From positions 992,001-1,056,000 of the forward strand of contig NZ_WBVQ01000001.1 in the NCBI RefSeq assembly GCF_008933165.1: 64,000 nucleotides of DNA. Reading direction: 5' to 3'. Under the pieces are notes generated by a model, which was not told the DNA's origin, searched no databases, and saw nothing but the letters and a program-made list of their open reading frames with translations. Each line of letters starts with the position of its first letter. The stretch's first letter is position 1. The position numbers were made by a program, and so were the translations under genes. Positions 1-64,000 of the stretch are shown here, one piece after another. This DNA is from Phaeocystidibacter marisrubri. Lineage in GTDB: Bacteria > Bacteroidota > Bacteroidia > Flavobacteriales > Schleiferiaceae.

Positions 1-106
1 ATAGGAAATCCCAAATGAATCCCAAGATAAAAATGAGAATCAAGGCCCCTATGAACCAAAAGGTTTTAGGATGGATATAATAGGATCGAATTCGGATTTT
101 TCTCAT
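1..106 (-). CDS. DUF58-family protein, N-terminal fragment (runs off the window)
   Basis: An ATG at 106 overlaps the moxR stop as ATGA and opens a frame that stays open to the window edge. The visible 35 residues start with a basic stretch followed by a hydrophobic segment (WFIGALILIFILGFIW), as in DUF58 proteins, which carry N-terminal membrane helices. DUF58 is the usual partner directly downstream of MoxR. The identity rests on position and topology, since the conserved domain lies outside the window. Confidence 0.6.
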   Translation of the reverse strand, partial: MRKIRIRSYYIHPKTFWFIGALILIFILGFIWDFL

Positions 107-1197
107 CGAGGAGTTTCAGTCTTTTCAATGATATCTCTTAGCACATCTTCTAGTGTAACTCCTTCCATTTCGCGTTCTGGTGTGAGTGCCAAACGGTGGT
201 TGAGAACAGGGTAGAGGACGAATTGAATGTCGTCTGGTGAAACGAAATCTCTGCCGTTGATAGCAGCAACCGCTTTGGCCGTTTTCATAATAGCAAGCGA
301 AGCCCTCGGACTCGCACCCAGGTATAAATCAGGATGGTTGCGCGTAAGTTGAATAATCTGAGCAATGTACTTTCTCAGGCTAGGTTCCACGTTTACGTTT
401 TCCACTAATTCGCGATATTCCTCAATATCCTTATTGGAAAGGACGGCATTGATGGAAGATAGATCATGCGAACTCACGCTACCTGAGAAGCGGTCCAACA
501 TCTGAATTTCCTCAAGTTCACTTGGGTAATCGAGCAGAATACGGAAAAGGAAGCGGTCCATTTGCGCTTCGGGTAACTTGTAAGTTCCCTCTTGTTCCAA
601 TGGGTTCTGAGTGGCTAATACCATGAATGGTGTTTTCATGGGGTAGGTAGTCCCATCTACTGTAACCTGCGTTTCTTCCATCACCTCAAATAGCGCAGAT
701 TGTGTCTTCGCAGGAGCGCGGTTGATCTCATCAATCAATACAAACTGTGAGAAAATAGGGCCTTTCTTGAACTTGAATTCAGCCTCTTTCATCATGTACA
801 CATTGGTACCAATCACATCGGTTGGCATCAAATCAGGTGTAAATTGAATACGCGAAAAATCCAAACTTGTCACTTTGGCAAGAAGCTTAGAGGTTAGCGT
901 TTTTGCAATCCCTGGTACACCTTCTACGAGTGCATGACCTTCACTCAACATGGCGATGAAGAGCAAATCGATGAATTTATCTTGGCCAATCACCAACTTG
1001 TGAATTTCAGCTCTCGCCTCATTCAGCTTTTTGTTCATGCCCGTCAACTTGTTCTCGTGAGCACTATAGGAAGTTGTAGGTACTTCCGTAAGTGGCGAAG
1101 ACATTGATTCCGCAGAACCCCCAGTGGGATTTGGCGTTACAGCATCATCTTTTGGAGTTTCCGCTCCTGATGGTTGGATATTCTCATTTTCAGACAT
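103..1197 (-). CDS. MoxR-family AAA+ ATPase
   Basis: 364 aa. After a low-complexity, Pro/Ser-rich tail of about 50 residues comes the MoxR AAA+ core: Walker A GVPGIAKT (93-100), Walker B LIDE (154-157) followed by INRAPAKTQSALFEVMEE, and the LATQNPLEQEG sensor region near 197. MoxR ATPases act as chaperones that work with DUF58/VWA proteins in the cytoplasm. The start overlaps the end of the DUF4350 gene by 8 bp, and its own stop overlaps the DUF58 start, so the genes are translationally coupled. The role in this organism is inferred only from the family. Confidence 0.93.
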   Translation of the reverse strand: MSENENIQPSGAETPKDDAVTPNPTGGSAESMSSPLTEVPTTSYSAHENKLTGMNKKLNEARAEIHKLVIGQDKFIDLLFIAMLSEGHALVEGVPGIAKTLTSKLLAKVTSLDFSRIQFTPDLMPTDVIGTNVYMMKEAEFKFKKGPIFSQFVLIDEINRAPAKTQSALFEVMEETQVTVDGTTYPMKTPFMVLATQNPLEQEGTYKLPEAQMDRFLFRILLDYPSELEEIQMLDRFSGSVSSHDLSSINAVLSNKDIEEYRELVENVNVEPSLRKYIAQIIQLTRNHPDLYLGASPRASLAIMKTAKAVAAINGRDFVSPDDIQFVLYPVLNHRLALTPEREMEGVTLEDVLRDIIEKTETPR

Positions 1198-2524
1198 GAC
1201 TGTAGATGTATCTTGTTATTGAATAAATTTTTGACAGATCTTCGGTTGTTACCTCATGAGTCATCGTCTCACACTTGTGGTGGAGATAGAACAAGGTTTC
1301 AATCCGATCGGCTTGATTGGGAAGCATTCCAATGAGATGGGATTTAAATTCCGCATCCATACTTCCATTGTTTCTAAATCTTCGCTTGGCCCAAATGCGG
1401 AACTGACGGTACATCTCTAGTCCGAGTTCCCCATGTTTGTTTGCCCCTGCAGTTTTGAATTTCAAGGTTCCCAAACTCTTGGCAAATTCCAAACTTTGAT
1501 TGGTTCTTCCCTTAATAACAGGCACAATGCGCTCTTTTCGCTGTGTTCGGAAGAGAATAAAGAGCAACAGAGATACCAATAACAGATACCAAGCCCACCG
1601 AAGAGTAGGGAATGACAGTATGAAATGCAAAGGCGATTGACCCAGTGTTGAGTTGTTCTGATTGTCTGACTCAAATGATGGATAGTAAACGTCGGTTACT
1701 AACATCTCCACTGGCCAAGATTGCACATATTGAGAAGCAAACTCAAAGTTCTCTGTATTGGATAATGCATAATTGGTAAAAATGGCCGGAATCAATGCAA
1801 TGTGAATCCGTCCCTTTTCACGGGGGATATCAAAAGATGTAACACTGGAAGTTTGTCCCTTCACATGAGAAGTGACAATGGCAGTTGGAAACAGGGTATC
1901 TAGCACGCTCTTGTGAATGTACCCCTCATGCCATTCTTCTCGTCGGATGGTATCATTGCGAACCGCATAGCTGAATGTAGCCGAAACATCTGTGTCAACC
2001 AGTTGTAGAGTCACATTGTCTGATGGAATTCTATGGTTGTACAACCGCTGAGCTATTGCATTCACTTGATTGAGAAGTCTTGAGCTATCCAAGGAAGTGG
2101 GATAGTATAGATTCTCACGTGTCAGTAGGGTAGTGTCTCCGTACAATATGAATCTCCAGAGCAGGATGTCATTTAATCCGTTTGAGAGATTTGCATAATG
2201 TGCTCCAGCGCGAACCAGACTATCCAAATCCTTCATGTGCTCATAAGAAGGGTACGGATAATCGTCGTGATAATAAACCAACGTCCCACCAATGTTTGAG
2301 CTGTCAATAGGCCATTCAGCAACCGGGGAACTCTCACTCACAGTAGTGTCGCTACGGCGCTCTACCAGTTTTTGGAACAAGTCATTGGAATAAGGCTGCT
2401 TGTCCATATAGCCTGGATAACTCCAACTGTGCTCCAAGCTCGTGTAGAAGGAATACAACATCGCCCCTGTGGCGATAATGATGATTGCGACGATGGATAC
2501 TACGATTACCGATGATTTCTTCAT
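1190..2524 (-). CDS. DUF4350-like membrane protein of the MoxR locus
   Basis: 444 aa from the ATG at 2524 (MKKSSVIVV), which overlaps the upstream stop as ATGA; a 24-residue upstream extension has no signal-like character and is not favoured. One N-terminal membrane helix (about 5-25) precedes a long periplasmic region. A second helix near residue 310 (WAWYLLLVSLLLFILFR) and a basic cytoplasmic tail follow. Length, topology and position between DUF4129 and MoxR match the DUF4350 member of this Bacteroidota locus. No catalytic motif is visible. Confidence 0.75.
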   Translation of the reverse strand: MKKSSVIVVSIVAIIIIATGAMLYSFYTSLEHSWSYPGYMDKQPYSNDLFQKLVERRSDTTVSESSPVAEWPIDSSNIGGTLVYYHDDYPYPSYEHMKDLDSLVRAGAHYANLSNGLNDILLWRFILYGDTTLLTRENLYYPTSLDSSRLLNQVNAIAQRLYNHRIPSDNVTLQLVDTDVSATFSYAVRNDTIRREEWHEGYIHKSVLDTLFPTAIVTSHVKGQTSSVTSFDIPREKGRIHIALIPAIFTNYALSNTENFEFASQYVQSWPVEMLVTDVYYPSFESDNQNNSTLGQSPLHFILSFPTLRWAWYLLLVSLLLFILFRTQRKERIVPVIKGRTNQSLEFAKSLGTLKFKTAGANKHGELGLEMYRQFRIWAKRRFRNNGSMDAEFKSHLIGMLPNQADRIETLFYLHHKCETMTHEVTTEDLSKIYSITRYIYSHV

Positions 2525-3195
2525 GATTTCAAACGGTTTACGCGGTTGAACCAAATGTCGAAATTGGCTGCATTGATTTCCTTGTATCCATACCAAACAC
2601 GGTCGAATACTACTACAATGTCGAAGTACTGACGGCGTACCTCTGCATCACTGATCTCGTACAAATACTGTCCGTTGGTTTTATAGGGAACCCAAGAGAT
2701 ATGCTTGGCTTCGTGCAATGCACGCAAAAGCTCTAGGAAGTGAAGATGTACCAATAAACGGTAGTCTTCTGATCGCTCTGCATTTCGGATTAAATCATCC
2801 AGACTTACATTCAGCAAGTCTTTTTCGGCGTGTTCTACTGAGGTTGCCGCTTGTAACTCTTTCGTCGCAAGGTTTTTACCGGAGTTTTGATATCTCCAAA
2901 TGAGGTATCCGATGATGCCAAACACCAAGACAATAATCAGAAGGGTCGTAAATAAGCCGCTAGACTCATCTTCGCCTTGAGTTAGAGTTTGACTCTCAAA
3001 ATCCTCTTCCTTCAATTCATCAATGGGGTGGAATTGAGCTCTACCTACCGTGGTGTCTTCAGGCAGATCAGAAATTTCTTTGCTGTAATCGTACTCTTCC
3101 AGTTGTTGGGCATAGAACGAGCTGTCTAAACCCGTATTACTGGAGAATAGCTGAAAAGAGAGAAGTAGAAAAAGTAAAAAGCTAGATCGTTTCAT
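2521..3195 (-). CDS. DUF4129-like membrane protein
   Basis: 224 aa from the ATG at 3195 (MKRSSFLLFL); a TTG one codon upstream is less likely. There is an N-terminal signal or anchor, an acidic periplasmic stretch, a membrane helix at about 84-103 (GLFTTLLIIVLVFGIIGYLIW), and a cytoplasmic C-terminal domain with the helix-rich YKTNGQYLYEI pattern typical of DUF4129. The start lies 14 bp inside the SpoIIM gene and the stop overlaps the DUF4350 start, so it is part of the same coupled operon. Its molecular function is unknown. Confidence 0.75.
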   Translation of the reverse strand: MKRSSFLLFLLLSFQLFSSNTGLDSSFYAQQLEEYDYSKEISDLPEDTTVGRAQFHPIDELKEEDFESQTLTQGEDESSGLFTTLLIIVLVFGIIGYLIWRYQNSGKNLATKELQAATSVEHAEKDLLNVSLDDLIRNAERSEDYRLLVHLHFLELLRALHEAKHISWVPYKTNGQYLYEISDAEVRRQYFDIVVVFDRVWYGYKEINAANFDIWFNRVNRLKS

Positions 3196-5086
3196 CAATG
3201 CCGTATCGCTTTTTACGTGGTTGAATATTCGAGATCTGACTTCTCAGTTCATCGGCTCTTCTCGATTCTAAAACCGTGTTGGCAATCAGGGCGTATCCAA
3301 TTTGGGCTAATGCAAACAGTACGCTAATGGTCACAAAGGAAATGAAGAATCGAATGGCTGACGTAATGGTTGGATCTCCAACGTTATCGATGCTAATAAA
3401 GGTGTTCATGAAGTAGATCAGTACTCCTAGAAGCGAACCTTGAACAAGTACAGCAAGCAGGAGTGAGGCGAGGGCTACAGACCCTACCCAAACTATTGAC
3501 ATGCTGAAGTTTGAGAAGTATAACTTAAACGACTTAAAGAAGGCATTGAAGTAGGTGATGTTGTCTTTTATTGATACTTGGAATGCGACGCCAGCTACCG
3601 GAAGGAGGAGAACGTATTGCAAGATTAAAAAGGCTGGTGCGAGAGTGTATCCCGAAAGAACGATGGTGAGTAGAATAAAGTGACTGACCGCCTTTTTTGC
3701 CAGTTGTGCCAAGGGAATATCATTGAATCTCGCTACCACAATACTTTGAATCAATGCAAGTGGAGCAGAGAGAAGTAGTCCGAAGTAGATGGGACTCGTG
3801 TTGAAGTCGGAAAGGGCTTGAAGTTGAAGGAAGTTATTCAAACCAACTGCTGCGGCTGAGGCAAAATCAAATGCGATCAAACCCCTAGTACCTGTTTCTT
3901 GCCAATCGATATGATGAACGAGCCATTCACTTTGCCAGAATAACCCAGCGGTGATAAGCGTGATGATCGTGAACATGGCAGGAGCGAAAGAAACAAAGAA
4001 GCGCTGCGTTTTTATCACCGCATTTTGAATCACTTCTCCAATGTTCAATATTCCGGTTTCTTTTAATTGATAAGAGATAGAGGCCGCATCTTCATCTGGG
4101 CCACGTTCTAAGCGACCATGAATTTTACCATAGCGATAGGGCATGTAGATGAAGTAACCGAAAATAATCGCAGCATTGGCGAGAATGAATGTGAAGCGAA
4201 TCCACTGAGCCATGTCGTCGTGACGAGTGATGTACGATTCCACGAAGGCCGCGAAGATGATAAAAGGCATGATAGCCAAGGCAATCTTCATCCCTCGGTA
4301 GAATTGCAATCGGAGAGACAATAAACGCGAATAGTTGCCAGGAAACAAGTAACCTGAACCCAGCATCAACCCCGCACCGCCGCCAATAATGATGCACGAA
4401 ATCTCAACCGTACCGTGTTGCCAAATGGTTAGGAAACTCTCCCAAAGTAGACCTCTTTGATAGAAGAAATACTGGAAGACACCCAACATAACGCCGTTGC
4501 TGATCAAGGCTCCGATGGTGCCTAGACCAAAGAATATCCCAAGTAGAAAAGCGAAAGTCATTACCCTGAGGTTGTTCATGGCAATGCGTTTAAACATCGA
4601 CCAAGAATCTGCCGACTTATATACGGCCATAGGATCCCCTTTCTCGATGTTCTGCTCGGTCATGTTCACATACCCTTCCGAGAGTATATCATTGGCAAAG
4701 GAAGCATCTTGAGATAAAGAGAATGCGCCAATGATCATGGCGACACAGAAGATAATAAAGGAGAGTAGGAATGCCTTTCTACCGTGATATAGGATAGAAG
4801 GGATGTCCTTTATCCAAAAGCGCTTTACGGAATTGTCTTCGTCAGTTTCGCTGTACCGAAATACTACCCGATACACATCAGACACCAATGAATTGAGATA
4901 GACGCGAACCGATCTTTTGGAGTAAAACGTCTGGGCATAGCTCAAATCATCGGTCAGTCGCATGTACTTCTCGCCAATATCTGAATTGGAATCGGAAGTA
5001 AAGCGACCACGTTTGAGAGTGCGAAGCGATTTTTCAATGGGCGCCCATGTGCGAGCGTTATCCTTTATAAACTGACTTTCTTTCAT
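3182..5086 (-). CDS. SpoIIM-family membrane protein fused to a second multi-helix membrane domain
   Basis: 634 aa, about twice the usual size of a Bacteroidota SpoIIM protein. The first half (about 1-330) has the SpoIIM layout: a soluble N-terminus, then helices including FLLSFIIFCVAMIIGAF and NNLRVMTFAFLLGIFFGLGT. The second half (about 365-600) is another membrane domain with at least six helices, resembling what is often a separate integral membrane protein in related loci. First gene of the minus operon, with an 81-bp divergent gap to the RDD gene. The fusion is an inference from length and topology. Confidence 0.75.
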   Translation of the reverse strand: MKESQFIKDNARTWAPIEKSLRTLKRGRFTSDSNSDIGEKYMRLTDDLSYAQTFYSKRSVRVYLNSLVSDVYRVVFRYSETDEDNSVKRFWIKDIPSILYHGRKAFLLSFIIFCVAMIIGAFSLSQDASFANDILSEGYVNMTEQNIEKGDPMAVYKSADSWSMFKRIAMNNLRVMTFAFLLGIFFGLGTIGALISNGVMLGVFQYFFYQRGLLWESFLTIWQHGTVEISCIIIGGGAGLMLGSGYLFPGNYSRLLSLRLQFYRGMKIALAIMPFIIFAAFVESYITRHDDMAQWIRFTFILANAAIIFGYFIYMPYRYGKIHGRLERGPDEDAASISYQLKETGILNIGEVIQNAVIKTQRFFVSFAPAMFTIITLITAGLFWQSEWLVHHIDWQETGTRGLIAFDFASAAAVGLNNFLQLQALSDFNTSPIYFGLLLSAPLALIQSIVVARFNDIPLAQLAKKAVSHFILLTIVLSGYTLAPAFLILQYVLLLPVAGVAFQVSIKDNITYFNAFFKSFKLYFSNFSMSIVWVGSVALASLLLAVLVQGSLLGVLIYFMNTFISIDNVGDPTITSAIRFFISFVTISVLFALAQIGYALIANTVLESRRADELRSQISNIQPRKKRYGIDETI

Positions 5087-5167
5087 GAGAGGAGAGCTAA
5101 AATAGAAATAAGATCTAATCTTCTTCTAGATTTTTAAAGAGTCTTTTTTTCATACTTTCACGAACGC

Positions 5168-5905
5168 ATGAAAACGGTAGATATTCAAACGCCGCAAAAC
5201 GTGACCCTAGAGCTTCAATTGGCAAGCTTTGGAATGCGCCTAGCGGCTTTCGCTCTCGATCAAACCATCTTTTGGTTGACTATTGGACTTCTTTCATTAT
5301 TGGGCATGTGGTTCTTTCCCTATGCCTCAAATACGGTGGAAGAGATTTACATATGGTTGATTGTGATGCCATTTTACATCTTTTACTCGGCCATATTCGA
5401 ATTGGCATGGGCTGGGAGAACCCCCGGAAAGCGCATTCTGGGCATTCGTGCCATCCGTTTGGATGGTGGTAGAGTGAAACTAGATGAGGTTCTTTCGCGT
5501 TGGTTTATGCGCATTTTTGACATCCTCCTTACTTCTGGTGCGCTTGCCAGTGTTTTGATACTATCAGGTAAATACTCTCAGCGTTTGGGTGATGTATTGG
5601 GCGGAACCATTGTGGTTCGCGATCGAATGGAACGCAATGTGACACTGAAGCATATCCTCAATTTGGAGACTACAGAGAACTATGAACCGGTGTTCCCGAA
5701 TGCTCGCTTATTGTCAGAAGAAGAAGCGCTGTTAATCAAGCAAACGGTTCTGCGGGTAGAGAGAAATCCAACAAGTGGTCACGAACAGGCTGTAAAGGAA
5801 CTTGTCGCCAAGTTAGAAGAGGTGTTGGGTATTACGAAAGGAAAAGAAAAAAGCACCGACTTTTTACGGAAGGTGCTTAAAGATTATATCGTGATGACGC
5901 GATAA
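5168..5905 (+). CDS. RDD family membrane protein
   Basis: 245 aa. The RDD domain covers about residues 10-150, with hydrophobic helices (TIFWLTIGLLSLLGMWFF, IYIWLIVMPFYIFYSAIF) and the GRTPGKRILGIRAIRLDGG motif. A charged cytoplasmic tail of about 90 residues follows. It is divergent from the SpoIIM-DUF4129-DUF4350-MoxR-DUF58 operon, where RDD proteins commonly sit, so a joint envelope role is likely. RDD proteins have been linked to ion transport, but nothing here fixes a substrate. Confidence 0.88.
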   Translation: MKTVDIQTPQNVTLELQLASFGMRLAAFALDQTIFWLTIGLLSLLGMWFFPYASNTVEEIYIWLIVMPFYIFYSAIFELAWAGRTPGKRILGIRAIRLDGGRVKLDEVLSRWFMRIFDILLTSGALASVLILSGKYSQRLGDVLGGTIVVRDRMERNVTLKHILNLETTENYEPVFPNARLLSEEEALLIKQTVLRVERNPTSGHEQAVKELVAKLEEVLGITKGKEKSTDFLRKVLKDYIVMTR

Positions 5906-5906
5906 A

Positions 5907-6191
5907 CTAGAGGGACATTAACCCTTCTATGCCTTCAGCTTGCTTGTATCGGTCAATGACACTTTCCGGTGAAATCATCATTTCAACCGCAGTGATGCTG
6001 ACGAAATTCCCATTCTTACTCGTACGAGTGGTCACCTGAGATTCTTTTGTATCGAACAGGGCTTCAACCTGAGCTACCTTTTGGTTATCCGCAGGTACAA
6101 TGAATTTGTACATGTATAGCGTTGGCCATGTTTCCATTTCGTCGAGCTTCTGACGAAGGGATTCTAGTTTCTTATTTAAATCGTCCGACAT
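5907..6191 (-). CDS. DUF493 family protein (YbeD-like)
   Basis: 94 aa from the ATG at 6191 (MSDDLNKKLESL). A longer frame starting at 6305 would overlap the divergent DUF962 gene and adds an unconserved stretch. The protein shows the DUF493 ferredoxin-like pattern: YKFIVPADNQKVAQVEALF followed by TSKNGNFVSITAVEMMISPESVIDRYKQ, where the serine/glycine-rich strand and the VxxxY helix are typical. DUF493 proteins are small cytoplasmic proteins with a proposed regulatory, ligand-binding role. It converges on RDD with a 1-bp gap. Confidence 0.8.
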   Translation of the reverse strand: MSDDLNKKLESLRQKLDEMETWPTLYMYKFIVPADNQKVAQVEALFDTKESQVTTRTSKNGNFVSITAVEMMISPESVIDRYKQAEGIEGLMSL

Positions 6192-6257
6192 GATTCGGTT
6201 TTCTTTTGTGGATTGCAAATGTCCGAAGAATGCTCGAACTTCCCTAAAAACTGTATC

Positions 6258-6737
6258 ATGAGAAGTCTCGATTCTTGGTTTGACGAATACGGTGAAAGTC
6301 ACCAAAACCCGCTAAATAAGTTGATCCACTGGATTTGTGTCCCCAGTATCTTCTTTTCCATCTTCGCTTTGGTGGCCAGCATACCCAACGAATTACTGCT
6401 TCAATTGTTCCCTGAATCCTTGCATGGCATAGCCCATTGGGGAACCGTTCTTCTGTTTTTTGTCTTAGCCTTCTACTATGCTCACAGCATACCCATGGGA
6501 ATTGGAATGACGCTGTTCAGTGTGGTGTGTTATATCGGTTTGTACGGTTTGCAGCTTCTTCCGATGTCGGTTTGGAGTATGGCACTGATCATTTTTGCCG
6601 CTGCTTGGGTTGGACAATTCTATGGTCACAGTATAGAAGGGAAGAAACCGAGTTTCTTTAAAGACCTTCAGTTCTTGCTTATTGGTCCCGCGTGGTTGAT
6701 GGGCTTTTTGTTTAGAGCGATGGGGGTGAGGTATTAG
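6258..6737 (+). CDS. DUF962 / Mpo1-like membrane protein
   Basis: 159 aa from the ATG at 6258. It begins MRSLDSWFDEYGESHQNPLNKLIHWICVP, the DUF962 signature with the conserved H..N...H pattern, and has four to five hydrophobic helices. A second histidine cluster occurs in WVGQFYGHSIEGKKPS. The yeast homologue Mpo1 is an iron-dependent dioxygenase of 2-hydroxy fatty acids, and the histidines seen here match its proposed metal ligands. Whether the bacterial protein has this activity is inference. Divergent from DUF493 with a 66-bp gap. Confidence 0.85.
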   Translation: MRSLDSWFDEYGESHQNPLNKLIHWICVPSIFFSIFALVASIPNELLLQLFPESLHGIAHWGTVLLFFVLAFYYAHSIPMGIGMTLFSVVCYIGLYGLQLLPMSVWSMALIIFAAAWVGQFYGHSIEGKKPSFFKDLQFLLIGPAWLMGFLFRAMGVRY

Positions 6738-6747
6738 TTGATGATTG

Positions 6748-6827
6748 TTTGTGGTAGGCGAAAGGGAACACTACAAGGCGGGAGTGATTTATTCAGATAG
6801 GTGTTTGTGATTTGTTCTACCACAAAT
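6748..6827. repeat. 10-bp inverted repeat in the gap after the DUF962 gene
   Basis: TTTGTGGTAG (6748-6757) and its exact complement CTACCACAAA (6818-6827) face each other across 60 bp between the convergent DUF962 and Old Yellow Enzyme genes. No transposase or long U-run accompanies them. The function is unknown. Confidence 0.4.
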
Positions 6828-6946
6828 AGCCTGATGTATACCTGCTGTTTTGATTTACTACGAGCGTGTAAAATGAAATCAACCAATGCTTTTGATCATC
6901 CCTGTAGAATCAGACAGTAGCTCTCTTCAACGATTACGTCTATTAA

Positions 6947-8059
6947 TTAGTCTTTTGTTAGAAATGGATAGTCGGTGTAGCCTCTTGCAGTTCCACCGCC
7001 AAATAGTGTATGCGAATCGCTGATTTCGTTCATTTTAGCGTCTAATTTTACACGCTCTGGATAGTCTGGATTGGTTAGGAATTTTCGTCCGAAACCGATT
7101 ATATCAACCCAATTGTTTTGCAATAAGTGCTCACCCTGATCTGGCGTTTTGTTTCCTGTGGCGATGATGGTGTTGCTAAAAGTCTTTCTCAATTCGATTC
7201 TAAATTCATCTGGAATTTCTGGAGCATCATCCCAATCGGCCTCACTCAAATGAATGTAAACCACTCCGATCTTCTCAAGTGCCTTTGCGGTAAGCATAAT
7301 GGTATCCAGAATTTCGGGATCTGCCATATCCTTGAAACTGATGAATGGTGATAATCGAATTCCTACATTCCTACTTCCAACCTCATCCACAACGGCTTGT
7401 GTGATTTCAGTGAGCAAGCGAATTCGGTTCTCCATGCTGCCACCATATTTGTCCGTTCGCCGATTGGAATTACTGCGCAAGAATTGATCGATGAGGTAGC
7501 CATTAGCTCCATGAATTTCAACACCGTCAAATCCGGCTTTCATCGCATTTTTTGCACCTTGAGCAAATTCTTTAATAACGCGATCAATGTCCTTTTGCGT
7601 CATTTCACGCGGTTCTTCAACGGGTGTGAAAGTGGCATCACCATTAGGGGCTCCGTCAAAGACGTACACTTTGGTTTCCTTGGCGGTAATGGGAGAGGGA
7701 GCGATGGGTTGTAATCCGTTTACCTTAGAGGAACTCACTCGGCCAACATGCCATAGTTGCAAGAAGATTTCACTTCCTTTTGCATGTACTTCTTCTGTGG
7801 TCAATTTCCAGCCTTTTATTTGTTCTGGGGTATAGATACCGGGAGTTCTAGCATATCCTTTTCCTTGCAAAGAGACTTGCGTAGCTTCTGTAATGATAAG
7901 GCCTGCTGAAGCTCTTTGACCGTAATATGTTGCCATCAGTTTGTTGGGAACATCGCCTGGTTGGTCACTTCTTGAACGGGTCATTGGAGCCATTAGAAAA
8001 CGGTTCTTCAATGCTCTACCATTCATAGTATAGGGCTGAAATAGTCGTGTATGCTTCAT
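6947..8059 (-). CDS. Old Yellow Enzyme family alkene reductase (NemA-like)
   Basis: 370 aa, normal for the family. It is an FMN-dependent TIM barrel: NRFLMAPMTRSR near residue 20 (flavin-binding Thr), QLWHVGR near 101, and EIHGANGYLIDQFLRS with His183 and Asn186 as the substrate-binding pair. NRRTDKYGGSMENR follows. These enzymes reduce activated C=C bonds and nitro esters with NAD(P)H. It lies 76 bp downstream of the deacetylase-like gene on the same strand, and with the nitroreductase suggests a response to electrophiles or nitro compounds. The physiological substrate cannot be told. Confidence 0.92.
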   Translation of the reverse strand: MKHTRLFQPYTMNGRALKNRFLMAPMTRSRSDQPGDVPNKLMATYYGQRASAGLIITEATQVSLQGKGYARTPGIYTPEQIKGWKLTTEEVHAKGSEIFLQLWHVGRVSSSKVNGLQPIAPSPITAKETKVYVFDGAPNGDATFTPVEEPREMTQKDIDRVIKEFAQGAKNAMKAGFDGVEIHGANGYLIDQFLRSNSNRRTDKYGGSMENRIRLLTEITQAVVDEVGSRNVGIRLSPFISFKDMADPEILDTIMLTAKALEKIGVVYIHLSEADWDDAPEIPDEFRIELRKTFSNTIIATGNKTPDQGEHLLQNNWVDIIGFGRKFLTNPDYPERVKLDAKMNEISDSHTLFGGGTARGYTDYPFLTKD

Positions 8060-8135
8060 GGTGTGTGATTTCCATATTGGTTAAATCTTGGTGCAATACT
8101 CGGTTTTCGCCAAAGTGATGACCCCGATTTTTAGT

Positions 8136-9119
8136 TTACTGATTGAATTCTCTTTCTGAATGGTCGATCGGTGTATTCGGATCGTCTTTTATCAATTCGG
8201 CAATTTCATCTTTTCGCATAAACACTACACCTTCGTGTTGTTTCGCGTATTCGATAAATTGATCCACAACGTGTACAATACTCGGTGCTCCACCGATTCT
8301 ATCATGGAGGCTAACACTCATCATTCGTCGTTGTGAGGCACCTTCGGAATACAACTGGTCGAATTCAGCTTTCAATTGCGCTAAAAATTGATCGGGACTC
8401 CAGTTTTTTCCCTCTATGTTCACAATGTCATTATTGCGTAGAGTATAGGGAATAACCACAAATGGCTCACCTCGTACCATTCGTATAAACGGCTCATCCC
8501 GACTCAAATCATCAATGTGATATAGAAAGTTAAGATCTTGAAGAACTTTTAGTGTGTTTGGTCCTCTGCGTAACCAGTTGGCGTTATAGCCTCTACCTCG
8601 TTGTCCGGTAATTGCTTCAACGGTGTCAATTCCCTCTTTGATGAATTGGAGTTCATCTTCATAGCTCATATTCCACTGATCGCTCCAAGAGATGCCATGT
8701 GCAGCGATTTCATGTCCACCAGCAGCTATGGCATTGGCTACTTCGGGATATTTTATAGCTGCTTCACCAACAACGTGAGAGGTTACATGAATCCCATGTT
8801 TTTTCCAAAGATTCAACATTCTGTTAACACCCTCTTTGGCACCGTAACGGAACCAGCTATTAGCCGGCATATCTGGATTTCCGGCGGTTAAAGGGTTTCC
8901 CGAAAATGGACTTTCAGCACCTTCTGGTTGACCTCCTGTTTCAAATTGCATGGAAAAGGAAATAACTAGCTGGGCGCCATTTGGCCAGTGGCTATTTGTT
9001 CCATTCAATTCTGATGATGGATGGGGTGCCATTGCTGTATCCGACTTAGGTGTTTGACAGGAACTGAAGATGAAAACTAACGCAAGGAGCGTGTTAGGTA
9101 TGACTCTAGAACTTTTCAT
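8136..9119 (-). CDS. Polysaccharide deacetylase-family lipoprotein (PuuE-like)
   Basis: 327 aa with a lipoprotein signal (lipobox FSSC, Cys21), so it is probably anchored in the periplasm or outer membrane. The NodB-type fold is recognised by GGHEIAAHG (His136 and His141 as the metal-binding pair) and SVSLHDRIGG near the C-terminus. The usual N-terminal TFDDG aspartates are replaced by ISFSMQFETGG, as in the allantoinase-like PuuE branch rather than chitin deacetylases. It sits 6 bp downstream of the nitroreductase gene, so the two are co-transcribed. The substrate is unknown. Confidence 0.82.
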   Translation of the reverse strand: MKSSRVIPNTLLALVFIFSSCQTPKSDTAMAPHPSSELNGTNSHWPNGAQLVISFSMQFETGGQPEGAESPFSGNPLTAGNPDMPANSWFRYGAKEGVNRMLNLWKKHGIHVTSHVVGEAAIKYPEVANAIAAGGHEIAAHGISWSDQWNMSYEDELQFIKEGIDTVEAITGQRGRGYNANWLRRGPNTLKVLQDLNFLYHIDDLSRDEPFIRMVRGEPFVVIPYTLRNNDIVNIEGKNWSPDQFLAQLKAEFDQLYSEGASQRRMMSVSLHDRIGGAPSIVHVVDQFIEYAKQHEGVVFMRKDEIAELIKDDPNTPIDHSEREFNQ

Positions 9120-9125
9120 GACCGA

Positions 9126-9785
9126 CTATTTAAAGGTTACGAAGTCGCTTATGTTTCTTCTGGTTTTGGGTCTGGGCTCATTCACTCGGTAACCAAATGC
9201 AACCATATAGGATATACCATACAGGGATGTATCAATTCCGAGATCTTCCTTGAGAATTGTATTGCTGATTTCCTGATTGAAACCTTCAATAGGACAGGAG
9301 TCGATGCCAATCATTGCCGCACTTGTCATCATGTTGCCCAATGGTATGTAGCATTGCTTGGCGGCCCAATCAAACAGCTTTCTCTCGTCGGTCAAATTGA
9401 AATCACTTTTTTGAAATACCTCATACATTTTGCCTTTGCTTTCAATTACATTTTCGGGTAGTTTCTGTACATCCCTCATGAAATTCTCAATGTATTCGCT
9501 GTCGTATTTCATGAGGGGAAATTTCATGGTGAGACAAATCACAAAATGACTGGCTGTATCCAACTTGGCAGTTGCACCCCATGCTTGTTCCTTTAATTTT
9601 TTGCGAAGACCTCGATCTTGAACTACCACAAAATGCCATGGTTCAAAACCAAAGGAACTGGGCGATAACTGCGCCGTTTGAAGAATGAATTGCATATCGG
9701 AATCGCTGATTTTCTTCTCCGTATCGAATAGTTTACACGCGTGTCTAAATATGTATGCGTTGAGTATTTTTTCTTTTTCTATCAT
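9126..9785 (-). CDS. NAD(P)H-dependent nitroreductase family protein (NfsB-like)
   Basis: 219 aa. The FMN-binding nitroreductase fold is shown by FRHACKLFD at the start (the basic FMN-phosphate contact), LQTAQLSPSSFGFEPWHFVVVQD (about 31-53) and the C-terminal GYRVNEPRPKTRR. Family members reduce quinones, nitroaromatics or other electrophiles with NAD(P)H. It is the first gene of a minus-strand cluster with the deacetylase-like lipoprotein and Old Yellow Enzyme, and is divergent from the AraC regulator, which probably controls it. Confidence 0.9.
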   Translation of the reverse strand: MIEKEKILNAYIFRHACKLFDTEKKISDSDMQFILQTAQLSPSSFGFEPWHFVVVQDRGLRKKLKEQAWGATAKLDTASHFVICLTMKFPLMKYDSEYIENFMRDVQKLPENVIESKGKMYEVFQKSDFNLTDERKLFDWAAKQCYIPLGNMMTSAAMIGIDSCPIEGFNQEISNTILKEDLGIDTSLYGISYMVAFGYRVNEPRPKTRRNISDFVTFK

Positions 9786-9835
9786 CGTTTAGATTTTTAC
9801 TTGGACCAAGATAGAGTAGAGAATGAGGGATGTTG

Positions 9836-9867
9836 TTGTATAAATCCATTGTATAATTGTATAAATC
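9836..9867. promoter_or_regulatory. Direct repeats between nitroreductase and AraC genes (candidate operator)
   Basis: TTGTATAAATC occurs at 9836-9846 and again at 9857-9867, 21 bp apart (two helical turns on one face), with a partial copy TTGTATAA at 9849-9856. AraC-family dimers typically bind such direct repeats. On the minus strand the block begins about 22 bp upstream of a near-consensus -7 element (TATCTTGG, 9806-9813) for the nitroreductase. It ends 7 bp before the araC-like start codon, a position suited to autorepression. Confidence 0.5.
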
Positions 9868-9874
9868 AACCCCA

Positions 9875-10723
9875 ATGGCAAAGCGATTTTACATTACAAA
9901 GGATATTGATGTCCTTGAGTTTGAAGCCGTGAACGATTGGGGCTATCCCCGCCACAAGCATCACTTCTTTGAATTGACCTTTGTCTTGAAAGGAAACGGA
10001 CAACATCTGTTGAATGAGAGCATTGTGGATTATAAGGCGGGTGATCTTTTCTTTCTGACTCCCAAAGACGAACACGAATTCGTTATATCCGAACCGACAA
10101 CATTTGGAATTATCAAGTTTACCGAACAACTCTTTATTGAAAAGGCATCTTTCACTACCAGTACGTACTGGCGAAAGAATCTGGAATCGGTAATTTTCCA
10201 CTCTAATGTCATTGCGAAAAGCGTCATTCGAAATGAAATGGATCGCAAGCAGCTCTATGGATTGTATTATCTCATTCGAGATGAACTCGAGAATCCAGAA
10301 ACGTATGGTAGAAATGTGATAACCGAACTGTTCGGAGCAATTTTGATAGTCTTATCTAGAAATTTGAAGACATCATTTAAGGATAAACCGGTACAGAACC
10401 TATCACATACGGATCGAGTAGAAGCGATACTTGCTTATGTTCGACAGAATGTATTGAAGAAGGATAGGGTAAAGGTCAAAGTGATTGCTGAAAACTTCTA
10501 TCTATCGCCTAATTATGTGGGGATCTACATCAAAAAGCACTTGGGAATATCACTCCAGCAGTACATCGTGGAGACCAAAGTGAAAATGGCAGAAAGCCTA
10601 TTGAAGCAAAGTAATTTGAGCATCAAGGAGATTGCAAACAAGTTAGGCTTCACTGACGCTGCTCATTTCAATCGAATTTTTCGAAAGTACACAGGGAAGG
10701 CGCCAAGTGAATATGGTGCCTGA
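9875..10723 (+). CDS. AraC-family transcriptional regulator
   Basis: 282 aa from the ATG at 9875 (MAKRFYITKD). The N-terminal half is a cupin sensor domain: PRHKHHFFELTFVLKGNGQHLLN with a histidine cluster, then YKAGDLFFLTPKDEHEF. The C-terminal half has the two helix-turn-helix motifs of AraC proteins: VKVIAENFYLSPNYVGIYIKK and IKEIANKLGFTDAAHFNRIFRKYTGKAPSEY. It is divergent from the nitroreductase cluster with direct repeats in the shared promoter, so it probably regulates that cluster and itself. The inducer is unknown. Confidence 0.9.
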   Translation: MAKRFYITKDIDVLEFEAVNDWGYPRHKHHFFELTFVLKGNGQHLLNESIVDYKAGDLFFLTPKDEHEFVISEPTTFGIIKFTEQLFIEKASFTTSTYWRKNLESVIFHSNVIAKSVIRNEMDRKQLYGLYYLIRDELENPETYGRNVITELFGAILIVLSRNLKTSFKDKPVQNLSHTDRVEAILAYVRQNVLKKDRVKVKVIAENFYLSPNYVGIYIKKHLGISLQQYIVETKVKMAESLLKQSNLSIKEIANKLGFTDAAHFNRIFRKYTGKAPSEYGA

Positions 10724-10738
10724 AGCCCGATGACCAGC

Positions 10739-11620
10739 CTACTCCCGCCAGTCTAGCGGTAAGGTTTCAATGTTTAGCTGTCCAGGTTCACGGTAGACAT
10801 ACTTAATCTGTCCTACAAAGGTTCCTTCAGGAAATTGTCTGAGCAGCAGTGGGAGTGTGATTGATTTTATATAATCGAAGTCTTCAGTAGTTTCCAAGTA
10901 ATTCTCCTTCAAGTGAAGGATGACAGACACATACTTTAAATCTTCACCGTCTTCTATTTGGTCATAGACTACAACATCAGCGGTGAGATAGGAATCCATT
11001 TGTGTGGCATAGCGTTGTTCGGTTTCACGGGCGGCACTTTCGTTTAAAGAGCGCTCTACATACCGAACGCTGTGACTCTCAACCTTTGCTTTCAATCCTT
11101 CAAGTGGAAGGATCAGAACGATAGCCGCGAATAAATAAGCCAGTATTAGCGCTATTCCAATTTGAGTATAGTTCACTTTAGGTTGTTCACGTTCAAGCGT
11201 GTAAGGGACAACTTTGGTTCCTGCTACGAAATCTCCAATTCTTCTGCTAGGACTAGCAAGGGTGACTATCACTTCAATGGGCCACACAACAATGAAGAGA
11301 TTGCGTACCGTGCACTTCAAGGGAGAAGCTACAGTTCCATCCTTGTAGTTGACAACTTGCAGTTTCGTGGCGCGCTTTCCGATACTTCTGCCATTAATAC
11401 TGTCTTTACAGAAATACAGAGCGAATCCTATTAAGGCTAGGTATTTATATTCACCTAATAAGTCCATATTCGTTGGCTCATGACTAATTTCAAAAGCCGA
11501 CATAAATCCTGAGACCATTCCTGGAATGAAGAATATCATCGCGATAAAAGTCATGGCCATGTGGTCCACAATCATGGAGCCTATTCTTGTGCCCGTATTG
11601 TTCTTTAGCTCGTTAGTCAT
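10739..11620 (-). CDS. RDD family membrane protein with a C-terminal extramembrane domain
   Basis: 293 aa. The RDD domain occupies about 10-145: GTRIGSMIVDHMAMTFIAMIFF, then NGRSIGKRATKLQVVN and SRRIGDFVAGTKVV. A further helix follows at about 150-175 (IGIALILAYLFAAIVLILPL), then a soluble domain of about 115 residues with no recognised motif. It is a paralogue of the RDD gene at 5168 but with a different tail. It converges on the araC-like gene with a 15-bp gap. Function unknown. Confidence 0.85.
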   Translation of the reverse strand: MTNELKNNTGTRIGSMIVDHMAMTFIAMIFFIPGMVSGFMSAFEISHEPTNMDLLGEYKYLALIGFALYFCKDSINGRSIGKRATKLQVVNYKDGTVASPLKCTVRNLFIVVWPIEVIVTLASPSRRIGDFVAGTKVVPYTLEREQPKVNYTQIGIALILAYLFAAIVLILPLEGLKAKVESHSVRYVERSLNESAARETEQRYATQMDSYLTADVVVYDQIEDGEDLKYVSVILHLKENYLETTEDFDYIKSITLPLLLRQFPEGTFVGQIKYVYREPGQLNIETLPLDWRE

Positions 11621-11678
11621 TTTAGGAGTCTATGATTAAAGGAAGGCGATCAATCTGCGTGTGATAATAGGCTAAGTG

Positions 11679-12095
11679 CTATTTAAGCCTGCTAATTAAT
11701 GCTTCAATATTGCCTTTCCATTTGGGGTAAAGATCTTCATTCTCCATCCAGAGTTCGTTTAATTCTGAATTTTCACTGATGACACGGTTCAATGCTTGTC
11801 TTGCAATTTCTTTAAGATCATCTAGTACAAGTTCTCCCTTTAAATCGCGGAATAAATTCACATTACTGATGTCTTTTTCCTCGTCACAGTCCATTGCATA
11901 CGTTGTCCCGTTTAGGAAATTGTCTAAGTATGCTGCAGAAACAGTTATTCGATGAGCTGAATCGTAATCAAGATAGTCCGATTCATTGGCTGCTTCAAAC
12001 GATCTTTTGAAAAAGCCTTTCGCATCCGATTCTATCTCATCAAAGAAGTCGTATGCTGTATCGTCGTCAAATATGCCGTAGTCCCAAGCTCCCAT
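11679..12095 (-). CDS. DUF4259 domain-containing protein
   Basis: 138 aa from the ATG at 12095 (MGAWDYGIFDDDTAYDF). This is the conserved DUF4259 opening, so it was preferred to an ATG 33 codons upstream that adds unconserved sequence. The protein is small, acidic and probably cytoplasmic, with a C-terminal helical region ELNELWMENEDLYPKWKGNIEALISRL typical of the family. DUF4259 proteins are scattered among bacteria and often sit near immunity-like or accessory genes, but no function is established. Here it lies in a run of minus-strand accessory genes. Confidence 0.78.
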   Translation of the reverse strand: MGAWDYGIFDDDTAYDFFDEIESDAKGFFKRSFEAANESDYLDYDSAHRITVSAAYLDNFLNGTTYAMDCDEEKDISNVNLFRDLKGELVLDDLKEIARQALNRVISENSELNELWMENEDLYPKWKGNIEALISRLK

Positions 12096-12197
12096 AACAT
12101 TCTGTTTTTTAATTGATTTATTGATGATTACTTCATGATAATTTTGAGAAGTGATGGCCAAGTTTATTCCAGTCTTGCCCGCTGAACCACTCATCTG

Positions 12198-12710
12198 TTA
12201 CTGAATTCCATACAATTCACGAACTTTATTCAAGTTGGTCAATTCATCAATTTTATAAAAGTACTTCAGTTGCCAGTCTTGGGTTTTCTCGGCTTGTTTA
12301 TTTGAGGTTTGATCCCATATCGGATATACTCTAAAGCCTCTTTTCCCGTCTTTCAAGGCTGTGCGTATGTATCCCTTCTTGATCAATACCGATTTTGGAA
12401 ACACGAATTGTCCTAATTGATCTCTTGATCTTGATTGGACGATGTAAAAATCAAAAGGGTCATTCTCTGAGTGAGGAGCTGTTTCTCCCAGTTGATCTCG
12501 CTTCCAGAATGTCACAAATTGCCCAGATTTTTTGGGAGTAGTTTTAGAACTTCTGGAAATGATATTCATTCCATTCAGTTGAAATCTACAAGCATCATAC
12601 TCAACTCCTTCGCGTTCATTCACCACATTAGTAATGCTCAGCGAAAGCCTATCGTATACTTGTGAATCAACCTCATAAAGGTTCTGATTTAACCCAGTAT
12701 GCTCTATCAT
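12198..12710 (-). CDS. MepB family protein
   Basis: 170 aa matching the MepB family: EYDACRFQLNGMNIISRSSKTTPKKSGQFVTFWKR (about 38-71), DPFDFYIVQ, QFVFPKSVLIKKGYI and GKRGFRVYPIWD. In Staphylococcus aureus mepB lies in the mepRAB multidrug efflux locus, but its function is unknown. No MATE pump or MarR regulator is beside it here. It probably represents a small soluble protein in an accessory region, 102 bp upstream of the DUF4259 gene. Confidence 0.85.
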   Translation of the reverse strand: MIEHTGLNQNLYEVDSQVYDRLSLSITNVVNEREGVEYDACRFQLNGMNIISRSSKTTPKKSGQFVTFWKRDQLGETAPHSENDPFDFYIVQSRSRDQLGQFVFPKSVLIKKGYIRTALKDGKRGFRVYPIWDQTSNKQAEKTQDWQLKYFYKIDELTNLNKVRELYGIQ

Positions 12711-12832
12711 TTGATCTGATTCCTCTAGATTTCAAGTTCGAGAAAATCAAAGATAGCAGAATGTTAATGACCACGCCAAGTGATCATTCCATGGACGGAT
12801 GGGCAAGCTCCTTACAAGGCCAATGGATGCAT

Positions 12833-13702
12833 TTACACCTTCATTCTAATCTCGTTGACTTCCGACCTGAAAAAGTCTTCCAGACGTTTTGACCCGTATG
12901 AGGGTGCTACATTATCGCTCGCCATGGCAGTCATGAAAAACTCTATTGGGCCATAGGTTTTTGAAGAAGTAAACGTTCTTGCCAACCAGATGGTAAATCT
13001 ACGTGTCCAATCGGGCAAGTGGGTGATTTTTATTGGTTTTCCCCAGGCCTTTAGGGCAAGTTCAGCCAATTCATTCTGACTGAGGACATCCACACCTCCA
13101 ATAATGGACTCTTTACATCTGGCTTCAGCCTTGTCTACACAAACCGCTGCCAAATCTTCTCCATGTATAGGATTCAGCTTATATCTACCATCGCCAAATA
13201 AGTAAACTCGGCCTGACTTTGCCATTTGGAGGAAGTCTCTCATATCCGAGAAAAATCCATTCGGCCGGAAAATACAGTAGTCAATTCCAGCCATCTTGAG
13301 TTCATCCACAAATCGCTCTTTAGCCTCGAATATCTTAAGGTGCCGCAATTTGTCTCCGTTTATAGCTGAAGTGTAGTGGAAGGCTTCTACCTGATTGTGC
13401 AGCGCCTCTGCTAATAAGTTAGAATTGCCACGGTAATCAACGTCCATATAGGTCAATCCATCTTTTTGTCGGGTAATACCTATGGTGGAGAAAACCCAGT
13501 CGATATCCTTCGTAACTCCCACGATCGTTTGGGGTTCGGTAACCTGTCCAATGAAGTAGTCATCTACCGCGTCAAACTTTCGCATCTGATCTTCATGACG
13601 GATTAGCACTCTTACCCAATAGCCTCTCTTTTTGAGCTCTTTAACTAAGTATTGCCCTAAGTATCCGGTTGCTCCTGCGACTAAAACTCTCTTTGTTTTC
13701 AT
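12833..13702 (-). CDS. Atypical short-chain dehydrogenase (NmrA-like NAD(P)-binding protein)
   Basis: 289 aa. The Rossmann motif GATGYLGQYL lies at about residues 10-19, followed by ELKKRGYWVRVLIRHEDQMRKF and DWVFSTIGITRQKDGLTYMDVDYRGNSNLL. The active-site region reads FHYTSAINGD without a clear YxxxK, which is typical of atypical SDRs that bind NAD(P) as sensors or have divergent chemistry. It lies directly downstream of a Crp/Fnr-family gene. Its own -7 element and an upstream 18-bp FNR-like palindrome suggest control by that regulator. Confidence 0.85.
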   Translation of the reverse strand: MKTKRVLVAGATGYLGQYLVKELKKRGYWVRVLIRHEDQMRKFDAVDDYFIGQVTEPQTIVGVTKDIDWVFSTIGITRQKDGLTYMDVDYRGNSNLLAEALHNQVEAFHYTSAINGDKLRHLKIFEAKERFVDELKMAGIDYCIFRPNGFFSDMRDFLQMAKSGRVYLFGDGRYKLNPIHGEDLAAVCVDKAEARCKESIIGGVDVLSQNELAELALKAWGKPIKITHLPDWTRRFTIWLARTFTSSKTYGPIEFFMTAMASDNVAPSYGSKRLEDFFRSEVNEIRMKV

Positions 13703-13713
13703 TGTTTTTTTGA

Positions 13714-13759
13714 CAAAGCTAGAGAGGGGAGTTCGGCTTTCTCTTGACGATCGTCAAGA
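13714..13759 (-). promoter_or_regulatory. Promoter of the SDR gene with an FNR-like 18-bp palindrome
   Basis: On the minus strand a perfect -7 element TAGCTTTG (13714-13721) lies 12 bp upstream of the SDR start. Twenty base pairs further upstream is the perfect palindrome TCTTGACGATCGTCAAGA (13742-13759). Its core TTGAC-N4-GTCAA matches the FNR/CRP-family pattern TTGAT-N4-ATCAA, and its centre is about 41 bp from the expected start site, as in class II activation. No good -33 TTTG is present, which fits activator dependence. Confidence 0.6.
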
Positions 13760-14335
13760 ACGCATCCTCTTGAATACGCGTGCTTTTATTCGACTCAAGG
13801 TTTCAGGAGATACGCCCAAAAAGGAGGCTATATATTGCTGAGGCACACGGTGAAACAGTTCACCTTGTGCTACCAATAAATCGAGATAGCGCTCCTCTGC
13901 AGATTTGGTGACGAAAGATGCGATTACCTTCTGACAAGTGATGAGTTCATTCTCGGTGGCTATTCGAGCAATAATCTCAAACTTAGGAGCTTCATTCAAT
14001 AAGCGTTCAATCTTCGATTTTGTGAAGATGAAGAGTTCCGATTGTTCGATCGCTTGATAGTTTTCCATGGCTGGAATATGGAAGGTGTAGCTTTCGCCAG
14101 CGCAAATAAATTGACCTTCCGTATAGAAGAACGCCGTTTTATCATTGCCATCTACATTGTAAAAGAGCCTGACACATCCTTTCGTTACAAAATAGATCTC
14201 ATCTGATACTTTCCCCTCCGTAAATATCACCTCATTCTTGGAGAATACTCTCTTTTCAACGGAATCATGAAGAAGTTGTATTTCCTTATCATTCAGTGAA
14301 ATGTAAGATTTGATATTTTCAATTAATCTCTCCAT
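13754..14335 (-). CDS. Crp/Fnr-family transcriptional regulator
   Basis: 193 aa. The cyclic-nucleotide-binding-like beta-roll (about 10-120) includes VFSKNEVIFTEGKVSDEIYFVTKGCVRLFYNVDGND. The C-terminal winged helix has QQYIASFLGVSPETLSRIKARVF as the recognition region. There is no cysteine cluster of the FNR [4Fe-4S] type, so an FNR-like oxygen sensor is unlikely. It precedes the SDR gene by 51 bp on the same strand, and an FNR-like palindrome overlaps its last codons. A remnant of another gene ends 4 bp before its start. Confidence 0.9.
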   Translation of the reverse strand: MERLIENIKSYISLNDKEIQLLHDSVEKRVFSKNEVIFTEGKVSDEIYFVTKGCVRLFYNVDGNDKTAFFYTEGQFICAGESYTFHIPAMENYQAIEQSELFIFTKSKIERLLNEAPKFEIIARIATENELITCQKVIASFVTKSAEERYLDLLVAQGELFHRVPQQYIASFLGVSPETLSRIKARVFKRMRS

Positions 14336-14339
14336 GCTT

Positions 14340-14537
14340 CTAGTTGGAACTCTCGATGTTGATTTTAATAGTCGCCCTTTGTTGCTTATTGATTTCCATC
14401 ACTTCGGATTCAAAGTATTGTTTCTCCCCAATCCAGTACTTTGATACTCTGTGATTCCAATGTAATGTTTCATGATGAGAAAAAGAGAAATGTAGGGTTT
14501 CCGATGTAGTCTGAGGAGTCCATATTGCCCGGAAATT
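14340..14537 (-). pseudogene. Remnant of an unidentified protein gene (C-terminal part, no start codon)
   Basis: A frame of about 65 codons is open between stops at 14538-14540 and 14340-14342 but has no ATG/GTG/TTG start near its beginning. Its translation looks protein-like: RAIWTPQTTSETLHFSF, then KYWIGEKQYFESEVMEIN and a final IKINIESSN. It ends 4 bp before the Crp/Fnr gene start. The most likely reading is the 3' part of a decayed or deleted gene. A gene with a non-standard start cannot be excluded. Confidence 0.35.
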
Positions 14538-14550
14538 CTAAGCCTCTTTG

Positions 14551-14913
14551 TCAAGCAAAATAGCGGATGAAGTACATCCCTATTCCAAATACAGCAACGA
14601 TTAAAATCATCACAAGGCTGATTTTGAAGAATTTCGTTTCATAGTTCCGAATGTCAATTTTCTTGTCCCAAATTTGGAGGTAGACAGCCTCGAAAACGAT
14701 GCCCAAGATGTAAACCAAATTCGACAGCAAGAATGTAACGAAGTAAAGCTGAATGGGAAACCCTACCAAGAAGGAGTCTGTTGGCTCCAAGAAATACCGA
14801 CAAGCTCCTAGAGCCAATGCAGCGGATAGGATTAGGGCGTTTAAGATGATGAGTCGAAGGAACAACCAACCCAAGGTTGCCAAAGCATTTAGTGATGTAG
14901 ATTGTTTGTCCAT
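14551..14913 (-). CDS. Small integral membrane protein of unknown function
   Basis: 120 aa with three predicted membrane helices: about 15-40 (WLFLRLIILNALILSAALALGA), 52-80 (GFPIQLYFVTFLLSNLVYILG) and 96-118 (ISLVMILIVAVFGIGMYFI). A short charged loop IWDKKIDIRNYETKFF lies between the last two. No family is recognised. It follows the lipoprotein gene by 13 bp on the same strand, so the two are probably co-transcribed. Confidence 0.65.
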   Translation of the reverse strand: MDKQSTSLNALATLGWLFLRLIILNALILSAALALGACRYFLEPTDSFLVGFPIQLYFVTFLLSNLVYILGIVFEAVYLQIWDKKIDIRNYETKFFKISLVMILIVAVFGIGMYFIRYFA

Positions 14914-14926
14914 TGAGCTGAAGAGC

Positions 14927-15373
14927 TTACTGATTGTATGTCTTTATTCTAACTTCTCTATACTTTTCACTTGGTTCGTGAATAGTCAACTTGTATTTGT
15001 ACCAGCATAAACAGCTGCAAACCTCATCATTTACCTGTTCATAGTTGAATATAAGAGTATCATTCACAATGGAGTAGTCCCCTAGAAACTCTTGACAACA
15101 TGCGTCTATAAACTTGAATTCAATGATTGCGCTGGAATCTGAAAAGGTTCGGGATTCAAAATAGACAACCGACCTCTCATGTAACGTATCCTCAAGTGCA
15201 TCGTCACAAGGTCCGTTCTTCTCAAACTGGAAATTCTTCTCTAGCATTCTAGCCTGGTAGAAAGCCTTCTTTGACAAGGGGGAATTTTGATGGTTGCTAT
15301 TATCGGTGCGGTTTGTGCATGACAAAACCAGCAGTCCCACTATGATTGAAAGCACGAATCGTATCATTTTCAT
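14927..15373 (-). CDS. Hypothetical lipoprotein
   Basis: 148 aa with a lipoprotein signal peptide and lipobox VLSC (Cys19). The mature protein is small and has several cysteines, including DACCQEF and a CSCLCWYKYK segment near the C-terminus, which may form disulphides in the periplasm. It reads like a small beta-rich envelope protein. An alternative ATG two codons downstream is equally possible. No family is recognised. Followed after 13 bp by a small membrane protein gene. Confidence 0.65.
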   Translation of the reverse strand: MKMIRFVLSIIVGLLVLSCTNRTDNSNHQNSPLSKKAFYQARMLEKNFQFEKNGPCDDALEDTLHERSVVYFESRTFSDSSAIIEFKFIDACCQEFLGDYSIVNDTLIFNYEQVNDEVCSCLCWYKYKLTIHEPSEKYREVRIKTYNQ

Positions 15374-15492
15374 TGATGGCTAGTGTTTCTTGTAATGGAA
15401 CTTATTCGCATGCCGAGGAAAGGGTGGGAGCGCCTACTTTCTGTAGTGTACAGTCTAATCTCAGAAGCAAAAACATACATGAGGAGTCTTTT

Positions 15493-15969
15493 TTAGTCTG
15501 TGATTACTTCTTTCCATCGACTAGTTTCCGCGAACTCTTTGATGAGCTCATTTCGGGTCTTCAGAAGTCTTGTCATATATCGTTTGAGGAAAAGCACATC
15601 TGCTATTTTTCCTAAGAAGCCAAGAGGTGACTGATAATTGAAAATATCGCGCATGATGGTGGTTTCATTCTTCTCTTCAAAGTGGTGTTGATGGACAAAT
15701 GAATGAAAGACACCTTGCACCATTTCATCTACAAAATATCTCGGTCGGTCGAATTCGGTGATTTTGGAAGTGAGTGTTTGATAAATACCGAAATGACGAG
15801 CTCGCCATTTTACGTGCTCACCCATCGAAATCAATCCAGTCACTACGCCAGAAATAGCCTCCTCGTTTGTTTGGGCGGTCGACAATTTGTGAAGATCTAT
15901 GCTGCGTGAAAGGTCAAATACCCGTTCGGCAGGTGCGTTGATATATGTCTCTAAAACAATTTTGGGCAT
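15493..15969 (-). CDS. SRPBCC superfamily protein
   Basis: 158 aa. It has the START/SRPBCC ligand-binding fold: the opening strand MPKIVLETYINAPAERVFDLSRSIDLHK, then VKWRARHFGIYQTLTSKITEFDRPRYFVDEMVQGVF and a long C-terminal helix LKTRNELIKEFAE. Such proteins are often labelled cell-division inhibitor-like or polyketide cyclase-like, but the ligand is unknown. It is similar in layout to the SRPBCC gene at 58183. It stands alone on the minus strand. Confidence 0.8.
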   Translation of the reverse strand: MPKIVLETYINAPAERVFDLSRSIDLHKLSTAQTNEEAISGVVTGLISMGEHVKWRARHFGIYQTLTSKITEFDRPRYFVDEMVQGVFHSFVHQHHFEEKNETTIMRDIFNYQSPLGFLGKIADVLFLKRYMTRLLKTRNELIKEFAETSRWKEVITD

Positions 15970-16086
15970 TTGCTCTTCTAGGGTTTTGCTGCTCTATCGC
16001 TTATCATCTACTTAGGAGTGACCTAATTAGTCATAGAGTATTCACAGCCAGCCATAATTTTCGAGGAGGAAGAAGTAAACTAAAAC

Positions 16087-16440
16087 TCATCGATCTTCAT
16101 TCTTACTCCTACCAACTCTCTGGTTTAAAACGATAAGAGTAGTGGAAGTAAAGATAATTCCTAGACAGGTGGTTAAAAAACCAGAGTCAATCTCTGTCCT
16201 GAGAATAGCCATAGACAACACGGAGCACAGAATAGATACAGCCCCCGACACATTTACAAGAATACTCGCCTTATTCTTTCCTTTGGTTAGGCGTACGATA
16301 GAAGAGACGAGTAGAACCAAAACACTAATTAAGGTAATCATGGAGAGCGTGATTACCGCGCCTATACCTTCCGTTGGGTTTTGAGCGTGGGCCGATAGAG
16401 ATAGCAAGATGACTGATAGGGTGGAGAGTGTAGTTTTCAT
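16087..16440 (-). CDS. Small membrane protein with a signal peptide, unknown function
   Basis: 117 aa. A signal peptide (MKTTLSTLSVILLSLSAHAQ) precedes three hydrophobic helices: GAVITLSMITLISVLVLLVSSI (about 27-48), ASILVNVSGAVSILCSVLSMAIL and FLTTCLGIIFTSTTLIVLNQ. A short basic loop KGKNK separates the first two, and the C-terminus is charged. No family is recognised. The gene starts immediately beside the tandem repeat block, which therefore lies in its promoter region. Confidence 0.6.
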   Translation of the reverse strand: MKTTLSTLSVILLSLSAHAQNPTEGIGAVITLSMITLISVLVLLVSSIVRLTKGKNKASILVNVSGAVSILCSVLSMAILRTEIDSGFLTTCLGIIFTSTTLIVLNQRVGRSKNEDR

Positions 16441-16464
16441 GGATGGAATGTACGCTTTGTTGCG

Positions 16465-16822
16465 GTGTTTAAGGGGTTTGAGGTGTTTAAGGTGTTTGAG
16501 GTGTTTAAGGTGTTGGATGGCGGGTGAAACAGTTCCTTTCTACTGCGCGAATCCTTTCGCGTGGGAATTGAAGGGGGGGATAGGTTAAGAGTGTTTAAGG
16601 GGTTTAATGTGTTTGAGGTGTTGGATGGCGGATGTTGGATGACGGGTGAAACAGTTCCTTTCTACCGCGCGAATCCTTTCGCGTGGGAATTGAAGGGGGG
16701 AATAGGTTAAGAGTGTTTAAGAGGTTTAAGGTGTTTGAGGTGTTGGATGGCGGATGTTGGATGACGGGTGAAGAGTTCCTTTCTACCGCACGAATCCTTT
16801 CGCATGGGAATTGAAGGGGATG
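16465..16822. repeat. Tandem repeat block: 9-bp units plus three copies of a 122-bp unit with a hairpin
   Basis: From 16465 the sequence runs in 9-bp units of the form GTGTTTAAG / GTGTTTGAG. A longer unit then repeats with a period of 122 bp, marked by CGGGTGAA at 16521, 16643 and 16765. Each long unit holds the palindrome CGCGAATCCTTTCGCG (16546-16561, 16668-16683). In the third copy (16790-16805) two stem positions have changed to mismatches. A further short echo, GACGGGTGACGG, lies near 16834. No open gene of its own is supported. Confidence 0.85.
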
Positions 16823-16879
16823 GATGCTAAGTGACGGGTGACGGAGGAAAAGGAGAGTAGGGGGACTTTCATAACACAC

Positions 16880-16911
16880 AAAAGCCCAGCGGAATGCCTG
16901 GGCTTTTATAC
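16880..16911 (-). terminator. Rho-independent terminator of the alpha/beta hydrolase gene
   Basis: AAAAGCCCAG (16880-16889) and CTGGGCTTTT (16898-16907) form a perfect 10-bp stem with an 8-nt loop. Read on the minus strand it lies just after the hydrolase stop and ends in a U-run. It may act in both directions. Confidence 0.85.
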
Positions 16912-16932
16912 TTCAAGTGCTAAATGTTAGAA

Positions 16933-17772
16933 CTATTGAATGTTCATTAAAAAAGTCTCCAATTGGGAAATTACCCAATCCGGTTCTCCCAAATGTATGT
17001 AGTGACCACTATTTGTAGTCTCCAATATTGTCACATTAGCCTTGCCTTCTTGCCAATCTGATAAAAGCTCTTTTTTAAGCTTGGCATTTGTCTCTGTTAA
17101 AAAAGAACTTTCTTGATAAGAAGCCAAGATGGTGATTGGGATGCCCGTAGGTAGAGGACATTTTCTCAAGACCGCATCAATACCATCTACTTCTTTCCAT
17201 TCGTTGTATACCCCAATTGGCTGATTTTTAAAATTATCATCCCAAGCTGTCTTCATTGAGTCGACAGTTTCTGAAGTCATTTCATTGAAAACCGCGTCAT
17301 ACAAATATTCATTTGTGGGATCAATCAGGAATAAGCCAACAACATTGGATGGATAGAGCTCTTGGTACTTTCTAGCAATATGTCCGCCGAGAGAATGACC
17401 AACGAACACAATTGGACCATCGATCTCGTTCAGAGTGATCAACGTACGTAAGTCTGAAACCAAGTTATCAATGTTTCTAGGAGATTCGGTAGCTGATGAG
17501 CCTCCAATGCCTAAGCGATCGTAAGAAATCGTTTTATAGTTGGCCGAAATACTCGTTTGGACTTGATGCCAATTATTCAGGGGAGTTCCCAAACCCGATT
17601 CAAAAATAACAGTTGGACTGCCAGACCCTGTTATGTGAGTATTGAAGTGGACTGTATCCTTCTCTAGTTTACTTTCCTCTGTTGATGTGCTCGGAACACT
17701 TTCATTACCCTTTGAATTCACGCATGAAACCATAGGAATAAGTAACAGAAGGTAGATTTTAAATATTTTCAT
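16933..17772 (-). CDS. Alpha/beta hydrolase lipoprotein
   Basis: 279 aa with a lipobox MVSC near residue 17, so it is a lipid-anchored envelope protein. The hydrolase fold is shown by GSGSPTVIFESGLGTPLNNWHQV (oxyanion-hole region), the nucleophile elbow GHSLGGH, LIDPTNEYLYD and the C-terminal catalytic His in NSGHYIHLGEPDWV. The substrate is not predictable. Its start overlaps the kptA stop by 4 bp (ATGA), so it is translationally coupled to kptA. A strong terminator follows. Confidence 0.88.
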   Translation of the reverse strand: MKIFKIYLLLLIPMVSCVNSKGNESVPSTSTEESKLEKDTVHFNTHITGSGSPTVIFESGLGTPLNNWHQVQTSISANYKTISYDRLGIGGSSATESPRNIDNLVSDLRTLITLNEIDGPIVFVGHSLGGHIARKYQELYPSNVVGLFLIDPTNEYLYDAVFNEMTSETVDSMKTAWDDNFKNQPIGVYNEWKEVDGIDAVLRKCPLPTGIPITILASYQESSFLTETNAKLKKELLSDWQEGKANVTILETTNSGHYIHLGEPDWVISQLETFLMNIQ

Positions 17773-18317
17773 GATGGAAATGTAATAAAGGTTGGTAATA
17801 CTCTATCCACTAACCAAACCCCATTTTGTGATTGAAAGAACTTTTGTCCTTGTCTGTGCATTTCGCCGGTATTGATAGTCAATACGATTGGCTTTCCATA
17901 TCGTTTTCCAACTTGATATGCCGTTTCTTTCTCCGATGATAAGTGAACATGTTGTCTTTGACCTTTTATCAGACCTTTTTCTTGGATAGACAAGAGGTTT
18001 TTCTCTGCCGTCCCATGAAAGAGCTTCTCAGGTGGGACTTTTTCTTTCAATTCTAAGTCCACTTCGATGGAGTGCCCTTGATTGGCTCTTATTTTTGAAA
18101 AGTCTGCTGAAAACAGGAATCTCTTCTTGTCGTTATTTTCTACTACAGTTTTGAGCTCATCAAAGGTCAAACTAAGGTCGTTGCTGTTGACTTTTTCTAA
18201 CAACTCTTTAGTGTCGGCCCACCCATTTTTATCCAAGGTCAAACCAATTGTATCTGGTCTGTGTCTCAAGACCAAACTCAGGAATTTACTTGTCTTTATT
18301 TGTTCTTTTTGAGTCAT
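17769..18317 (-). CDS. kptA: RNA 2'-phosphotransferase (Tpt1/KptA family)
   Basis: 182 aa, the normal length. It begins with KFLSLVLRHRPDTIGLTLDKNGWADTKELL, where Arg18 and His19 match the catalytic pair of Tpt1/KptA. The segments KIRANQGHSI, HGTAEKNLLSIQEKGLIKGQRQHVHLS and GKPIVLTINTGEMHRQGQKFFQS complete the ADP-ribosyltransferase-like fold. Tpt1 removes a 2'-phosphate from spliced tRNA using NAD+. Bacteria have no known tRNA splicing of this type, so the native substrate is open. Coupled to a hydrolase lipoprotein. Confidence 0.93.
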   Translation of the reverse strand: MTQKEQIKTSKFLSLVLRHRPDTIGLTLDKNGWADTKELLEKVNSNDLSLTFDELKTVVENNDKKRFLFSADFSKIRANQGHSIEVDLELKEKVPPEKLFHGTAEKNLLSIQEKGLIKGQRQHVHLSSEKETAYQVGKRYGKPIVLTINTGEMHRQGQKFFQSQNGVWLVDRVLPTFITFPS

Positions 18318-18781
18318 GAATGTATGTGTTCTAACGATTTGTATGTGTCTTCTGGCGGCTTCGAAGCGATTTTCTATCTGTCAGTACCAAACTACGAATT
18401 GAAGACTTTGCTAGTAGCTGTTCACCCGCTATGTGCGTTGATATAGCCCTTTTTTTACTTTTTCTTTCCATCTCTTCAATGTGTCAAGAGGTACTTATTT
18501 AAGTGCGCTACTGGATTCTAATGTTCGCCTTTAGAACTGGTTCCTAATCCCAGAAGAAATAAAGTGAGGAAGGTTAGGAGAGCATAGAATTTAAACGAAT
18601 GACGTTTGGACGTGATGGATATCATGTAGAGCTGTAGTCTTCTGAGAGTGTCAGAAAGATAATGATTATAGGAGTAGAAATCTCTGGGGTCCTTGGAGTC
18701 AACCTGCGTATGTAGCCATTGCGTCAAACCCTACAGAGTTAGTATTACCGGATGATGGACATTAGGAATACCTTACGTTCA
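18318..18781. other. Intergenic stretch, no gene supported
   Basis: Between kptA and the terminator of the C1 peptidase gene there is no convincing gene. A 69-codon minus-strand frame (18518-18727) starts only with TTG and resembles nothing known. The 10-bp palindrome GCTTCGAAGC lies near 18357, inside a stretch bounded by TAACG and GCGTTG. I see no promoter I would defend. Confidence 0.5.
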
Positions 18782-18812
18782 CAAAAAAAAAAGAGAGCCC
18801 TTTGGCTCCCTT
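18782..18812 (-). terminator. Rho-independent terminator of the C1 peptidase gene
   Basis: On the minus strand GGGAGCC, a 3-nt loop and GGGCTCTC (18793-18812) form a GC-rich stem with one G-U pair, followed by a run of ten U (18783-18792). Confidence 0.8.
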
Positions 18813-18838
18813 TCCATATCATCTCAACACGACTATTC

Positions 18839-20017
18839 TTAGTCAACCAAGTCTTCTACATGGCTGGTTAGTGCATCTTCGTGCATCATTACGCTGATGG
18901 TTTTCATGCGTACATAGGCTTCAGAAGCGTAGATGTACCCAGTGCGGAAGTCATTCTCGCGATCGCCCCAGCTGTTCTTAACAATGTAGTAGATGTTGCC
19001 GTTTTGATCTTTCACTTTACCGGTGATTTGCATAGCGTGATCGTCGGTTGTCTCATAGTTGTCGTAGCTAGCTTGACGAATTTCTGGAGTTACTTCCATT
19101 TGTGCTACAGGAGCTTCAAAACAAGCTGTCTTTTCAGCCGATTCCATATCGTCCCATCCCGCAGGAGCAAGTGCCAAACCTGTTGGAAGGCTGAACCAAC
19201 CTCTTTCGATATCAGCAGCCCAAGCAACGGTGTACCCTTCTTCCAAAGCATGGTCGATGTTCTTCATCATCTCATCCAACTCTACATTGATAGAGCTTCC
19301 CCAAGTCCAGTTGTCTTGTACTTGAATCTGAACTTCGGTGTCGTATGGATTATGTGTCCAAGAAGTCAATTGGATATACTCGTCTGGATCAATTCCCACC
19401 ACGTCGTCCGCAAAACTGCGTGGAGTGTACTTCTTGCCGTTGTATTCAAATTCAGCAGGATATTCACCTAGATACGCGCTTAGGTAGGCGTCAAAACCTA
19501 TTTTCCAAGCTGGAGTAATACCCGAGCGATTCTTGTTCTCGATAACAGCATCGAGAATTCCTTTCAAAGCTGCTTCCAATTCTCCGTGCTCGTTCATTTC
19601 GGTACCGTAGTTCAAACCGCGATATACTTCTTCAGGAACGGCGCCGTAATGCTTAATTACGTACATCACATCTGGAAGAGCACCACCTTGTGCGAAGTTC
19701 AAGAATCCGTGGAGACGAACGTATTTGTCAGCTTTGTCAATGTAAACCTGACGAACGGTGAACATTTCCGATAGATCGATAGGGTCTTTACCCATGCGAA
19801 TCATTTCGGACTCAACAAATGAACTGGTAGCGTAGCTCCAACAAGTACCTGAAGAGTACTGGTTTTTCACTGGAGTTGCTTCAAGGTCAATAAGGGTTTC
19901 GAATTGGTAACCCGGACCCGCTTCTGTGGCGTTAGCATTGGCTTGGTTTACCAAGTTATCTTGACCAAAGGCAGAAAGCGATAGCGCTCCTATAAGTGGA
20001 AGGATAGCGTATTTCAT
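18839..20017 (-). CDS. Secreted C1-family cysteine peptidase (bleomycin hydrolase/PepC-like)
   Basis: 392 aa from the ATG at 20017, where a clean signal peptide begins (MKYAILPLIGALSLSAFGQ); a 63-codon upstream extension is not credible. The papain-type catalytic residues are Gln53 and Cys59 in TPVKNQYSSGTCWSYA, His327 in DDHAMQITG and Asn348 in YIVKNSWG. The insertions and layout match the C1B branch, which acts as an aminopeptidase. Export points to an envelope or extracellular role in peptide degradation. Flanked by terminators on both sides, so it is monocistronic. Confidence 0.9.
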   Translation of the reverse strand: MKYAILPLIGALSLSAFGQDNLVNQANANATEAGPGYQFETLIDLEATPVKNQYSSGTCWSYATSSFVESEMIRMGKDPIDLSEMFTVRQVYIDKADKYVRLHGFLNFAQGGALPDVMYVIKHYGAVPEEVYRGLNYGTEMNEHGELEAALKGILDAVIENKNRSGITPAWKIGFDAYLSAYLGEYPAEFEYNGKKYTPRSFADDVVGIDPDEYIQLTSWTHNPYDTEVQIQVQDNWTWGSSINVELDEMMKNIDHALEEGYTVAWAADIERGWFSLPTGLALAPAGWDDMESAEKTACFEAPVAQMEVTPEIRQASYDNYETTDDHAMQITGKVKDQNGNIYYIVKNSWGDRENDFRTGYIYASEAYVRMKTISVMMHEDALTSHVEDLVD

Positions 20018-20093
20018 GTGTGTATTTTGGATTAATTGAATTTTTGCGGGGCCGCAATATAAGGTACAAGCGGCAATATGGAGTAGGGGGCAT

Positions 20094-20121
20094 AAAAAAA
20101 GAGGCCGCAATGGGCCTCTTT
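20094..20121 (-). terminator. Rho-independent terminator of the hydroxyacyl-CoA dehydrogenase gene
   Basis: GAGGCC (20101-20106) and GGCCTC (20113-20118) form a 6-bp stem, extended by A/T pairs on both sides. On the minus strand it is followed by seven U (20094-20100), 20 bp after the gene's stop. Confidence 0.85.
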
Positions 20122-20141
20122 CTGTAGCTATATTCCAATGG

Positions 20142-21029
20142 TTACACGAATTGAGAAGACACTTTCGCGTTCTTCGGGCCTTCGCTGTAATCGTAAAATC
20201 CTTCACCTGATTTAGCTCCCAGCTTTCCAGCTGTAACCATGTTTACCAACAGTGGACAAGGGGCGTATTTAGGGTTGCCCAAGCCTTCGTACAATACATT
20301 TAAGATGCTCATACATACGTCCAAGCCAATGAAGTCGGCCAATTGAAGTGGTCCCATTGGATGAGCCATTCCCAGCTTCATGATGGAATCGATTTCTTCC
20401 ACGCCTGCAACTCCTTCGTGAAGAGAAATGATGGCTTCGTTGATCATTGGCATAAGGATTCTGTTCGCAACAAAACCAGGGTAGTCGTTACATGGAACTG
20501 GAATCTTGTTGAGTTTCTTTGAAAGTTCAACAATGGCCTCAGTTGTTTCATCACTGGTGCTGTAACCGCGGATGATCTCAATCAACTTCATTACAGGAAC
20601 TGGGTTCATGAAGTGCATGCCAATCACTTTCTCTGGACGCTTAGTAGCTGCCGCGATTTTGGTGATGGAAATAGAGGAAGTATTCGATGCCAGAATGCAC
20701 GACTCTTTAGTGAGTTCATCCAATTGACGGAATAAGTCGAGCTTGATATCTACTCGCTCTGTAGCTGCTTCAACCACTAAGTCGGCTTTCTCAACCGACG
20801 ATTTTAGATCCGTAGAGGTTGAAAGTCGACCCAAAGCGGCGTTCTTGTCGTCTTCTGAAATCAGCTCTTTAACAACTTGGCGATCCATGTTCTTCGTGAT
20901 GGTTGCCACAGCGCGATCTAAGCTGGATTGGTGGATATCGTATAGATTGACGTTGTATCCGAACTGCGCAAATACGTGAGCGATGCCGTTACCCATGGTT
21001 CCGGCTCCAATAACAGTAATGTTCTGCAT
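20142..21029 (-). CDS. 3-hydroxyacyl-CoA (3-hydroxybutyryl-CoA) dehydrogenase
   Basis: 295 aa, the single-domain length of the Hbd/PaaH type. The NAD-binding motif GAGTMGNGIA is at about 7-16 and the adenine-ribose acid is in LYDI. ASNTSSISITKIA and GMHFMNPVPVMKLIEII (catalytic His) follow, then the C-terminal dimerisation domain with NDYPGFVANRILMPMINEAI and GMAHPMGPLQLADFIGLD. It oxidises 3-hydroxyacyl-CoA in fatty-acid or butanoate metabolism. It lies 20 bp after the sugar transferase gene, an unexpected operon partner. Confidence 0.93.
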   Translation of the reverse strand: MQNITVIGAGTMGNGIAHVFAQFGYNVNLYDIHQSSLDRAVATITKNMDRQVVKELISEDDKNAALGRLSTSTDLKSSVEKADLVVEAATERVDIKLDLFRQLDELTKESCILASNTSSISITKIAAATKRPEKVIGMHFMNPVPVMKLIEIIRGYSTSDETTEAIVELSKKLNKIPVPCNDYPGFVANRILMPMINEAIISLHEGVAGVEEIDSIMKLGMAHPMGPLQLADFIGLDVCMSILNVLYEGLGNPKYAPCPLLVNMVTAGKLGAKSGEGFYDYSEGPKNAKVSSQFV

Positions 21030-21049
21030 GTCCTTGATTTGTGGTTATT

Positions 21050-22465
21050 CTATTTGCCTCTTCCTTGCAAAACTATCAAAATGGTATAGAAGAGGATCTT
21101 TAAATCGTTGAAGAAACTGACGTTCTCGATGTAGATCAAATCGAACTTGAGACGTTCGATCATTTCATCTACGGTGGAAGCGTATCCGAATTTTACCATC
21201 CCCCAAGAGGTGATCCCGGGCTTTACTTTTTGAATGTGCTTGTAATGTGGCGCTTTGTCCATGATCTTGTCAATGTAATACTGACGCTCCGGACGCGGAC
21301 CAACGATGCTCATCTCACCGATCAATACATTGTAAAACTGAGGAAACTCGTCTAAGCGATACTTTCGCATGATGCGTCCCCACGGAGTAATTCTGTCATC
21401 CGCATCACTGGAGAGCTGCGGACCATGCTTTTCAGCATCTTCGTACATGCTTCGGAACTTGATGATGTGGAAGGGTTTTCCATGGATTCCAATGCGCTGC
21501 TGACGGTAGAAGATCTTCCCTGGAGAACTCTGCCAAACCATGATTCCGCAGAAGATGAGTAGAGGGGAAATCAACAACAAGAGGATGGAGGAGGCCAAGA
21601 TGTCGAATACGCGTTTTGCGGTCCGTTGCCATACTGGCATTATCTCGTGCTTCACCTCGATAAGCGGAATGCCATAGGATTCCATACGTACTTTCCCCAC
21701 AATAATGTCGTAGGTATCAGGAATGGATTTCACACGTACATCGTGATCTTCCAGCAAGTTGATGATGGCTTCTAGCTTTTCGTGTTCGCGTGACTCAATG
21801 GCAATGAGAACTTCTTCCACTTGGTATTCGTCGATGATTCGACTCATTTCCTTGTAGTTGCCAAGTAGGGGAAGATCCTTTTCTACCAAGAATTCGATTT
21901 TTTCCTGAACCGAAACGAAACCGACAAAGTGGTGTCCCGTAGTGTTTCGTTGGTTTTCGATATCCGAGTAGAGTTTAACGGCCTTCTCATTCGAACCAAC
22001 CAACAGTGTGTTGAACCATAGTTTTCTTGCTTGAATTCTTCGGTTCGTGCGGGTAGAGAGAATGAAACGGAAAGTAACGGTAGGAATGATGAGGGTTACG
22101 AGGTATACTGCAAAACTCTCATAGTAATCTTTATAGGTGGCCACCCAATCATCTAAGATGAAAACGAAGAAAATGACAAGTGATCCAAGTACGTTAGAAC
22201 CAATGGTTTGGAAGATTTCAACCAATCGAGATCGTCGCCAAATATCTTTGTAAAACCCTAATAAGGTATAGAGTAGAAGCCAGTAAGCAGTGGTGAAGAA
22301 TAGCCCTTGATAAAAGATGTTGTCGTATGGGATATTCTCAACAGGGAATACATCAGGTTCGATGTACTGCTTTCGAAAAGTGTACAACACGGCATAGGCC
22401 ATCAATGCACCCAGTGCATCAAAAGCTACGTAGAGAGCAATCTGCCTACGCGTATTCTTTTTCAT
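21050..22465 (-). CDS. Undecaprenyl-phosphate sugar phosphotransferase (exopolysaccharide initiation)
   Basis: 471 aa from the ATG at 22465. About four N-terminal membrane helices are followed by a CoA-binding-like Rossmann domain (LLVGSNEKAVKLYSDIE, near 155-175). The C-terminal bacterial sugar transferase domain (about 275-471) has KRVFDILASSILLLLISP, then FHIIKFRSMYEDAEKHGPQ and IGEMSIVGPRPERQYY. Such enzymes move a sugar-1-phosphate from a nucleotide sugar to undecaprenyl phosphate at the inner membrane, starting a surface polysaccharide. The start overlaps the upstream stop (TGATG). No flippase or polymerase is nearby. Confidence 0.92.
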   Translation of the reverse strand: MKKNTRRQIALYVAFDALGALMAYAVLYTFRKQYIEPDVFPVENIPYDNIFYQGLFFTTAYWLLLYTLLGFYKDIWRRSRLVEIFQTIGSNVLGSLVIFFVFILDDWVATYKDYYESFAVYLVTLIIPTVTFRFILSTRTNRRIQARKLWFNTLLVGSNEKAVKLYSDIENQRNTTGHHFVGFVSVQEKIEFLVEKDLPLLGNYKEMSRIIDEYQVEEVLIAIESREHEKLEAIINLLEDHDVRVKSIPDTYDIIVGKVRMESYGIPLIEVKHEIMPVWQRTAKRVFDILASSILLLLISPLLIFCGIMVWQSSPGKIFYRQQRIGIHGKPFHIIKFRSMYEDAEKHGPQLSSDADDRITPWGRIMRKYRLDEFPQFYNVLIGEMSIVGPRPERQYYIDKIMDKAPHYKHIQKVKPGITSWGMVKFGYASTVDEMIERLKFDLIYIENVSFFNDLKILFYTILIVLQGRGK

Positions 22466-23358
22466 CAATAAACCAGCTTGATGTTATCGAAGAGGAGTTC
22501 TTTTGGACCGTTTCCTTTGAGATTGACACCTCCTAGGAAGATTCTAAACCCTTCAGCATTTGGGTAAGCGCTAATTTCAGAAACTAGATTGATGTAAATT
22601 TTTTGCCACTCGTCGTTCGGGTACAAGCTCACCACAGGAACTTGATCCACTTGTCCCTCGGCATTTCGGAAAACTCCCACCGTTACAACAGCATCAATCT
22701 TGTAATTCATTTCGAGGTATACGTTCGCTCCACCTGCCGGTAGGTCGGTGTATTCTTTTACGGATACCACTTCAAAGAGGAGGTCATCATCCCCGAGGTA
22801 AGAGTAGCCTACCGCTGTGTTTTCCTCGTCTATAGAAGGATCTACATTGAGATATTGAGAATCGGTGGAGCGGACTAAACCGGTATCGGCTCGAACGGAA
22901 CGTTCAAAGGCCAATGAAAGTCCTTCAAAATCCTCAAGGTTATCGTAGGTGTAGAAGGTACGAGCACTATAGGTTACCTCTGCGATACTATCACCGCTGG
23001 CATTGGGCCAATAGTCTTTATTCTCCTCAAAATTGAAGGTTTGTTCGTACTCCGTATAGAATTCATAAATATTCCTAAGGCTCTGAATGCCATTCAAGTT
23101 GATGCCTGGAGTTAAAGTGATTCTATGAGATCCTGTGGCCGCAATGGGAACCACGGCTGGAAGTTCAAAAACGCCGATATACTCTCCATCCACCTCCACC
23201 CAAACGGTAGTAATTCTACTGGATGAAGTCCCGTGTTTAGCGTAGTCGGCATTCACCTTCATTGCGTCAACATGAAGATAGGCAGGAACAATTGCGGGAT
23301 CCTTTTTACAACCGGTAAGAACAAGTCCGAGGAGGACTAGAGAATAGATGTACTTCAT
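22465..23358 (-). CDS. Hypothetical lipoprotein
   Basis: 297 aa with signal peptide and lipobox LTGC (Cys17). The mature part is beta-rich and has a C-terminal region (EGFRIFLGGVNLKGNGPKELLFDNIKLVY) that reads like the end of a carbohydrate-binding-type jelly roll. No family is assigned. It sits between the Gfo/Idh oxidoreductase gene (1-bp overlap) and the sugar transferase gene (1-bp overlap), so the three are coupled. That context suggests a surface role, possibly linked to polysaccharide, but this is inference. Confidence 0.7.
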   Translation of the reverse strand: MKYIYSLVLLGLVLTGCKKDPAIVPAYLHVDAMKVNADYAKHGTSSSRITTVWVEVDGEYIGVFELPAVVPIAATGSHRITLTPGINLNGIQSLRNIYEFYTEYEQTFNFEENKDYWPNASGDSIAEVTYSARTFYTYDNLEDFEGLSLAFERSVRADTGLVRSTDSQYLNVDPSIDEENTAVGYSYLGDDDLLFEVVSVKEYTDLPAGGANVYLEMNYKIDAVVTVGVFRNAEGQVDQVPVVSLYPNDEWQKIYINLVSEISAYPNAEGFRIFLGGVNLKGNGPKELLFDNIKLVY

Positions 23359-24350
23359 TATTTAGAAATCACGTTCAAGGAGTTTTCCAATTGTTCGGAA
23401 ATTTGATGGGCTACTTCCAGTGCTCGGTAGCCATCCTCCAAGGTAACGTCTGGTGTATGGTTATTATTGATTGCGTCAGCTAATGCTTTGAGCTCATCTT
23501 TAATAGCATTTCCCTCTTCAACTTTAGGTTGTTCAAAGTAGATCTGCTTCTTGCTGCCATCTGGAAGGTCGAGAACCATGGCGTATGGATTCTCTTCGGT
23601 TGATTCGTGTGTTTTCATACGAACCACTTCCGCAGTCTTTTCAAAGTAATCTACGGTGATGTAGGCATCTTTCTGGAACAAGCGCGATTTGCGCATGGTC
23701 TTCATGGAAATCCTACTTGCCGTTAAATTGGCAACACAACCATTGTCAAATTCAATTCGTGCATTGGCAATATCAGGTGTGTCACTAACCACTGCAGCAC
23801 CGCTTGCTGAAATGCGCTTCACATTCGATTTCACCACTGCCAAAATGCTGTCGATATCATGAATCATCAAGTCCATCACAACCGACACATCCGTTCCTCT
23901 TGGATTAAATTCCGAAAGTCGATGGTTTTCAATAAACATCGGTGATTGTATAAACGGACGCGCAGCCACAAAGGCTGGGTTGTATCGCTCAACGTGTCCT
24001 ACTTGTGCTTTGATACCAGCTTCTTCGCTGAGTTTGATCAACGTTCGGGCCTGCTCAATGGTGTGAGTGATGGGTTTCTCAATAAATACGTGTCTAGACC
24101 GACGAATGGCAGTAACTGCACAATTAAAATGAGAAAGCGTAGGGGTGACAATATCGATGACATCAACGTCTTCAACCAATGCTTCAACGCTGTCGTAACG
24201 CTTCAATCCAGTGGCTTCCACTGCGGCTGCAGCCTCATTATTCGGATCGTAAAACCCTACCAATGAATACGTTTCTGGTAGTAAACCGATGCACTTAATG
24301 TGAATCTTCCCTAGATGTCCTGCTCCGAGAACGCCTATTTTTAGCGGCAT
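23358..24350 (-). CDS. Gfo/Idh/MocA family oxidoreductase
   Basis: 330 aa. The N-terminal NAD(P)-binding domain has GVLGAGHLGKIHIKCI (about 5-20), then the family motif HVFIEKPITHTIEQARTLI with the EKP signature near 95. VGHVERYNPAF and DLMIHDIDSIL mark the C-terminal substrate domain. Members act on sugars or sugar nucleotides. It begins an operon with a lipoprotein and a polyprenyl-phosphate sugar transferase, which fits nucleotide-sugar modification for a surface glycan. A -7 element lies 20 bp upstream. Confidence 0.92.
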   Translation of the reverse strand: MPLKIGVLGAGHLGKIHIKCIGLLPETYSLVGFYDPNNEAAAAVEATGLKRYDSVEALVEDVDVIDIVTPTLSHFNCAVTAIRRSRHVFIEKPITHTIEQARTLIKLSEEAGIKAQVGHVERYNPAFVAARPFIQSPMFIENHRLSEFNPRGTDVSVVMDLMIHDIDSILAVVKSNVKRISASGAAVVSDTPDIANARIEFDNGCVANLTASRISMKTMRKSRLFQKDAYITVDYFEKTAEVVRMKTHESTEENPYAMVLDLPDGSKKQIYFEQPKVEEGNAIKDELKALADAINNNHTPDVTLEDGYRALEVAHQISEQLENSLNVISK

Positions 24351-24369
24351 AGTAACTCTACTTTGAGTT

Positions 24370-24377
24370 CAAAGGTA
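24370..24377 (-). promoter_or_regulatory. -7 promoter element of the Gfo/Idh operon
   Basis: Minus-strand TACCTTTG matches the Bacteroidota -7 consensus TAnnTTTG exactly, 20 bp upstream of the oxidoreductase start. No clear -33 TTTG was found at the expected spacing. Confidence 0.55.
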
Positions 24378-24460
24378 AGGCAAAATGACAGGAAGAATGG
24401 CAGACTGATTGTAATCGATTTTGCACTTTGGTTTGTTAATTTCGTGGCGCCGATTCAACC

Positions 24461-25108
24461 ATGAGAAAAGATACCCCAAAACATCAGGGCTTGCGAAACC
24501 AGTTGGTGGAGGTCCTACGTGAAAAAGGTGTGAACAACGAAGCCGTATTGACTGCGATTTCGAAGGTTCCACGTCATTTGTATATGGATAGCTCCTTTGA
24601 GCAATACGCCTACCGAGATCAGGCGTTTCCTATTCGCGCAAACCAAACGATTTCTCAGCCTTACACAGTAGCTGTCCAAAGTGATTTGCTCGGGGTTTCT
24701 GAAGGAGATAAGGTTCTCGAAATCGGAACAGGCTCTGGATATCAGGCCGCTGTTCTTTGCGAGATGGGAGTGAAGGTTTTTACGGTTGAACGTCAAAAGG
24801 AACTCTTTGATCACACGAGTGTTTTGTTGCAACAATTGGGATACAAGCCTACCGCTAAGTTTGGCGATGGTTATAAAGGGATGCCCACGTTTGCACCTTT
24901 TGATGGTATCGTAGTAACGGCTGCGGCTCCAGAAATTCCCAAAGCTCTTCTGGCTCAACTCAAAGTGGGAGGGAGATTGGTGATACCGGTTGGAGCTGTA
25001 GACGCTGTACAAACGATGTATTGCATCACACGAAAGAGCGAAAAACAGTTTTCGAGAGCGGTGCATGGCGACTTCCGTTTTGTTCCGATGCTATCCGATA
25101 AGGAATAG
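24461..25108 (+). CDS. pcm: Protein-L-isoaspartate O-methyltransferase
   Basis: 215 aa, the usual length. It repairs isoaspartyl residues in damaged proteins using S-adenosylmethionine. Diagnostic segments are [36 protein letters not shown] and the AdoMet-binding motif [15 protein letters not shown] (85-99). [32 protein letters not shown] follows. It is divergent from the Gfo/Idh operon and followed by smpB after 28 bp, although smpB has its own -7 element. Confidence 0.96.
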
Positions 25109-25121
25109 TCGCCCGTTTACT

Positions 25122-25129
25122 TACCTTTG
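25122..25129 (+). promoter_or_regulatory. -7 promoter element of smpB
   Basis: TACCTTTG, an exact TAnnTTTG match, ends 7 bp before the smpB ATG at 25137. This supports a very short leader and separate transcription from pcm. Confidence 0.5.
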
Positions 25130-25136
25130 TTCGCTC

Positions 25137-25589
25137 ATGAAAAATGATGTCCTCATAAAAAACCGCAAGGCTCGTCACGATTACGAGTTACTGGAAACCT
25201 TTACCGCAGGCTTGAAATTGCAGGGAACGGAGATTAAGTCCATTCGTCAAGGCAAGGCCAACTTAGCGGATAGCTATTGCTATTTTGAAGGAGAGGAATT
25301 GTTTGTGAAGAACATGCACATTGCTGAGTACGATCACGGCAATATTTTCAACCACGATCCACTGCGCGAACGCAAGTTGCTTCTTTCTAGACGAGAATTA
25401 GACAAGCTTCAGAAGAAGTTAAAAGATCAAGGGTTAACCATCGTAACCCTTCGTTTGTACATCAACGACAGAGGATGGGCCAAGCTAGATATCGCCTTGG
25501 CAAAGGGTAAGAAGCAACACGACAAGCGCGACACGTTGAAAGAGAAACAACAGAAGCGCGACATGGATAGAGCCAAGGCTTCATATTGA
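25137..25589 (+). CDS. smpB: SsrA-binding protein
   Basis: 150 aa from the ATG at 25137 ([22 protein letters not shown]); a 24-codon extension would run back into pcm. SmpB binds tmRNA and brings it to stalled ribosomes for trans-translation. Diagnostic features are [38 protein letters not shown] and the Lys/Arg-rich C-terminal tail ([20 protein letters not shown]) that enters the mRNA channel. The ssrA gene itself is not in the window. Confidence 0.97.
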
Positions 25590-25610
25590 GGAATTCCGCT
25601 CTTTCTTGAT

Positions 25611-25618
25611 TACTTTTG
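25611..25618 (+). promoter_or_regulatory. -7 promoter element of pyrD
   Basis: TACTTTTG, an exact TAnnTTTG match, lies 15 bp upstream of the pyrD ATG at 25634. An upstream TTGA near 25586 could serve as a weak -33. Confidence 0.5.
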
Positions 25619-25633
25619 CGGCAAATTCTCCGC

Positions 25634-26656
25634 ATGTACAAGTCGATCATTCGTCCCATTTTATTCCAACTCAATCCTGAGTCGGCACACCACTTCACAT
25701 TTAAATTTGTCAAGGTCATTCACCGCATTCCCGGTGTAGGCGCTATGCTTCGTTCGGCCTTTAGAGTGGAGGATAAATCCCTTGAACGTGAAGTTTTTGG
25801 TATTGTATTTCCAAATCCCGTTGGACTAGCCGCTGGCTTTGATAAGGATGCCAAACTCTACAAGGAGCTGTATAATTTTGGGTTTGGCTTTATTGAAATA
25901 GGGACTTTAACCCCAGTTGGGCAACCGGGAAACCCCAAGCCTCGCATGTTCCGCTTGCCGATGGATAGTGGATTGATCAACAGAATGGGCTTCAATAACA
26001 GTGGGGTAGATAGTGCGGTAGAGCGACTCAAGAAGAGAAACCCAAAGCTCATCATTGGAGGGAACATCGGTAAGAATAAGGTAACCCCAAATGAAGAAGC
26101 CACAAGCGATTACGTAAAGTGCTTCAATGCTTTGTACGATTACGTAGACTATTTTGTGGTGAATGTGAGTTCTCCCAACACTCCAAACTTACGAGAACTA
26201 CAAGACAAAGAACCACTTACAGAGTTGTTGAATACACTGGAAGAGCTCAACAAAACCAAACCAGCACGAAAACCAATTCTACTTAAAATTGCTCCAGATG
26301 TTACAGATGGACAATTAGTGGACATCGTGGATATCATTCGTGAGTCAGGTATCGATGGGGTAATTGCCACCAACACGACAATAGATAGATCTGGACTCAT
26401 CACTGATGCAAAATACGTAGAGAGCATAGGTGCTGGTGGACTCAGTGGAGCTCCGGTAAAGGATAAGAGCACTGCGGTAATCAAACGCTTGGCAGAGCTT
26501 TCCAAGGGAAGTTTCCCCATCATCGCTGTTGGAGGGATCTACACCGCTGCAGATGCAAAAGAGAAACTAGACGCTGGAGCTAGTTTGGTTCAAGTATATA
26601 CTGGCTTCATTTACGAAGGCCCAGGTATGGTGAAGAGGATATTGAAAGGACTTTAG
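25634..26656 (+). CDS. pyrD: Dihydroorotate dehydrogenase (quinone), class 2
   Basis: 340 aa from the ATG at 25634 ([21 protein letters not shown]), whose N-terminal helix is the membrane-associating, quinone-binding part of class 2 enzymes. The FMN barrel shows [37 protein letters not shown] (active-site Ser region), [10 protein letters not shown] and [13 protein letters not shown]. It oxidises dihydroorotate to orotate in pyrimidine synthesis. Neighbours smpB and the lyase gene are functionally unrelated. Confidence 0.95.
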
Positions 26657-26678
26657 TCTTCAGCGCGGAGGCACCAGA

Positions 26679-26724
26679 CTAAAACCCCTCAAACCCCTCA
26701 AACCTCGCAAACTCCTAAAACCCC
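26679..26724. repeat. 9-bp minisatellite after pyrD, related to the repeat block at 16.5 kb
   Basis: Five consecutive 9-bp units (CTAAAACCC, CTCAAACCC, CTCAAACCT, CGCAAACTC, CTAAAACCC) fill much of the gap between pyrD and the lyase gene. On the other strand they read GGGTTTTAG / GGGTTTGAG, the same unit type as at 16465-16518 in opposite orientation. Confidence 0.75.
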
Positions 26725-26767
26725 ATTAAATCGTATCTTCGCACTGGCTCAAAAATCAACAAAGGAA

Positions 26768-27646
26768 ATGGCTCAAGAATCCCGCATGCAAATCGTGGAA
26801 TGTCCGCGTGATGCGATGCAAGGCATACATCCGTTTATTCCCACACAGCGTAAGATCGACTACATCAACAGTTTGTTGAAAGTAGGGTTTGATACAATAG
26901 ATTTTGGATCTTTTGTTTCTGAAAAGGCGATTCCTCAATTGAGAGATACACGAGAGGTAGTGGAGAAGTTAGAATTGGATCAAACCGACTCAAGACTACT
27001 CAGTATAGTGGCCAATGTTCGAGGAGCGGAGGCAGCATGCGAATACGATGTTATCGATGACTTGGGGTTCCCATTTTCACTTTCTGAAACCTTTCAACAG
27101 CGAAACACCAACAGGAGCATGATGGAGGCTTTTGATGTGGTGAAGGCCATTAGCGAATTGACACACAAGCACGATAAGCGCTTGGTGGTTTATTTAAGTA
27201 TGGGGTTTGGCAATCCGTATGATGAACCTTGGAGTGTAGAGATAGTAGAAGAGTGGGCAGAAAAAATGGTGAGTAAGGGGGTGAAAGTACTCTCCTTGTC
27301 TGATACCATCGGAACCTCAAACCCAGATAGCATTGATTATCTATTTAGCAATCTCATTCCTCGTTTCGATGGCGTACTCTTCGGAGCGCATTTACACACT
27401 ACACCGTCTACTTGGTTTGAAAAAGTAGATGCTGCTTGGCGCGCTGGTTGCCGGAGGTTTGACGGAGCTATTAAGGGATTCGGTGGTTGTCCAATGGCAG
27501 CCGATGATCTTGTTGGCAACATGCCAACCGAGAAGTTGCTAAACTATGCGGCTCAAAATCAGATACGTACAGGGGTGAATGGCTTGGCCTTTGAATCCTC
27601 TTACAATGAAGCCTTAAAAACGTTTCCAACCGCGATAGGAATTTAA
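26768..27646 (+). CDS. Hydroxymethylglutaryl-CoA lyase family protein
   Basis: 292 aa. The HMGL-type TIM barrel begins IVECPRDAMQG, where Arg14 and Asp15 correspond to the catalytic Arg and metal-binding Asp of HMG-CoA lyases. The metal-binding histidines lie in LFGAHLHTTPSTW. The signature GAIKGFGGCPMAADDLVGNMPTE contains the active-site Cys and the metal-contacting Asn. HMG-CoA lyase splits HMG-CoA into acetyl-CoA and acetoacetate in leucine breakdown. No other leucine-degradation gene is adjacent, so a related lyase substrate is possible. Confidence 0.88.
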   Translation: MAQESRMQIVECPRDAMQGIHPFIPTQRKIDYINSLLKVGFDTIDFGSFVSEKAIPQLRDTREVVEKLELDQTDSRLLSIVANVRGAEAACEYDVIDDLGFPFSLSETFQQRNTNRSMMEAFDVVKAISELTHKHDKRLVVYLSMGFGNPYDEPWSVEIVEEWAEKMVSKGVKVLSLSDTIGTSNPDSIDYLFSNLIPRFDGVLFGAHLHTTPSTWFEKVDAAWRAGCRRFDGAIKGFGGCPMAADDLVGNMPTEKLLNYAAQNQIRTGVNGLAFESSYNEALKTFPTAIGI

Positions 27647-27659
27647 CTACCTTCGCGCC

Positions 27660-27818
27660 ATTCGCGGTGTCCCGAAGTTTCGGGATGAAAAGGGAATCCG
27701 GTGTAAATCCGGAACTGTACCCGCAGCTGTAATTCCATGAGTGTCTCAATCCACACAGCCACTGAGTAAAATCGGGAAGGCATGAGACAAAGGAAGAGTC
27801 AGAAGACCTGCCACGAAT
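27660..27818 (+). promoter_or_regulatory. Cobalamin (adenosylcobalamin-type) riboswitch
   Basis: The conserved blocks of the B12 element occur in order. They are a P2 hairpin CCCGAAGTTTCGGG (27671-27684), AAAAGGGAA, the P5-like hairpin CCGGTGTAAATCCGG (27698-27712), GCAGCTGTAA (27723-27732), GCCACTG (27758-27764), GGGAAGGC (27774-27781) and the B12 box AGTCAGAAGACCTGCC (27797-27812). ATTCGCGG (27660-27667) can pair with CCACGAAT (27811-27818) as the closing helix with one mismatch. It leads into the btuB-like gene. B12 riboswitches normally repress when ligand is bound. Confidence 0.95.
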
Positions 27819-27857
27819 GTAATAACACATCCTCTTCGGGAAGAAAGAGAGCGTGGC

Positions 27858-29753
27858 ATGAAAGAAAACAAGTACCTACATATTGTTGGTGCATTATTCC
27901 TTGGAATAACTAGCACCTATTCGGCAGATGCTCAAGAAGAGTTGTCGGAAGTGACAATTGAAGCACCTCGCTTTGGCAATGCACGCTATGGTTCGGATGA
28001 GCGTATTGATACGCTACCCGTTCGATCTATGGCCGATGTAAACCTAGCTGAATCGCTAGCGGGCAATTCCTCCATTTACATACGAAGCTACGGACCTGGA
28101 TTGGCCAGTACGATCTCCTTTAGAGGATACAGTCCTTCTCAAACTGCCGTGTATTGGAACGGTATGCCGCTAAATTCTCCGGCCTTAGGTCTAACAGACC
28201 TTTCAACCCTTCCTCTGGATGCTAAAGTTGAAATTGATGCGGGGGCAGCGGGATCTTTAAACGGTTCTTCGTACATGGGGGGAGCCCTTCAAGTGTATTC
28301 CAACAAACAGTTGAACAACGATCTAGAAGTTTCAAATACGTTTACTTATCGCACGTCTGGGTTGTTTGAAAACCGGGCGAGAATATCATTTAAAACGAAG
28401 CAGGTCTCGCATCATCTAGGAACGATCAATCAATGGGGGCCACTCGATTTTGAGTATACGGATTTATACGGTGATGTTCGCGAGAGGATAGGCTCGGATC
28501 AATCTGCCGTACACCTTACCTATGAGGGTAACTGGATGCTTGAGAATCGTCAGCTTACATGGGGTTTTTGGGGATCTACGATTGATAGGGGGATTCCCAA
28601 GAGCATTAGCCAGACCTATGGTCCAGGTGCCACACAATACGACGATCAAACCAGAGCCTACTTCCGATATGAAGTGGATCAGCTCAGGTATGGCTATCAC
28701 ATACAAACCAGTAACTACTGGGAGGATCAACGCTACGTAGATCCTACGGCGAGTTTAAATGACACCAACCTGGCTTGGGCACAATACAGCGATGCATCTT
28801 TCTATTACCATATTAACGAATCTCTCTTGCTTACTACCGTTCTTGATCACGCTTACCAAAAGGTGAAAGGGAGTTCTAAGTCAACTTCAGATTTACACCG
28901 AATGGGAGCTGGTGTACGCTTGAACTGGACGTTTGCAAAAGACTATCTCATCTTGGATGGCGCGCTCAAAGTAGATCATCAACAATCCCAAACACCACTG
29001 TTGCCATCGGTGGGATTGAAGCTGAATAATGTGCGAGGTTTTCATGCGCAAGCTTCCTATCGTCAGCATTTTAGATTCCCTACCTTAAATGATTTATACT
29101 GGACACCAGGAGGGAATATCAACCTTAGTCCGGAGCTTGGTTATACGGTAGATATCCGACTAAAAAAGATGTGGGATATTTCAGGAGGACTACTATCACT
29201 CTCGGTAGATCCATACTATTCTCAAGTAGAAGACTATATTCTTTGGGTTTCGGTTGGACCGTTTTATTCCCCCATGAATGTTCGAAAAGTAGAACTTTAT
29301 GGTGGGACTGTTGGAGGTTCATATGCCTCATCATCTGCGCTTACAGTGCCATTTGTAATTGGAGTAGAGGGTTCTTGGAATAGCACGAAAACTTTGGAAA
29401 GTACAAACCCCAGCGATCCAACGCTTGGGAACCAATTGATTTATACTCCAGAGTACAGAGCAGCTTTGAATGCTTCAGTCAAATTTTTAGGGGCCTCTCT
29501 TTGGATGCGAGCAACCCGAACATCCAACGTACATACTACAACCGACAACAATCCAGTCTACGATATTCCCGGATATAACCTAATAGATCTGGGGGTTGAC
29601 TATACGTTACCCTATCGTTCGGTAAATGTGACATTGGGAGCAGCAGTTCTCAATGCCACCAACGAAGAATACAGTCAGCAACGATTTTACCCTATGCCGG
29701 GGATACAAGGCAATCTATCAGTCAAATTTCAATTTAAATACCATGAGAATTAA
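27858..29753 (+). CDS. btuB: TonB-dependent cobalamin receptor (BtuB-like)
   Basis: 631 aa with a signal peptide (cleavage near SADAQ, 22-26). The plug domain (about 28-150) has VRSMADVNLAESLAGNSSIYIRSYGPGLASTISFRGYSPSQTAVYWNGMPLN, a classical TonB plug pattern, and the rest is a 22-strand-type barrel ending in an aromatic-rich strand (NLSVKFQFKYH). It imports a ligand across the outer membrane with TonB energy. The cobalamin riboswitch directly upstream gives the substrate. The 3' end overlaps the beta-propeller lipoprotein gene by 11 bp. Confidence 0.92.
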   Translation: MKENKYLHIVGALFLGITSTYSADAQEELSEVTIEAPRFGNARYGSDERIDTLPVRSMADVNLAESLAGNSSIYIRSYGPGLASTISFRGYSPSQTAVYWNGMPLNSPALGLTDLSTLPLDAKVEIDAGAAGSLNGSSYMGGALQVYSNKQLNNDLEVSNTFTYRTSGLFENRARISFKTKQVSHHLGTINQWGPLDFEYTDLYGDVRERIGSDQSAVHLTYEGNWMLENRQLTWGFWGSTIDRGIPKSISQTYGPGATQYDDQTRAYFRYEVDQLRYGYHIQTSNYWEDQRYVDPTASLNDTNLAWAQYSDASFYYHINESLLLTTVLDHAYQKVKGSSKSTSDLHRMGAGVRLNWTFAKDYLILDGALKVDHQQSQTPLLPSVGLKLNNVRGFHAQASYRQHFRFPTLNDLYWTPGGNINLSPELGYTVDIRLKKMWDISGGLLSLSVDPYYSQVEDYILWVSVGPFYSPMNVRKVELYGGTVGGSYASSSALTVPFVIGVEGSWNSTKTLESTNPSDPTLGNQLIYTPEYRAALNASVKFLGASLWMRATRTSNVHTTTDNNPVYDIPGYNLIDLGVDYTLPYRSVNVTLGAAVLNATNEEYSQQRFYPMPGIQGNLSVKFQFKYHEN

Positions 29754-30810
29754 TTCTTGGGCCCTTTTAGCTGCACTTCCAATCTTGGCGTCATGTGCTA
29801 AAGATGAGCCCAAAACATCTAAAGGCAACAACGGAGATTATGCCAATGGGATGTTCATCACCAATGAAGGTCCTTTTCAAGGTGGAAACGGAACACTTTC
29901 GTTCTACAACACCACAGATGGAACGCTTGAGAACGATGTGTTTGCGAGTGTTAACCTTCGCCCACTTGGAAACGTGGTTCACAGTATGAGTATTTCTGGT
30001 GATCAGGCATTTATTGTTGTAAACAACAGCGGTGTAGTTGAAATCGTTGATGCTGATGACATGAGCTCAAACGGAACCATTACGGGATTGCAACAGCCGC
30101 GTTACGCTGTAGGTATTGGTGCAAATGAAGTAGCAATTTCAAACTGGGGAAGTAACTCCGTTGAATTCTACAATACAACGAGTCAGTCGCTTGTTGCAAG
30201 TGTGAATGTAAACACAGGGCCAGAGCGCATGTTACTTCACAATGGCATGTTGTACGTTGCAAATTCAGGTGGTTTCGGTTTGGATTCAACCGTTACTGTA
30301 ATTGAGACTGCTACGCATACCGTTGTGGACACCTTGTACACCGGCTACAATCCTAATGGAATTGCCATTGATGCAAATGGTGATCTATGGGTATTGTGTG
30401 GTGGCTACACCGATTGGAACGATGCTTCTAACAATGAAGACGGAAGTATTCACAGATACGACATGGCCACAGGGGCAGAGGAACTCGGACTTGTATTCCC
30501 TTCTGCAGATCGACCAACTGGACTAACGCTCGACGCTTCTGGTCAAGTTTTGTACTACTTGAGCAATGGTTACGGCGGAACTCCATTCAGCCTTGACATT
30601 ACAGCCACAGCCTTGAATACTACTTCATTGGTTCCAGGTGCTTCGCTTTACTCTATGGGGTACAATGATGTGGATGGCGAACTTTATTTAGGTGACGCCG
30701 TTGATTACGCTAGCTCAGGAAAAGTGTATCGTTACGATATCTCTTCTCAAGCGGTAGTTGACACCTTGACGGTTGGAATTATTCCAGGAAACTACGCTTT
30801 CAATAAGTAA
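29743..30810 (+). CDS. Surface beta-propeller lipoprotein, BtuG-like (YncE/DUF5074 type)
   Basis: 355 aa from the ATG at 29743 (MRINSWALLAALPILASC), with lipobox LASC. The mature protein is built of repeated blades with patterns such as GMFITNEGPFQGGNGTLSFYN, VVNNSGVVEIVDADD, VAISNWGSNSVEFYN and LWVLCGGYTDWN, as in seven-bladed YncE/DUF5074 propellers. In Bacteroides, BtuG is such a lipoprotein and captures B12 on top of BtuB. The gene overlaps btuB by 11 bp under a B12 riboswitch, so the same role is inferred. Confidence 0.82.
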   Translation: MRINSWALLAALPILASCAKDEPKTSKGNNGDYANGMFITNEGPFQGGNGTLSFYNTTDGTLENDVFASVNLRPLGNVVHSMSISGDQAFIVVNNSGVVEIVDADDMSSNGTITGLQQPRYAVGIGANEVAISNWGSNSVEFYNTTSQSLVASVNVNTGPERMLLHNGMLYVANSGGFGLDSTVTVIETATHTVVDTLYTGYNPNGIAIDANGDLWVLCGGYTDWNDASNNEDGSIHRYDMATGAEELGLVFPSADRPTGLTLDASGQVLYYLSNGYGGTPFSLDITATALNTTSLVPGASLYSMGYNDVDGELYLGDAVDYASSGKVYRYDISSQAVVDTLTVGIIPGNYAFNK

Positions 30811-30837
30811 AGGTCTAGGTCTATAGACCCAGAAAAG

Positions 30838-30874
30838 AAAAGGTCCGCTCTCGAAATGAGGCGGACCTTTTTTA
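30838..30874 (+). terminator. Rho-independent terminator of the btuB-btuG-like operon
   Basis: AGGTCCGC (30841-30848) and GCGGACCT (30861-30868) form a perfect 8-bp stem with a 12-nt loop and a U-run. It is flanked by A-rich sequence, so it may also terminate the convergent DUF6580 gene. The perfect 12-bp palindrome GGTCTATAGACC lies just before it (30818-30829). Confidence 0.9.
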
Positions 30875-30893
30875 TTTTGATCGATTTCTACGC

Positions 30894-31454
30894 TTATGCA
30901 CGAGAAGCGGCGAAACGAGCTTCAACTACTTCTTTGATTCCCATAATGGCGAATCCGTAAGCTATAAAGCTAGCAACCGAGTTCAATGCGTAAGGAACAG
31001 CGGCTGTGTAACAAGCCATCAAACCAGCAAAATCTTTCGAGTACATTCCGGCATCCGCCATCCAAACTCCAAAATTGGAGATGAGGAAGAAGAGAAAAGC
31101 AGAAACTCCTCCGAAGATAGCGTAGCGTCCAAATTTGGAAAGCTTGGCATTTTTCAATCCAAATGCACCTAGTAAGCTAATCAACGCGAACGCTCCGTAA
31201 ATGTACTCAGCTCCACTGTAGAATAGAGTGAAGCCAGACCCAGTAGAATACACGAGGTTATTCAAAACCAAATCACTTGCAAATAGAGCAAGGAGAGGTA
31301 AGAGAACAGACCATGAACTCTTTCTAAACCAAGCCCCACCAATTAGAGCTACAGCACCCATACTTGTGAAGTTAGGAGCGTGAGGAATAAGACGAGTAAA
31401 TGCTGCTACTGCGAGAAGGGAAGCAACAAACGTAAATGTTTGGCGACGATTCAT
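30894..31454 (-). CDS. DUF6580 family putative transport membrane protein
   Basis: 186 aa with five to six membrane helices. The conserved N-terminal pattern RLIPHAPNFTSMGAVALIGGAWF (about 21-43) is typical of the family, which resembles small ECF-type substrate-binding components. It converges on the btuB/btuG-like operon with a shared terminator and has its own promoter. A part in cobalamin or precursor uptake across the inner membrane is possible but rests only on position. It has no riboswitch of its own. Confidence 0.78.
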   Translation of the reverse strand: MNRRQTFTFVASLLAVAAFTRLIPHAPNFTSMGAVALIGGAWFRKSSWSVLLPLLALFASDLVLNNLVYSTGSGFTLFYSGAEYIYGAFALISLLGAFGLKNAKLSKFGRYAIFGGVSAFLFFLISNFGVWMADAGMYSKDFAGLMACYTAAVPYALNSVASFIAYGFAIMGIKEVVEARFAASRA

Positions 31455-31472
31455 TTCTTATGTTCTTTGATG

Positions 31473-31503
31473 CAAAGGTAAGTCTTACACTGGTTTATGC
31501 CAA
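31473..31503 (-). promoter_or_regulatory. Promoter of the DUF6580 gene
   Basis: Minus-strand TACCTTTG (31473-31480) is an exact -7 match 18 bp upstream of the start. TTG (31501-31503) lies 20 bp further upstream, in the position of the -33 element TTTG. Confidence 0.6.
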
Positions 31504-31504
31504 T

Positions 31505-32776
31505 TTAAGAGTGATATAGCTCAAATGCCTCTCTTTCAAGATTTTCTCGGTGATCTGGGTGAGCGATATCAATCATAGCATGAATTCTTTCACGAATAGA
31601 TTTGCCATAAAGATCGGCTATACCATACTCACTCACCACATAATGAACGTGAGCGCGAGTAGTGACCACGCCCGCTCCGGGTTTCAATTGAGATACGATC
31701 TTGCTAATTCCCTTATTCGTTGCACTTGAAAGTGCGATGATGGGCTTTCCTCCTTCAGAAAGAGAAGCCCCACGAATAAAGTCCATTTGGCCACCTACGC
31801 CGGAGTAGAACTTTGTGCCAATGCTGTCTGCACAAACTTGTCCAGTTACATCCACTTCAATGGCGCTGTTGATAGCTACCACTTTAGGGTTTTTACGAAT
31901 CACGGAAACATCGTTTACGTAAGCAATGTCCAGCATGTTCACCAATGGATTGTCGTGGATGAAGTCGTACAACTTCTGTGAACCGAAGGCGAATCCACTC
32001 ACAATTTTACCAGGGTGAATCTTCTTTTTAGAGTTGTTGATGACACCACTCTCGACTAGAGGGATAATCCCATCACTAAACATTTCTGTGTGAATCCCCA
32101 AATTCTCGTGGGTACTCAACTCATTGAGTACGGCGTTGGGAATGGAGCCTATGCCCATCTGAAGAGTAGAGCCATTCTCAATCATCTGTCCGATGTGCTT
32201 GCCAATCTTAGCCTCTTCGGGAGTTATAGGTGCTGGCTCGTGCAGCGGGAGCGGCTGGGTGTGCTCCACAGCGTAGTCAATCTCACTAATGTGAATCAAA
32301 CCATCGCCATGAGAGCGGGGCATGTTTTCATTGATCTGTGCAATTACGAGTTTTGCAGAGTGCCAAGCAGCATTGGTGGCGTCTACAGAGATTCCCAATG
32401 AACAGAAACCGTGTCGGTCTGGAGGACTAACTTGAATCAGGGCAACATCGAGAGGAATGACATTCTTTCTGAACAAACCTGGAACTTCACTAAGGAAGCA
32501 GGGTACGAACTGCGCTCTACCGTTCCACACGGCTTTGCGCACATTTCCTCCAATAAACAGACAGAATACATCGAAAATACCCGCGTATTCATCATTGGCA
32601 TACTCCGCATTTCCATCAGTATGCAGATGGTAAATCTTAACTCCATACAACTCCGATGCTCTATTCACTAAAGCGCCAACGAGGGCTTGTGGTGCAGCAG
32701 CGGCGGTGTGGATAAATAAGTTTTGTTCAGACTTGATGTGAGAAATCGCTTCCTGGGCAGATACAAAACTTGCCAT
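31505..32776 (-). CDS. Acetyl-CoA hydrolase/transferase family protein (CoA-transferase)
   Basis: 423 aa, the usual length for the 4-hydroxybutyrate/acetate CoA-transferase group. Diagnostic segments are LIQVSPPDRHGFCSLGISVDATNAA, MGIGSIPNAVLNEL (the G-x-G CoA-binding turn, near 205), NPKVVAINSAIEVDVTGQVCADSIGTKFYSGVGGQMDFIRGA and the C-terminal VVSEYGIADLYGKSIRER. It exchanges CoA between acyl-CoA and a free acid. It follows a 65-residue membrane protein gene by 6 bp. Confidence 0.9.
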   Translation of the reverse strand: MASFVSAQEAISHIKSEQNLFIHTAAAAPQALVGALVNRASELYGVKIYHLHTDGNAEYANDEYAGIFDVFCLFIGGNVRKAVWNGRAQFVPCFLSEVPGLFRKNVIPLDVALIQVSPPDRHGFCSLGISVDATNAAWHSAKLVIAQINENMPRSHGDGLIHISEIDYAVEHTQPLPLHEPAPITPEEAKIGKHIGQMIENGSTLQMGIGSIPNAVLNELSTHENLGIHTEMFSDGIIPLVESGVINNSKKKIHPGKIVSGFAFGSQKLYDFIHDNPLVNMLDIAYVNDVSVIRKNPKVVAINSAIEVDVTGQVCADSIGTKFYSGVGGQMDFIRGASLSEGGKPIIALSSATNKGISKIVSQLKPGAGVVTTRAHVHYVVSEYGIADLYGKSIRERIHAMIDIAHPDHRENLEREAFELYHS

Positions 32777-32782
32777 GATTCT

Positions 32783-32980
32783 TTAAATAAGCCGTTTGAA
32801 AATATAGATGATGAGCAGCAACACAGCGAAAAGGGTGACGATTCCATAGGATGACATTTCGTATCTCGCATGGCGTGCAGCGTCTTTGCGGTAACTCCAA
32901 ACAAGGAAAATGACAAAGGCAACGGCGAAAATTGCGGCGAATATCCAGTGGCCTGTGGTAATAACCTCAACTTCTTTCAT
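32783..32980 (-). CDS. Small two-helix membrane protein
   Basis: 65 aa with two membrane helices: HWIFAAIFAVAFVIFLVWSYRKD (about 11-33) and YGIVTLFAVLLLIIYIFKRL (about 45-64). A basic loop (RKDAARHARYE) lies between them. It is 6 bp upstream of the CoA-transferase gene, with a good -7 element 19 bp upstream, so it leads that operon. Small proteins of this kind are common next to energy-metabolism genes in Bacteroidota; no function is known. Confidence 0.65.
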   Translation of the reverse strand: MKEVEVITTGHWIFAAIFAVAFVIFLVWSYRKDAARHARYEMSSYGIVTLFAVLLLIIYIFKRLI

Positions 32981-32998
32981 CTTGTGTTATCTTGTTTT

Positions 32999-33006
32999 CA
33001 AAGGTA
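32999..33006 (-). promoter_or_regulatory. -7 promoter element of the small membrane protein/CoA-transferase operon
   Basis: Minus-strand TACCTTTG, an exact consensus match, 19 bp before the start at 32980. Next to it (33006-33022) the sequence GGCGC-N6-GCGCC forms an inverted repeat between the two divergent genes. Confidence 0.5.
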
Positions 33007-33058
33007 GGCGCTATTTTGCGCCAGAATCCTGACAAAGGTCAGTCTATTTAATTTAATT

Positions 33059-33460
33059 ATGAAGAAGCAACTCGATTCCGTTTACACCTTTCACGAGACA
33101 TATAGAATTCCCCAGAATACCAAGCCTGTTGGTGAGATTCCACAAGATCAATACCTTTTGAGATACAAGCTGATGCGAGAGGAGAATGAAGAATATCTTG
33201 AAGCGGCTCAGAATCACGATACTGTGGAAATTGCAGATGCTTTAGGTGATATGCTCTACATTCTTTGTGGAACGATCTTGAGTCACGGTATGCAAGATGT
33301 CATTGAACGTGTGTTTGATGAAATCCAACGAAGCAATATGTCTAAGTTGGGTGAAGACGGAGAGCCGATCTACCGTGAGGACGGAAAGGTGATGAAAGGC
33401 CCGAATTATTTCAAGCCAGATTTGGCTAAGATTTTGGCCGAGTACAAGGACGTGGTATAG
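33059..33460 (+). CDS. MazG-like / all-alpha NTP pyrophosphohydrolase
   Basis: 133 aa with one all-alpha pyrophosphatase domain. The metal-binding EExxE and ExxD motifs appear as MREENEEYLEAAQNHDTVEIADALGDMLYILCGT (about 39-73). A C-terminal segment MSKLGEDGEPIYREDGKVMKGPNYFKPDL carries the substrate loop common to phage and bacterial members. Such enzymes hydrolyse nucleoside triphosphates to monophosphates, often as house-cleaning. The gene is monocistronic and converges on the thioredoxin-fold gene with a 3-bp gap. Confidence 0.88.
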   Translation: MKKQLDSVYTFHETYRIPQNTKPVGEIPQDQYLLRYKLMREENEEYLEAAQNHDTVEIADALGDMLYILCGTILSHGMQDVIERVFDEIQRSNMSKLGEDGEPIYREDGKVMKGPNYFKPDLAKILAEYKDVV

Positions 33461-33463
33461 TTA

Positions 33464-34663
33464 TCAATAGCGGTTTCGAATGATCATATCTAAGAACTCT
33501 ATAGATTCTTTCTGTTTGTCATTCGGGTTCTGCTTTTCTGCTTCTATCAAGGCTTCAGTAGCTTGGGGCAATTTGCCCAATCGAAGAAGCATGTCGGCCT
33601 TCATGATGTATAAATTAGCAGACTTTTCAGTCTTTAATGTGTGATTTACCCATCTCAATCCACTCGTAAATGCATCGTCACTCAATGAGTAGGAGGTGAG
33701 TACATGGATTTGCTCTTTAACGATATCTTCTGTCAGCGGAATGCTTCTCAGTGCTGAGTCGCTGTAGTCTAAGTAAGCGCCAAACTCTCCGGTTCTAAGA
33801 AGGAATTCTTGCCATAGAGCAATTCTCGTAAGTACTGTATCTGTCTTGGTTGCTGTAGAATCGTAAATCTTTGTAGGAAGTAGGAGAAGTTCGATCGATT
33901 CAACCCGAGAGGAATCGTATTCACGAATGGCCTTGTCGAGGTTGTGTTCGTACATCATGTCGTAGTAATCTGACCATGGGAAATCGGTGCCAAGAGCTTC
34001 CGCAGGATCAATTGCGATGTAGTTGAAAATCGGACTTCGAACGTCGGATACGTAGGTAGCTAAGAAAGGCCAGTACTTTGGAGACTGTAGGGAGTCCCAC
34101 GACAATCCATTCTTGAACTGATTGATTAAGTCAGATTCATAACTCGTTCTATTAATGGAAGATAGAAACATCAAGTCAAACCAATCTTCTACTTGAAGTG
34201 TATCTCCACCACTCAAGGCATATTGCAGCTTATTAGGGTAGGTTCTTATGAGGTTGCGAAGATCGGATAGCTTTGTATTGAACTCTTCAGCGTCATATTC
34301 ACCTTCTAGGGTCATCCAAACAAATTCTGTTCCCGTCATCCACAAGCTTGAAGGTAGTTGAACAACGTCGAAGGTGAGAATGAACTTCTTACCAACCGTT
34401 GATTCATTACGGATCAGTACAGGAATAAAATGGTTTGTGATTTCTTCGGCGATTCCTTGATTTCCAAGGGTCTCCTTAAACATAAGATCGCATGGATCAC
34501 AGTCATCAGAAACCACATAAACAAAGAGGAGGCGTTTGCTTTGTTGAGAGAGGGTCAGAACCTCTTCCCATTCAGAAACACTTTCAACCTCTATAAATTC
34601 CGGCTGCGCTTTGAGTTGAAAGCCGAAGAGTGCAATGAATAGAATGGAGAGTACTTGTTTCAT
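33464..34663 (-). CDS. Secreted thioredoxin-fold protein with a helical repeat C-terminus
   Basis: 399 aa with a signal peptide (MKQVLSILFIALFGFQLKAQ). The N-terminal domain (about 25-145) is thioredoxin-like, with SDDCDPCDLMFKETLGNQGIAEEITNHFIPVLI, a CxxC (CDPC) where thioredoxins have their active site. The cis-proline loop appears to be QLPSSLW. The remaining 240 residues are helical and end in TPR-like segments. A periplasmic redox or chaperone role is plausible. The start overlaps the OstA-like gene's stop (ATGA), so the two are coupled. Confidence 0.7.
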   Translation of the reverse strand: MKQVLSILFIALFGFQLKAQPEFIEVESVSEWEEVLTLSQQSKRLLFVYVVSDDCDPCDLMFKETLGNQGIAEEITNHFIPVLIRNESTVGKKFILTFDVVQLPSSLWMTGTEFVWMTLEGEYDAEEFNTKLSDLRNLIRTYPNKLQYALSGGDTLQVEDWFDLMFLSSINRTSYESDLINQFKNGLSWDSLQSPKYWPFLATYVSDVRSPIFNYIAIDPAEALGTDFPWSDYYDMMYEHNLDKAIREYDSSRVESIELLLLPTKIYDSTATKTDTVLTRIALWQEFLLRTGEFGAYLDYSDSALRSIPLTEDIVKEQIHVLTSYSLSDDAFTSGLRWVNHTLKTEKSANLYIMKADMLLRLGKLPQATEALIEAEKQNPNDKQKESIEFLDMIIRNRY

Positions 34664-36150
34664 TGAAAGATGTCGCTTAAAGACGGACGCTCTTCAAATC
34701 TAGGCTTAAATCCTTTTAATCTCTTTTCACCTTCTGGAATATCTTCAACAGGGTAGAGGGTGGCATCGGGTTTCACCAAGAAGATAATTCGCATAATCTT
34801 GTTGTCCTTTACCTTGATCTCTAAGTCGCTACAGTCGGCGCGATTAATTCCGAGTAGAACCTCGTTCTCATCGTATGCGTTGTAGACCGTTTGACCATTT
34901 CCTGAAACGAATATGCGTTCTAGTTCATTGTCCACAAACTGTCCATACATATTCTTCCCTTTAATTTGATCGTATAGGATTTCCTCCGTTTCAGAAAGCA
35001 GGAATGCATTGCCTGTCATAAAAAGGCTATCCATTTTCCCGTCGCGTAATTTCAGGGCGATATTATCTGAAGTCATTTGGTTGATTCCCGTCCAAAGAAT
35101 GGGTTGATGATATAAATGGAAGGTGGAATCTATTTCAGAATAGAAGAGTGAATCACAGCGTCCTTGAAAGTCTGATTTATAAATTCTCACGTTGTGGTAC
35201 ACTTTCAAAAATCGTTCCGTCGTGTCGTGTTCACGAAAAGTAAGTAGTGTATCACCTGCCAAATGCAGCGAATCACCATCAACATCAATACTGTAAACGG
35301 GAAAACCAGTCACAAATGCATAGCTGTTCTTCTTGGTGTATCGGGCAAAGGTTCCTGTCACGGAGTAACCTTCTACTGTATCAGAGAGAAACACATTGTC
35401 GTATACTTGTCCGACGTCTGATTGTTGGTTGTAGAAGACAGAGTCTCCGCGAATCAGCTGAGCGTCATTGTAGATGAATACACTGTCTACAAACCAAGAG
35501 TAATCGTTGATAGCGTTGAAGTATCCTTTATTACAGTAAATGTCGCCGCCATTTCCAGTAATGTGTGTTTTGCCGTAGAACCACGTTTGTTCCGATTCGC
35601 TGTGGTGATACATGGTATCGGAATAGATGATGTAATCTTCGGTTTGAAGTTCAACTTTTTCCTTAAATCGAAGGAGATTGGTGTTGCCATCGTACAAACC
35701 TCGAATACTTCGTAGGGTCTCGTTCTTTGCAATGATCTCTGCTCCAGTGGTATAGTATCCTACTTGTGAATTTCTGTCGAACATCAATGCACTGGTAGTG
35801 AGCGTCAAATCTGGATCTACGAGCTTCACATTTCCTCGGATGTCGGCCATTTTAGTGTTGCCGTTGTAATCGAGAATGTCGCCGTAAAGATGTAGGGTGT
35901 CTCCTTGATTAATGTGCACATTGCTGTAGGCAATCATGCTGTTAGAAACGGGAAAAAAGTGCGCTGAATCACAATACATCAGCGCACCTTCATGTTTCAT
36001 TCGAACATCTCCAATGAGTCGTACAACCTCGCCAGAACGGTTGATCTGCTTGATGGTTCGGGCAAATACAATCTCTATTTTGGTCTTTTTTGTTTGACCA
36101 AAGGCGGTGACTCCGAGGAGAAGGAAAAGAAGAGTGTGAAGTAGCTTCAC
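34660..36150 (-). CDS. OstA/LptA-like organic solvent tolerance protein
   Basis: 496 aa with a signal peptide (MKLLHTLLFLLLGVTAFG). The body consists of repeated short beta strands of the OstA/LptA jelly-roll type: GDVRMKHEGALMYCDSAHFF, ADIRGNVKLVDPDLTLTTSALMFDRNSQVGYY and LRFKEKVELQTEDYIIYSDTMYHH. LptA-type proteins form the periplasmic bridge for lipopolysaccharide transport. Longer single-chain forms like this are common in Bacteroidota. It lies 5 bp after purA in a Fur-purA-ostA operon. Confidence 0.85.
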   Translation of the reverse strand: MKLLHTLLFLLLGVTAFGQTKKTKIEIVFARTIKQINRSGEVVRLIGDVRMKHEGALMYCDSAHFFPVSNSMIAYSNVHINQGDTLHLYGDILDYNGNTKMADIRGNVKLVDPDLTLTTSALMFDRNSQVGYYTTGAEIIAKNETLRSIRGLYDGNTNLLRFKEKVELQTEDYIIYSDTMYHHSESEQTWFYGKTHITGNGGDIYCNKGYFNAINDYSWFVDSVFIYNDAQLIRGDSVFYNQQSDVGQVYDNVFLSDTVEGYSVTGTFARYTKKNSYAFVTGFPVYSIDVDGDSLHLAGDTLLTFREHDTTERFLKVYHNVRIYKSDFQGRCDSLFYSEIDSTFHLYHQPILWTGINQMTSDNIALKLRDGKMDSLFMTGNAFLLSETEEILYDQIKGKNMYGQFVDNELERIFVSGNGQTVYNAYDENEVLLGINRADCSDLEIKVKDNKIMRIIFLVKPDATLYPVEDIPEGEKRLKGFKPRFEERPSLSDIFQ

Positions 36151-36155
36151 AAATT

Positions 36156-37421
36156 TTATCTCTGAATGGTTTGCGTTCTATCTGGACCTACAGAAACCAC
36201 TTTAATAGGAACACCAGTGTGCTTTTCAATGTAGTCGATGTAAGAACGCAAGTTAGCAGGCATTTCGTCTTCTGAACGTACAGAAGTTAGGTCTTCGCTC
36301 CATCCTGGTAGATCCTCGTAAACAGGTTCTACAAGGTGATCTTCAATTCTGTAAGGCAAATGGTCGACCAATTCACCTCTATACTTGTATTGAGTACAGA
36401 CTTTGATGGTGTCAAAACCACTCAATACGTCCGCCTTCATCATGATAAGCTGAGTCACACCGTTGATGTCAATGGCGTACTTAAGCGCAGGGAGATCCAA
36501 CCAGCCACAGCGTCTAGGTCTACCTGTGGTAGCGCCAAACTCGTGACCTTTAGCGCGGAGTTCTTCACCTGTTGCATCTTCAAGTTCCGTAGGGAATGGG
36601 CCACTACCAACACGAGTACAATAAGCTTTAAAGATTCCGAACACTTCTCCAATGCGATTTGGTGCTACACCAAGACCGGTGCAAGCGCCAGCCGCGGTGG
36701 TATTTGAAGAAGTCACAAAAGGGTAGGTTCCAAAGTCGATGTCCAACAACGTTCCCTGAGCTCCTTCTGCAAGAATCTTTTTATTCTCACGAAGTGCATT
36801 GTGAATATAGGGTTCACTGTCAACCAACGTAAGCGTTTTCAAGTATTCAATAGCTTCAAACCACTCGGCTTCCATGCTTTCGAGATCACACTCAAAGTTG
36901 TACAAAGAGATGAGCTCTTTGTGTTTTGCCACCAAGTTGTTGTAGCGCTCGCGGAAGTCGGGAAGTTCAATATCACCTACACGCAAACCGTTTCTTCCAG
37001 TTTTATCCATGTAAGTGGGGCCAATACCTTTCAAGGTAGATCCGATTTTCTTCTTGCCTTTAGAGGCTTCAGATGCTGCGTCGAGCATACGGTGAGAAGG
37101 AAGGATCAAGTGTGCCTTTCTAGAAAGGAGAAGTTTTTCAGTGAAATCACCTTCAAACTTGTCCAACGCATCCATTTCCTTCTTGAAAATAACAGGATCA
37201 ATCACCACACCGTTACCTACAATGTTAATGGAATTGTCGTGAAAAATACCAGATGGAATGGTGTGCAATACGTGCTTAATTCCGTCGAATTCTAGTGTGT
37301 GACCTGCATTTGGTCCACCTTGGAAACGTGCGATAATATCATATTGACGAGTGAGTACGTCAACGATTTTGCCTTTTCCCTCATCTCCCCATTGGAGTCC
37401 TAAGAGGATATCTACTGCCAT
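36156..37421 (-). CDS. purA: Adenylosuccinate synthetase
   Basis: 421 aa, the normal length. It converts IMP, aspartate and GTP to adenylosuccinate in AMP synthesis. Diagnostic segments are QWGDEGKGKIVD (P-loop-like, about 9-20), GGPNAGHT with the catalytic His, GSTLKGIGPTYMDK, EGAQGTLLDIDFGTYPFVTSSNT and TTGRPRRCGWLD. It follows the Fur-family gene by 12 bp and precedes the OstA-like gene by 5 bp, a frequent arrangement in Flavobacteriia. Confidence 0.97.
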   Translation of the reverse strand: MAVDILLGLQWGDEGKGKIVDVLTRQYDIIARFQGGPNAGHTLEFDGIKHVLHTIPSGIFHDNSINIVGNGVVIDPVIFKKEMDALDKFEGDFTEKLLLSRKAHLILPSHRMLDAASEASKGKKKIGSTLKGIGPTYMDKTGRNGLRVGDIELPDFRERYNNLVAKHKELISLYNFECDLESMEAEWFEAIEYLKTLTLVDSEPYIHNALRENKKILAEGAQGTLLDIDFGTYPFVTSSNTTAAGACTGLGVAPNRIGEVFGIFKAYCTRVGSGPFPTELEDATGEELRAKGHEFGATTGRPRRCGWLDLPALKYAIDINGVTQLIMMKADVLSGFDTIKVCTQYKYRGELVDHLPYRIEDHLVEPVYEDLPGWSEDLTSVRSEDEMPANLRSYIDYIEKHTGVPIKVVSVGPDRTQTIQR

Positions 37422-37433
37422 AAAGCGTTCTGC

Positions 37434-37907
37434 TTATTTTGTGGAATTCGAATTCGATTTTTCTACTTCAGCATTTCTCCTTGCGTAAAAGTAGAGGGAG
37501 TGTCCGTCTACGCTCACACCAAAGACCTCTTCAATGGTCGCTTTGATTTGCTGGATACGGGGATCACAAAACTCAATTACTTCACCTGTATCGGTGCAAA
37601 TAACATGATCGTGCTGTTTATTGAAGTAGGATTTCTCGTAATGGGCCTGATTTTGTCCGAACTGATGCTTGCGCACGAGGCCACATTGGAGGAGAAGTTC
37701 TATCGTATTATAGAGTGTAGCTCTACTCACGCGATAGTTTTTGTTCTTCATTGAAATGTACAAGGACTCGATATCGAAGTGATCCTCACTCGCGTAGATC
37801 TCTTTCAATATGGCATAACGTTCAGGTGTTTTACGCTGTTTGTTATGCTCTAAGTACTCGGTAAATACTTCTTTTACGCGCTCGAAAGCCGTGTCGTCCA
37901 TATCCAT
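37434..37907 (-). CDS. Fur-family transcriptional regulator
   Basis: 157 aa from the ATG at 37907 ([15 protein letters not shown]). The winged helix has [53 protein letters not shown], where RATLYNT is the recognition helix. The dimerisation domain retains HDHVIC but reads [10 protein letters not shown], so the second Cys of the structural CxxC zinc site is missing. First gene of the operon with purA. A 17-bp inverted repeat in its promoter is a likely autoregulatory site. The sensed metal is not predictable. Confidence 0.9.
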
Positions 37908-37922
37908 ATTTGAACAAAGGGA

Positions 37923-37950
37923 CAAAAATAGCAATTCCTACGTAAGGAAT
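37923..37950 (-). promoter_or_regulatory. Promoter and candidate operator of the Fur-purA operon
   Basis: Minus-strand TATTTTTG (37923-37930) is an exact -7 match. Immediately upstream, ATTCCT-N5-AGGAAT (37934-37950) is a 17-bp inverted repeat placed in the promoter spacer, where a Fur-type dimer would block transcription. It lies 27 bp upstream of the Fur start. Confidence 0.5.
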
Positions 37951-38033
37951 ACGTTTTGTAAGTGGTCAATTCTATATTCGAGTAAAAGAATTCCTCCTAT
38001 CTTCAAGCGCTATTTCACACAGCTTTACTCTTT

Positions 38034-39914
38034 ATGATACGTAAACTATCCATTTTACTACCCCTCTTATTCATTGCTACCGCTGCTTGCGCCCAGTCTA
38101 GACGTGCCCAAAGGGAATATCAAGACGCGCGTTCCAGTGTAGCTAACGGAAACTATCAGGAAGCCTTGGAGCACATAAATAAGTCGGTAGAAAGCAGTGA
38201 AGATTACGCGGAAGCCTGGCTTTTTAAGGCCGACATCCATACATATTTGGGTGAAGGAGATGAAATGATGACCTCTTACGCGAAAGCTGTGGAATTCGGG
38301 ATGCCCATGGCGGTATACTTCAGATGGACAGATGCCGCCTTGCGATTGGGGTATTATGCTGAGGCTGATAGTCTTATTCAAATTTACCTCGATTCCGACG
38401 AGTTGAACAGTAGATATGCGGGAAGAGCACATAAGATGAAGGAGACTGCACAGTTCGCATTGGTTCAAATAGCCCATCCTGTTCCTTTTGAACCACAGTG
38501 GCTAGGAGAAATGGTGAATACCATGGAAATGCAATATTTCCCATCCGTATCAGGGGATGGAAAGACGCTAGTTTTTACGGGGCGAAACATGAACGTCGAG
38601 CCAATGGATGAAGACTTCTACGCTACCGAGAAGGTGGATGGAGAATGGACGCGTTCTCAGCGTCTAGAGGGTTTTTTAAATACCACGGGCAATGAAGGCG
38701 CACAATCACTTTCAGCCGATGGGAACTACATCTTCTTTGCAGGTTGTAATCGAGAGGGAGGCTTTGGCTCTTGTGACATATATGTGTCGAAGAAACTCAG
38801 TGATGGTACTTGGGCAGCTCCTTTTAATCTTGGAGGTAATATCAATACCCGCTTTTGGGAGAGTCAGCCCACCATATCTGCAGACGGGAAAACGCTTCTG
38901 TTTGTGAGAGGTGGTAATGGATCAGGTGATAAGGGAGATATTTTTGAATCTCATCTAGTAGATGGCCGCTGGACGAGAGCTACAAAACTACAGGGCGATG
39001 TGAATACTGAAGGAGGAGAGGCTAGTCCATTCCTGCATTTTGATGGAAAAACCCTTTATTTTTCTAGCAATGGTCACACCGGAATGGGGCAAGAAGATCT
39101 TTTCGTGGCACACAAGGATGAAAATGGCAATTGGACGAACATCCAAAATCTGGGCTATCCGATTAACACTTTCCAAGATGAATTCTCACTTGCGGTAGCT
39201 CCAGATGGAAAAACGGCGTATTACGCATCGGACAGAGGTAATGAAGCTGATCATCTAGAACTATATCAATTTGAATTGCCTGAAGAAGTTCGTGCGCTTC
39301 CTGTAGCATGGATTGATGGAATTGTAGTTGAGGAAGTTAGTAGTAATCCTGTTAAAGCTTCACTTTCATTTGTGGACCTTGAAACTGGCGAGGAGGTTTT
39401 GTCGGATGAGAATGCATCGGACGGAACATTCTATGTATCGCTTCCTTCTGGTGGAAATTATGCGGTAAATGTCACTTCTCCGGGTTACTTATTCTACTCG
39501 GAAACGATTAACCTAAAAGATCAAACCGATGCTACCGATGAATATGTTGAGATTGTTCTCAAGCCTATCGTATCTGGGGAAAGTGCGGTTTTGAAAAATG
39601 TGTTCTTCGAATATGATTCATTTGAATTACAGAATCCATCTAAAATTGAACTCAACCGACTCGTTGGTTTTATGGAGTTGAATCCAGACGTCAAGATTCG
39701 AGTAGACGGACATACAGACGATGAGGGCAATGCCGCTTACAATGCTAAATTGAGTTTAGATAGAGCAGAAGCGGTAAAGCAATATCTTGTTTCACAGGGA
39801 GTTAGCGAAGATAGAGTGCAAGTGAAAGGTTTTGGGGCAACGGTGCCAATTGCCGATAATTCAACAGAAGAAGGTCGAGCATTGAATAGAAGAACAGAGT
39901 TTACGATCCTGTAA
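38034..39914 (+). CDS. OmpA-family protein with TPR, PD40 propeller and CRD domains (PorE-like)
   Basis: 626 aa. After the signal region (ending TAACAQ) come TPR-like helices (about 30-140), then a PD40/WD40-like beta-propeller (about 150-420) with repeats such as YFPSVSGDGKTLVFTGR, QSLSADGNYIFFAGC and QPTISADGKTLLFVRG. A carboxypeptidase-regulatory-like domain (about 425-500) and an OmpA peptidoglycan-binding domain (about 515-626; VDGHTDDEGNAAYNAKLSLDRAEAVK) follow. This order matches PorE of the type IX secretion system, but the architecture is shared by other envelope proteins. Confidence 0.85.
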   Translation: MIRKLSILLPLLFIATAACAQSRRAQREYQDARSSVANGNYQEALEHINKSVESSEDYAEAWLFKADIHTYLGEGDEMMTSYAKAVEFGMPMAVYFRWTDAALRLGYYAEADSLIQIYLDSDELNSRYAGRAHKMKETAQFALVQIAHPVPFEPQWLGEMVNTMEMQYFPSVSGDGKTLVFTGRNMNVEPMDEDFYATEKVDGEWTRSQRLEGFLNTTGNEGAQSLSADGNYIFFAGCNREGGFGSCDIYVSKKLSDGTWAAPFNLGGNINTRFWESQPTISADGKTLLFVRGGNGSGDKGDIFESHLVDGRWTRATKLQGDVNTEGGEASPFLHFDGKTLYFSSNGHTGMGQEDLFVAHKDENGNWTNIQNLGYPINTFQDEFSLAVAPDGKTAYYASDRGNEADHLELYQFELPEEVRALPVAWIDGIVVEEVSSNPVKASLSFVDLETGEEVLSDENASDGTFYVSLPSGGNYAVNVTSPGYLFYSETINLKDQTDATDEYVEIVLKPIVSGESAVLKNVFFEYDSFELQNPSKIELNRLVGFMELNPDVKIRVDGHTDDEGNAAYNAKLSLDRAEAVKQYLVSQGVSEDRVQVKGFGATVPIADNSTEEGRALNRRTEFTIL

Positions 39915-39962
39915 ATGGTTGCTCTGTAGGAAGTTTCTTTCAGTTTTTACCTACATTTAGTT

Positions 39963-39970
39963 ACTTTTGG
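39963..39970 (+). promoter_or_regulatory. -7 promoter element of the 40-43.8 kb envelope operon
   Basis: TACTTTTG, an exact TAnnTTTG match, lies 25 bp upstream of the ATG at 39996. Confidence 0.5.
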
Positions 39971-39995
39971 TGTTCCTACAAACCTACACCTAACT

Positions 39996-41516
39996 ATGAA
40001 ACTGAAGAACTTAGTCCTTCTTTCACTCGGCTTAGCTATGCTTGGTTGTGCTCCGGATTTAGACTTCGATAAATTCTCTGATATTCAGTATCGCGGAGAA
40101 TGGGAGTTACCGGTTGCCAACGCAAGAATTAGCCTAGAGGACATCCTTGTCAACGACACTCTATTTACGGTAGATCCAGATGGTGGACTCCGTGTGATTT
40201 ACGAAAGCGATAGTGTTTTCGGCTTTTCCATTGATGATTTTGCTTCTGTCCCTCAACAGGACCCTATCGTAACTACAGTTCCTTTAGACATTCCATCACT
40301 TTCTGTGAGTTCTTCGCTGGGAACCATTGGTGAAGCGAAGTTCAAATCTCTTCGCGTTCGCGACGGGTTATTGAGCTTGAGTGTAAATAACCCCTTGAGC
40401 AATACCGTAGAATTGCGCGTGGTTATTAACAATGCCGATATTGGAGGAACAACCTTCCAAGTAGACATTGTTGCTCCTGTAGGCCTTTCAACCACCACTG
40501 TTCCTGTTGCAGGTTTGGAGATGGATTTAACAAACGGCGGTGTCACTGAGAATTACATCAGCTTTGACATTGTCATTTTAAATAACGGAGGCGCAGCTGC
40601 GGGAGAGTCGGTTGACCTGGAATTGGTCTATGAAAACCTCACACTCGGAAATGCAGTGGGTTATTTTGGTCAGAGAAATGTTTCCGTTCCATCGGGAAAT
40701 TTAAATTTGGGAATAGAGGCATTTGAAAATTTCTTGAATGGTCTCTATCTCGAGAATCCTACCATCGACCTTGCTGTAACAACGAACGTTGGTCTACCCC
40801 TTCAATTGAATTTAAAGTTGGACGGCGTAAACACAGCGGGTCAGTTGTCCACTTTGGGCTTAGATCCTATTACCATTTCAGGGCCTTCCACGATTGGTGC
40901 TTATGACACAACCCATGTGATCATAAACAACTCAACCAGCAATATTGTGAACTTCATTTCAAATGTGCCGAATACCATATTGTACAGTGGCTCAGGTCAA
41001 ATGAATCCCGCTGGTGAAACGGGAATCGACAATTTCATCACAGCTGATGGAGAAATGCAAGTGGGAGTGACCATTGATCTTCCATTAGAATTGAGAACGC
41101 AGAACTTGGTGTTTGAACAGGACATCAACGATATCGATTTCTCTGATTTGAGAGAGCAAGACAACCCGATTGAGAAGCTAGTGATGAAGTTCCATGTGGA
41201 GAATGAGTTTCCACTTGACGCAGATTTGAAAGTGAGATTCATTACCAGTTCACAACAAATTCTGGATAGCGTAACACTCGATCTGTTCGATGCAGCTCCT
41301 GTTGATGCAAACGGCAGAAGTACAGGGTATACCATTACAACCGAAGAAGAAGTATTGACAGCTACCAAGATTGATCGCTTGTTGAATGCGAGCAAGCTTC
41401 AGTTGATTGTTACAATGAATACTTCCAATAATGGTAACGATGTCGTCAAGATCTATGAGGACTACGACATTGCAGTGAAGCTGGGCTTGAATGTCAAATT
41501 GAAATACGATTTATAA
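39996..41516 (+). CDS. Hypothetical envelope lipoprotein
   Basis: 506 aa with signal peptide and lipobox MLGC (Cys18). The mature protein is long, beta-rich and poor in Cys, with repeated strands (for example LSVNNPLSNTVELRVVINN and PTIDLAVTTNVGLPLQLNLKLDGV) that suggest stacked Ig-like or LEA-like domains. No established family is recognised. The stop overlaps the next start (TAATG), so it is coupled to the DUF5723-like gene. A joint outer-membrane assembly is plausible but inferred. Confidence 0.72.
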   Translation: MKLKNLVLLSLGLAMLGCAPDLDFDKFSDIQYRGEWELPVANARISLEDILVNDTLFTVDPDGGLRVIYESDSVFGFSIDDFASVPQQDPIVTTVPLDIPSLSVSSSLGTIGEAKFKSLRVRDGLLSLSVNNPLSNTVELRVVINNADIGGTTFQVDIVAPVGLSTTTVPVAGLEMDLTNGGVTENYISFDIVILNNGGAAAGESVDLELVYENLTLGNAVGYFGQRNVSVPSGNLNLGIEAFENFLNGLYLENPTIDLAVTTNVGLPLQLNLKLDGVNTAGQLSTLGLDPITISGPSTIGAYDTTHVIINNSTSNIVNFISNVPNTILYSGSGQMNPAGETGIDNFITADGEMQVGVTIDLPLELRTQNLVFEQDINDIDFSDLREQDNPIEKLVMKFHVENEFPLDADLKVRFITSSQQILDSVTLDLFDAAPVDANGRSTGYTITTEEEVLTATKIDRLLNASKLQLIVTMNTSNNGNDVVKIYEDYDIAVKLGLNVKLKYDL

Positions 41517-42964
41517 TGAAAGTTTCTACTAAACACATGCTGGTAGGTGCTTTCGTTACTGCAGCATCACTAGCCCACGGACAATCCATGATTTCTGCCT
41601 ACAACTTTGAAAGAGTGGGTGAATTTCACATGGCAAACCCGTCAGCTTATCAACCGTATCGCGCCGTTGTTGGTATTCCCGGTATAGGTATGCAGAGCAC
41701 CTATGTACACAATTCAAGTTTTGATTTGGCTCCGGTAATTTCATCTGGACTCAATGGAAATGAGTCGATTGAATACATATTAGACAATGTAAGTGAAGGA
41801 GATCGACTCCTCATCGATCAGACGATGGATATTGCCTACGTAGGTTTCAGAACGGGAAAAGGTTTTTGGAGCTTAGGCGTACAAGTGAAGAATCAAGTGA
41901 GTTTTGAATACCCTGTTGAGATTCTGAATTTGGCGTATTACGGCTCTGTTCCGCTTAATGGACAAATCAACATGTCCAATAACGAGACTACATTGAATTC
42001 CTATCTCACTTATCACGTGGGTTACCAACACGAATTGATGGATGGCAAAATGAGAGTGGGTGGTCGATTGAAGTATTTAAGTGGATTAGCCCATATGTCT
42101 TCTACTCGCACAGATCTTCAGGGTACTTTTAATTCTGATGTATGGACTTTCAACACGGATATTGAGACTCGCGTAGCTACGGTATTGAATGTGGATGATC
42201 CCGAATTTACAGGAGTTAATACCTTCCTCTTTAGCGACAACAAAGGATACGCCTTTGATTTAGGTGTTTCATACGAAGTGATGCCAAATCTTGAGGTGAG
42301 CATCGCTGCTTTAGATATCGGCTCTGTGACGTGGAGCACGAATACTAGAACCTATACCAGTAAGGGACAATATACATGGGAAGGGGTAGAGTACTCTTAT
42401 GGAGAGGAAGGAAGTATGAATGGGGATTCTATTCTGAATGATATCGTAGATGCCTTAAACTTTCAAGAAACGGCTGGTGGCAGTTTTACACAAGCACTTC
42501 CTAGAAGTTACATGGCTGGTGCAAGATATCAACTGCATCCGAAGCACGGATTTGGAGCTACTTACCAGTTGAATCAATGGGGAGACCGCACTTTCAATAC
42601 TTTTGGTGTGAGCTACATTGGAAACTGGAGCAAATGGTTCAGCTTCTATGCAAACTATGCGGTTATCGACGGAGATAACCTGAATGTAGGTGTCGGATTC
42701 TCATTGAATTTAGGTCCCATTCAATTGTATCTTCTTACAGATGATGTGATGAGTGCGCAACTTTCGAAGGATCTGAATATGGCAAACATCCGCTTTGGTA
42801 TGAACGTGGCATTGTATCGCAAAGACCTCAAAGGATACGAAGTGGACAAGGAGCCTGCACTGATTGCACCTCCATCAGAAGAAGCGGCTCAAAGCGGCTC
42901 TGAAGAAGGAGAGTCTTCATCGGAAACAGAAGATGAAAACAACTCAAATAACGAAACGATCTAA
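41516..42964 (+). CDS. DUF5723-like outer-membrane beta-barrel protein
   Basis: 482 aa with a signal peptide (ending SLAHGQ). The body has alternating amphipathic strands and Gly/aromatic turns typical of an outer-membrane barrel: GFRTGKGFWSLGVQVKNQVSFEYP, KMRVGGRLKYLSGLAHMSS, HPKHGFGATYQLNQWGDRTFNTFGVSYIG and NLNVGVGFSLNLGPIQLYLLTDD. This last pattern is characteristic of DUF5723/PorP-like proteins. The C-terminus ends in a Ser/Glu-rich tail (about 450-482). It lies in the middle of a three-gene operon. Confidence 0.75.
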   Translation: MKVSTKHMLVGAFVTAASLAHGQSMISAYNFERVGEFHMANPSAYQPYRAVVGIPGIGMQSTYVHNSSFDLAPVISSGLNGNESIEYILDNVSEGDRLLIDQTMDIAYVGFRTGKGFWSLGVQVKNQVSFEYPVEILNLAYYGSVPLNGQINMSNNETTLNSYLTYHVGYQHELMDGKMRVGGRLKYLSGLAHMSSTRTDLQGTFNSDVWTFNTDIETRVATVLNVDDPEFTGVNTFLFSDNKGYAFDLGVSYEVMPNLEVSIAALDIGSVTWSTNTRTYTSKGQYTWEGVEYSYGEEGSMNGDSILNDIVDALNFQETAGGSFTQALPRSYMAGARYQLHPKHGFGATYQLNQWGDRTFNTFGVSYIGNWSKWFSFYANYAVIDGDNLNVGVGFSLNLGPIQLYLLTDDVMSAQLSKDLNMANIRFGMNVALYRKDLKGYEVDKEPALIAPPSEEAAQSGSEEGESSSETEDENNSNNETI

Positions 42965-42996
42965 CCAACCCAACCATCATTTGAAATTTTTGAATT

Positions 42997-43839
42997 ATGA
43001 AAAAGACGAAAAACTTCCTCTACAAATCCCTTGCTGTTGTTGCTCTGGCGGGCACAATGGTCTCGTGTGAAGACATTAACCTTTGTGGCATCACTGAAGA
43101 TGACCTAGACATGGGAGATGCCTTTATTGAAACAACTTCTTACTTTATGAATGTTGTTTCGCGCGTTGATGAAGCCATGAGAAACGAAGATTTGCAAAAC
43201 AACGGCTCTACTACTATAGACGGAGCAACAGTTACGCTAGCCAATGACTCTATCACTGTAGACTTTGGCACTTCCAATGTGATTTGTCAAGATGGTAAGT
43301 CGAGAAGAGGTAAGATCTCTGGTTCCATTACTGGGGATTACTTCACACAAGCCGGTTCTATTAATTTAAACCTTACAGGCTATCATGTTGATGATGTTCC
43401 TGTAGTCGGTAATATCGCTGTTACCAATACAGGTCAAACAGCCAACAACTGGGTAATTTCATTGGTAAGTAGCAATTTTACCATTGGTACGGAATACAAC
43501 TACAATGCAAACCTTTCCATGGAATGGGAGTCTGGTTTTACGACTACAGATAGCATTGAAGATGACGTATTTGAACTCTATGGAATGGCTCATGGAAATG
43601 ATTTGGCAGATACCATCAGCTTTTCAACGTCATTTACCGAAAACATGCGCTTCGAAAGAACTTGTCAGTATGTTGTTACGGAAGGTATTGTTGACGTAAG
43701 CCTTACTTCTGGTACTTCTGAAGTAGCGAATGTGACAGTTGATTTTAAAGATGAAGACGGATGTAACAACGTAGTTTTCCTAAATGCAAACTGCGATGGT
43801 ACAGAAGTTAGTTTCCCACATACATTTGATGGTTTCTAA
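42997..43839 (+). CDS. Hypothetical lipoprotein
   Basis: 280 aa with signal peptide and lipobox MVSC (Cys24). The mature protein begins EDINLCGITEDDLDMGDAFIETTSYFMNVVSRVDEAMR and is otherwise beta-rich, with several Cys residues (VICQDGKSRRGKISGSI, RFERTCQYVVTEGIVD, DEDGCNNVVFLNANCDG) that may form disulphides. No family is recognised. It follows the DUF5723-like gene by 32 bp and precedes a strong terminator, so it is the last gene of the envelope operon. Confidence 0.7.
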   Translation: MKKTKNFLYKSLAVVALAGTMVSCEDINLCGITEDDLDMGDAFIETTSYFMNVVSRVDEAMRNEDLQNNGSTTIDGATVTLANDSITVDFGTSNVICQDGKSRRGKISGSITGDYFTQAGSINLNLTGYHVDDVPVVGNIAVTNTGQTANNWVISLVSSNFTIGTEYNYNANLSMEWESGFTTTDSIEDDVFELYGMAHGNDLADTISFSTSFTENMRFERTCQYVVTEGIVDVSLTSGTSEVANVTVDFKDEDGCNNVVFLNANCDGTEVSFPHTFDGF

Positions 43840-43862
43840 GGAGTCAAGTGCTTCTTAGAGAG

Positions 43863-43889
43863 AAAGCCTCCCTTTTGGGAGGCTTTTTT
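43863..43889 (+). terminator. Rho-independent terminator of the envelope operon
   Basis: AAAGCCTCCC (43863-43872), loop TTTT and GGGAGGCTTT form a perfect 10-bp stem followed by further T residues, 24 bp after the stop. Confidence 0.92.
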
Positions 43890-43892
43890 GTT

Positions 43893-44222
43893 TGTGTTGA
43901 CCAACAATTCCCACCTTCATTGATCAAACCGAGCATGATCGAGCTAGGGGTAGAGGCTTTGTCTTGTGGACTAAATGAGGGCACAACGTGATATTTACTC
44001 CAAGTAGTTAGTCGGAAAGCTAGAGTATTCATTGAGTGGATAGATGTCCGCAAAAAGTCTTTGTGAAATGAGTGATGGAATTGTTGGAATTGGTTAGTGG
44101 GATTAAAATTTGCCCACCTCCCCGTGATGCCAATCTATCGATTTGCGACACACGAAGCCAGCTGTAAACGGTTGTATCCGTTTGAAGTCCCTGAAGGATA
44201 TGGACTTCGAGTTATTACAGGT
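43893..44222. other. Intergenic stretch with two adjacent hairpins downstream of rarA
   Basis: I see no gene in this stretch between the convergent envelope operon and rarA. Just after the rarA stop, two perfect hairpins directly abut: AAACGG-N6-CCGTTT (44166-44183) and GAAGTCC-N11-GGACTTC (44184-44208). Neither has a U-run. They may protect or end the rarA transcript. Confidence 0.5.
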
Positions 44223-45503
44223 TTAGTATCCGTATCTCTTTTTCCACCTGCGTTCCATAAAGAGCCGCAATTGCTTTTCTCGCTCACTTTCTCCTGGTTC
44301 AAAGAATCGTGTACCATCCAACTCATCTGGTAAATAAGCTTGATCTGCGAAATTACCTGGATTATCATGGCTGTAGTTATAACCGGCTCCATAGCCCAAG
44401 TCTTTCATGGTCTTTGTAGGAGCGTTCCTCAAGTGAAGTGGTACTGACAGGTCGCCGCTTTGTTTGATTTCGCTCAGGACTTTGTTAATAGCCATGTACG
44501 AGGCATTGCTCTTCGGGCTAGTGGCTAAATAGATGGCGCATTGCGAAAGTGGAATTCGTCCCTCTGGCATCCCGATACGCTCAACGGCCATAAAGGTGTT
44601 CGTTGCCATGATTAATGCGGTGGGATTGGCTAAACCAATATCTTCAGAAGCACTGATCAGAAGTCTACGTGCGATGAACTTCGGATCTTCACCACCCTCA
44701 ATCATTCTACCTAGCCAGTAAACCGCACCATTGGGGTCGCTGCCCCGAATGGATTTGATGAAGGCTGAAATGATATCGTAGTGTTGTTCCCCAGCTTTGT
44801 CATATCGGGCTCCTCGTTGTTGTAGCGTCGATTCCACATAGGCATCATTAATAACCACCTTCGAGCTAGATTCTCGCTCAACCAGCCATTCTAACTGATT
44901 TAACAATTTTCTCGCATCGCCACCCGAGTAGCGAAGCAGAGCTTTAGTGCTCTCCAACTGAATGGATTTTTTAGATAGCTCCACATCCTTTTCGATGGCT
45001 TGCTGAACGATTTCTATCAGTTCATCTTCACTGAGAGAATTGAGAACGTAAAGTTGTGTGCGCGATAATAGTGCAGGAATCACTTCAAAACTCGGATTCT
45101 CCGTTGTAGCGCCAATTAAGGTGATGGTTCCTCGCTCAACCGCTCCCAAGAGGGCGTCTTGTTGCGATTTGCTGAACCGATGAATTTCATCAATAAAAAG
45201 AACGGGGGGAGTGGTCCTGAACATCGTCGCTTTCTCCGCACTTTGAATCACTTCCCTAACGTCTTTAACACCAGCGCTTACCGCACTTAAGGTGTGAAAT
45301 CCTACATCTGCTGTGCGAGCAAGTAAGAAGGCAAGGGTCGTTTTACCTACACCTGGAGGTCCCCACAAAATCATACTCGGCAACACTTTGCGCTCAAGAG
45401 CTGGACGAAGGGCACCGCCTTTACCAACTAAATGCTTCTGTCCAACATAGTTATCTATGTCTTGTGGTCGCATTCTTTCTGCTAAGGGAGTATGAGATGT
45501 CAT
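44223..45503 (-). CDS. rarA: Replication-associated recombination protein A (RarA/MgsA)
   Basis: 426 aa, the normal length. It is an AAA+ clamp-loader-like ATPase acting at stalled replication forks. It shows [21 protein letters not shown], Walker [15 protein letters not shown] (about 49-62), Walker [24 protein letters not shown], sensor [13 protein letters not shown] and the C-terminal MgsA domain ([36 protein letters not shown]). Its promoter carries a 14-bp palindrome over the -7 element. Confidence 0.95.
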
Positions 45504-45513
45504 GTTTCTTATG

Positions 45514-45530
45514 CTTTGACGTCAAAGTTA
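45514..45530 (-). promoter_or_regulatory. rarA promoter with overlapping 14-bp palindrome
   Basis: Minus-strand TAACTTTG (45523-45530) is an exact -7 match, 20 bp upstream of rarA. The perfect palindrome CTTTGACGTCAAAG (45514-45527) overlaps it, a position where a bound protein would block RNA polymerase. Confidence 0.45.
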
Positions 45531-45578
45531 GGAGGAATTGATTGTTCGATTCACACAATCATTTGCTAGTTTTCAAAC

Positions 45579-46343
45579 ATGAATCCATTGGAACAAAGAA
45601 AACCACTTTGGACGTACACCATTTTTCCAGGATTGGTCGTCGCTGCTCTCATTGCCATCCACGCAATAGGTGTCATTTTTGACCTTGACCTGTCTCAACA
45701 TGGTTTACGACCACGGGATTCAAATCGCGTCTTTGGAGTCATCACCTTCTTTTTCCTGCACGGATCTTGGGAGCATTTGTTCAACAATGTGGTTGGCTTG
45801 TTCGTATTGCTATCCCTCATGCGGTATTATTTCCCTACGATCTTTTTAAAAATATTGGTCTTTAGCATACTGTTTCCAGCCATTGGAACATTTGCCATAG
45901 CGAGAGATGCCATACATATTGGAGCAAGTGGCGCGATTTATTCACTCGCTGCGTTTCTATTCGTGAGTAGCTTGATTCGAGCAAATCGATATATGTTGTC
46001 CTTGAGTTTGCTGATTATCTTCCTGTATGGAGGACTCTGGTGGGGGCTGTTTCCATTGGATAATCACGTTTCCTATGAAGGTCATTTTGCCGGAGCGGTG
46101 ACAGGTATCGTGATGGCATTTATCTATTCGAAAGCACCCTATAATGCTCATGTCAAAGAACCTGAACCCGAGTTTGAGAAAGAAGATGTTCCCGACGTGA
46201 TTGGCGATGCATGGAAGATTACTCAACCCATTGAGGTTCGTTATATTTATGTTGATGATAAAGATGAAACTGATACTCCTGATGACTCTTCTCCTGACGA
46301 CAGTGACGATGGAGGCACAACAATACCTGGTAATCCAAGGTGA
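45579..46343 (+). CDS. Rhomboid-family intramembrane serine protease
   Basis: 254 aa with about six membrane helices. The catalytic serine lies in HIGASGAIYS (Ser117) and the partner histidine in YEGHFAGAVTG (His169). HGSWEHLFNNV (about 61-71) is the usual HxxxxHxxxN element. The cytoplasmic C-terminal tail of about 60 residues is strongly acidic (DETDTPDDSSPDDSDDGG). Its last 80 bp are also the start of the next gene in another frame. Substrates are unknown. Confidence 0.9.
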   Translation: MNPLEQRKPLWTYTIFPGLVVAALIAIHAIGVIFDLDLSQHGLRPRDSNRVFGVITFFFLHGSWEHLFNNVVGLFVLLSLMRYYFPTIFLKILVFSILFPAIGTFAIARDAIHIGASGAIYSLAAFLFVSSLIRANRYMLSLSLLIIFLYGGLWWGLFPLDNHVSYEGHFAGAVTGIVMAFIYSKAPYNAHVKEPEPEFEKEDVPDVIGDAWKITQPIEVRYIYVDDKDETDTPDDSSPDDSDDGGTTIPGNPR

Positions 46344-46746
46344 AGTAGCAAAGATTGTCAAAATTGAAACCGCCCATGAAATTGGAGTGCTCATTCATGG
46401 AGAGGAAGATTATTATCGGGGATATCTAACGGCTGTAGGCGATTCCTCTATCTTTATAGAAGGGGGTGAAATTCAATTGAGAGAAATATCCGCTGTTCGC
46501 ATTTATAAACCCTTTTTTAAGACCATCGGTGTGGCTCAGAGGATTGCAGCGGGTGGGATTGTTGGGTTGAACGGCGTAAACTCTCTTTTAAATGGATATC
46601 GCCCGGTTCTCACTGAAAGTGAAATGATATGGGCCGGGGTGCTGTTCGCCACCAGTTATGTGTGGGATTTCTTTAGTCGAAAGACGTATGAAACAAGTGA
46701 TGGATATCGCTTTTCAACTATAAATTATGCAAACCTCGAGCCGTAA
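46264..46746 (+). CDS. Secreted or envelope protein overlapping the rhomboid 3' end
   Basis: 160 aa from the ATG at 46264, where a signal peptide begins (MKLILLMTLLLTTVTMEAQ). This start places the first 80 bp inside the rhomboid gene in the +1 frame. The mature part has a small beta domain (VKIETAHEIGVLIHGEEDYYRGYLTAVGDSSIFIEG) and one hydrophobic segment (IAAGGIVGLNGVNSLLNG). No family is recognised. The 3' end overlaps the SDR gene by 20 bp. Upstream starts at 46201 or 46258 are possible but less signal-like. Confidence 0.65.
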   Translation: MKLILLMTLLLTTVTMEAQQYLVIQGEVAKIVKIETAHEIGVLIHGEEDYYRGYLTAVGDSSIFIEGGEIQLREISAVRIYKPFFKTIGVAQRIAAGGIVGLNGVNSLLNGYRPVLTESEMIWAGVLFATSYVWDFFSRKTYETSDGYRFSTINYANLEP

Positions 46747-47371
46747 GGCGATTGTTTTTGGAGCAACTGGAGTAGTGGGGCGCGAATTGGTTTCTCAATT
46801 GAATGAACTGGGGGTGACGGTTTATGCCGTTGTGCGACGACCTTCGGATATTTTTAGTGAGTCAGTGCATCAAATTGTGATTGCTAATCAACGTGAGTTG
46901 TCTCATTCTTCCATTCCATTTGCTGGGTCGGATGTGTACGTAGCGATTGGGACGACCAAAGCAAAGACGCCAAACAAGGATGTGTACTTTGGCATTGATT
47001 ATGGCATTCCAGTAGCCGTTGCAACGAAAGCATCGGAGGAAAAAGCTCGAAGTTTGCACGTCGTTTCAGCGATGGGAGCTAATCCCGACAGTTTCATTTT
47101 CTACAATGCTACCAAAGGGAAAATGGAACGAGATGTAGCAAGTGCTTTTAATGAGGCTTACTTCTACCGACCATCACTAATAATGGGGGAAAGGGACGAG
47201 TCTAGAGGCGGAGAAGCGTTGGCGAAATCCATCTTTAAGGTGGTGAACGCTATTCTTCCAAAGAAGATGAAGGGAGTGTATCCTCAACAGATAGCACAGA
47301 AAATGATTCGAAATACGGGAGACTTGTCCGATCAACACGTCTTCACTTCGGATGAGTTTCACGAAAAGTGA
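46727..47371 (+). CDS. Atypical SDR / NAD(P)H-binding protein (HTATIP2-like)
   Basis: 214 aa. The Rossmann motif VFGATGVVGREL lies at about residues 10-21, then SDVYVAIGTTKAKTPNKDVYFGIDYGIPVAVA and LHVVSAMGANPDSFIFYNATKGKMERDVASAFNEAYFYRPSLIMGERDESR. This is the layout of HTATIP2/YwnB-type atypical SDRs, with a YNATKGKME segment near the usual active site. The substrate is unknown. It overlaps the preceding gene by 20 bp, so rhomboid, secreted protein and SDR form one transcript. Confidence 0.88.
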   Translation: MQTSSRKAIVFGATGVVGRELVSQLNELGVTVYAVVRRPSDIFSESVHQIVIANQRELSHSSIPFAGSDVYVAIGTTKAKTPNKDVYFGIDYGIPVAVATKASEEKARSLHVVSAMGANPDSFIFYNATKGKMERDVASAFNEAYFYRPSLIMGERDESRGGEALAKSIFKVVNAILPKKMKGVYPQQIAQKMIRNTGDLSDQHVFTSDEFHEK

Positions 47372-47929
47372 TTATTCACTGAGTGTATCCTTCGCCTCGT
47401 GATTTACTTTCCAAGCTCGGATTTTTAGTGAGCCGTTGATGACGAAAATACCGAGTAACACGGCATACAAGCCTACCAATTTGTGAAGGTTTCCTTCTTC
47501 CATTTGATCAAAGAAGATCAATCCTCCAAAGGCGAGAGAAATCACGCCTGATAGTGTGACAATAATCGACTTTGTGGTTTTCTTTAATCCGGTGTAAATC
47601 AGGTATGCGCCCATGAGAATGCTCCAGACCCCTATCATTTGAATGAAGGTACTCTCGGCCCAATTATCATTGAATAGAATAATTAATCCCATGGCGAGTT
47701 CAGCGGCTGCAAGGGCAAACCAACGCCAGTCATAATGCGATTCCTTCCGCATCATCACATAATTAATGATGCCTGTGAAAACCCCCATTCCCACAAGGAC
47801 AAAGCCCAAGTAGTGGAGAAGATCAGATAGACCAAATTCATTGCTGAATAACAGCATAGCTCCAAGAGCTGAGAAGAGAACCCCGCTCAAAGTAAGGAAC
47901 CACCAGTAGGAAGAGAATTTTTGTAGCAT
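47372..47929 (-). CDS. DUF308 (HdeD-like) membrane protein
   Basis: 185 aa with six membrane helices in three pairs, each with Gly-rich motifs (WWFLTLSGVLFSALGAMLLF, YLGFVLVGMGVFTGIIN, MIGVWSILMGAYLIYTGL, VTLSGVISLAFGGLIFFD). This is the internal repeat structure of the HdeD/DUF308 family. The E. coli member is linked to acid resistance, but function is generally unknown. It converges on the SDR gene with no gap between them. Confidence 0.82.
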   Translation of the reverse strand: MLQKFSSYWWFLTLSGVLFSALGAMLLFSNEFGLSDLLHYLGFVLVGMGVFTGIINYVMMRKESHYDWRWFALAAAELAMGLIILFNDNWAESTFIQMIGVWSILMGAYLIYTGLKKTTKSIIVTLSGVISLAFGGLIFFDQMEEGNLHKLVGLYAVLLGIFVINGSLKIRAWKVNHEAKDTLSE

Positions 47930-47954
47930 AGAGGAAAGATACGTTAAAACTACC

Positions 47955-48728
47955 TCACTTCAATGCTTTCATAGAGGGATCTACCCCCATTCCGAAAAGA
48001 GCAAAGTCGTATTTAACAGGGTCTTCAGCATCCAACGAACGAAGTGAGAAATCCAGTTCTTCTACAGCTCTTCGGTCGTTTTGTTTTCGGTTGAGCAGCC
48101 CTAAAGCGCGTGCATTAACACCTGTATGGACATCAAGTGGACAAGATAGCAAGGACGGAGAGATGGAGTTCCAAAGACCAAAATCTACCCCTCTGTCGTC
48201 GGTTCGAACCATCCATCTAAGGTACATGTGAATCCGCTTCGCTGCGGTTCCTTTGCTGGGGTTCGCAATGTGCTTTCCAGATCGGCCAGGTTCGCGAGTG
48301 CCGATCAGTTGATCTCTAAATCTTTGAATAGCGGGAAAGAGATTGTCTTCACCCTTTCTTGGATGAAAGACCTTCTCTAATGATTTGTGCTCTAAATAGA
48401 TATCACGCAGACCATAAATTAAAAATGCAAGGTCATTTCCATTGAAAGTACGGTGTACAAATCGAAGATCTGACAGTTCAGCAGGTGATGCATTCATGGT
48501 GAACTCATAGGGAGTATTACCCATGATGTCCATCATTTTGTGGGCGTTGTTTACAATGGTTTTTCTTTGCCCCCAAGCAATGGTAGCGGAGAGATAGCCC
48601 GCTATTTCAATATCCTGAGAAAGAGTGAAAGAGTGTGGAATGGAGATGGGATCGTCCTCGATAAAATTGGGACGATTGTATCGATCCACCAATTCATCGA
48701 GTATCTCTTTGATATTTTCCGACATCAT
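47955..48728 (-). CDS. TIGR02757 (DUF2400) family protein
   Basis: 257 aa, the usual length. It shows [58 protein letters not shown] (about 12-69) and the C-terminal [53 protein letters not shown], which define this Bacteroidota-rich family. Function is unknown; the second half resembles helix-hairpin-helix DNA glycosylase-like folds. Its start overlaps the ABC ATPase gene stop. Confidence 0.88.
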
Positions 48729-49390
48729 CGGATTATCTTACCATCTATCATCTCCAACTTGCGATCTGCAAGTTCAGCTAATTCATGATTGTGGGTTACA
48801 ATCACAAAGCTCTGGTTGAATTCGTTTCGAAGACGAAGAAAGAGTTCATGCATCTCTTCGGCATGCACGGAATCCAGGTTTCCAGTAGGCTCATCGGCAA
48901 ACACAATATCTGGTTGATTGATCAGTGCTCTAGCCACAGCCACACGCTGCTGTTCACCGCCAGACATGGCGTTGGGCTTGTGATCAATTCGGTGATGAAT
49001 GTTCAATATTTTCAACAATTCACCCGCCCGTTTTCTCACTTCTGAATCGGGTTTACCTGCAATAAAGCCGGGCATACATACATTCTCTAAGGCGGTGAAC
49101 TCAGGAAGTAAGTGGTGGAATTGAAACACGAATCCGATATGAGTATTTCTAAAATTACTCAAACCCTTATCTCTGAGTTGATGAACCTTGTGGTCGCCAT
49201 ACATGAGACTTCCAGAATCAGGACGTTCCAAGGTGCCCATAATTTGAAGAAGCGTTGTTTTTCCCGCTCCAGAAGCTCCTCTAATACTGACTATTTCTCC
49301 AGAATACACATCAATATCAACGCCCTTGAGAACGTTTACATCACCGTAGCTCTTAACGATGTTTCGAGCGGATAGAATTGTGTTTGTCAT
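48725..49390 (-). CDS. ABC transporter ATP-binding protein (LolD-like)
   Basis: 221 aa, a single nucleotide-binding domain: Walker [13 protein letters not shown] (about 39-50), Q-loop [18 protein letters not shown], signature [15 protein letters not shown] and Walker [15 protein letters not shown]. The sequence fits the LolD/MacB group that drives lipoprotein release from, or extrusion at, the inner membrane. No permease (LolC/E) is in the window, so it would act with a subunit encoded elsewhere. It overlaps the DUF5916 gene by 4 bp. Confidence 0.9.
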
Positions 49391-51780
49391 GAGGCGAAGA
49401 TAGCGTAGTCCAAGAAGTAGGTCAATCGAATACTGAAGATATGTGTACTCGGCATTCCAATGGATTGAATGAAGTTCTCACCATAGGAAGAGTTTACGTT
49501 GTTATCGGAGTCAATAAGAGAACTGCGATAGAGCAGTACGAGTTCACTTCCTGGAGCATACCACCAAGAAAACTTTAAATCGACATTCACCGTGTTGAAA
49601 TTTACATCGTTGCCTAGATCTTCAGCGATGACTTCAATCGTTCCGTCTTCTTCTAAGTTATAGTATTGATTGTATCTCAAACTTCTCCAATAATGTCTAA
49701 AATTGAGGGATAAGGACATCTTAGGAGTGAAGATGTAATTTAATTTGAGATTCTGTTGAGCGGTCCAAATACCTCTTGCTCCAATGATTACACTATCCCC
49801 CATAAATCCACTCCAACCCGTGTTGTTTGATTCGAAAGAAGGGGTGATTTCATATGAGAAATTGAGTTTGTCATTTACACGAACAATTGGCTCAATGTTG
49901 AACGAATACATTTCGTTGTCGAATCCCGGTTGGCGGTAATACGTGAAGCTTGCGTCAATGGCAAAGGGTCTTCTGTAATCTGTGCTGATCCAACCACTAT
50001 GAGTATATCCCGGTGGGCGTATGAACTTCCTGTCCGGAACGCGCGCTTCGAAGTAGTCGATTTTATCCACAGGAGAAGATTCAAAATCAAGACCGAAAGC
50101 AAAGAACCGTTTTGTAATGCCGAAAAAGTGACCTTCCACATCAAAACTCTCATAAACCCTCGGGTTAGCGAGCATGTAATGAGTTGCAATAGCAGTAATT
50201 CGATAGCGGTTGAACCATCCTGTTGGTTGAAAAATTTGATAAGATCCTTCAACGGAATGGCCGAATCGGTTGTTGCGTGCTTGGAAGCCTAGATCGTTTT
50301 GGTCAAATTCATCCCCTACGTATTGCTGGGCAATATTCCATCGCCAATTGCCCTTAATCTTGCTTAGAGCGACATATGTAGAATAATCGCCAATGGTGCT
50401 ATCGCCTTGAGCAATGTGAGCGTATTTCCCTTCTCCGTAAAGCTTGTAACTATTGCTGTTGTTGTTCAGGTTAGCAATAAATCCTGTAACGTTCGCATCT
50501 CTGGCAGCTCCATTTCGCATAACGTTCGTATTCACTAGGCTGACTGATCGGTTGCGGTTGATTCGCTGATCAATCACGAACACGTTGTAGTTGGTAAGTG
50601 GCTCTGTTAGGATTCGAAGCTCTTCTCCTGTTGAGTCGGTGCCTTCGATGTAGTTATTATCTGTGATGGCATTCAGAAATCCAATACCAGTGTTTCCACT
50701 CGTTCTGCCTGAAATTTTGGTGGCATTGAGTAGGCGTGTGTAATCTTGGGTCAAATCCGACAAATCACTTAAGTCGGCATTGGTAATATTCTTAGGAGAA
50801 CCACCAATTCGTCTCGAATAGAACATGTTACCCTTTGAAAACAAATCTGTTCCTTCCACAAAAAACTGTCTATTCTCTTGGTATTGATTTTCGAAAGGAC
50901 CAAGGTTTAGAACTTGTTTGTCAAACGCCACCTGACCAAAGTCGGGGATGAGCGTAGCATCCAGTGTGAAGCTCTCGTTAATTCCGTATTTCAGATCGGC
51001 GCCAAAGTTGACCGACTCCGCATGATCTCCAGAAGGGTAAACATTCTCATAGGCCGAGAAGTAGGGCATAAGACTCAGGCGGACAGGAGGTTTGATATTC
51101 TCCATGCCTCGCAATAGTCCGGTTTGTAACTCGTAAGTCGCTACCGATCGATCAATGAAATTCCACGTGTAATTCTGACGATTTCTCCTCGTATATCGCA
51201 TCATATTCAGTCCCCAATCTTTCACGGCTTTTTCAGAAAAACGCAGGCATTGATAGGGGATTTCCATCTCCACCGTCCAGCCGAGAGAATCGATACTTAC
51301 CTCACTTTTCCAAACTGTATTCCATGAGATGTCCTCACCATCGTCGGTCGTTCTACTATCGGATTGAACTCCAGCAGCGGTAACGTAAAAGTTGAAATCA
51401 CTCAAGCCATCGTTGAACGGATTGATGAAAATTCCGAAGTAATCGGTATTCACATTGTACACATCTCTGGGAGAGTATTGATGAAGAATTTGTTCAGGTG
51501 ATTCATCGTGCATTCGTGCGAAGACGTAAATCGCATCATCGTCAAATGCCAGTTGAACTTCAGTTCTTCGCTCATTGCGCTCGGGAGTGCCATTTTCAGG
51601 CTCGAGCATAAAGAAATTAGTAGCTATAGCCGCATCATTCCAAACCTCATCATTGCTCTTTCCATCAATGACAGGTGGAGTAGAACAACGTTCAATGGAA
51701 TACACTTTTGGTTCACTTTGAGCTGTGAGAAGGTTGGCACAGAACAACGTGAAGCACAGGAGGGGAGTTCTTGTTGTCAT
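49387..51780 (-). CDS. DUF5916 protein with an N-terminal CBM9-like domain
   Basis: 797 aa from the ATG at 51780 with a signal peptide (ending NLLTAQ). The N-terminal domain (about 25-210) is of the carbohydrate-binding family 9 type ([45 protein letters not shown]). The rest is a DUF5916 outer-membrane barrel with segments such as [51 protein letters not shown]. Members are surface proteins of Bacteroidota with unknown function. First of an operon with the LolD-like ATPase and TIGR02757. Confidence 0.9.
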
Positions 51781-51786
51781 TAGGTG

Positions 51787-51794
51787 CAAAGATA
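51787..51794 (-). promoter_or_regulatory. -7 promoter element of the DUF5916 operon
   Basis: Minus-strand TATCTTTG, an exact TAnnTTTG match, lies 6 bp before the ATG at 51780, which supports that start and an almost leaderless transcript. Confidence 0.5.
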
Positions 51795-51875
51795 GATTTT
51801 GGAACGAGACAACATTTCCTAAAAAGAATACGGAAATAACGGCTCATTAGCCTAGGATTTTGTGGTGGCGTGGCC

Positions 51876-51883
51876 TATTTTTG
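51876..51883 (+). promoter_or_regulatory. -7 promoter element of sucC
   Basis: TATTTTTG, an exact TAnnTTTG match, lies 24 bp upstream of the sucC ATG. TTTG at 51859-51862 is only 13 bp upstream, shorter than normal for a -33 element. Confidence 0.5.
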
Positions 51884-51907
51884 CGCCAACCTAAAGCGAA
51901 TCATAAT

Positions 51908-53098
51908 ATGAATCTCCACGAATATCAAGGTAAAGAAATTCTCGCCGGATACGGTGTACGCGTTCAACGCGGCTTGGTGGCACAGACGCCAGAAGAGGCT
52001 GTTGAAGTAGCGAAGAAATTGTCTGAAGACACCGGCACGTCATGGTGGGTAGTTAAGGCACAAGTTCACGCAGGTGGTCGCGGTAAAGGCGGCGGTGTGA
52101 AGCTTGCTAAGTCACTAGACGAAGTTCGAGAGAGAGCAAATGATATTATTGGCATGAACCTCGTAACTCCGCAGACTTCTGCAGAGGGTAAAAAGGTTCA
52201 CCAAGTTTTGATCGCCGAGGATGTGTACTATCCTGGTGAGAGCGAAACAAAAGAGTTCTACATGTCTGTATTGCTCGACCGTCAAAAAGGTCGCAACATG
52301 ATCATGTACTCTACAGAAGGTGGTATGGACATCGAAGAGGTGGCTGAAAAGACTCCTCACTTGATTTTCACTGAAGAGATCGATCCAGCGGTTGGTCTTG
52401 GTGATTTCCAAGCGCGTCAAATCGCTTTCAATTTGGGCTGTACAGGTACTGCCTTCAAAGAAATGGTTGTATTTGTGAAGTCGCTTTACAAGGCGTACGA
52501 AGGTATTGATGCTTCCCTTTTCGAAATCAACCCTGTCTTGAAGACTTCTGACGATAAGATTTTGGCAGTTGATTCAAAGGTCGTTATTGATGATAACGCA
52601 CTTTACCGTCACAAAGACATCGCTGAGATGCGTGACCTAAGAGAGGAAGATCCTACGGAAGTTGAAGCAGGTGAAGTTGGACTCAACTTCGTTAAGCTTG
52701 ACGGAAACGTTGGCTGTATGGTGAACGGTGCTGGTCTTGCAATGGCTACTATGGACATCATTAAGATGGCCGGTGGTAACCCAGCAAACTTCTTGGACGT
52801 AGGTGGTACTGCTGATGCTGCTCGTGTAGAAAAAGCATTCCGCATCATTCTTCAAGACAAGAATGTTAAAGCCATCCTCGTAAATATCTTCGGAGGTATT
52901 GTACGTTGTGATCGCGTTGCTCAGGGTATTGTTGATGCGTATAAGAACATCGGCGATATTCCAGTGCCTATTATCGTTCGTCTTCAGGGAACTAACGCTG
53001 AAGAAGCGAAGAAGCTCATCGATGAGAGTGGTCTTGCGGTTCACTCTGCCGTACAGCTTGTTGAAGCAGCTGATTTGGTGAAGGAGCTAGTAGGTTAA
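51908..53098 (+). CDS. sucC: Succinate-CoA ligase, ADP-forming, beta subunit
   Basis: 396 aa from the ATG at 51908 (MNLHEYQGKEILAGYGV). ATP-grasp enzyme of the TCA cycle that forms ATP from succinyl-CoA. Diagnostic segments are VVKAQVHAGGRGKGGGVKLAKS, FEINPVLKTSDDKILAVDSKVVIDDNALYRH (metal binding), LDGNVGCMVNGAGLAMATMDIIKMAGGNPANFLDVGG and LVNIFGGIVRCDRVAQGI. The alpha subunit gene sucD is not adjacent, a common separation in Bacteroidota. Codons are strongly biased, as in a highly expressed gene. Confidence 0.97.
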   Translation: MNLHEYQGKEILAGYGVRVQRGLVAQTPEEAVEVAKKLSEDTGTSWWVVKAQVHAGGRGKGGGVKLAKSLDEVRERANDIIGMNLVTPQTSAEGKKVHQVLIAEDVYYPGESETKEFYMSVLLDRQKGRNMIMYSTEGGMDIEEVAEKTPHLIFTEEIDPAVGLGDFQARQIAFNLGCTGTAFKEMVVFVKSLYKAYEGIDASLFEINPVLKTSDDKILAVDSKVVIDDNALYRHKDIAEMRDLREEDPTEVEAGEVGLNFVKLDGNVGCMVNGAGLAMATMDIIKMAGGNPANFLDVGGTADAARVEKAFRIILQDKNVKAILVNIFGGIVRCDRVAQGIVDAYKNIGDIPVPIIVRLQGTNAEEAKKLIDESGLAVHSAVQLVEAADLVKELVG

Positions 53099-53117
53099 TA
53101 ATAGCTTGAAAGTTAAA

Positions 53118-53243
53118 ACGTGTAAGGGTTTAGGCTCTTGCACGTCTTCAATTATAACATGCTAAAAGTCTTAACGATTTTTTTGCATGTAGATGAGAAC
53201 CATTTTCACCGAAGCTACGTTAGTAGTATATCCGAAAGGATAT
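53118..53243 (+). other. Structured stretch downstream of sucC (three hairpins)
   Basis: Three inverted repeats lie in the 194 bp between the sucC stop and its terminator: ACGTGTAAG / CTTGCACGT (53118-53145), ACATGC / GCATGT (53157-53190), and ATATCC-GAAA-GGATAT with a GNRA loop (53228-53243). They could form a structured 3' UTR or a small RNA. No known RNA family is recognised. Confidence 0.4.
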
Positions 53244-53292
53244 CAATCTAGGGTAGTTTTCATAGGTTGATTGGTTAGGTTAGTTTGGTTGG

Positions 53293-53329
53293 TGAGGCTT
53301 CTACCGCTCGGTGGGAGCCTCATTTTTTT
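53293..53329 (+). terminator. Rho-independent terminator downstream of sucC
   Basis: TGAGGCT (53293-53299) pairs with AGCCTCA (53316-53322), with further pairing inside (CTACCG / CGGTGG), followed by seven T. It is the only strong terminator between sucC and pnuC. Confidence 0.88.
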
Positions 53330-53346
53330 GTACTCTACTTCAGATG

Positions 53347-53354
53347 TACCTTTG
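53347..53354 (+). promoter_or_regulatory. -7 promoter element of pnuC
   Basis: TACCTTTG, an exact TAnnTTTG match, ends 18 bp before the pnuC ATG. TTTG at 53327-53330 lies 16 bp upstream as a possible -33. The implied leader is too short for a riboswitch. Confidence 0.55.
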
Positions 53355-53372
53355 GCTCACTAATAAAAGACC

Positions 53373-53990
53373 ATGGAGCTTTTTTCTCTCGATACTATTG
53401 AGATTGCTGGGGTTGTCCTCAACATAGCATATCTCATCTTGCTCATTAAACGATCGGTTTATTGCTGGCCAATGGGGATTCTCGGATCGGGTTTGAGCAT
53501 CTTCATTTTTCTCAATTCTCAACTGTATTCCGAGGCTATCCTATTTTTCTTCTATGTCCTAATTGGAATTTATGGATGGGTGAAGTGGGCAGGAAATTCT
53601 GACTCTTCGAACCAAATTCAACCGATTCGCTGGAAGGTGATGCAGCACATCAGTGCTATCAGCATTGGGATTCTGACTACACTTGGATTGGGCTACTTCT
53701 TTAGCTCTCAAACAGATGCAAGTAGACCCTTTGAAGATGCTCTGTCTACGGGCTTCGCCTTTGTTGCCTCATTCTTAGAGGCAAGACGTGTGCTTACAGG
53801 TTGGTTTTATTGGATAGCCATTAATGGGTTTAGCATTTGGCTATATGCTGATAGAGGATTGATTCTCTACAGTGGACTCTCTGTGGTATATACTGCGATG
53901 AGCTTCTATGGATACTATAGCTGGAGGAAGGCAATGATAGCAACTTCATCTTTTTCAGATACCCAAATTCTCGACGAGCCAGGCTTTTAA
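53373..53990 (+). CDS. pnuC: PnuC-family vitamin transporter (nicotinamide riboside or related)
   Basis: 205 aa with seven membrane helices. The PnuC pattern is seen in IEIAGVVLNIAYLILLIKRSVYCWPMGILGSGLSIFIFLNSQLYSEAILFFFYVLIGIYGWVKW (about 10-70) and in the second half WFYWIAINGFSIWLYADRGLILYSGLSVVYTAMSFYGYYSWRK. PnuC proteins pass nicotinamide riboside, thiamine or riboflavin through the inner membrane by facilitated diffusion. No TPP or FMN riboswitch precedes it, so the vitamin cannot be assigned. Its 3' end overlaps the convergent esterase gene by 36 bp. Confidence 0.9.
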   Translation: MELFSLDTIEIAGVVLNIAYLILLIKRSVYCWPMGILGSGLSIFIFLNSQLYSEAILFFFYVLIGIYGWVKWAGNSDSSNQIQPIRWKVMQHISAISIGILTTLGLGYFFSSQTDASRPFEDALSTGFAFVASFLEARRVLTGWFYWIAINGFSIWLYADRGLILYSGLSVVYTAMSFYGYYSWRKAMIATSSFSDTQILDEPGF

Positions 53991-54623
53991 TTCTGCATAG
54001 GCCTCTGGACTGATCCCGTGGGGCATAGGGTAGGTCTTGAAAACGTGATTTATTTTCAGTTTCTCGAGATAATCAACACCCTGTTTAGCCCACGATACTG
54101 GGATGACCGCGTCTTCCGTACCATGTGTGATGTAAAAAGGCGTTTTCTGAACGAGCTGCATCACGGCTTGTTTAGGCATCAATTCCGAAACGATATAACC
54201 GGACATAGCCACGACGGCTTTGAGTTTCTCTGGATGACGAAAACTGTAGGCATAACTCATAATGGCACCCTGTGAGAACCCCATTAAAGTGATAGCGTTG
54301 GAATCAACGGGGAAGTGATCTTCTAATTGATCAATGAAACTCTCCAATAATTTAAGACTGTTCAACCCAGCCTCTACATCAGTCCATTTTTCACCGCTCT
54401 CGTTCCAGTTGATTTCATACCATGCAAACCCACCAAAACCCAAGCGTAGTGGAGCACGAAGTGAGATGACGTAATGTGTTCTTCTCAAGTCATTTGCAAA
54501 CGAGAATAGATCGTTTTCGTGACTACCGTAGCCGTGTAACAACAGAACGACTGGTGATTTGCCATTTTCCGCAGGATGGGTAGGAGGAACGCTGACGCAA
54601 TGAAGGGGTAGGGGTGCTGACAT
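53955..54623 (-). CDS. Carboxylesterase/phospholipase-family alpha/beta hydrolase
   Basis: 222 aa. VVLLLHGYGSHENDLFSFA (oxyanion region), the nucleophile elbow LMGFSQGAIMS, the acid in ITHGTEDAVIPVSWAKQ and the catalytic His in YPMPHGISPEAY match the YpfH/LYPLA-like carboxylesterase family. It has no signal peptide, so it is probably cytoplasmic. It lies 3 bp after the NUDIX gene as the last member of a TetR-UbiB-NUDIX-esterase operon. Convergent with pnuC. Confidence 0.9.
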   Translation of the reverse strand: MSAPLPLHCVSVPPTHPAENGKSPVVLLLHGYGSHENDLFSFANDLRRTHYVISLRAPLRLGFGGFAWYEINWNESGEKWTDVEAGLNSLKLLESFIDQLEDHFPVDSNAITLMGFSQGAIMSYAYSFRHPEKLKAVVAMSGYIVSELMPKQAVMQLVQKTPFYITHGTEDAVIPVSWAKQGVDYLEKLKINHVFKTYPMPHGISPEAYAELKAWLVENLGI

Positions 54624-54626
54624 AAA

Positions 54627-55151
54627 TCAAATATGAGAGCCCAAATGTACGTTAGTTGATTCGGGATTTTCAACAAAAGCCTTCAATGCATGCATGTTTG
54701 CCGTAAAGGCAATTTCATCCCAAGGAATTTCATCAGGACTAAAGAAGTTAATCTCAGTACTTTCAGGTGTTAGCTTGTAGTCGGTGCGGTCAGTTATGGC
54801 TTTATAAATAAGGTAAACTTGGTTGGCCGGGACCACACTGTAAACTGAATGCAAATGCTGTATTTCTACTTCTAACCCTGTTTCTTCTAACACCTCCCGA
54901 AGAGCGCCTACTTCCGTGGTTTCATCATTCTCCATAAAACCACAGGGCAAGTTCCAAAAACCCATTCTAGGCTCAATTCCTCTCCGCGCTAATAGCACCT
55001 TTCCATCATTCACCACTAAACATCCCACTACCATGAGTGGATTGCTGTAATGGATGGAGTTGCAATCAGAACAGACGGCTCTGGAGCGGTGATCTCCTTC
55101 GGGAATTCTATATTCTATTGCGTCTGATCCGCAAGTAGGACAGTAGTTCAT
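54627..55151 (-). CDS. NUDIX hydrolase with N-terminal zinc ribbon
   Basis: 174 aa from the ATG at 55151, which overlaps the UbiB-like stop (TGATG). A zinc ribbon (CPTCG at the start, CSDC near 29) precedes the NUDIX domain, with a perfect Nudix box: GFMENDETTEVGALREVLEETGL (about 91-113). Such zinc-ribbon NUDIX proteins are related to NudC and ADP-ribose or NADH pyrophosphatases. The exact substrate is unknown. Confidence 0.92.
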   Translation of the reverse strand: MNYCPTCGSDAIEYRIPEGDHRSRAVCSDCNSIHYSNPLMVVGCLVVNDGKVLLARRGIEPRMGFWNLPCGFMENDETTEVGALREVLEETGLEVEIQHLHSVYSVVPANQVYLIYKAITDRTDYKLTPESTEINFFSPDEIPWDEIAFTANMHALKAFVENPESTNVHLGSHI

Positions 55152-56449
55152 CACTTGTTTCTAGAGGTTCGAACTTGAACACCTAATCTATTCAAAAGTG
55201 TGTAAAGTCCGAAATAAGTTCGGTTTAGATAGATGGCATCCGCTGGTCCACGTCCAGCCCCGATTTTTCTAATCTTCGAGTCTTTTCCAAAACGTTGTCC
55301 CAATTCAAAGACCGCTTTGATATAGGATTCATCGCCAAAATCAAACTTTTCTTCCATAAAGGGACGTCCTAAAAGCGACAAAAATTCTCGCATGGTGGAT
55401 GATATGAATTCCTTTAGTTCAAGGTCATCAGATTCATTGTAGAATTCGAGTTCTAGCAAGGCATCATCCAGCTTCTGGTCATTGGTCAAGATTTCAGCAT
55501 CTGTGAGCTTGAAGAAGGAATGGTAGAACTTTTCTGGAAGGTTCTTCACGCACCCAAAATCAATCACTCCTACGGTTCCATCTTCGCGAATGAGGAAATT
55601 TCCTGGGTGTGGGTCGGCGTGCAGCGATTTGAGTTCATGGATCTGATAATCGTAAAAGTCCCAAAGTGCCTGACCTACTTTTTGACGAACTTCATAGGAA
55701 GGATTTGACTCCGTAAACTCTTTAAGGTGAACACCTTCCATCCAATCCATGGTGAGAATTCGATCTGAGCTCAACTCGGGATAATAGGTGGGAAAAGTAA
55801 GTCCACTGATGTGAGCACAGGCTTTGCTAATTTCAACACTGCGTTTGAGCTCTAAACTGTAGTCGCACTCTTCCTTCATGCGTCCAGCCACTTCTTCTAA
55901 ATAGTGATCGATATCCGAGTTGTTCAACTGAAACAATCGAGCAGCCATGGGTTTTACAATACGCATGTCAGATTCTAAGCTATCTTGAACACCAGGATAT
56001 TGAATTTTGACAGCTAAGAGTTTTCCATCCAGTTCGGCGCGATGAACTTGCCCCATACTAGCAGCGCTTATCGCACTCTTTGAGAAGGTGTCGAATACAT
56101 CCGTCGGAGATTTTTGAAAGGCCTTTTGAAAGGTGCGAACGACAAGGGGATAGGAAAGAGGGGGAGCGCTGTATTGCGCTAAGGAAAATTGATTCGTATA
56201 CGCTTCAGGCAAGATTCCCTGATCCATACTCATCATTTGAGCCACTTTTAAAGCGGAACCTTTTAGCTCACTTAAAGCGCCATAAATGTCTTGCGCATTC
56301 GCTTTGTGCAAGTCTTCATCTGAAGCTTCTGAATTGACTAGTTTCTTTGCGTAGTGTTTGAGGTAATTTCCTCCAATTTGGGCACCGGTCTTTATAAAAC
56401 GACCTGTTCTTGCACCTCTGGAGGTGGGAATCTTATCTTGTTCTTTCAT
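55151..56449 (-). CDS. ABC1/UbiB (AarF) family atypical kinase
   Basis: 432 aa. It has the family's N-terminal extension motif in ALSELKGSALKVAQMMSMDQGILPEAYTNQFSLAQYSAPP (about 58-97), then FSKSAISAASMGQVHRAELDGKLLAVKIQYPGV with the Ala-rich loop typical of the UbiB family. LKSLHADPHPGNFLIREDGTVGVIDFGCVKNLP holds the catalytic and metal-binding residues. UbiB proteins support ubiquinone or other isoprenoid lipid metabolism. Bacteroidota use menaquinone, so the role may be lipid handling. Coupled to TetR and NUDIX genes. Confidence 0.92.
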   Translation of the reverse strand: MKEQDKIPTSRGARTGRFIKTGAQIGGNYLKHYAKKLVNSEASDEDLHKANAQDIYGALSELKGSALKVAQMMSMDQGILPEAYTNQFSLAQYSAPPLSYPLVVRTFQKAFQKSPTDVFDTFSKSAISAASMGQVHRAELDGKLLAVKIQYPGVQDSLESDMRIVKPMAARLFQLNNSDIDHYLEEVAGRMKEECDYSLELKRSVEISKACAHISGLTFPTYYPELSSDRILTMDWMEGVHLKEFTESNPSYEVRQKVGQALWDFYDYQIHELKSLHADPHPGNFLIREDGTVGVIDFGCVKNLPEKFYHSFFKLTDAEILTNDQKLDDALLELEFYNESDDLELKEFISSTMREFLSLLGRPFMEEKFDFGDESYIKAVFELGQRFGKDSKIRKIGAGRGPADAIYLNRTYFGLYTLLNRLGVQVRTSRNK

Positions 56450-57102
56450 CTGAAATTCTGAAATAGAAATTTACCTAAATCCAGTGCGGAGTCGAGTGAA
56501 CCTTTGTTCAGCAAATCGAAACCAAGGTTCACACTCTTTTCAATGGCTGCGTCTGTCTTTTCAAATCCAACACTATCGTCTTTCATCCAAAATCCAGTGA
56601 TAAACAGGAGGTTGATCCAAAGAGCCTCATCGTAGTGATCAGAAACCTTGAATCTTCTCTCAATTTCTCCATTTGAGCTTCCTTCTTCAATCCAGTTGCC
56701 AAAGCTCTTTTTAGCATGTGATCTAAGCTCCTTTAATGCACTTTCAGGGAAGGGAGTCCATTGGTGTTTGAAGCTGAGAACGTAGAACGATCGACGCTCT
56801 TTTAGCACTTCAACCCAAGCAAACGCAAACGTTAGATACTTGTCGCGGACACTCAATTCGGCTAGTTCGTCATCGTTATTGACACGATGATAGGCATGGT
56901 CGAAGGCATCCTTCCAAATGGATGCTTCCAGTTGGTCGAATGAAGTGAAGAAGTTATAAAAGTCACCTTCTGAAATTTCCATAGCATCACAGAAGGCATA
57001 GATGGAAGGTGGACGATGTCCAGTCAGGCAATATTCTCGAACATAAGCGTCAAGCAAAGTGGTTTTTGTCACCTTGCTCTTGTTGGATGTAGAGGTAGGC
57101 AT
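56446..57102 (-). CDS. TetR/AcrR-family transcriptional regulator
   Basis: 218 aa from the ATG at 57102 (MPTSTSNKSKVTKTTLL). The N-terminal helix-turn-helix is a divergent TetR domain: LLDAYVREYCLTGHRPPSIYAFCDAMEISEGDFYNFFTSFDQLEASIW. The C-terminal ligand domain is helical with no recognisable pocket. The stop overlaps the UbiB-like gene start (ATGA), so the regulator is co-translated with its likely targets. An imperfect 21-bp palindrome directly upstream is a candidate operator. Confidence 0.85.
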   Translation of the reverse strand: MPTSTSNKSKVTKTTLLDAYVREYCLTGHRPPSIYAFCDAMEISEGDFYNFFTSFDQLEASIWKDAFDHAYHRVNNDDELAELSVRDKYLTFAFAWVEVLKERRSFYVLSFKHQWTPFPESALKELRSHAKKSFGNWIEEGSSNGEIERRFKVSDHYDEALWINLLFITGFWMKDDSVGFEKTDAAIEKSVNLGFDLLNKGSLDSALDLGKFLFQNFR

Positions 57103-57108
57103 AATACA

Positions 57109-57129
57109 TTGATTTACTAGGTTAAACAA
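57109..57129. promoter_or_regulatory. Candidate TetR operator upstream of the TetR-UbiB operon
   Basis: TTGATTTAC-TAG-GTTAAACAA is an imperfect 21-bp palindrome (7 of 9 positions in each arm) starting 6 bp upstream of the TetR start. Size and place fit autoregulation, but the arms are AT-rich and could be chance. Confidence 0.3.
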
Positions 57130-57167
57130 CTAGAGACGCTCAATGTTGCGCTTTCACATAACTTTGA

Positions 57168-57593
57168 CTATTTCAGGATATCCCAGGTGTGATCTGCCAG
57201 CAATCTCACGGTGTAAACAAAGGCGTCGTACTTCATTCCAGAGGACCATTCGTTGGGGCCAATCATGGAGAGTACATAGGTTTCATCTGCCTTTTGATAA
57301 AGATGGTAGATGTGGTTGATTTCGGGCTTGAAAGGAATGTGAGCCGCGTAGATCATTTCGCTCAATTCTCTGCGCTCCTGAATGGCTTTAGCTTGATGCG
57401 CAAGAAGCTCCATTTGCTGACGAATTTGCTCGAGCTGTTGATCCGTCTGATGATCCATGGCTTCAAGAGCTCTCGACCGATTTCTGTTCAAATCGGGGAC
57501 GGTAATCTTGGCTCCACCTACCGTGTGCGCATACGGTAAATTGGAAGGAGAATCTGTGATCTTGTCAGGATCTATGGGGTTTTGCTTGCTCAT
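57168..57593 (-). CDS. DUF2452 domain-containing protein
   Basis: 141 aa. The N-terminus NPIDPDKITDSPSNLPYAHTVGGAKITVPDLNRNRSRALEAMDHQTDQQLEQIRQQMELLAHQAKAIQERRELSEMIYAAHIPFKPEINHIYHLYQK is typical of DUF2452, with a helical middle part and a C-terminal beta domain (YVLSMIGPNEW). The function is unknown. It overlaps the DUF429-like gene by 4 bp and is the last gene of a three-gene operon. Confidence 0.88.
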   Translation of the reverse strand: MSKQNPIDPDKITDSPSNLPYAHTVGGAKITVPDLNRNRSRALEAMDHQTDQQLEQIRQQMELLAHQAKAIQERRELSEMIYAAHIPFKPEINHIYHLYQKADETYVLSMIGPNEWSSGMKYDAFVYTVRLLADHTWDILK

Positions 57594-58186
57594 ACAATGA
57601 TAAGACCTTCACGTTCATCGCCATAAATCTCCGCAGTGCCGCTCTTGTAGTTCATGGCCGACATCAATGCCAGCAAGGAGTCTAGGTGATGCCATGTTTT
57701 GATATCGCTACAATCCATGTTAATATTGGGATTGAGTGCATCTTGAAGCTTAGAACGACACACATTCAATTGGGTGGAGTTTGCTTTATATCCCAGATTT
57801 TGTAGGTCGTACCGAGTTGCTAGAATTTTCGGATAGGTCTCCATCACTTCGATTTCCATTTCTTCAAGTAGGTCTTTCAGTCGGATGGCACGAGCGGTTA
57901 ATCCACCTAAAAACATAGGACTCATAGCCTTCAACTCTTTATCTGCTCTTCTGAACATGTAGTCATCGAGTCCTAAACATCCGCGGTATTTTCCGGGCAA
58001 TGAGAGAGGGGCATCAATAAAAACGCAATTGGGTTTGAAGTGATCCGCAGCTTTGAGGATGAAATCGTCCGCATCTACACCATCATCTACATCCAAAAAG
58101 TAGATGCTCCCATTTTTAAAAATGGAAATTACAGTTGTGCCTGCGAGCTTGCTGCCAAAATCAATTCCGAATAACACTTCACTCAT
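57590..58186 (-). CDS. DUF429-like predicted nuclease (RNase H fold)
   Basis: 198 aa. FGIDFGSKLAGTTVIS (about 6-21) holds the first acidic residue of an RNase H-type fold, NCVFIDAPLSLPGK (about 53-66) the second, and METYPKILATRYDL a conserved region of DUF429. The C-terminal SDIKTWHHLDSLLALMSAMNY contains an Asp expected to complete the site. DUF429 proteins are predicted nucleases or resolvase-like enzymes with no proven function. It overlaps both neighbours by 4 bp (SRPBCC upstream, DUF2452 downstream). Confidence 0.8.
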   Translation of the reverse strand: MSEVLFGIDFGSKLAGTTVISIFKNGSIYFLDVDDGVDADDFILKAADHFKPNCVFIDAPLSLPGKYRGCLGLDDYMFRRADKELKAMSPMFLGGLTARAIRLKDLLEEMEIEVMETYPKILATRYDLQNLGYKANSTQLNVCRSKLQDALNPNINMDCSDIKTWHHLDSLLALMSAMNYKSGTAEIYGDEREGLIIV

Positions 58187-58653
58187 GCCATAGAGTCTTT
58201 AAAGGTGCCGAAGATACGTTCAACGGCTGCGAATCTAAATTCGAAGATGCTATTCAATTTTCGCTTTACCAAAAGTGGATGTGCGAGTTTACCAATCCAT
58301 CCAAAAGGTAGGGCATAACTGACGATGTCGGTCATCTCGACACCTCCCTCAATTTCTTTGAAATGGTGTTCATGATGCCAGATTTTATAAGGGCCTACAC
58401 GCTGTTCATCAACAAAAAACGACCGATTAACTACATGCGTAATTTCGGTTGTCCAATCCATTTTTATTCCGAGTAATGGCGTCACTTTGTAATTGATAAA
58501 CATGCCCTGATACATCTTCTCAGGAACTTCACCGAGAATGTGAAACCCCATGTCATCAGGTGTGATTTCATTTAAATTTCCCGGTGATGAAAAATACGCC
58601 CAGGCCTCATCTAATGAAATTGGAATTCGCTGTGTAGTGCGCAATGTGTACAT
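58183..58653 (-). CDS. SRPBCC family protein (ligand-binding)
   Basis: 156 aa from the ATG at 58653 (MYTLRTTQRIPISLDEAWAYFSSPGNLNEITPDDMGFHIL). This opening is the classical start of the SRPBCC/CoxG-like group, so eight upstream residues were left out. MDWTTEITHVVNRSFFVDEQRVGPYKIWHHEHHFKEIEGGVEMTDIVSYALPFGWIG follows, a conserved core of this group. Ligand unknown. It is the first gene of an operon with DUF429 and DUF2452 and is divergent from a secreted M14 peptidase with a 29-bp gap. Confidence 0.88.
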   Translation of the reverse strand: MYTLRTTQRIPISLDEAWAYFSSPGNLNEITPDDMGFHILGEVPEKMYQGMFINYKVTPLLGIKMDWTTEITHVVNRSFFVDEQRVGPYKIWHHEHHFKEIEGGVEMTDIVSYALPFGWIGKLAHPLLVKRKLNSIFEFRFAAVERIFGTFKDSMA

Positions 58654-58682
58654 TTCGTGGTTTTTAAAAAAGAACACAAGTC

Positions 58683-60416
58683 ATGCGTGTAAAGTTCACA
58701 TTGTTGTTGTCTCTTGTTGCAACTCAAATCTCCTTTGGCCAATTGCTGGATTTAGAGATGCGTCATGAAGATAATCAAACGTATACCTACCCAGAGTTAA
58801 TCGACGCTTATAAGAAACTGGATGAAGCTAGTGACAATGCGGCTCTCATCGTTTTAGGTGAATCGGATTACGGACTTCCGATACACGCTTTGGTTGTGAC
58901 GAGTGAAACCACAACTCCGGAAAACATTGATTCCTTGCGTCAATCGAAATGGGTGATTGCTGTGAATAATGGCATTCATCCGGGAGAAAGTTGTGGAGTA
59001 GACGCCTCTCTACATTGGCTTAATGCAATGCTTGCTGATCCATCCATAGATGAAAAGACTATGCTAGTGGTGATACCGATGTACAATATTGGAGGAGCTA
59101 TGAACAGAAGGCCTTATACAAGAGCTAATCAAAATGGCCCTATTAATCAGGGCTTTAGGGGGAATGCCAGAAATTACGATTTGAACAGAGACCTGATTAA
59201 GGCCGACACTAGGAACACGTATGCACTCTATGAGCTATTCAAGCGATTTGATCCCGAAATATTTGTAGATACGCATTCAACCAATGGTGCAGATTACCCG
59301 TATGAAATGACTTTGATCACGAGTCCTTGGCAGAAGTATCCTGCTCCCATGCGCGATTTAGTTTTTGAAGCTGAAGCCTTCATGTTCAATGAAATGGAGG
59401 AAAGGGATGTGTTGATGTCTCCTTACGTGAATGTCTTTGGGAGAACTCCCAATGCAGGATTTGCCATGTTTGAAGAAGGTGCTATGTATACCACAGGATA
59501 CGCGGCTCTCTGTGGCGCTGTTGCTTTTGTGACAGAAGCACACATGTTAAAGCCTTATGAAGTGCGCGTGAGAGCTACTACAGCTTTCTTGGAAGGAGTT
59601 TTAGATCTTGGACGTGAAAAGGGAAGTCAGATCCGAGCAGCCAAGTTGCAGTATCGAAACGCTTCGTTAGATTCCTACACGATTCGATGGGAAATAGATA
59701 GTAGTCAGCACTCTTTACTTGATTTTCAATCTTTTAAAGCTGATGTGGTATCCAGTGCGGTTACGACAGGCGAGCGATTGAAGTACAGTGAGGAGGTAGA
59801 AGAGGTGGAGTTGCCTTATTACAACCGACTCATTGAAGTTGAAACCGTACGAGTTCCTCAGTATTACTATATCCCTTTTGGTCAGCACGATATCGTTGAT
59901 CGCTTTATAGCAGCCGGGGTGGAGATGGATACGGTAACATTTACTCGACCGTCAAGGGTACCTGAATACGTAGTTAGTTTTAACATTGAAGCGTATCATT
60001 TAGCAGATCGGCCGTACGAAGGGCATGTTATGCTTAGAGATTTGCAAGTGGTAGAAGATGAAATTTTGATTGGAACATATTCAAAGCTAATGTGTTATCG
60101 AATTTCAACACAACAAAGGATGGGAAGATATGTGGTTGAGTGTTTGGAGCCGATGGCTTCTAGCAGTTTTGTGAAGTGGAATATGTTTGCCACGTATTTT
60201 CAACAAAAGGAGCACTACAGTTCCTATGTCTTTGAAGATACAGCTGAAGAACTACTACAGAGATATCCCGATCTCAAGGCCCGATTTGAGGCGATGAAAG
60301 AAGGAAGTGATGAATTCGCTCAAAACCCTTCAGCTCAATTGTATTGGATATACCAACAATCAGAATGGTTTGAACCGGAATACATGCGACTACCTTATTT
60401 CAAGTCGGTCAATTAG
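58683..60416 (+). CDS. Secreted M14-family zinc carboxypeptidase
   Basis: 577 aa with a signal peptide (ending ISFGQ). The zinc site is shown by NNGIHPGESCGVDASLHWLNAM (HxxE) and the later VDTHSTNGADYPYEMT. NARNYDLNRDLIKADTRNTYALYELF contains the arginine that binds the substrate carboxylate. The enzyme probably trims peptides in the periplasm or outside the cell. A C-terminal extension of about 250 residues without a known family follows the catalytic domain. It converges on the XRE gene with an 8-bp overlap. Confidence 0.9.
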   Translation: MRVKFTLLLSLVATQISFGQLLDLEMRHEDNQTYTYPELIDAYKKLDEASDNAALIVLGESDYGLPIHALVVTSETTTPENIDSLRQSKWVIAVNNGIHPGESCGVDASLHWLNAMLADPSIDEKTMLVVIPMYNIGGAMNRRPYTRANQNGPINQGFRGNARNYDLNRDLIKADTRNTYALYELFKRFDPEIFVDTHSTNGADYPYEMTLITSPWQKYPAPMRDLVFEAEAFMFNEMEERDVLMSPYVNVFGRTPNAGFAMFEEGAMYTTGYAALCGAVAFVTEAHMLKPYEVRVRATTAFLEGVLDLGREKGSQIRAAKLQYRNASLDSYTIRWEIDSSQHSLLDFQSFKADVVSSAVTTGERLKYSEEVEEVELPYYNRLIEVETVRVPQYYYIPFGQHDIVDRFIAAGVEMDTVTFTRPSRVPEYVVSFNIEAYHLADRPYEGHVMLRDLQVVEDEILIGTYSKLMCYRISTQQRMGRYVVECLEPMASSSFVKWNMFATYFQQKEHYSSYVFEDTAEELLQRYPDLKARFEAMKEGSDEFAQNPSAQLYWIYQQSEWFEPEYMRLPYFKSVN

Positions 60417-60786
60417 ATTTCTTAATGATACGGAACTCGTTTCCTTCTATTAATAGTAGGGTAGAAGGGAGGCTATCATCTTTTTCAGAAATCTCTTCAG
60501 ATTTTGTTTCAGTGAAAGGAAGCTCTGGAGCACCTGTTTTTTCAAGGGGTTCCTGTGGAATAGGAGGATTTTCAACCTTCTGAGATTTGCCTAAAAGAAG
60601 CCAAGATGGGTCTATCTCTGGAAAAGCGTCAAGAATCTGAAGTACCACGTGTAAACTAGGCTTATTTCGTCCCGATAAGATGTGACTAATAATGGGACGC
60701 TTGATTCCAATCTTGTCGGCAAAGGCCCCGTTGCTCAATTTCCGTTTAGAAATGATCTCTGTTATACGTTTGGTAATATCTTCCAT
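60409..60786 (-). CDS. XRE-family helix-turn-helix regulator
   Basis: 125 aa. The N-terminal HTH (about 5-65) reads ITEIISKRKLSNGAFADKIGIKRPIISHILSGRNKPSLHVVLQILDAFPEIDPSWLLLGKS, a typical XRE/lambda-repressor fold. The C-terminal half is a disordered Pro/Glu/Ser-rich region ending in a short hydrophobic strand. A 12-bp perfect palindrome lies 15 bp upstream of the start. It is encoded between two secreted-enzyme genes, but no target is proven. Confidence 0.9.
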   Translation of the reverse strand: MEDITKRITEIISKRKLSNGAFADKIGIKRPIISHILSGRNKPSLHVVLQILDAFPEIDPSWLLLGKSQKVENPPIPQEPLEKTGAPELPFTETKSEEISEKDDSLPSTLLLIEGNEFRIIKKSN

Positions 60787-60800
60787 GCTTCAAATGTAAA

Positions 60801-60812
60801 TAACAATTGTTA
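60801..60812. promoter_or_regulatory. Candidate operator upstream of the XRE gene
   Basis: TAACAATTGTTA is a perfect 12-bp palindrome, 15 bp upstream of the XRE start and overlapping the stop of the PhoD-like gene. XRE repressors often bind such sites to control themselves. Confidence 0.4.
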
Positions 60813-62117
60813 CAAGGAACGAAATGTATATGTGATTATTTCTTCACCATCTTTGTTCTTGTATTCGGCGATTAGTACTCGATCTCCAGATTCACCTTTC
60901 ACCGTAATCAGTGCGTAGTTACGCTGATGAATCAGTTCACCTATTCTGTTTGAATTGTTCTCTCCTTTGGTAGCACTTGCTACACCTGAAGTAAGGGGAG
61001 AGATAGTTAAGTCTACTATGCGGAAGCCTTCTTTTGTTTGTATTGATGAAGCTTCAGAGTGGTGTCTATCACCTGTGAGGAAAATGATGTTATTCGTCTC
61101 AAGAGAAGCAAGACGATCCAAGAGATACTCTTGCTCTTCAGGATAGGTTGCATACGTCTCAAACACGGCTTCGGAGTTAAGAACTTGTCCTCCTATAGAA
61201 ATGATGAAGAAGCTAGCGCGATTGTAAAACTCTATTTGCGATATAAGCCATTCGATCTGCTCCGTTCCAAGTATCTGAGGAGTGGGTGAGTTGGTCGAAG
61301 TACGATGAGTTCTGTTGTCTAATCCTATAAAGACAACATCACTATGCACTTGTATCCAACGCAGGTCGTTAACATTTCTAACTCCGTATTGAGATCGAGG
61401 CCAGAAAGTTTTAAAGGCAGTCAAACCACTATCAATTAAGAAGTATGAGCTGTTCATGTCGTTTGGCCCACAATCGTGATCATCTAGAATCGCGTAGTTA
61501 GGACGAGTGGAAAGTAACTTTTGTAAATGCGCATTTGTTCGGTCTTGAATAAAGCGTCGCGACAATCCAGACGGACTAGAATAGTCTGATGGGCGTTGAT
61601 ACACATTATCCCCCAACCATAGTGTGAAATCAGCATCCTCCGCAGCCATAGATGTAAAGATTTCATAATCTCCGCCGTATGGACTACCAGGGCGATCGGT
61701 ATCTTCTTCATTTATATAATTACAGCTACCGGCTACAAAGCTAAAGTCAGGTGCAGGAACCCTGTGCTGCCAATCCAAAGGAGTGTGAATACTCGCCAAC
61801 GCAACCACTCCCGTGTCTGTTGGGGCATAATTGTTGGCGTACTTGACCCTAAGATCATAAGACTGGTTAGGGGTTAAACCTGTAAATCGAATGGGCAAAT
61901 TCTGTTCATATGAAATTCTTGCTCCTTGTTTATCGTGTATAACACCCTTGTTGTCATTTGAGAGATAGAATTCTAGACGATAGGATGCGTCATATGCAAT
62001 GCATGAGAAGTATGCTTCACGGTGATTGACCTCACCAATGGTGACTTGCAAATGGGGTTGAGCAAATGAAAGCAGGGGGATGGAAGCAAGAACGCTTAGA
62101 TACTGTATCTTGGTCAT
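60810..62117 (-). CDS. Secreted PhoD-like alkaline phosphatase/phosphodiesterase
   Basis: 435 aa with a signal peptide (MTKIQYLSVLASIPLLSFA). After an N-terminal Ig-like domain (about 20-110, ending LRVKYANNYAP) comes the metallophosphatase core: FSFVAGSCNYIN, DFTLWLGDNVYQRP, AILDDHDCGPNDMNSSYF and IIFLTGDRHHSE, all metal-binding motifs of the PhoD family. It releases phosphate or cleaves phosphodiesters outside the cytoplasm. The start is divergent from, and nearly overlaps, the M14-like gene region on the other strand. Confidence 0.9.
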   Translation of the reverse strand: MTKIQYLSVLASIPLLSFAQPHLQVTIGEVNHREAYFSCIAYDASYRLEFYLSNDNKGVIHDKQGARISYEQNLPIRFTGLTPNQSYDLRVKYANNYAPTDTGVVALASIHTPLDWQHRVPAPDFSFVAGSCNYINEEDTDRPGSPYGGDYEIFTSMAAEDADFTLWLGDNVYQRPSDYSSPSGLSRRFIQDRTNAHLQKLLSTRPNYAILDDHDCGPNDMNSSYFLIDSGLTAFKTFWPRSQYGVRNVNDLRWIQVHSDVVFIGLDNRTHRTSTNSPTPQILGTEQIEWLISQIEFYNRASFFIISIGGQVLNSEAVFETYATYPEEQEYLLDRLASLETNNIIFLTGDRHHSEASSIQTKEGFRIVDLTISPLTSGVASATKGENNSNRIGELIHQRNYALITVKGESGDRVLIAEYKNKDGEEIITYTFRSL

Positions 62118-62197
62118 TGAAATCAGGTTATAAACAGCGAAAGTATAGAGTGTATGTAAACTCTAGATTTCGTTTCAAGTTATTAAACTCTTCTTCA

Positions 62198-63382
62198 ATG
62201 TCTACTTCTGACTCTACCTTGACTAATGCATTGTCATGGTGGCACTCCAATAGTGAACCGCATGACCGTTGGCTTACTCATGCTCAAATGGTGAGATTGT
62301 TTACAAAAGTAAACGTTAACTATAGCGTAATAGGAAGGTCGGTAGAAGGAAGAGAGATTCGCGAGTATGTTCTTGGCACCGGAAGTCGCGGAGCAGTGCT
62401 ATGGTCGCAAATGCACGGCAATGAAGCGACTGCTACTTACGCACTGGTGGATTTACTTTTGTATATAGAGTCGCATGCTCAAGAATCTTGGTTAGCGGAT
62501 GTATTAAGGCGAATTCATATACGGGCTATTCCGATGGTTAACCCTGATGGAGCGGAAAGATGGAGTAGACGTACTGCGTTGAATATCGATCCCAATAGAG
62601 ATGCTGTGGCCTTGAGTTCACCAGAAACGAAATTACTCATGGATCGCATCAAGGCATCTGGCGCTGAAGTTGCGTTTAACCTACACGATCAGCGCAACAT
62701 ATTCCACTTAGAGGGCACTGATCACAGTGCAGTCATCAGTTTTTTAGCACCTTCAGCCGATGCGAGCAGATCGGTTAACCCTACGCGCCGAAAATCGATG
62801 AATTGGATATCTCATTTACAGAAGATCACCAAGCAGTTTTACGAACCTGGAGCGGGTAAATATACTGATGAGTACTATCCTACGGCATTTGGAGAAAATG
62901 TTCAAGCTTTGGGGATTCCCACTATTTTGATTGAATCAGGTGCTGCTCCCGGTGACCCGAATAGAAACGTGGCTAGGAAACTCAACTTTATTCTGCTGAT
63001 AGAAGCTTTGCGCGTACTGTCGAATTCGACCGTTTTGAACGATTATTCCATTGCTGATTACAAGGCAATCCCACTTAACGACAATAAGCAGTGGGATTTA
63101 AAGATTGAGAATGTAACGATTCGCTATTCAGATCGAAGCATTGTTGCGGATCTAGGGATTCGGTATAACTACCATCCTGATAAAACGACGGGCAAGTTGG
63201 CGTACATGGCAATTCTTGGAGATATCGGCGATCTTTCCCATCAATGTGCCTTGCAAACGATAGATGCTAAGGAAGCGGTCTTCGAGAATGGAGAAAGGCT
63301 ACCTCAATTGGATGAGGCAGCCTCGTTCACTCTCTATGGAGAGCAGAATATCTCCATAAAGAATGGCGTTCTTATTCCTTAG
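62198..63382 (+). CDS. M14-family metallopeptidase (carboxypeptidase-like)
   Basis: 394 aa from the ATG at 62198 (MSTSDSTLTNALSWW), with no signal peptide; a 44-codon extension would overlap the PhoD-like gene. The zinc site is seen in SQMHGNEATATYALVDLL (HxxE), the substrate Arg in IHIRAIPMVNPDGAERWSRRTALNIDPNRD, and the third ligand in FNLHDQRNIFHL. A catalytic Glu is expected in PTILIESGAAPGDPNRNVARK. It differs clearly from the M14 gene at 58683. Convergent with ssb, overlap 11 bp. Confidence 0.9.
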   Translation: MSTSDSTLTNALSWWHSNSEPHDRWLTHAQMVRLFTKVNVNYSVIGRSVEGREIREYVLGTGSRGAVLWSQMHGNEATATYALVDLLLYIESHAQESWLADVLRRIHIRAIPMVNPDGAERWSRRTALNIDPNRDAVALSSPETKLLMDRIKASGAEVAFNLHDQRNIFHLEGTDHSAVISFLAPSADASRSVNPTRRKSMNWISHLQKITKQFYEPGAGKYTDEYYPTAFGENVQALGIPTILIESGAAPGDPNRNVARKLNFILLIEALRVLSNSTVLNDYSIADYKAIPLNDNKQWDLKIENVTIRYSDRSIVADLGIRYNYHPDKTTGKLAYMAILGDIGDLSHQCALQTIDAKEAVFENGERLPQLDEAASFTLYGEQNISIKNGVLIP

Positions 63383-63719
63383 CGGTATCAGCAGAAGCTA
63401 TCACTTGAAGCGTATTGCATCTCACTTCGGTCACATAGTGGGTTTGCTCGCCTTTTTCGTAAGAGTGAGTAGTGAGCTTTCCTTCTAAAATGACGCGTTT
63501 TCCCTTTCTTAAGTGTGACTCTACATACTCGGCGTCTTTACCCCATGCAATAGCACGATGCCACTCCGTCGATTCAATACGTTCACCTTTGTCGTTGGTG
63601 TAGTAATCATTTGTAGCAATTGAGAACGAGGCTTTCTTCTTGCCGCTTTCAAATGTGGTGATTTCAGGATCTTTCCCGAGCGACCCCATTAGGGTAACAC
63701 GATTAACACTGTTTTTCAT
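63372..63719 (-). CDS. ssb: Single-stranded DNA-binding protein (short form)
   Basis: 115 aa, containing one OB fold: VNRVTLMGSLGKDPEITTFESGKKKASFSIATNDYYTNDKGERIESTEWHRAIAWGKDAEYVESHLRKGKRVILEGKL. The chain ends QVIASADTAKE shortly after the fold, without the acidic DDxPF tip that recruits partner proteins in most bacterial SSBs. It may be a second SSB or a short Bacteroidota form. The start lies near a palindrome-bearing upstream region. Confidence 0.92.
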   Translation of the reverse strand: MKNSVNRVTLMGSLGKDPEITTFESGKKKASFSIATNDYYTNDKGERIESTEWHRAIAWGKDAEYVESHLRKGKRVILEGKLTTHSYEKGEQTHYVTEVRCNTLQVIASADTAKE

Positions 63720-63805
63720 AACCCATCATATTTTGATTAAGACTTCAAAAGTGAGGTAATGAAAAAGAGAAGTGCCGTGTATAGATGGGTACAATCGTCT
63801 ACACA

Positions 63806-63817
63806 CGTTTGCAAACG
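63806..63817. promoter_or_regulatory. 12-bp palindrome between ssb and the following gene
   Basis: CGTTTGCAAACG is a perfect palindrome in the divergent region upstream of ssb and the zinc-ribbon gene, a plausible protein-binding site. No other support. Confidence 0.25.
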
Positions 63818-63906
63818 ACTATTCTTTTTGAGATTTGTTGCTTTTTAAAAACAATGTGTACATTAGAACAGCCTGCATCGCTTTTTTAACCAAATCACCA
63901 ACCAAA

Positions 63907-64000
63907 ATGGACACAAAATGTCTACACTGCGGAGCAAGTTTCTATGGTCGTACTGACAAGAAATTCTGCGATGATCATTGCAGAAGCACTTACCACAATG
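63907..64000 (+). CDS. Zinc-ribbon protein, N-terminal fragment (runs off the window)
   Basis: The frame from the ATG at 63907 reads MDTKCLHCGASFYGRTDKKF and then CDDHCRSTYHN to the window edge. The four Cys in a CxxC ... CxxxC-type arrangement form a treble-clef/zinc-ribbon motif (C..CG..F.GR.DKKFC...CR..Y.N) that is very common in small Bacteroidota proteins. The length and C-terminal part are outside the window, so the function cannot be told. Divergent from ssb. Confidence 0.6.
   Translation, partial: MDTKCLHCGASFYGRTDKKFCDDHCRSTYHN

Follow-up and report, generated by a model that had tools for sequence, protein, structure and literature searches.

The window analyzed here, a stretch of 64,000 nucleotides from Phaeocystidibacter marisrubri (contig NZ_WBVQ01000001.1, positions 992,001 to 1,056,000 of the forward strand), contains a cobalamin riboswitch followed by genes for a BtuB-like outer-membrane receptor and a BtuG-like surface lipoprotein. 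The convergent neighbor of this pair encodes a membrane protein of the DUF6580 family, whose predicted fold is closest to that of the solitary B12 importer BtuM. We propose that DUF6580 is the inner-membrane cobalamin importer in this organism; we consider this probable, although both B12 binding and transport by the protein are inferred. An earlier note on the sequence described the riboswitch, receptor and lipoprotein as a complete cobalamin capture unit. The three elements are confirmed, but the description as complete holds only for the outer membrane, and the likely inner-membrane partner was not noticed. The suggestion in the same note that the system serves to scavenge scarce B12 in seawater goes beyond the evidence.

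The riboswitch and the BtuB–BtuG pair

The riboswitch matches RF00174 at 27648–27829 (+) with 113.9 bits against a gathering score of 31.5 (E 8.8e-28), covering model positions 1–189 of 189. It is the only Rfam match over threshold in the window, and the start of 27660 given in the earlier note lies 12 nt inside it. The receptor is encoded by an ORF at 27858–29753 (+), with a product of 631 aa that has TonB plug and barrel domains. A sequence search finds the Bacteroides BtuB chains 8bmx_C, 8p97_A and 8p98_A at E 4.2e-43 to 6.5e-43, and 8blw_A at 2.9e-12. The protein is not of the E. coli BtuB type as defined by the NCBIfam equivalog TIGR01779, for which it scores 59.9 bits against a curated cut-off of 599.7 bits. 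It preserves an aromatic residue in loop EL8 that is proposed to loosen B12 from BtuG; Tyr470 (codon at 29265–29267 (+)) aligns with Tyr538 of BtuB3 (PMC10404256). This position is aromatic in 43 of 43 aligned rows, although two of these (loci L171 and L177) repeat two others (L095 and L098).

The lipoprotein gene lies at 29743–30810 (+), encoding 355 aa, and overlaps the receptor gene by 11 nt (29743–29753). The mechanically called ORF begins upstream at 29653, but the ATG at 29743 gives a lipoprotein signal in which Cys18 (codon at 29794–29796 (+)) lies in the lipobox LASC, followed by AKDE. As judged by eye this is a plausible export signal, and Cys18 is invariant in 14 of 14 sequences. The protein matches PF16819 (DUF5074) with 65.3 bits. 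The earlier note held that the link to BtuG was inferred from fold and context and not from sequence identity; in fact the link is stronger, as phmmer finds BtuG by sequence at E 4.5e-39 (8bmx_D), with the next eight sequences at E 2.5e-38 to 2.9e-37. The AF2 model (pLDDT 90.3) is a propeller whose top 16 PDB fold matches are BtuG-type chains, with TM 0.83 and rmsd 1.9 to 8okv_A, from which the number of seven blades is taken. Of four named residues of the upper-ligand pocket of BtuG, Tyr316 and Tyr335 are kept while Trp194 and Trp272 are not, as read from the sequence alignment.

Between the convergent genes there is a terminator hairpin at 30836–30873, with a folding energy of −23.7 kcal/mol (z −6.75, 0 of 200 shuffles as stable) and a U-rich 3′ arm and tail. 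It also folds on the − strand (−21.8 kcal/mol, z −7.01), and may therefore act on both transcripts. A simple terminator scan did not list this hairpin, but instead two overlapping sites on the − strand at 30811–30833, a stretch that folds at −11.1 kcal/mol (z −3.2).

How general is this arrangement? In 99 genomes, including its own, 65 of 93 BtuG-like hits (E up to 1e-10; 78 genomes) lie within 8 kb behind a same-strand cobalamin riboswitch, and 36 of these 65 are also within 3 kb of a same-strand BtuB hit (E up to 1e-25). A first scan of contigs with the BtuG protein had found no relative, though the search of the genomes did. Thus BtuG-like proteins, best known from gut Bacteroides, are common in this order. 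In our reading the riboswitch controls both genes. By homology with the mechanism published for B. thetaiotaomicron, we infer that BtuG catches B12 at the cell surface and sits as a lid on BtuB. On closing, Tyr470 would loosen the vitamin, which then passes through BtuB in a TonB-dependent step.

DUF6580 as a candidate inner-membrane importer

The genome is 99.9% complete and has three B12-binding domains over cut-off, yet it has no FecCD (BtuC-type) permease in a search where 13 of 14 controls were detected; other importers, such as BtuM itself or those of the BacA/SbmA type, were not included. The next gene, at 30894–31454 (−), encodes a protein of 186 aa that matches PF20221 (DUF6580) with 139.7 bits. 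The AF2 model (pLDDT 94.9) is a small all-helical membrane protein, and of 485 PDB chains aligned using VIA-align the two best are BtuM, 8ovv with Z 15.4 (rmsd 3.3, 167 aligned) and 8c7p with Z 15.2. Of ranks 3 to 20 (Z 13.7–9.8), 16 of 18 are titled as ECF parts or vitamin S-components, and the other two (4huq_S and 4m58) as transporters. The predicted fold is accordingly that of an ECF S-component. Some caution is required, since BtuM leads the next S-component by only 1.7 Z, helical models often reach Z 13 to 14 by common arrangement, and the Foldseek E-values to BtuM are weak (0.11 and 0.24).

Sequence and profile searches of the PDB with DUF6580 gave nothing, and there was no match in plasmid records. 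The window's protein has no match in NCBIfam, and among 55 members of the family the best is E 0.0047 to an unrelated name. With the Pfam ECF models two members match PF12822 and one PF07155, with best E-values of 0.31 and 0.06. An alignment of 55 sequences was too diverse for pattern search, so one of 10 sequences was used. His25 (codon at 31380–31382 (−)) is His in 121 of 132 distinct sequences, and Asp61 (codon at 31272–31274 (−)) is Asp in 132 of 132. These may correspond to the pocket residue His28 and to Asp67 of BtuM, though by numbering only. There is no conserved counterpart of the essential cobalt-ligand cysteine of BtuM (Cys80), the column richest in cysteine having 56 of 132; thus DUF6580 is BtuM-like, but not a BtuM.

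The possibility that DUF6580 carries cobalt ions, like CbiM, seems very unlikely. CbiM (5x3x_m) and a transition-metal transporter (4m58) are among the fold matches, at Z 9.8 and 10.8, and cobalamin riboswitches may also control cobalt carriers. However, BtuM scores Z 15.4, no CbiQ/EcfT is found in the 99 genomes (10 of 14 controls were detected), and DUF6580 shares loci with receptors and lids for finished corrinoids.

Distribution and genomic context of DUF6580

Of the 99 genomes, DUF6580 occurs in 64 and strong FecCD (over 150 bits; 35 genes) in 28, with both in 8 and neither in 15 (Fisher p 5e-6, not corrected for kinship). FecCD hits under 60 bits were not counted as BtuC; they match only part of the model, most beginning at position 79 or later and a few at 47–50, and may be another permease family. 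Nine genomes have no riboswitch hit; the five of these with DUF6580 all carry B12-binding domains, whereas the four without carry none. One of the nine (G089) is also among the 8 genomes that have both DUF6580 and strong FecCD. All 42 of 42 DUF6580–BtuG pairs within 5 kb are convergent.

In named, more distant genomes, 61 loci scanned hold 21 cobalamin riboswitches in 17 loci, against about 0.33 expected. In four of these loci (L162, L167, L182 and L215) a riboswitch lies directly before DUF6580, and in L162 and L167 the gene string continues to BtuB, BtuG and BtuR. A further locus (L204) reads riboswitch–BtuB–BtuG–CobT–CobS–His_Phos_1–DUF6580. Not every riboswitch precedes DUF6580, however; in L211 it is on the other strand, while in L213, L216 and L222, and for one of the two in L182, it lies downstream of DUF6580.

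It remains possible, though unlikely in our view, that this is an ordinary BtuB–BtuG pair with an unrelated neighbor, B12 crossing the inner membrane by some other carrier. In the window DUF6580 is on the opposite strand with its own transcript, and not behind the riboswitch. Moreover 41 of 64 distant loci show no B12 feature in the stretch examined, 28 of them titled as Saprospirales/Lewinella-type or Balneolaceae-type bacteria. Two families (7 genomes) have the riboswitch and B12-binding domains but neither strong FecCD nor DUF6580, so other routes exist. Set against this are the consistent convergent linkage to BtuG, the four loci with a riboswitch directly before DUF6580, the gene strings shared with BtuB, BtuG and BtuR, and BtuM as the best fold match.

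Alternatively, DUF6580 might import a building block of the lower ligand (dimethylbenzimidazole or alpha-ribazole) rather than whole B12, as CblT of Firmicutes probably does. CobT-type genes are present in 18 of 63 DUF6580 loci (two members tested against Pfam), and L204 and another locus, L220, carry CobT- and CobS-type genes in the same stretch (CobS tested in L204 only). We find this unlikely. In four genomes (G012, G042, G049 and G058) there are loci with a riboswitch, a BtuB-type receptor and DUF6580 but no CobT and no BtuG hit, and genomes with B12-binding domains but no strong FecCD would then have no known carrier for B12 itself.

Thus the window probably holds a cobalamin uptake locus in two convergent transcripts, in which we propose that DUF6580 carries the vitamin across the inner membrane on its own, without an ECF module, the vitamin perhaps being trapped inside by its use or adenosylation. 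More broadly, it is likely, though not established, that DUF6580 is a new family of solitary cobalamin importers that replaces BtuCDF in much of the Bacteroidota and works behind the BtuB–BtuG lid system. No paper on DUF6580 or PF20221 was found in the open-licence literature searched, so that a printed prediction elsewhere is possible.

Relation to known B12 uptake systems

Many cobalamin-auxotrophic Gram-negative bacteria have BtuB but no BtuCDF, and most of the membrane proteins for B12 uptake are yet to be identified (PMC6072759). An older survey found BtuFCD homologues in over 90% of the B12-uptaking organisms examined (PMC2667541), so how large the gap is depends on the group. A family of unknown function in Pfam would fill it in part of the Bacteroidota, and if it handles B12 without a cysteine ligand it would also show a second chemical way for a lone S-component to take up cobalamin.

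The outer-membrane pair resembles BtuB2G2 and BtuB3G3 of Bacteroides thetaiotaomicron (PDB 8bmx, 8p97 and 8p98; PMC10404256) in its adjacent receptor and lipoprotein genes in a cobalamin riboswitch locus, the predicted propeller fold, the lipobox cysteine and the loop-8 aromatic. The pair differs in that identity is 24–29% in the 16 BtuG fold matches, Trp194 and Trp272 of the BtuG2 pocket are not kept, there is one BtuG gene in the genome instead of three, no further B12-binding lipoprotein is seen beside the pair, and the genome has no BtuC-type permease.

DUF6580 resembles BtuM of Thiobacillus denitrificans (PDB 8ovv and 8c7p; PMC6072759) in its predicted S-component fold and in being solitary, with no EcfT, in a genome with BtuB but without a BtuC-type permease. 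It differs in that the two are not connected by sequence or profile search of the PDB, in the lack of a conserved cysteine as cobalt ligand, and in its occurrence in Bacteroidota, while BtuM is reported mostly from Proteobacteria. With the BtuCDF ABC importer the proposed similarity is one of function, the inner-membrane step of B12 uptake. Strong FecCD genes within 8 kb of a riboswitch or BtuG hit occur in genomes without DUF6580 (10 of 27 genes) and not in those with it (0 of 8; Fisher p 0.07).

The B12 receptor and its lipoprotein

The riboswitch, the receptor, the lipoprotein, the 11-nt overlap and the terminator are all real, and the riboswitch match ends 28 nt before the btuB start codon. 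The receptor finds four PDB sequences at E up to 1, all of which are Bacteroides BtuB chains, while the lipoprotein finds nine BtuG-type sequences at E 4.5e-39 to 2.9e-37. A structural model of the lipoprotein has BtuG-type chains as its first 16 PDB matches, with E 2e-28 to 1e-19. The earlier note, which took these genes for a BtuB-like receptor and a BtuG-like propeller under a B12 riboswitch, was therefore right, with more support than it claimed. An HMG-CoA lyase-like gene lies directly upstream of the riboswitch (window positions 26768-27646), and the order PyrD, HMGL-like, BtuB recurs in many relatives.

The receptor carries a functional mark. Counting residues in the alignment places Tyr470 at the position of the loop-8 aromatic of Bacteroides thetaiotaomicron BtuB3, Tyr538, which is proposed to loosen B12 from BtuG (PMC10404256). 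In 43 aligned rows (the window, 27 from relatives' loci and 15 from named loci, with two rows being repeats) this position is Trp in 40, Phe in 2 and Tyr in 1. The pocket of BtuG appears less conserved; of four upper-ligand residues read from the alignment, Tyr316 and Tyr335 are kept, but Trp194 and Trp272 are not.

The genome from which the window comes, 3.35 Mb and 99.9% complete, has one BtuG-like gene, two cobalamin riboswitch matches and three B12-binding domains over the cut-off. From the frame lengths of 714, 881 and 1148 aa we take the last to be methylmalonyl-CoA mutase, MetH and an IcmF-like mutase. The second riboswitch lies outside the window (7577-7740 of locus L004) and is weak, at 43.1 bits; it is found about 120 nt before a gene for a 129-aa 4HBT thioesterase, and was not found in the two same-genus relatives, although the filters used there were stricter and can lose weak riboswitches. 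There is no FecCD permease hit in this genome, so that the BtuC-type subunit of the usual path is absent.

The convergent neighbor DUF6580

The gene convergent with btuG across the terminator is PF20221, DUF6580. Among 99 genomes, including that of the window, it occurs in 64. Of its 65 hits, 42 lie within 5 kb of a BtuG-like hit, and every one of these pairs is convergent. Where a genome has two BtuG-like genes, one is commonly found with BtuB and the riboswitch and the other beside DUF6580, often with CobT between. Of the 63 DUF6580 loci retrieved from these genomes, 24 contain a DAO-type FAD oxidoreductase gene and 39 an HTH regulator gene, often right beside DUF6580 (for example 8534-9670 of locus L098 and 3635-4093 of locus L070); these assignments rest on one member of each. 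The oxidoreductase might act on corrinoids. Four reduced genomes (G012, G042, G049 and G058) keep the riboswitch, DUF6580 and a receptor that clusters with BtuB, though too distant for the 1e-25 limit of the BtuB search, without any BtuG hit.

How do the remaining genomes manage? Of the 35 genomes without DUF6580, 20 have strong FecCD and 15 do not. Of these 15, four are in the window's own family, and in one of them, G017, the contig ends just past the oxidoreductase gene that elsewhere separates BtuG from DUF6580. Four more have no B12-binding domain hit. The last seven, in the families designated f8 and f11, have the riboswitch and B12-binding domains and must use something else. The search for B12-binding domains covered 20 of the 99 genomes, and the riboswitch search of the relatives was made with the stricter filters noted above. 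In genome G069 of family f11, which has the riboswitch, BtuB and two BtuG-like genes but neither strong FecCD nor DUF6580, these are followed by the gene of a DUF998 membrane protein (10312-10905 of locus L137), and this is another importer candidate. In family f8 (loci L136, L138, L140 and L142) the cobalamin riboswitch lies beside a distant BtuG-like propeller gene, found at E 1e-5 but not at 1e-10, with no BtuB hit.

DUF6580 in more distant loci

A pattern scan of named genomes gave 282 relatives, of which 80 were kept. Of these, 61 were scanned for RNA families (L226-L228 were not included), revealing 21 cobalamin riboswitches in 17 loci, against 0.33 expected from 114 hits in 249 Mb of relatives. 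The loci are not independent, however; L162 and L167, and likewise L184 and L189, look like near copies. In L162, L167, L182 and L215 the riboswitch stands immediately before DUF6580, but in L211, L213, L216 and L222 it does not precede it on its strand. In L222 a gene for a periplasmic binding protein of BtuF type (PF01497; 5591-6412) lies between DUF6580 and a riboswitch-BtuB-BtuG set.

Same-strand gene strings join DUF6580 to MetE (in L168), an NRDD-type ribonucleotide reductase (in L162 by Pfam, and in L167, L182, L184 and L189 by clustering), BtuB, BtuG, BtuR, DUF4465 proteins, CobT and CobS. The reductase genes stand in cobalamin riboswitch loci beside DUF6580, and DUF4465 proteins are reported to bind B12 (PMC13398666). 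Overall, 23 of the 64 new loci show at least one B12 feature, whereas 41 show none in the stretch available.

The predicted fold of DUF6580 and comparison with BtuM

The structural model of DUF6580 is very confident, with seven helical segments assigned by DSSP. Foldseek ranks BtuM first and second, at weak E-values but with a probability of 1.00. VIA-align gives BtuM Z scores of 15.4 and 15.2, and 16 of the next 18 rows are titled as S-components or ECF parts. Helical models can reach Z 13-14 by common arrangement, so the BtuM rows stand only moderately above that level.

We are highly confident that the outer-membrane part belongs with the BtuB-BtuG systems already known. The new element is DUF6580 as the inner-membrane partner, and we consider it probable that this is a B12 importer; gene linkage, riboswitch control and predicted fold agree from independent sides, although transport itself is unproven. 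None of the 99 genomes has an EcfT/CbiQ hit, while 10 of 14 controls do. Thus DUF6580 would work alone, as BtuM does. Yet it is not BtuM, as the invariant Cys80 of BtuM has no conserved counterpart in 132 distinct DUF6580 sequences, whereas Arg21, Asn28, Asp61, Phe122 and Asn127 of DUF6580 are invariant or nearly so.
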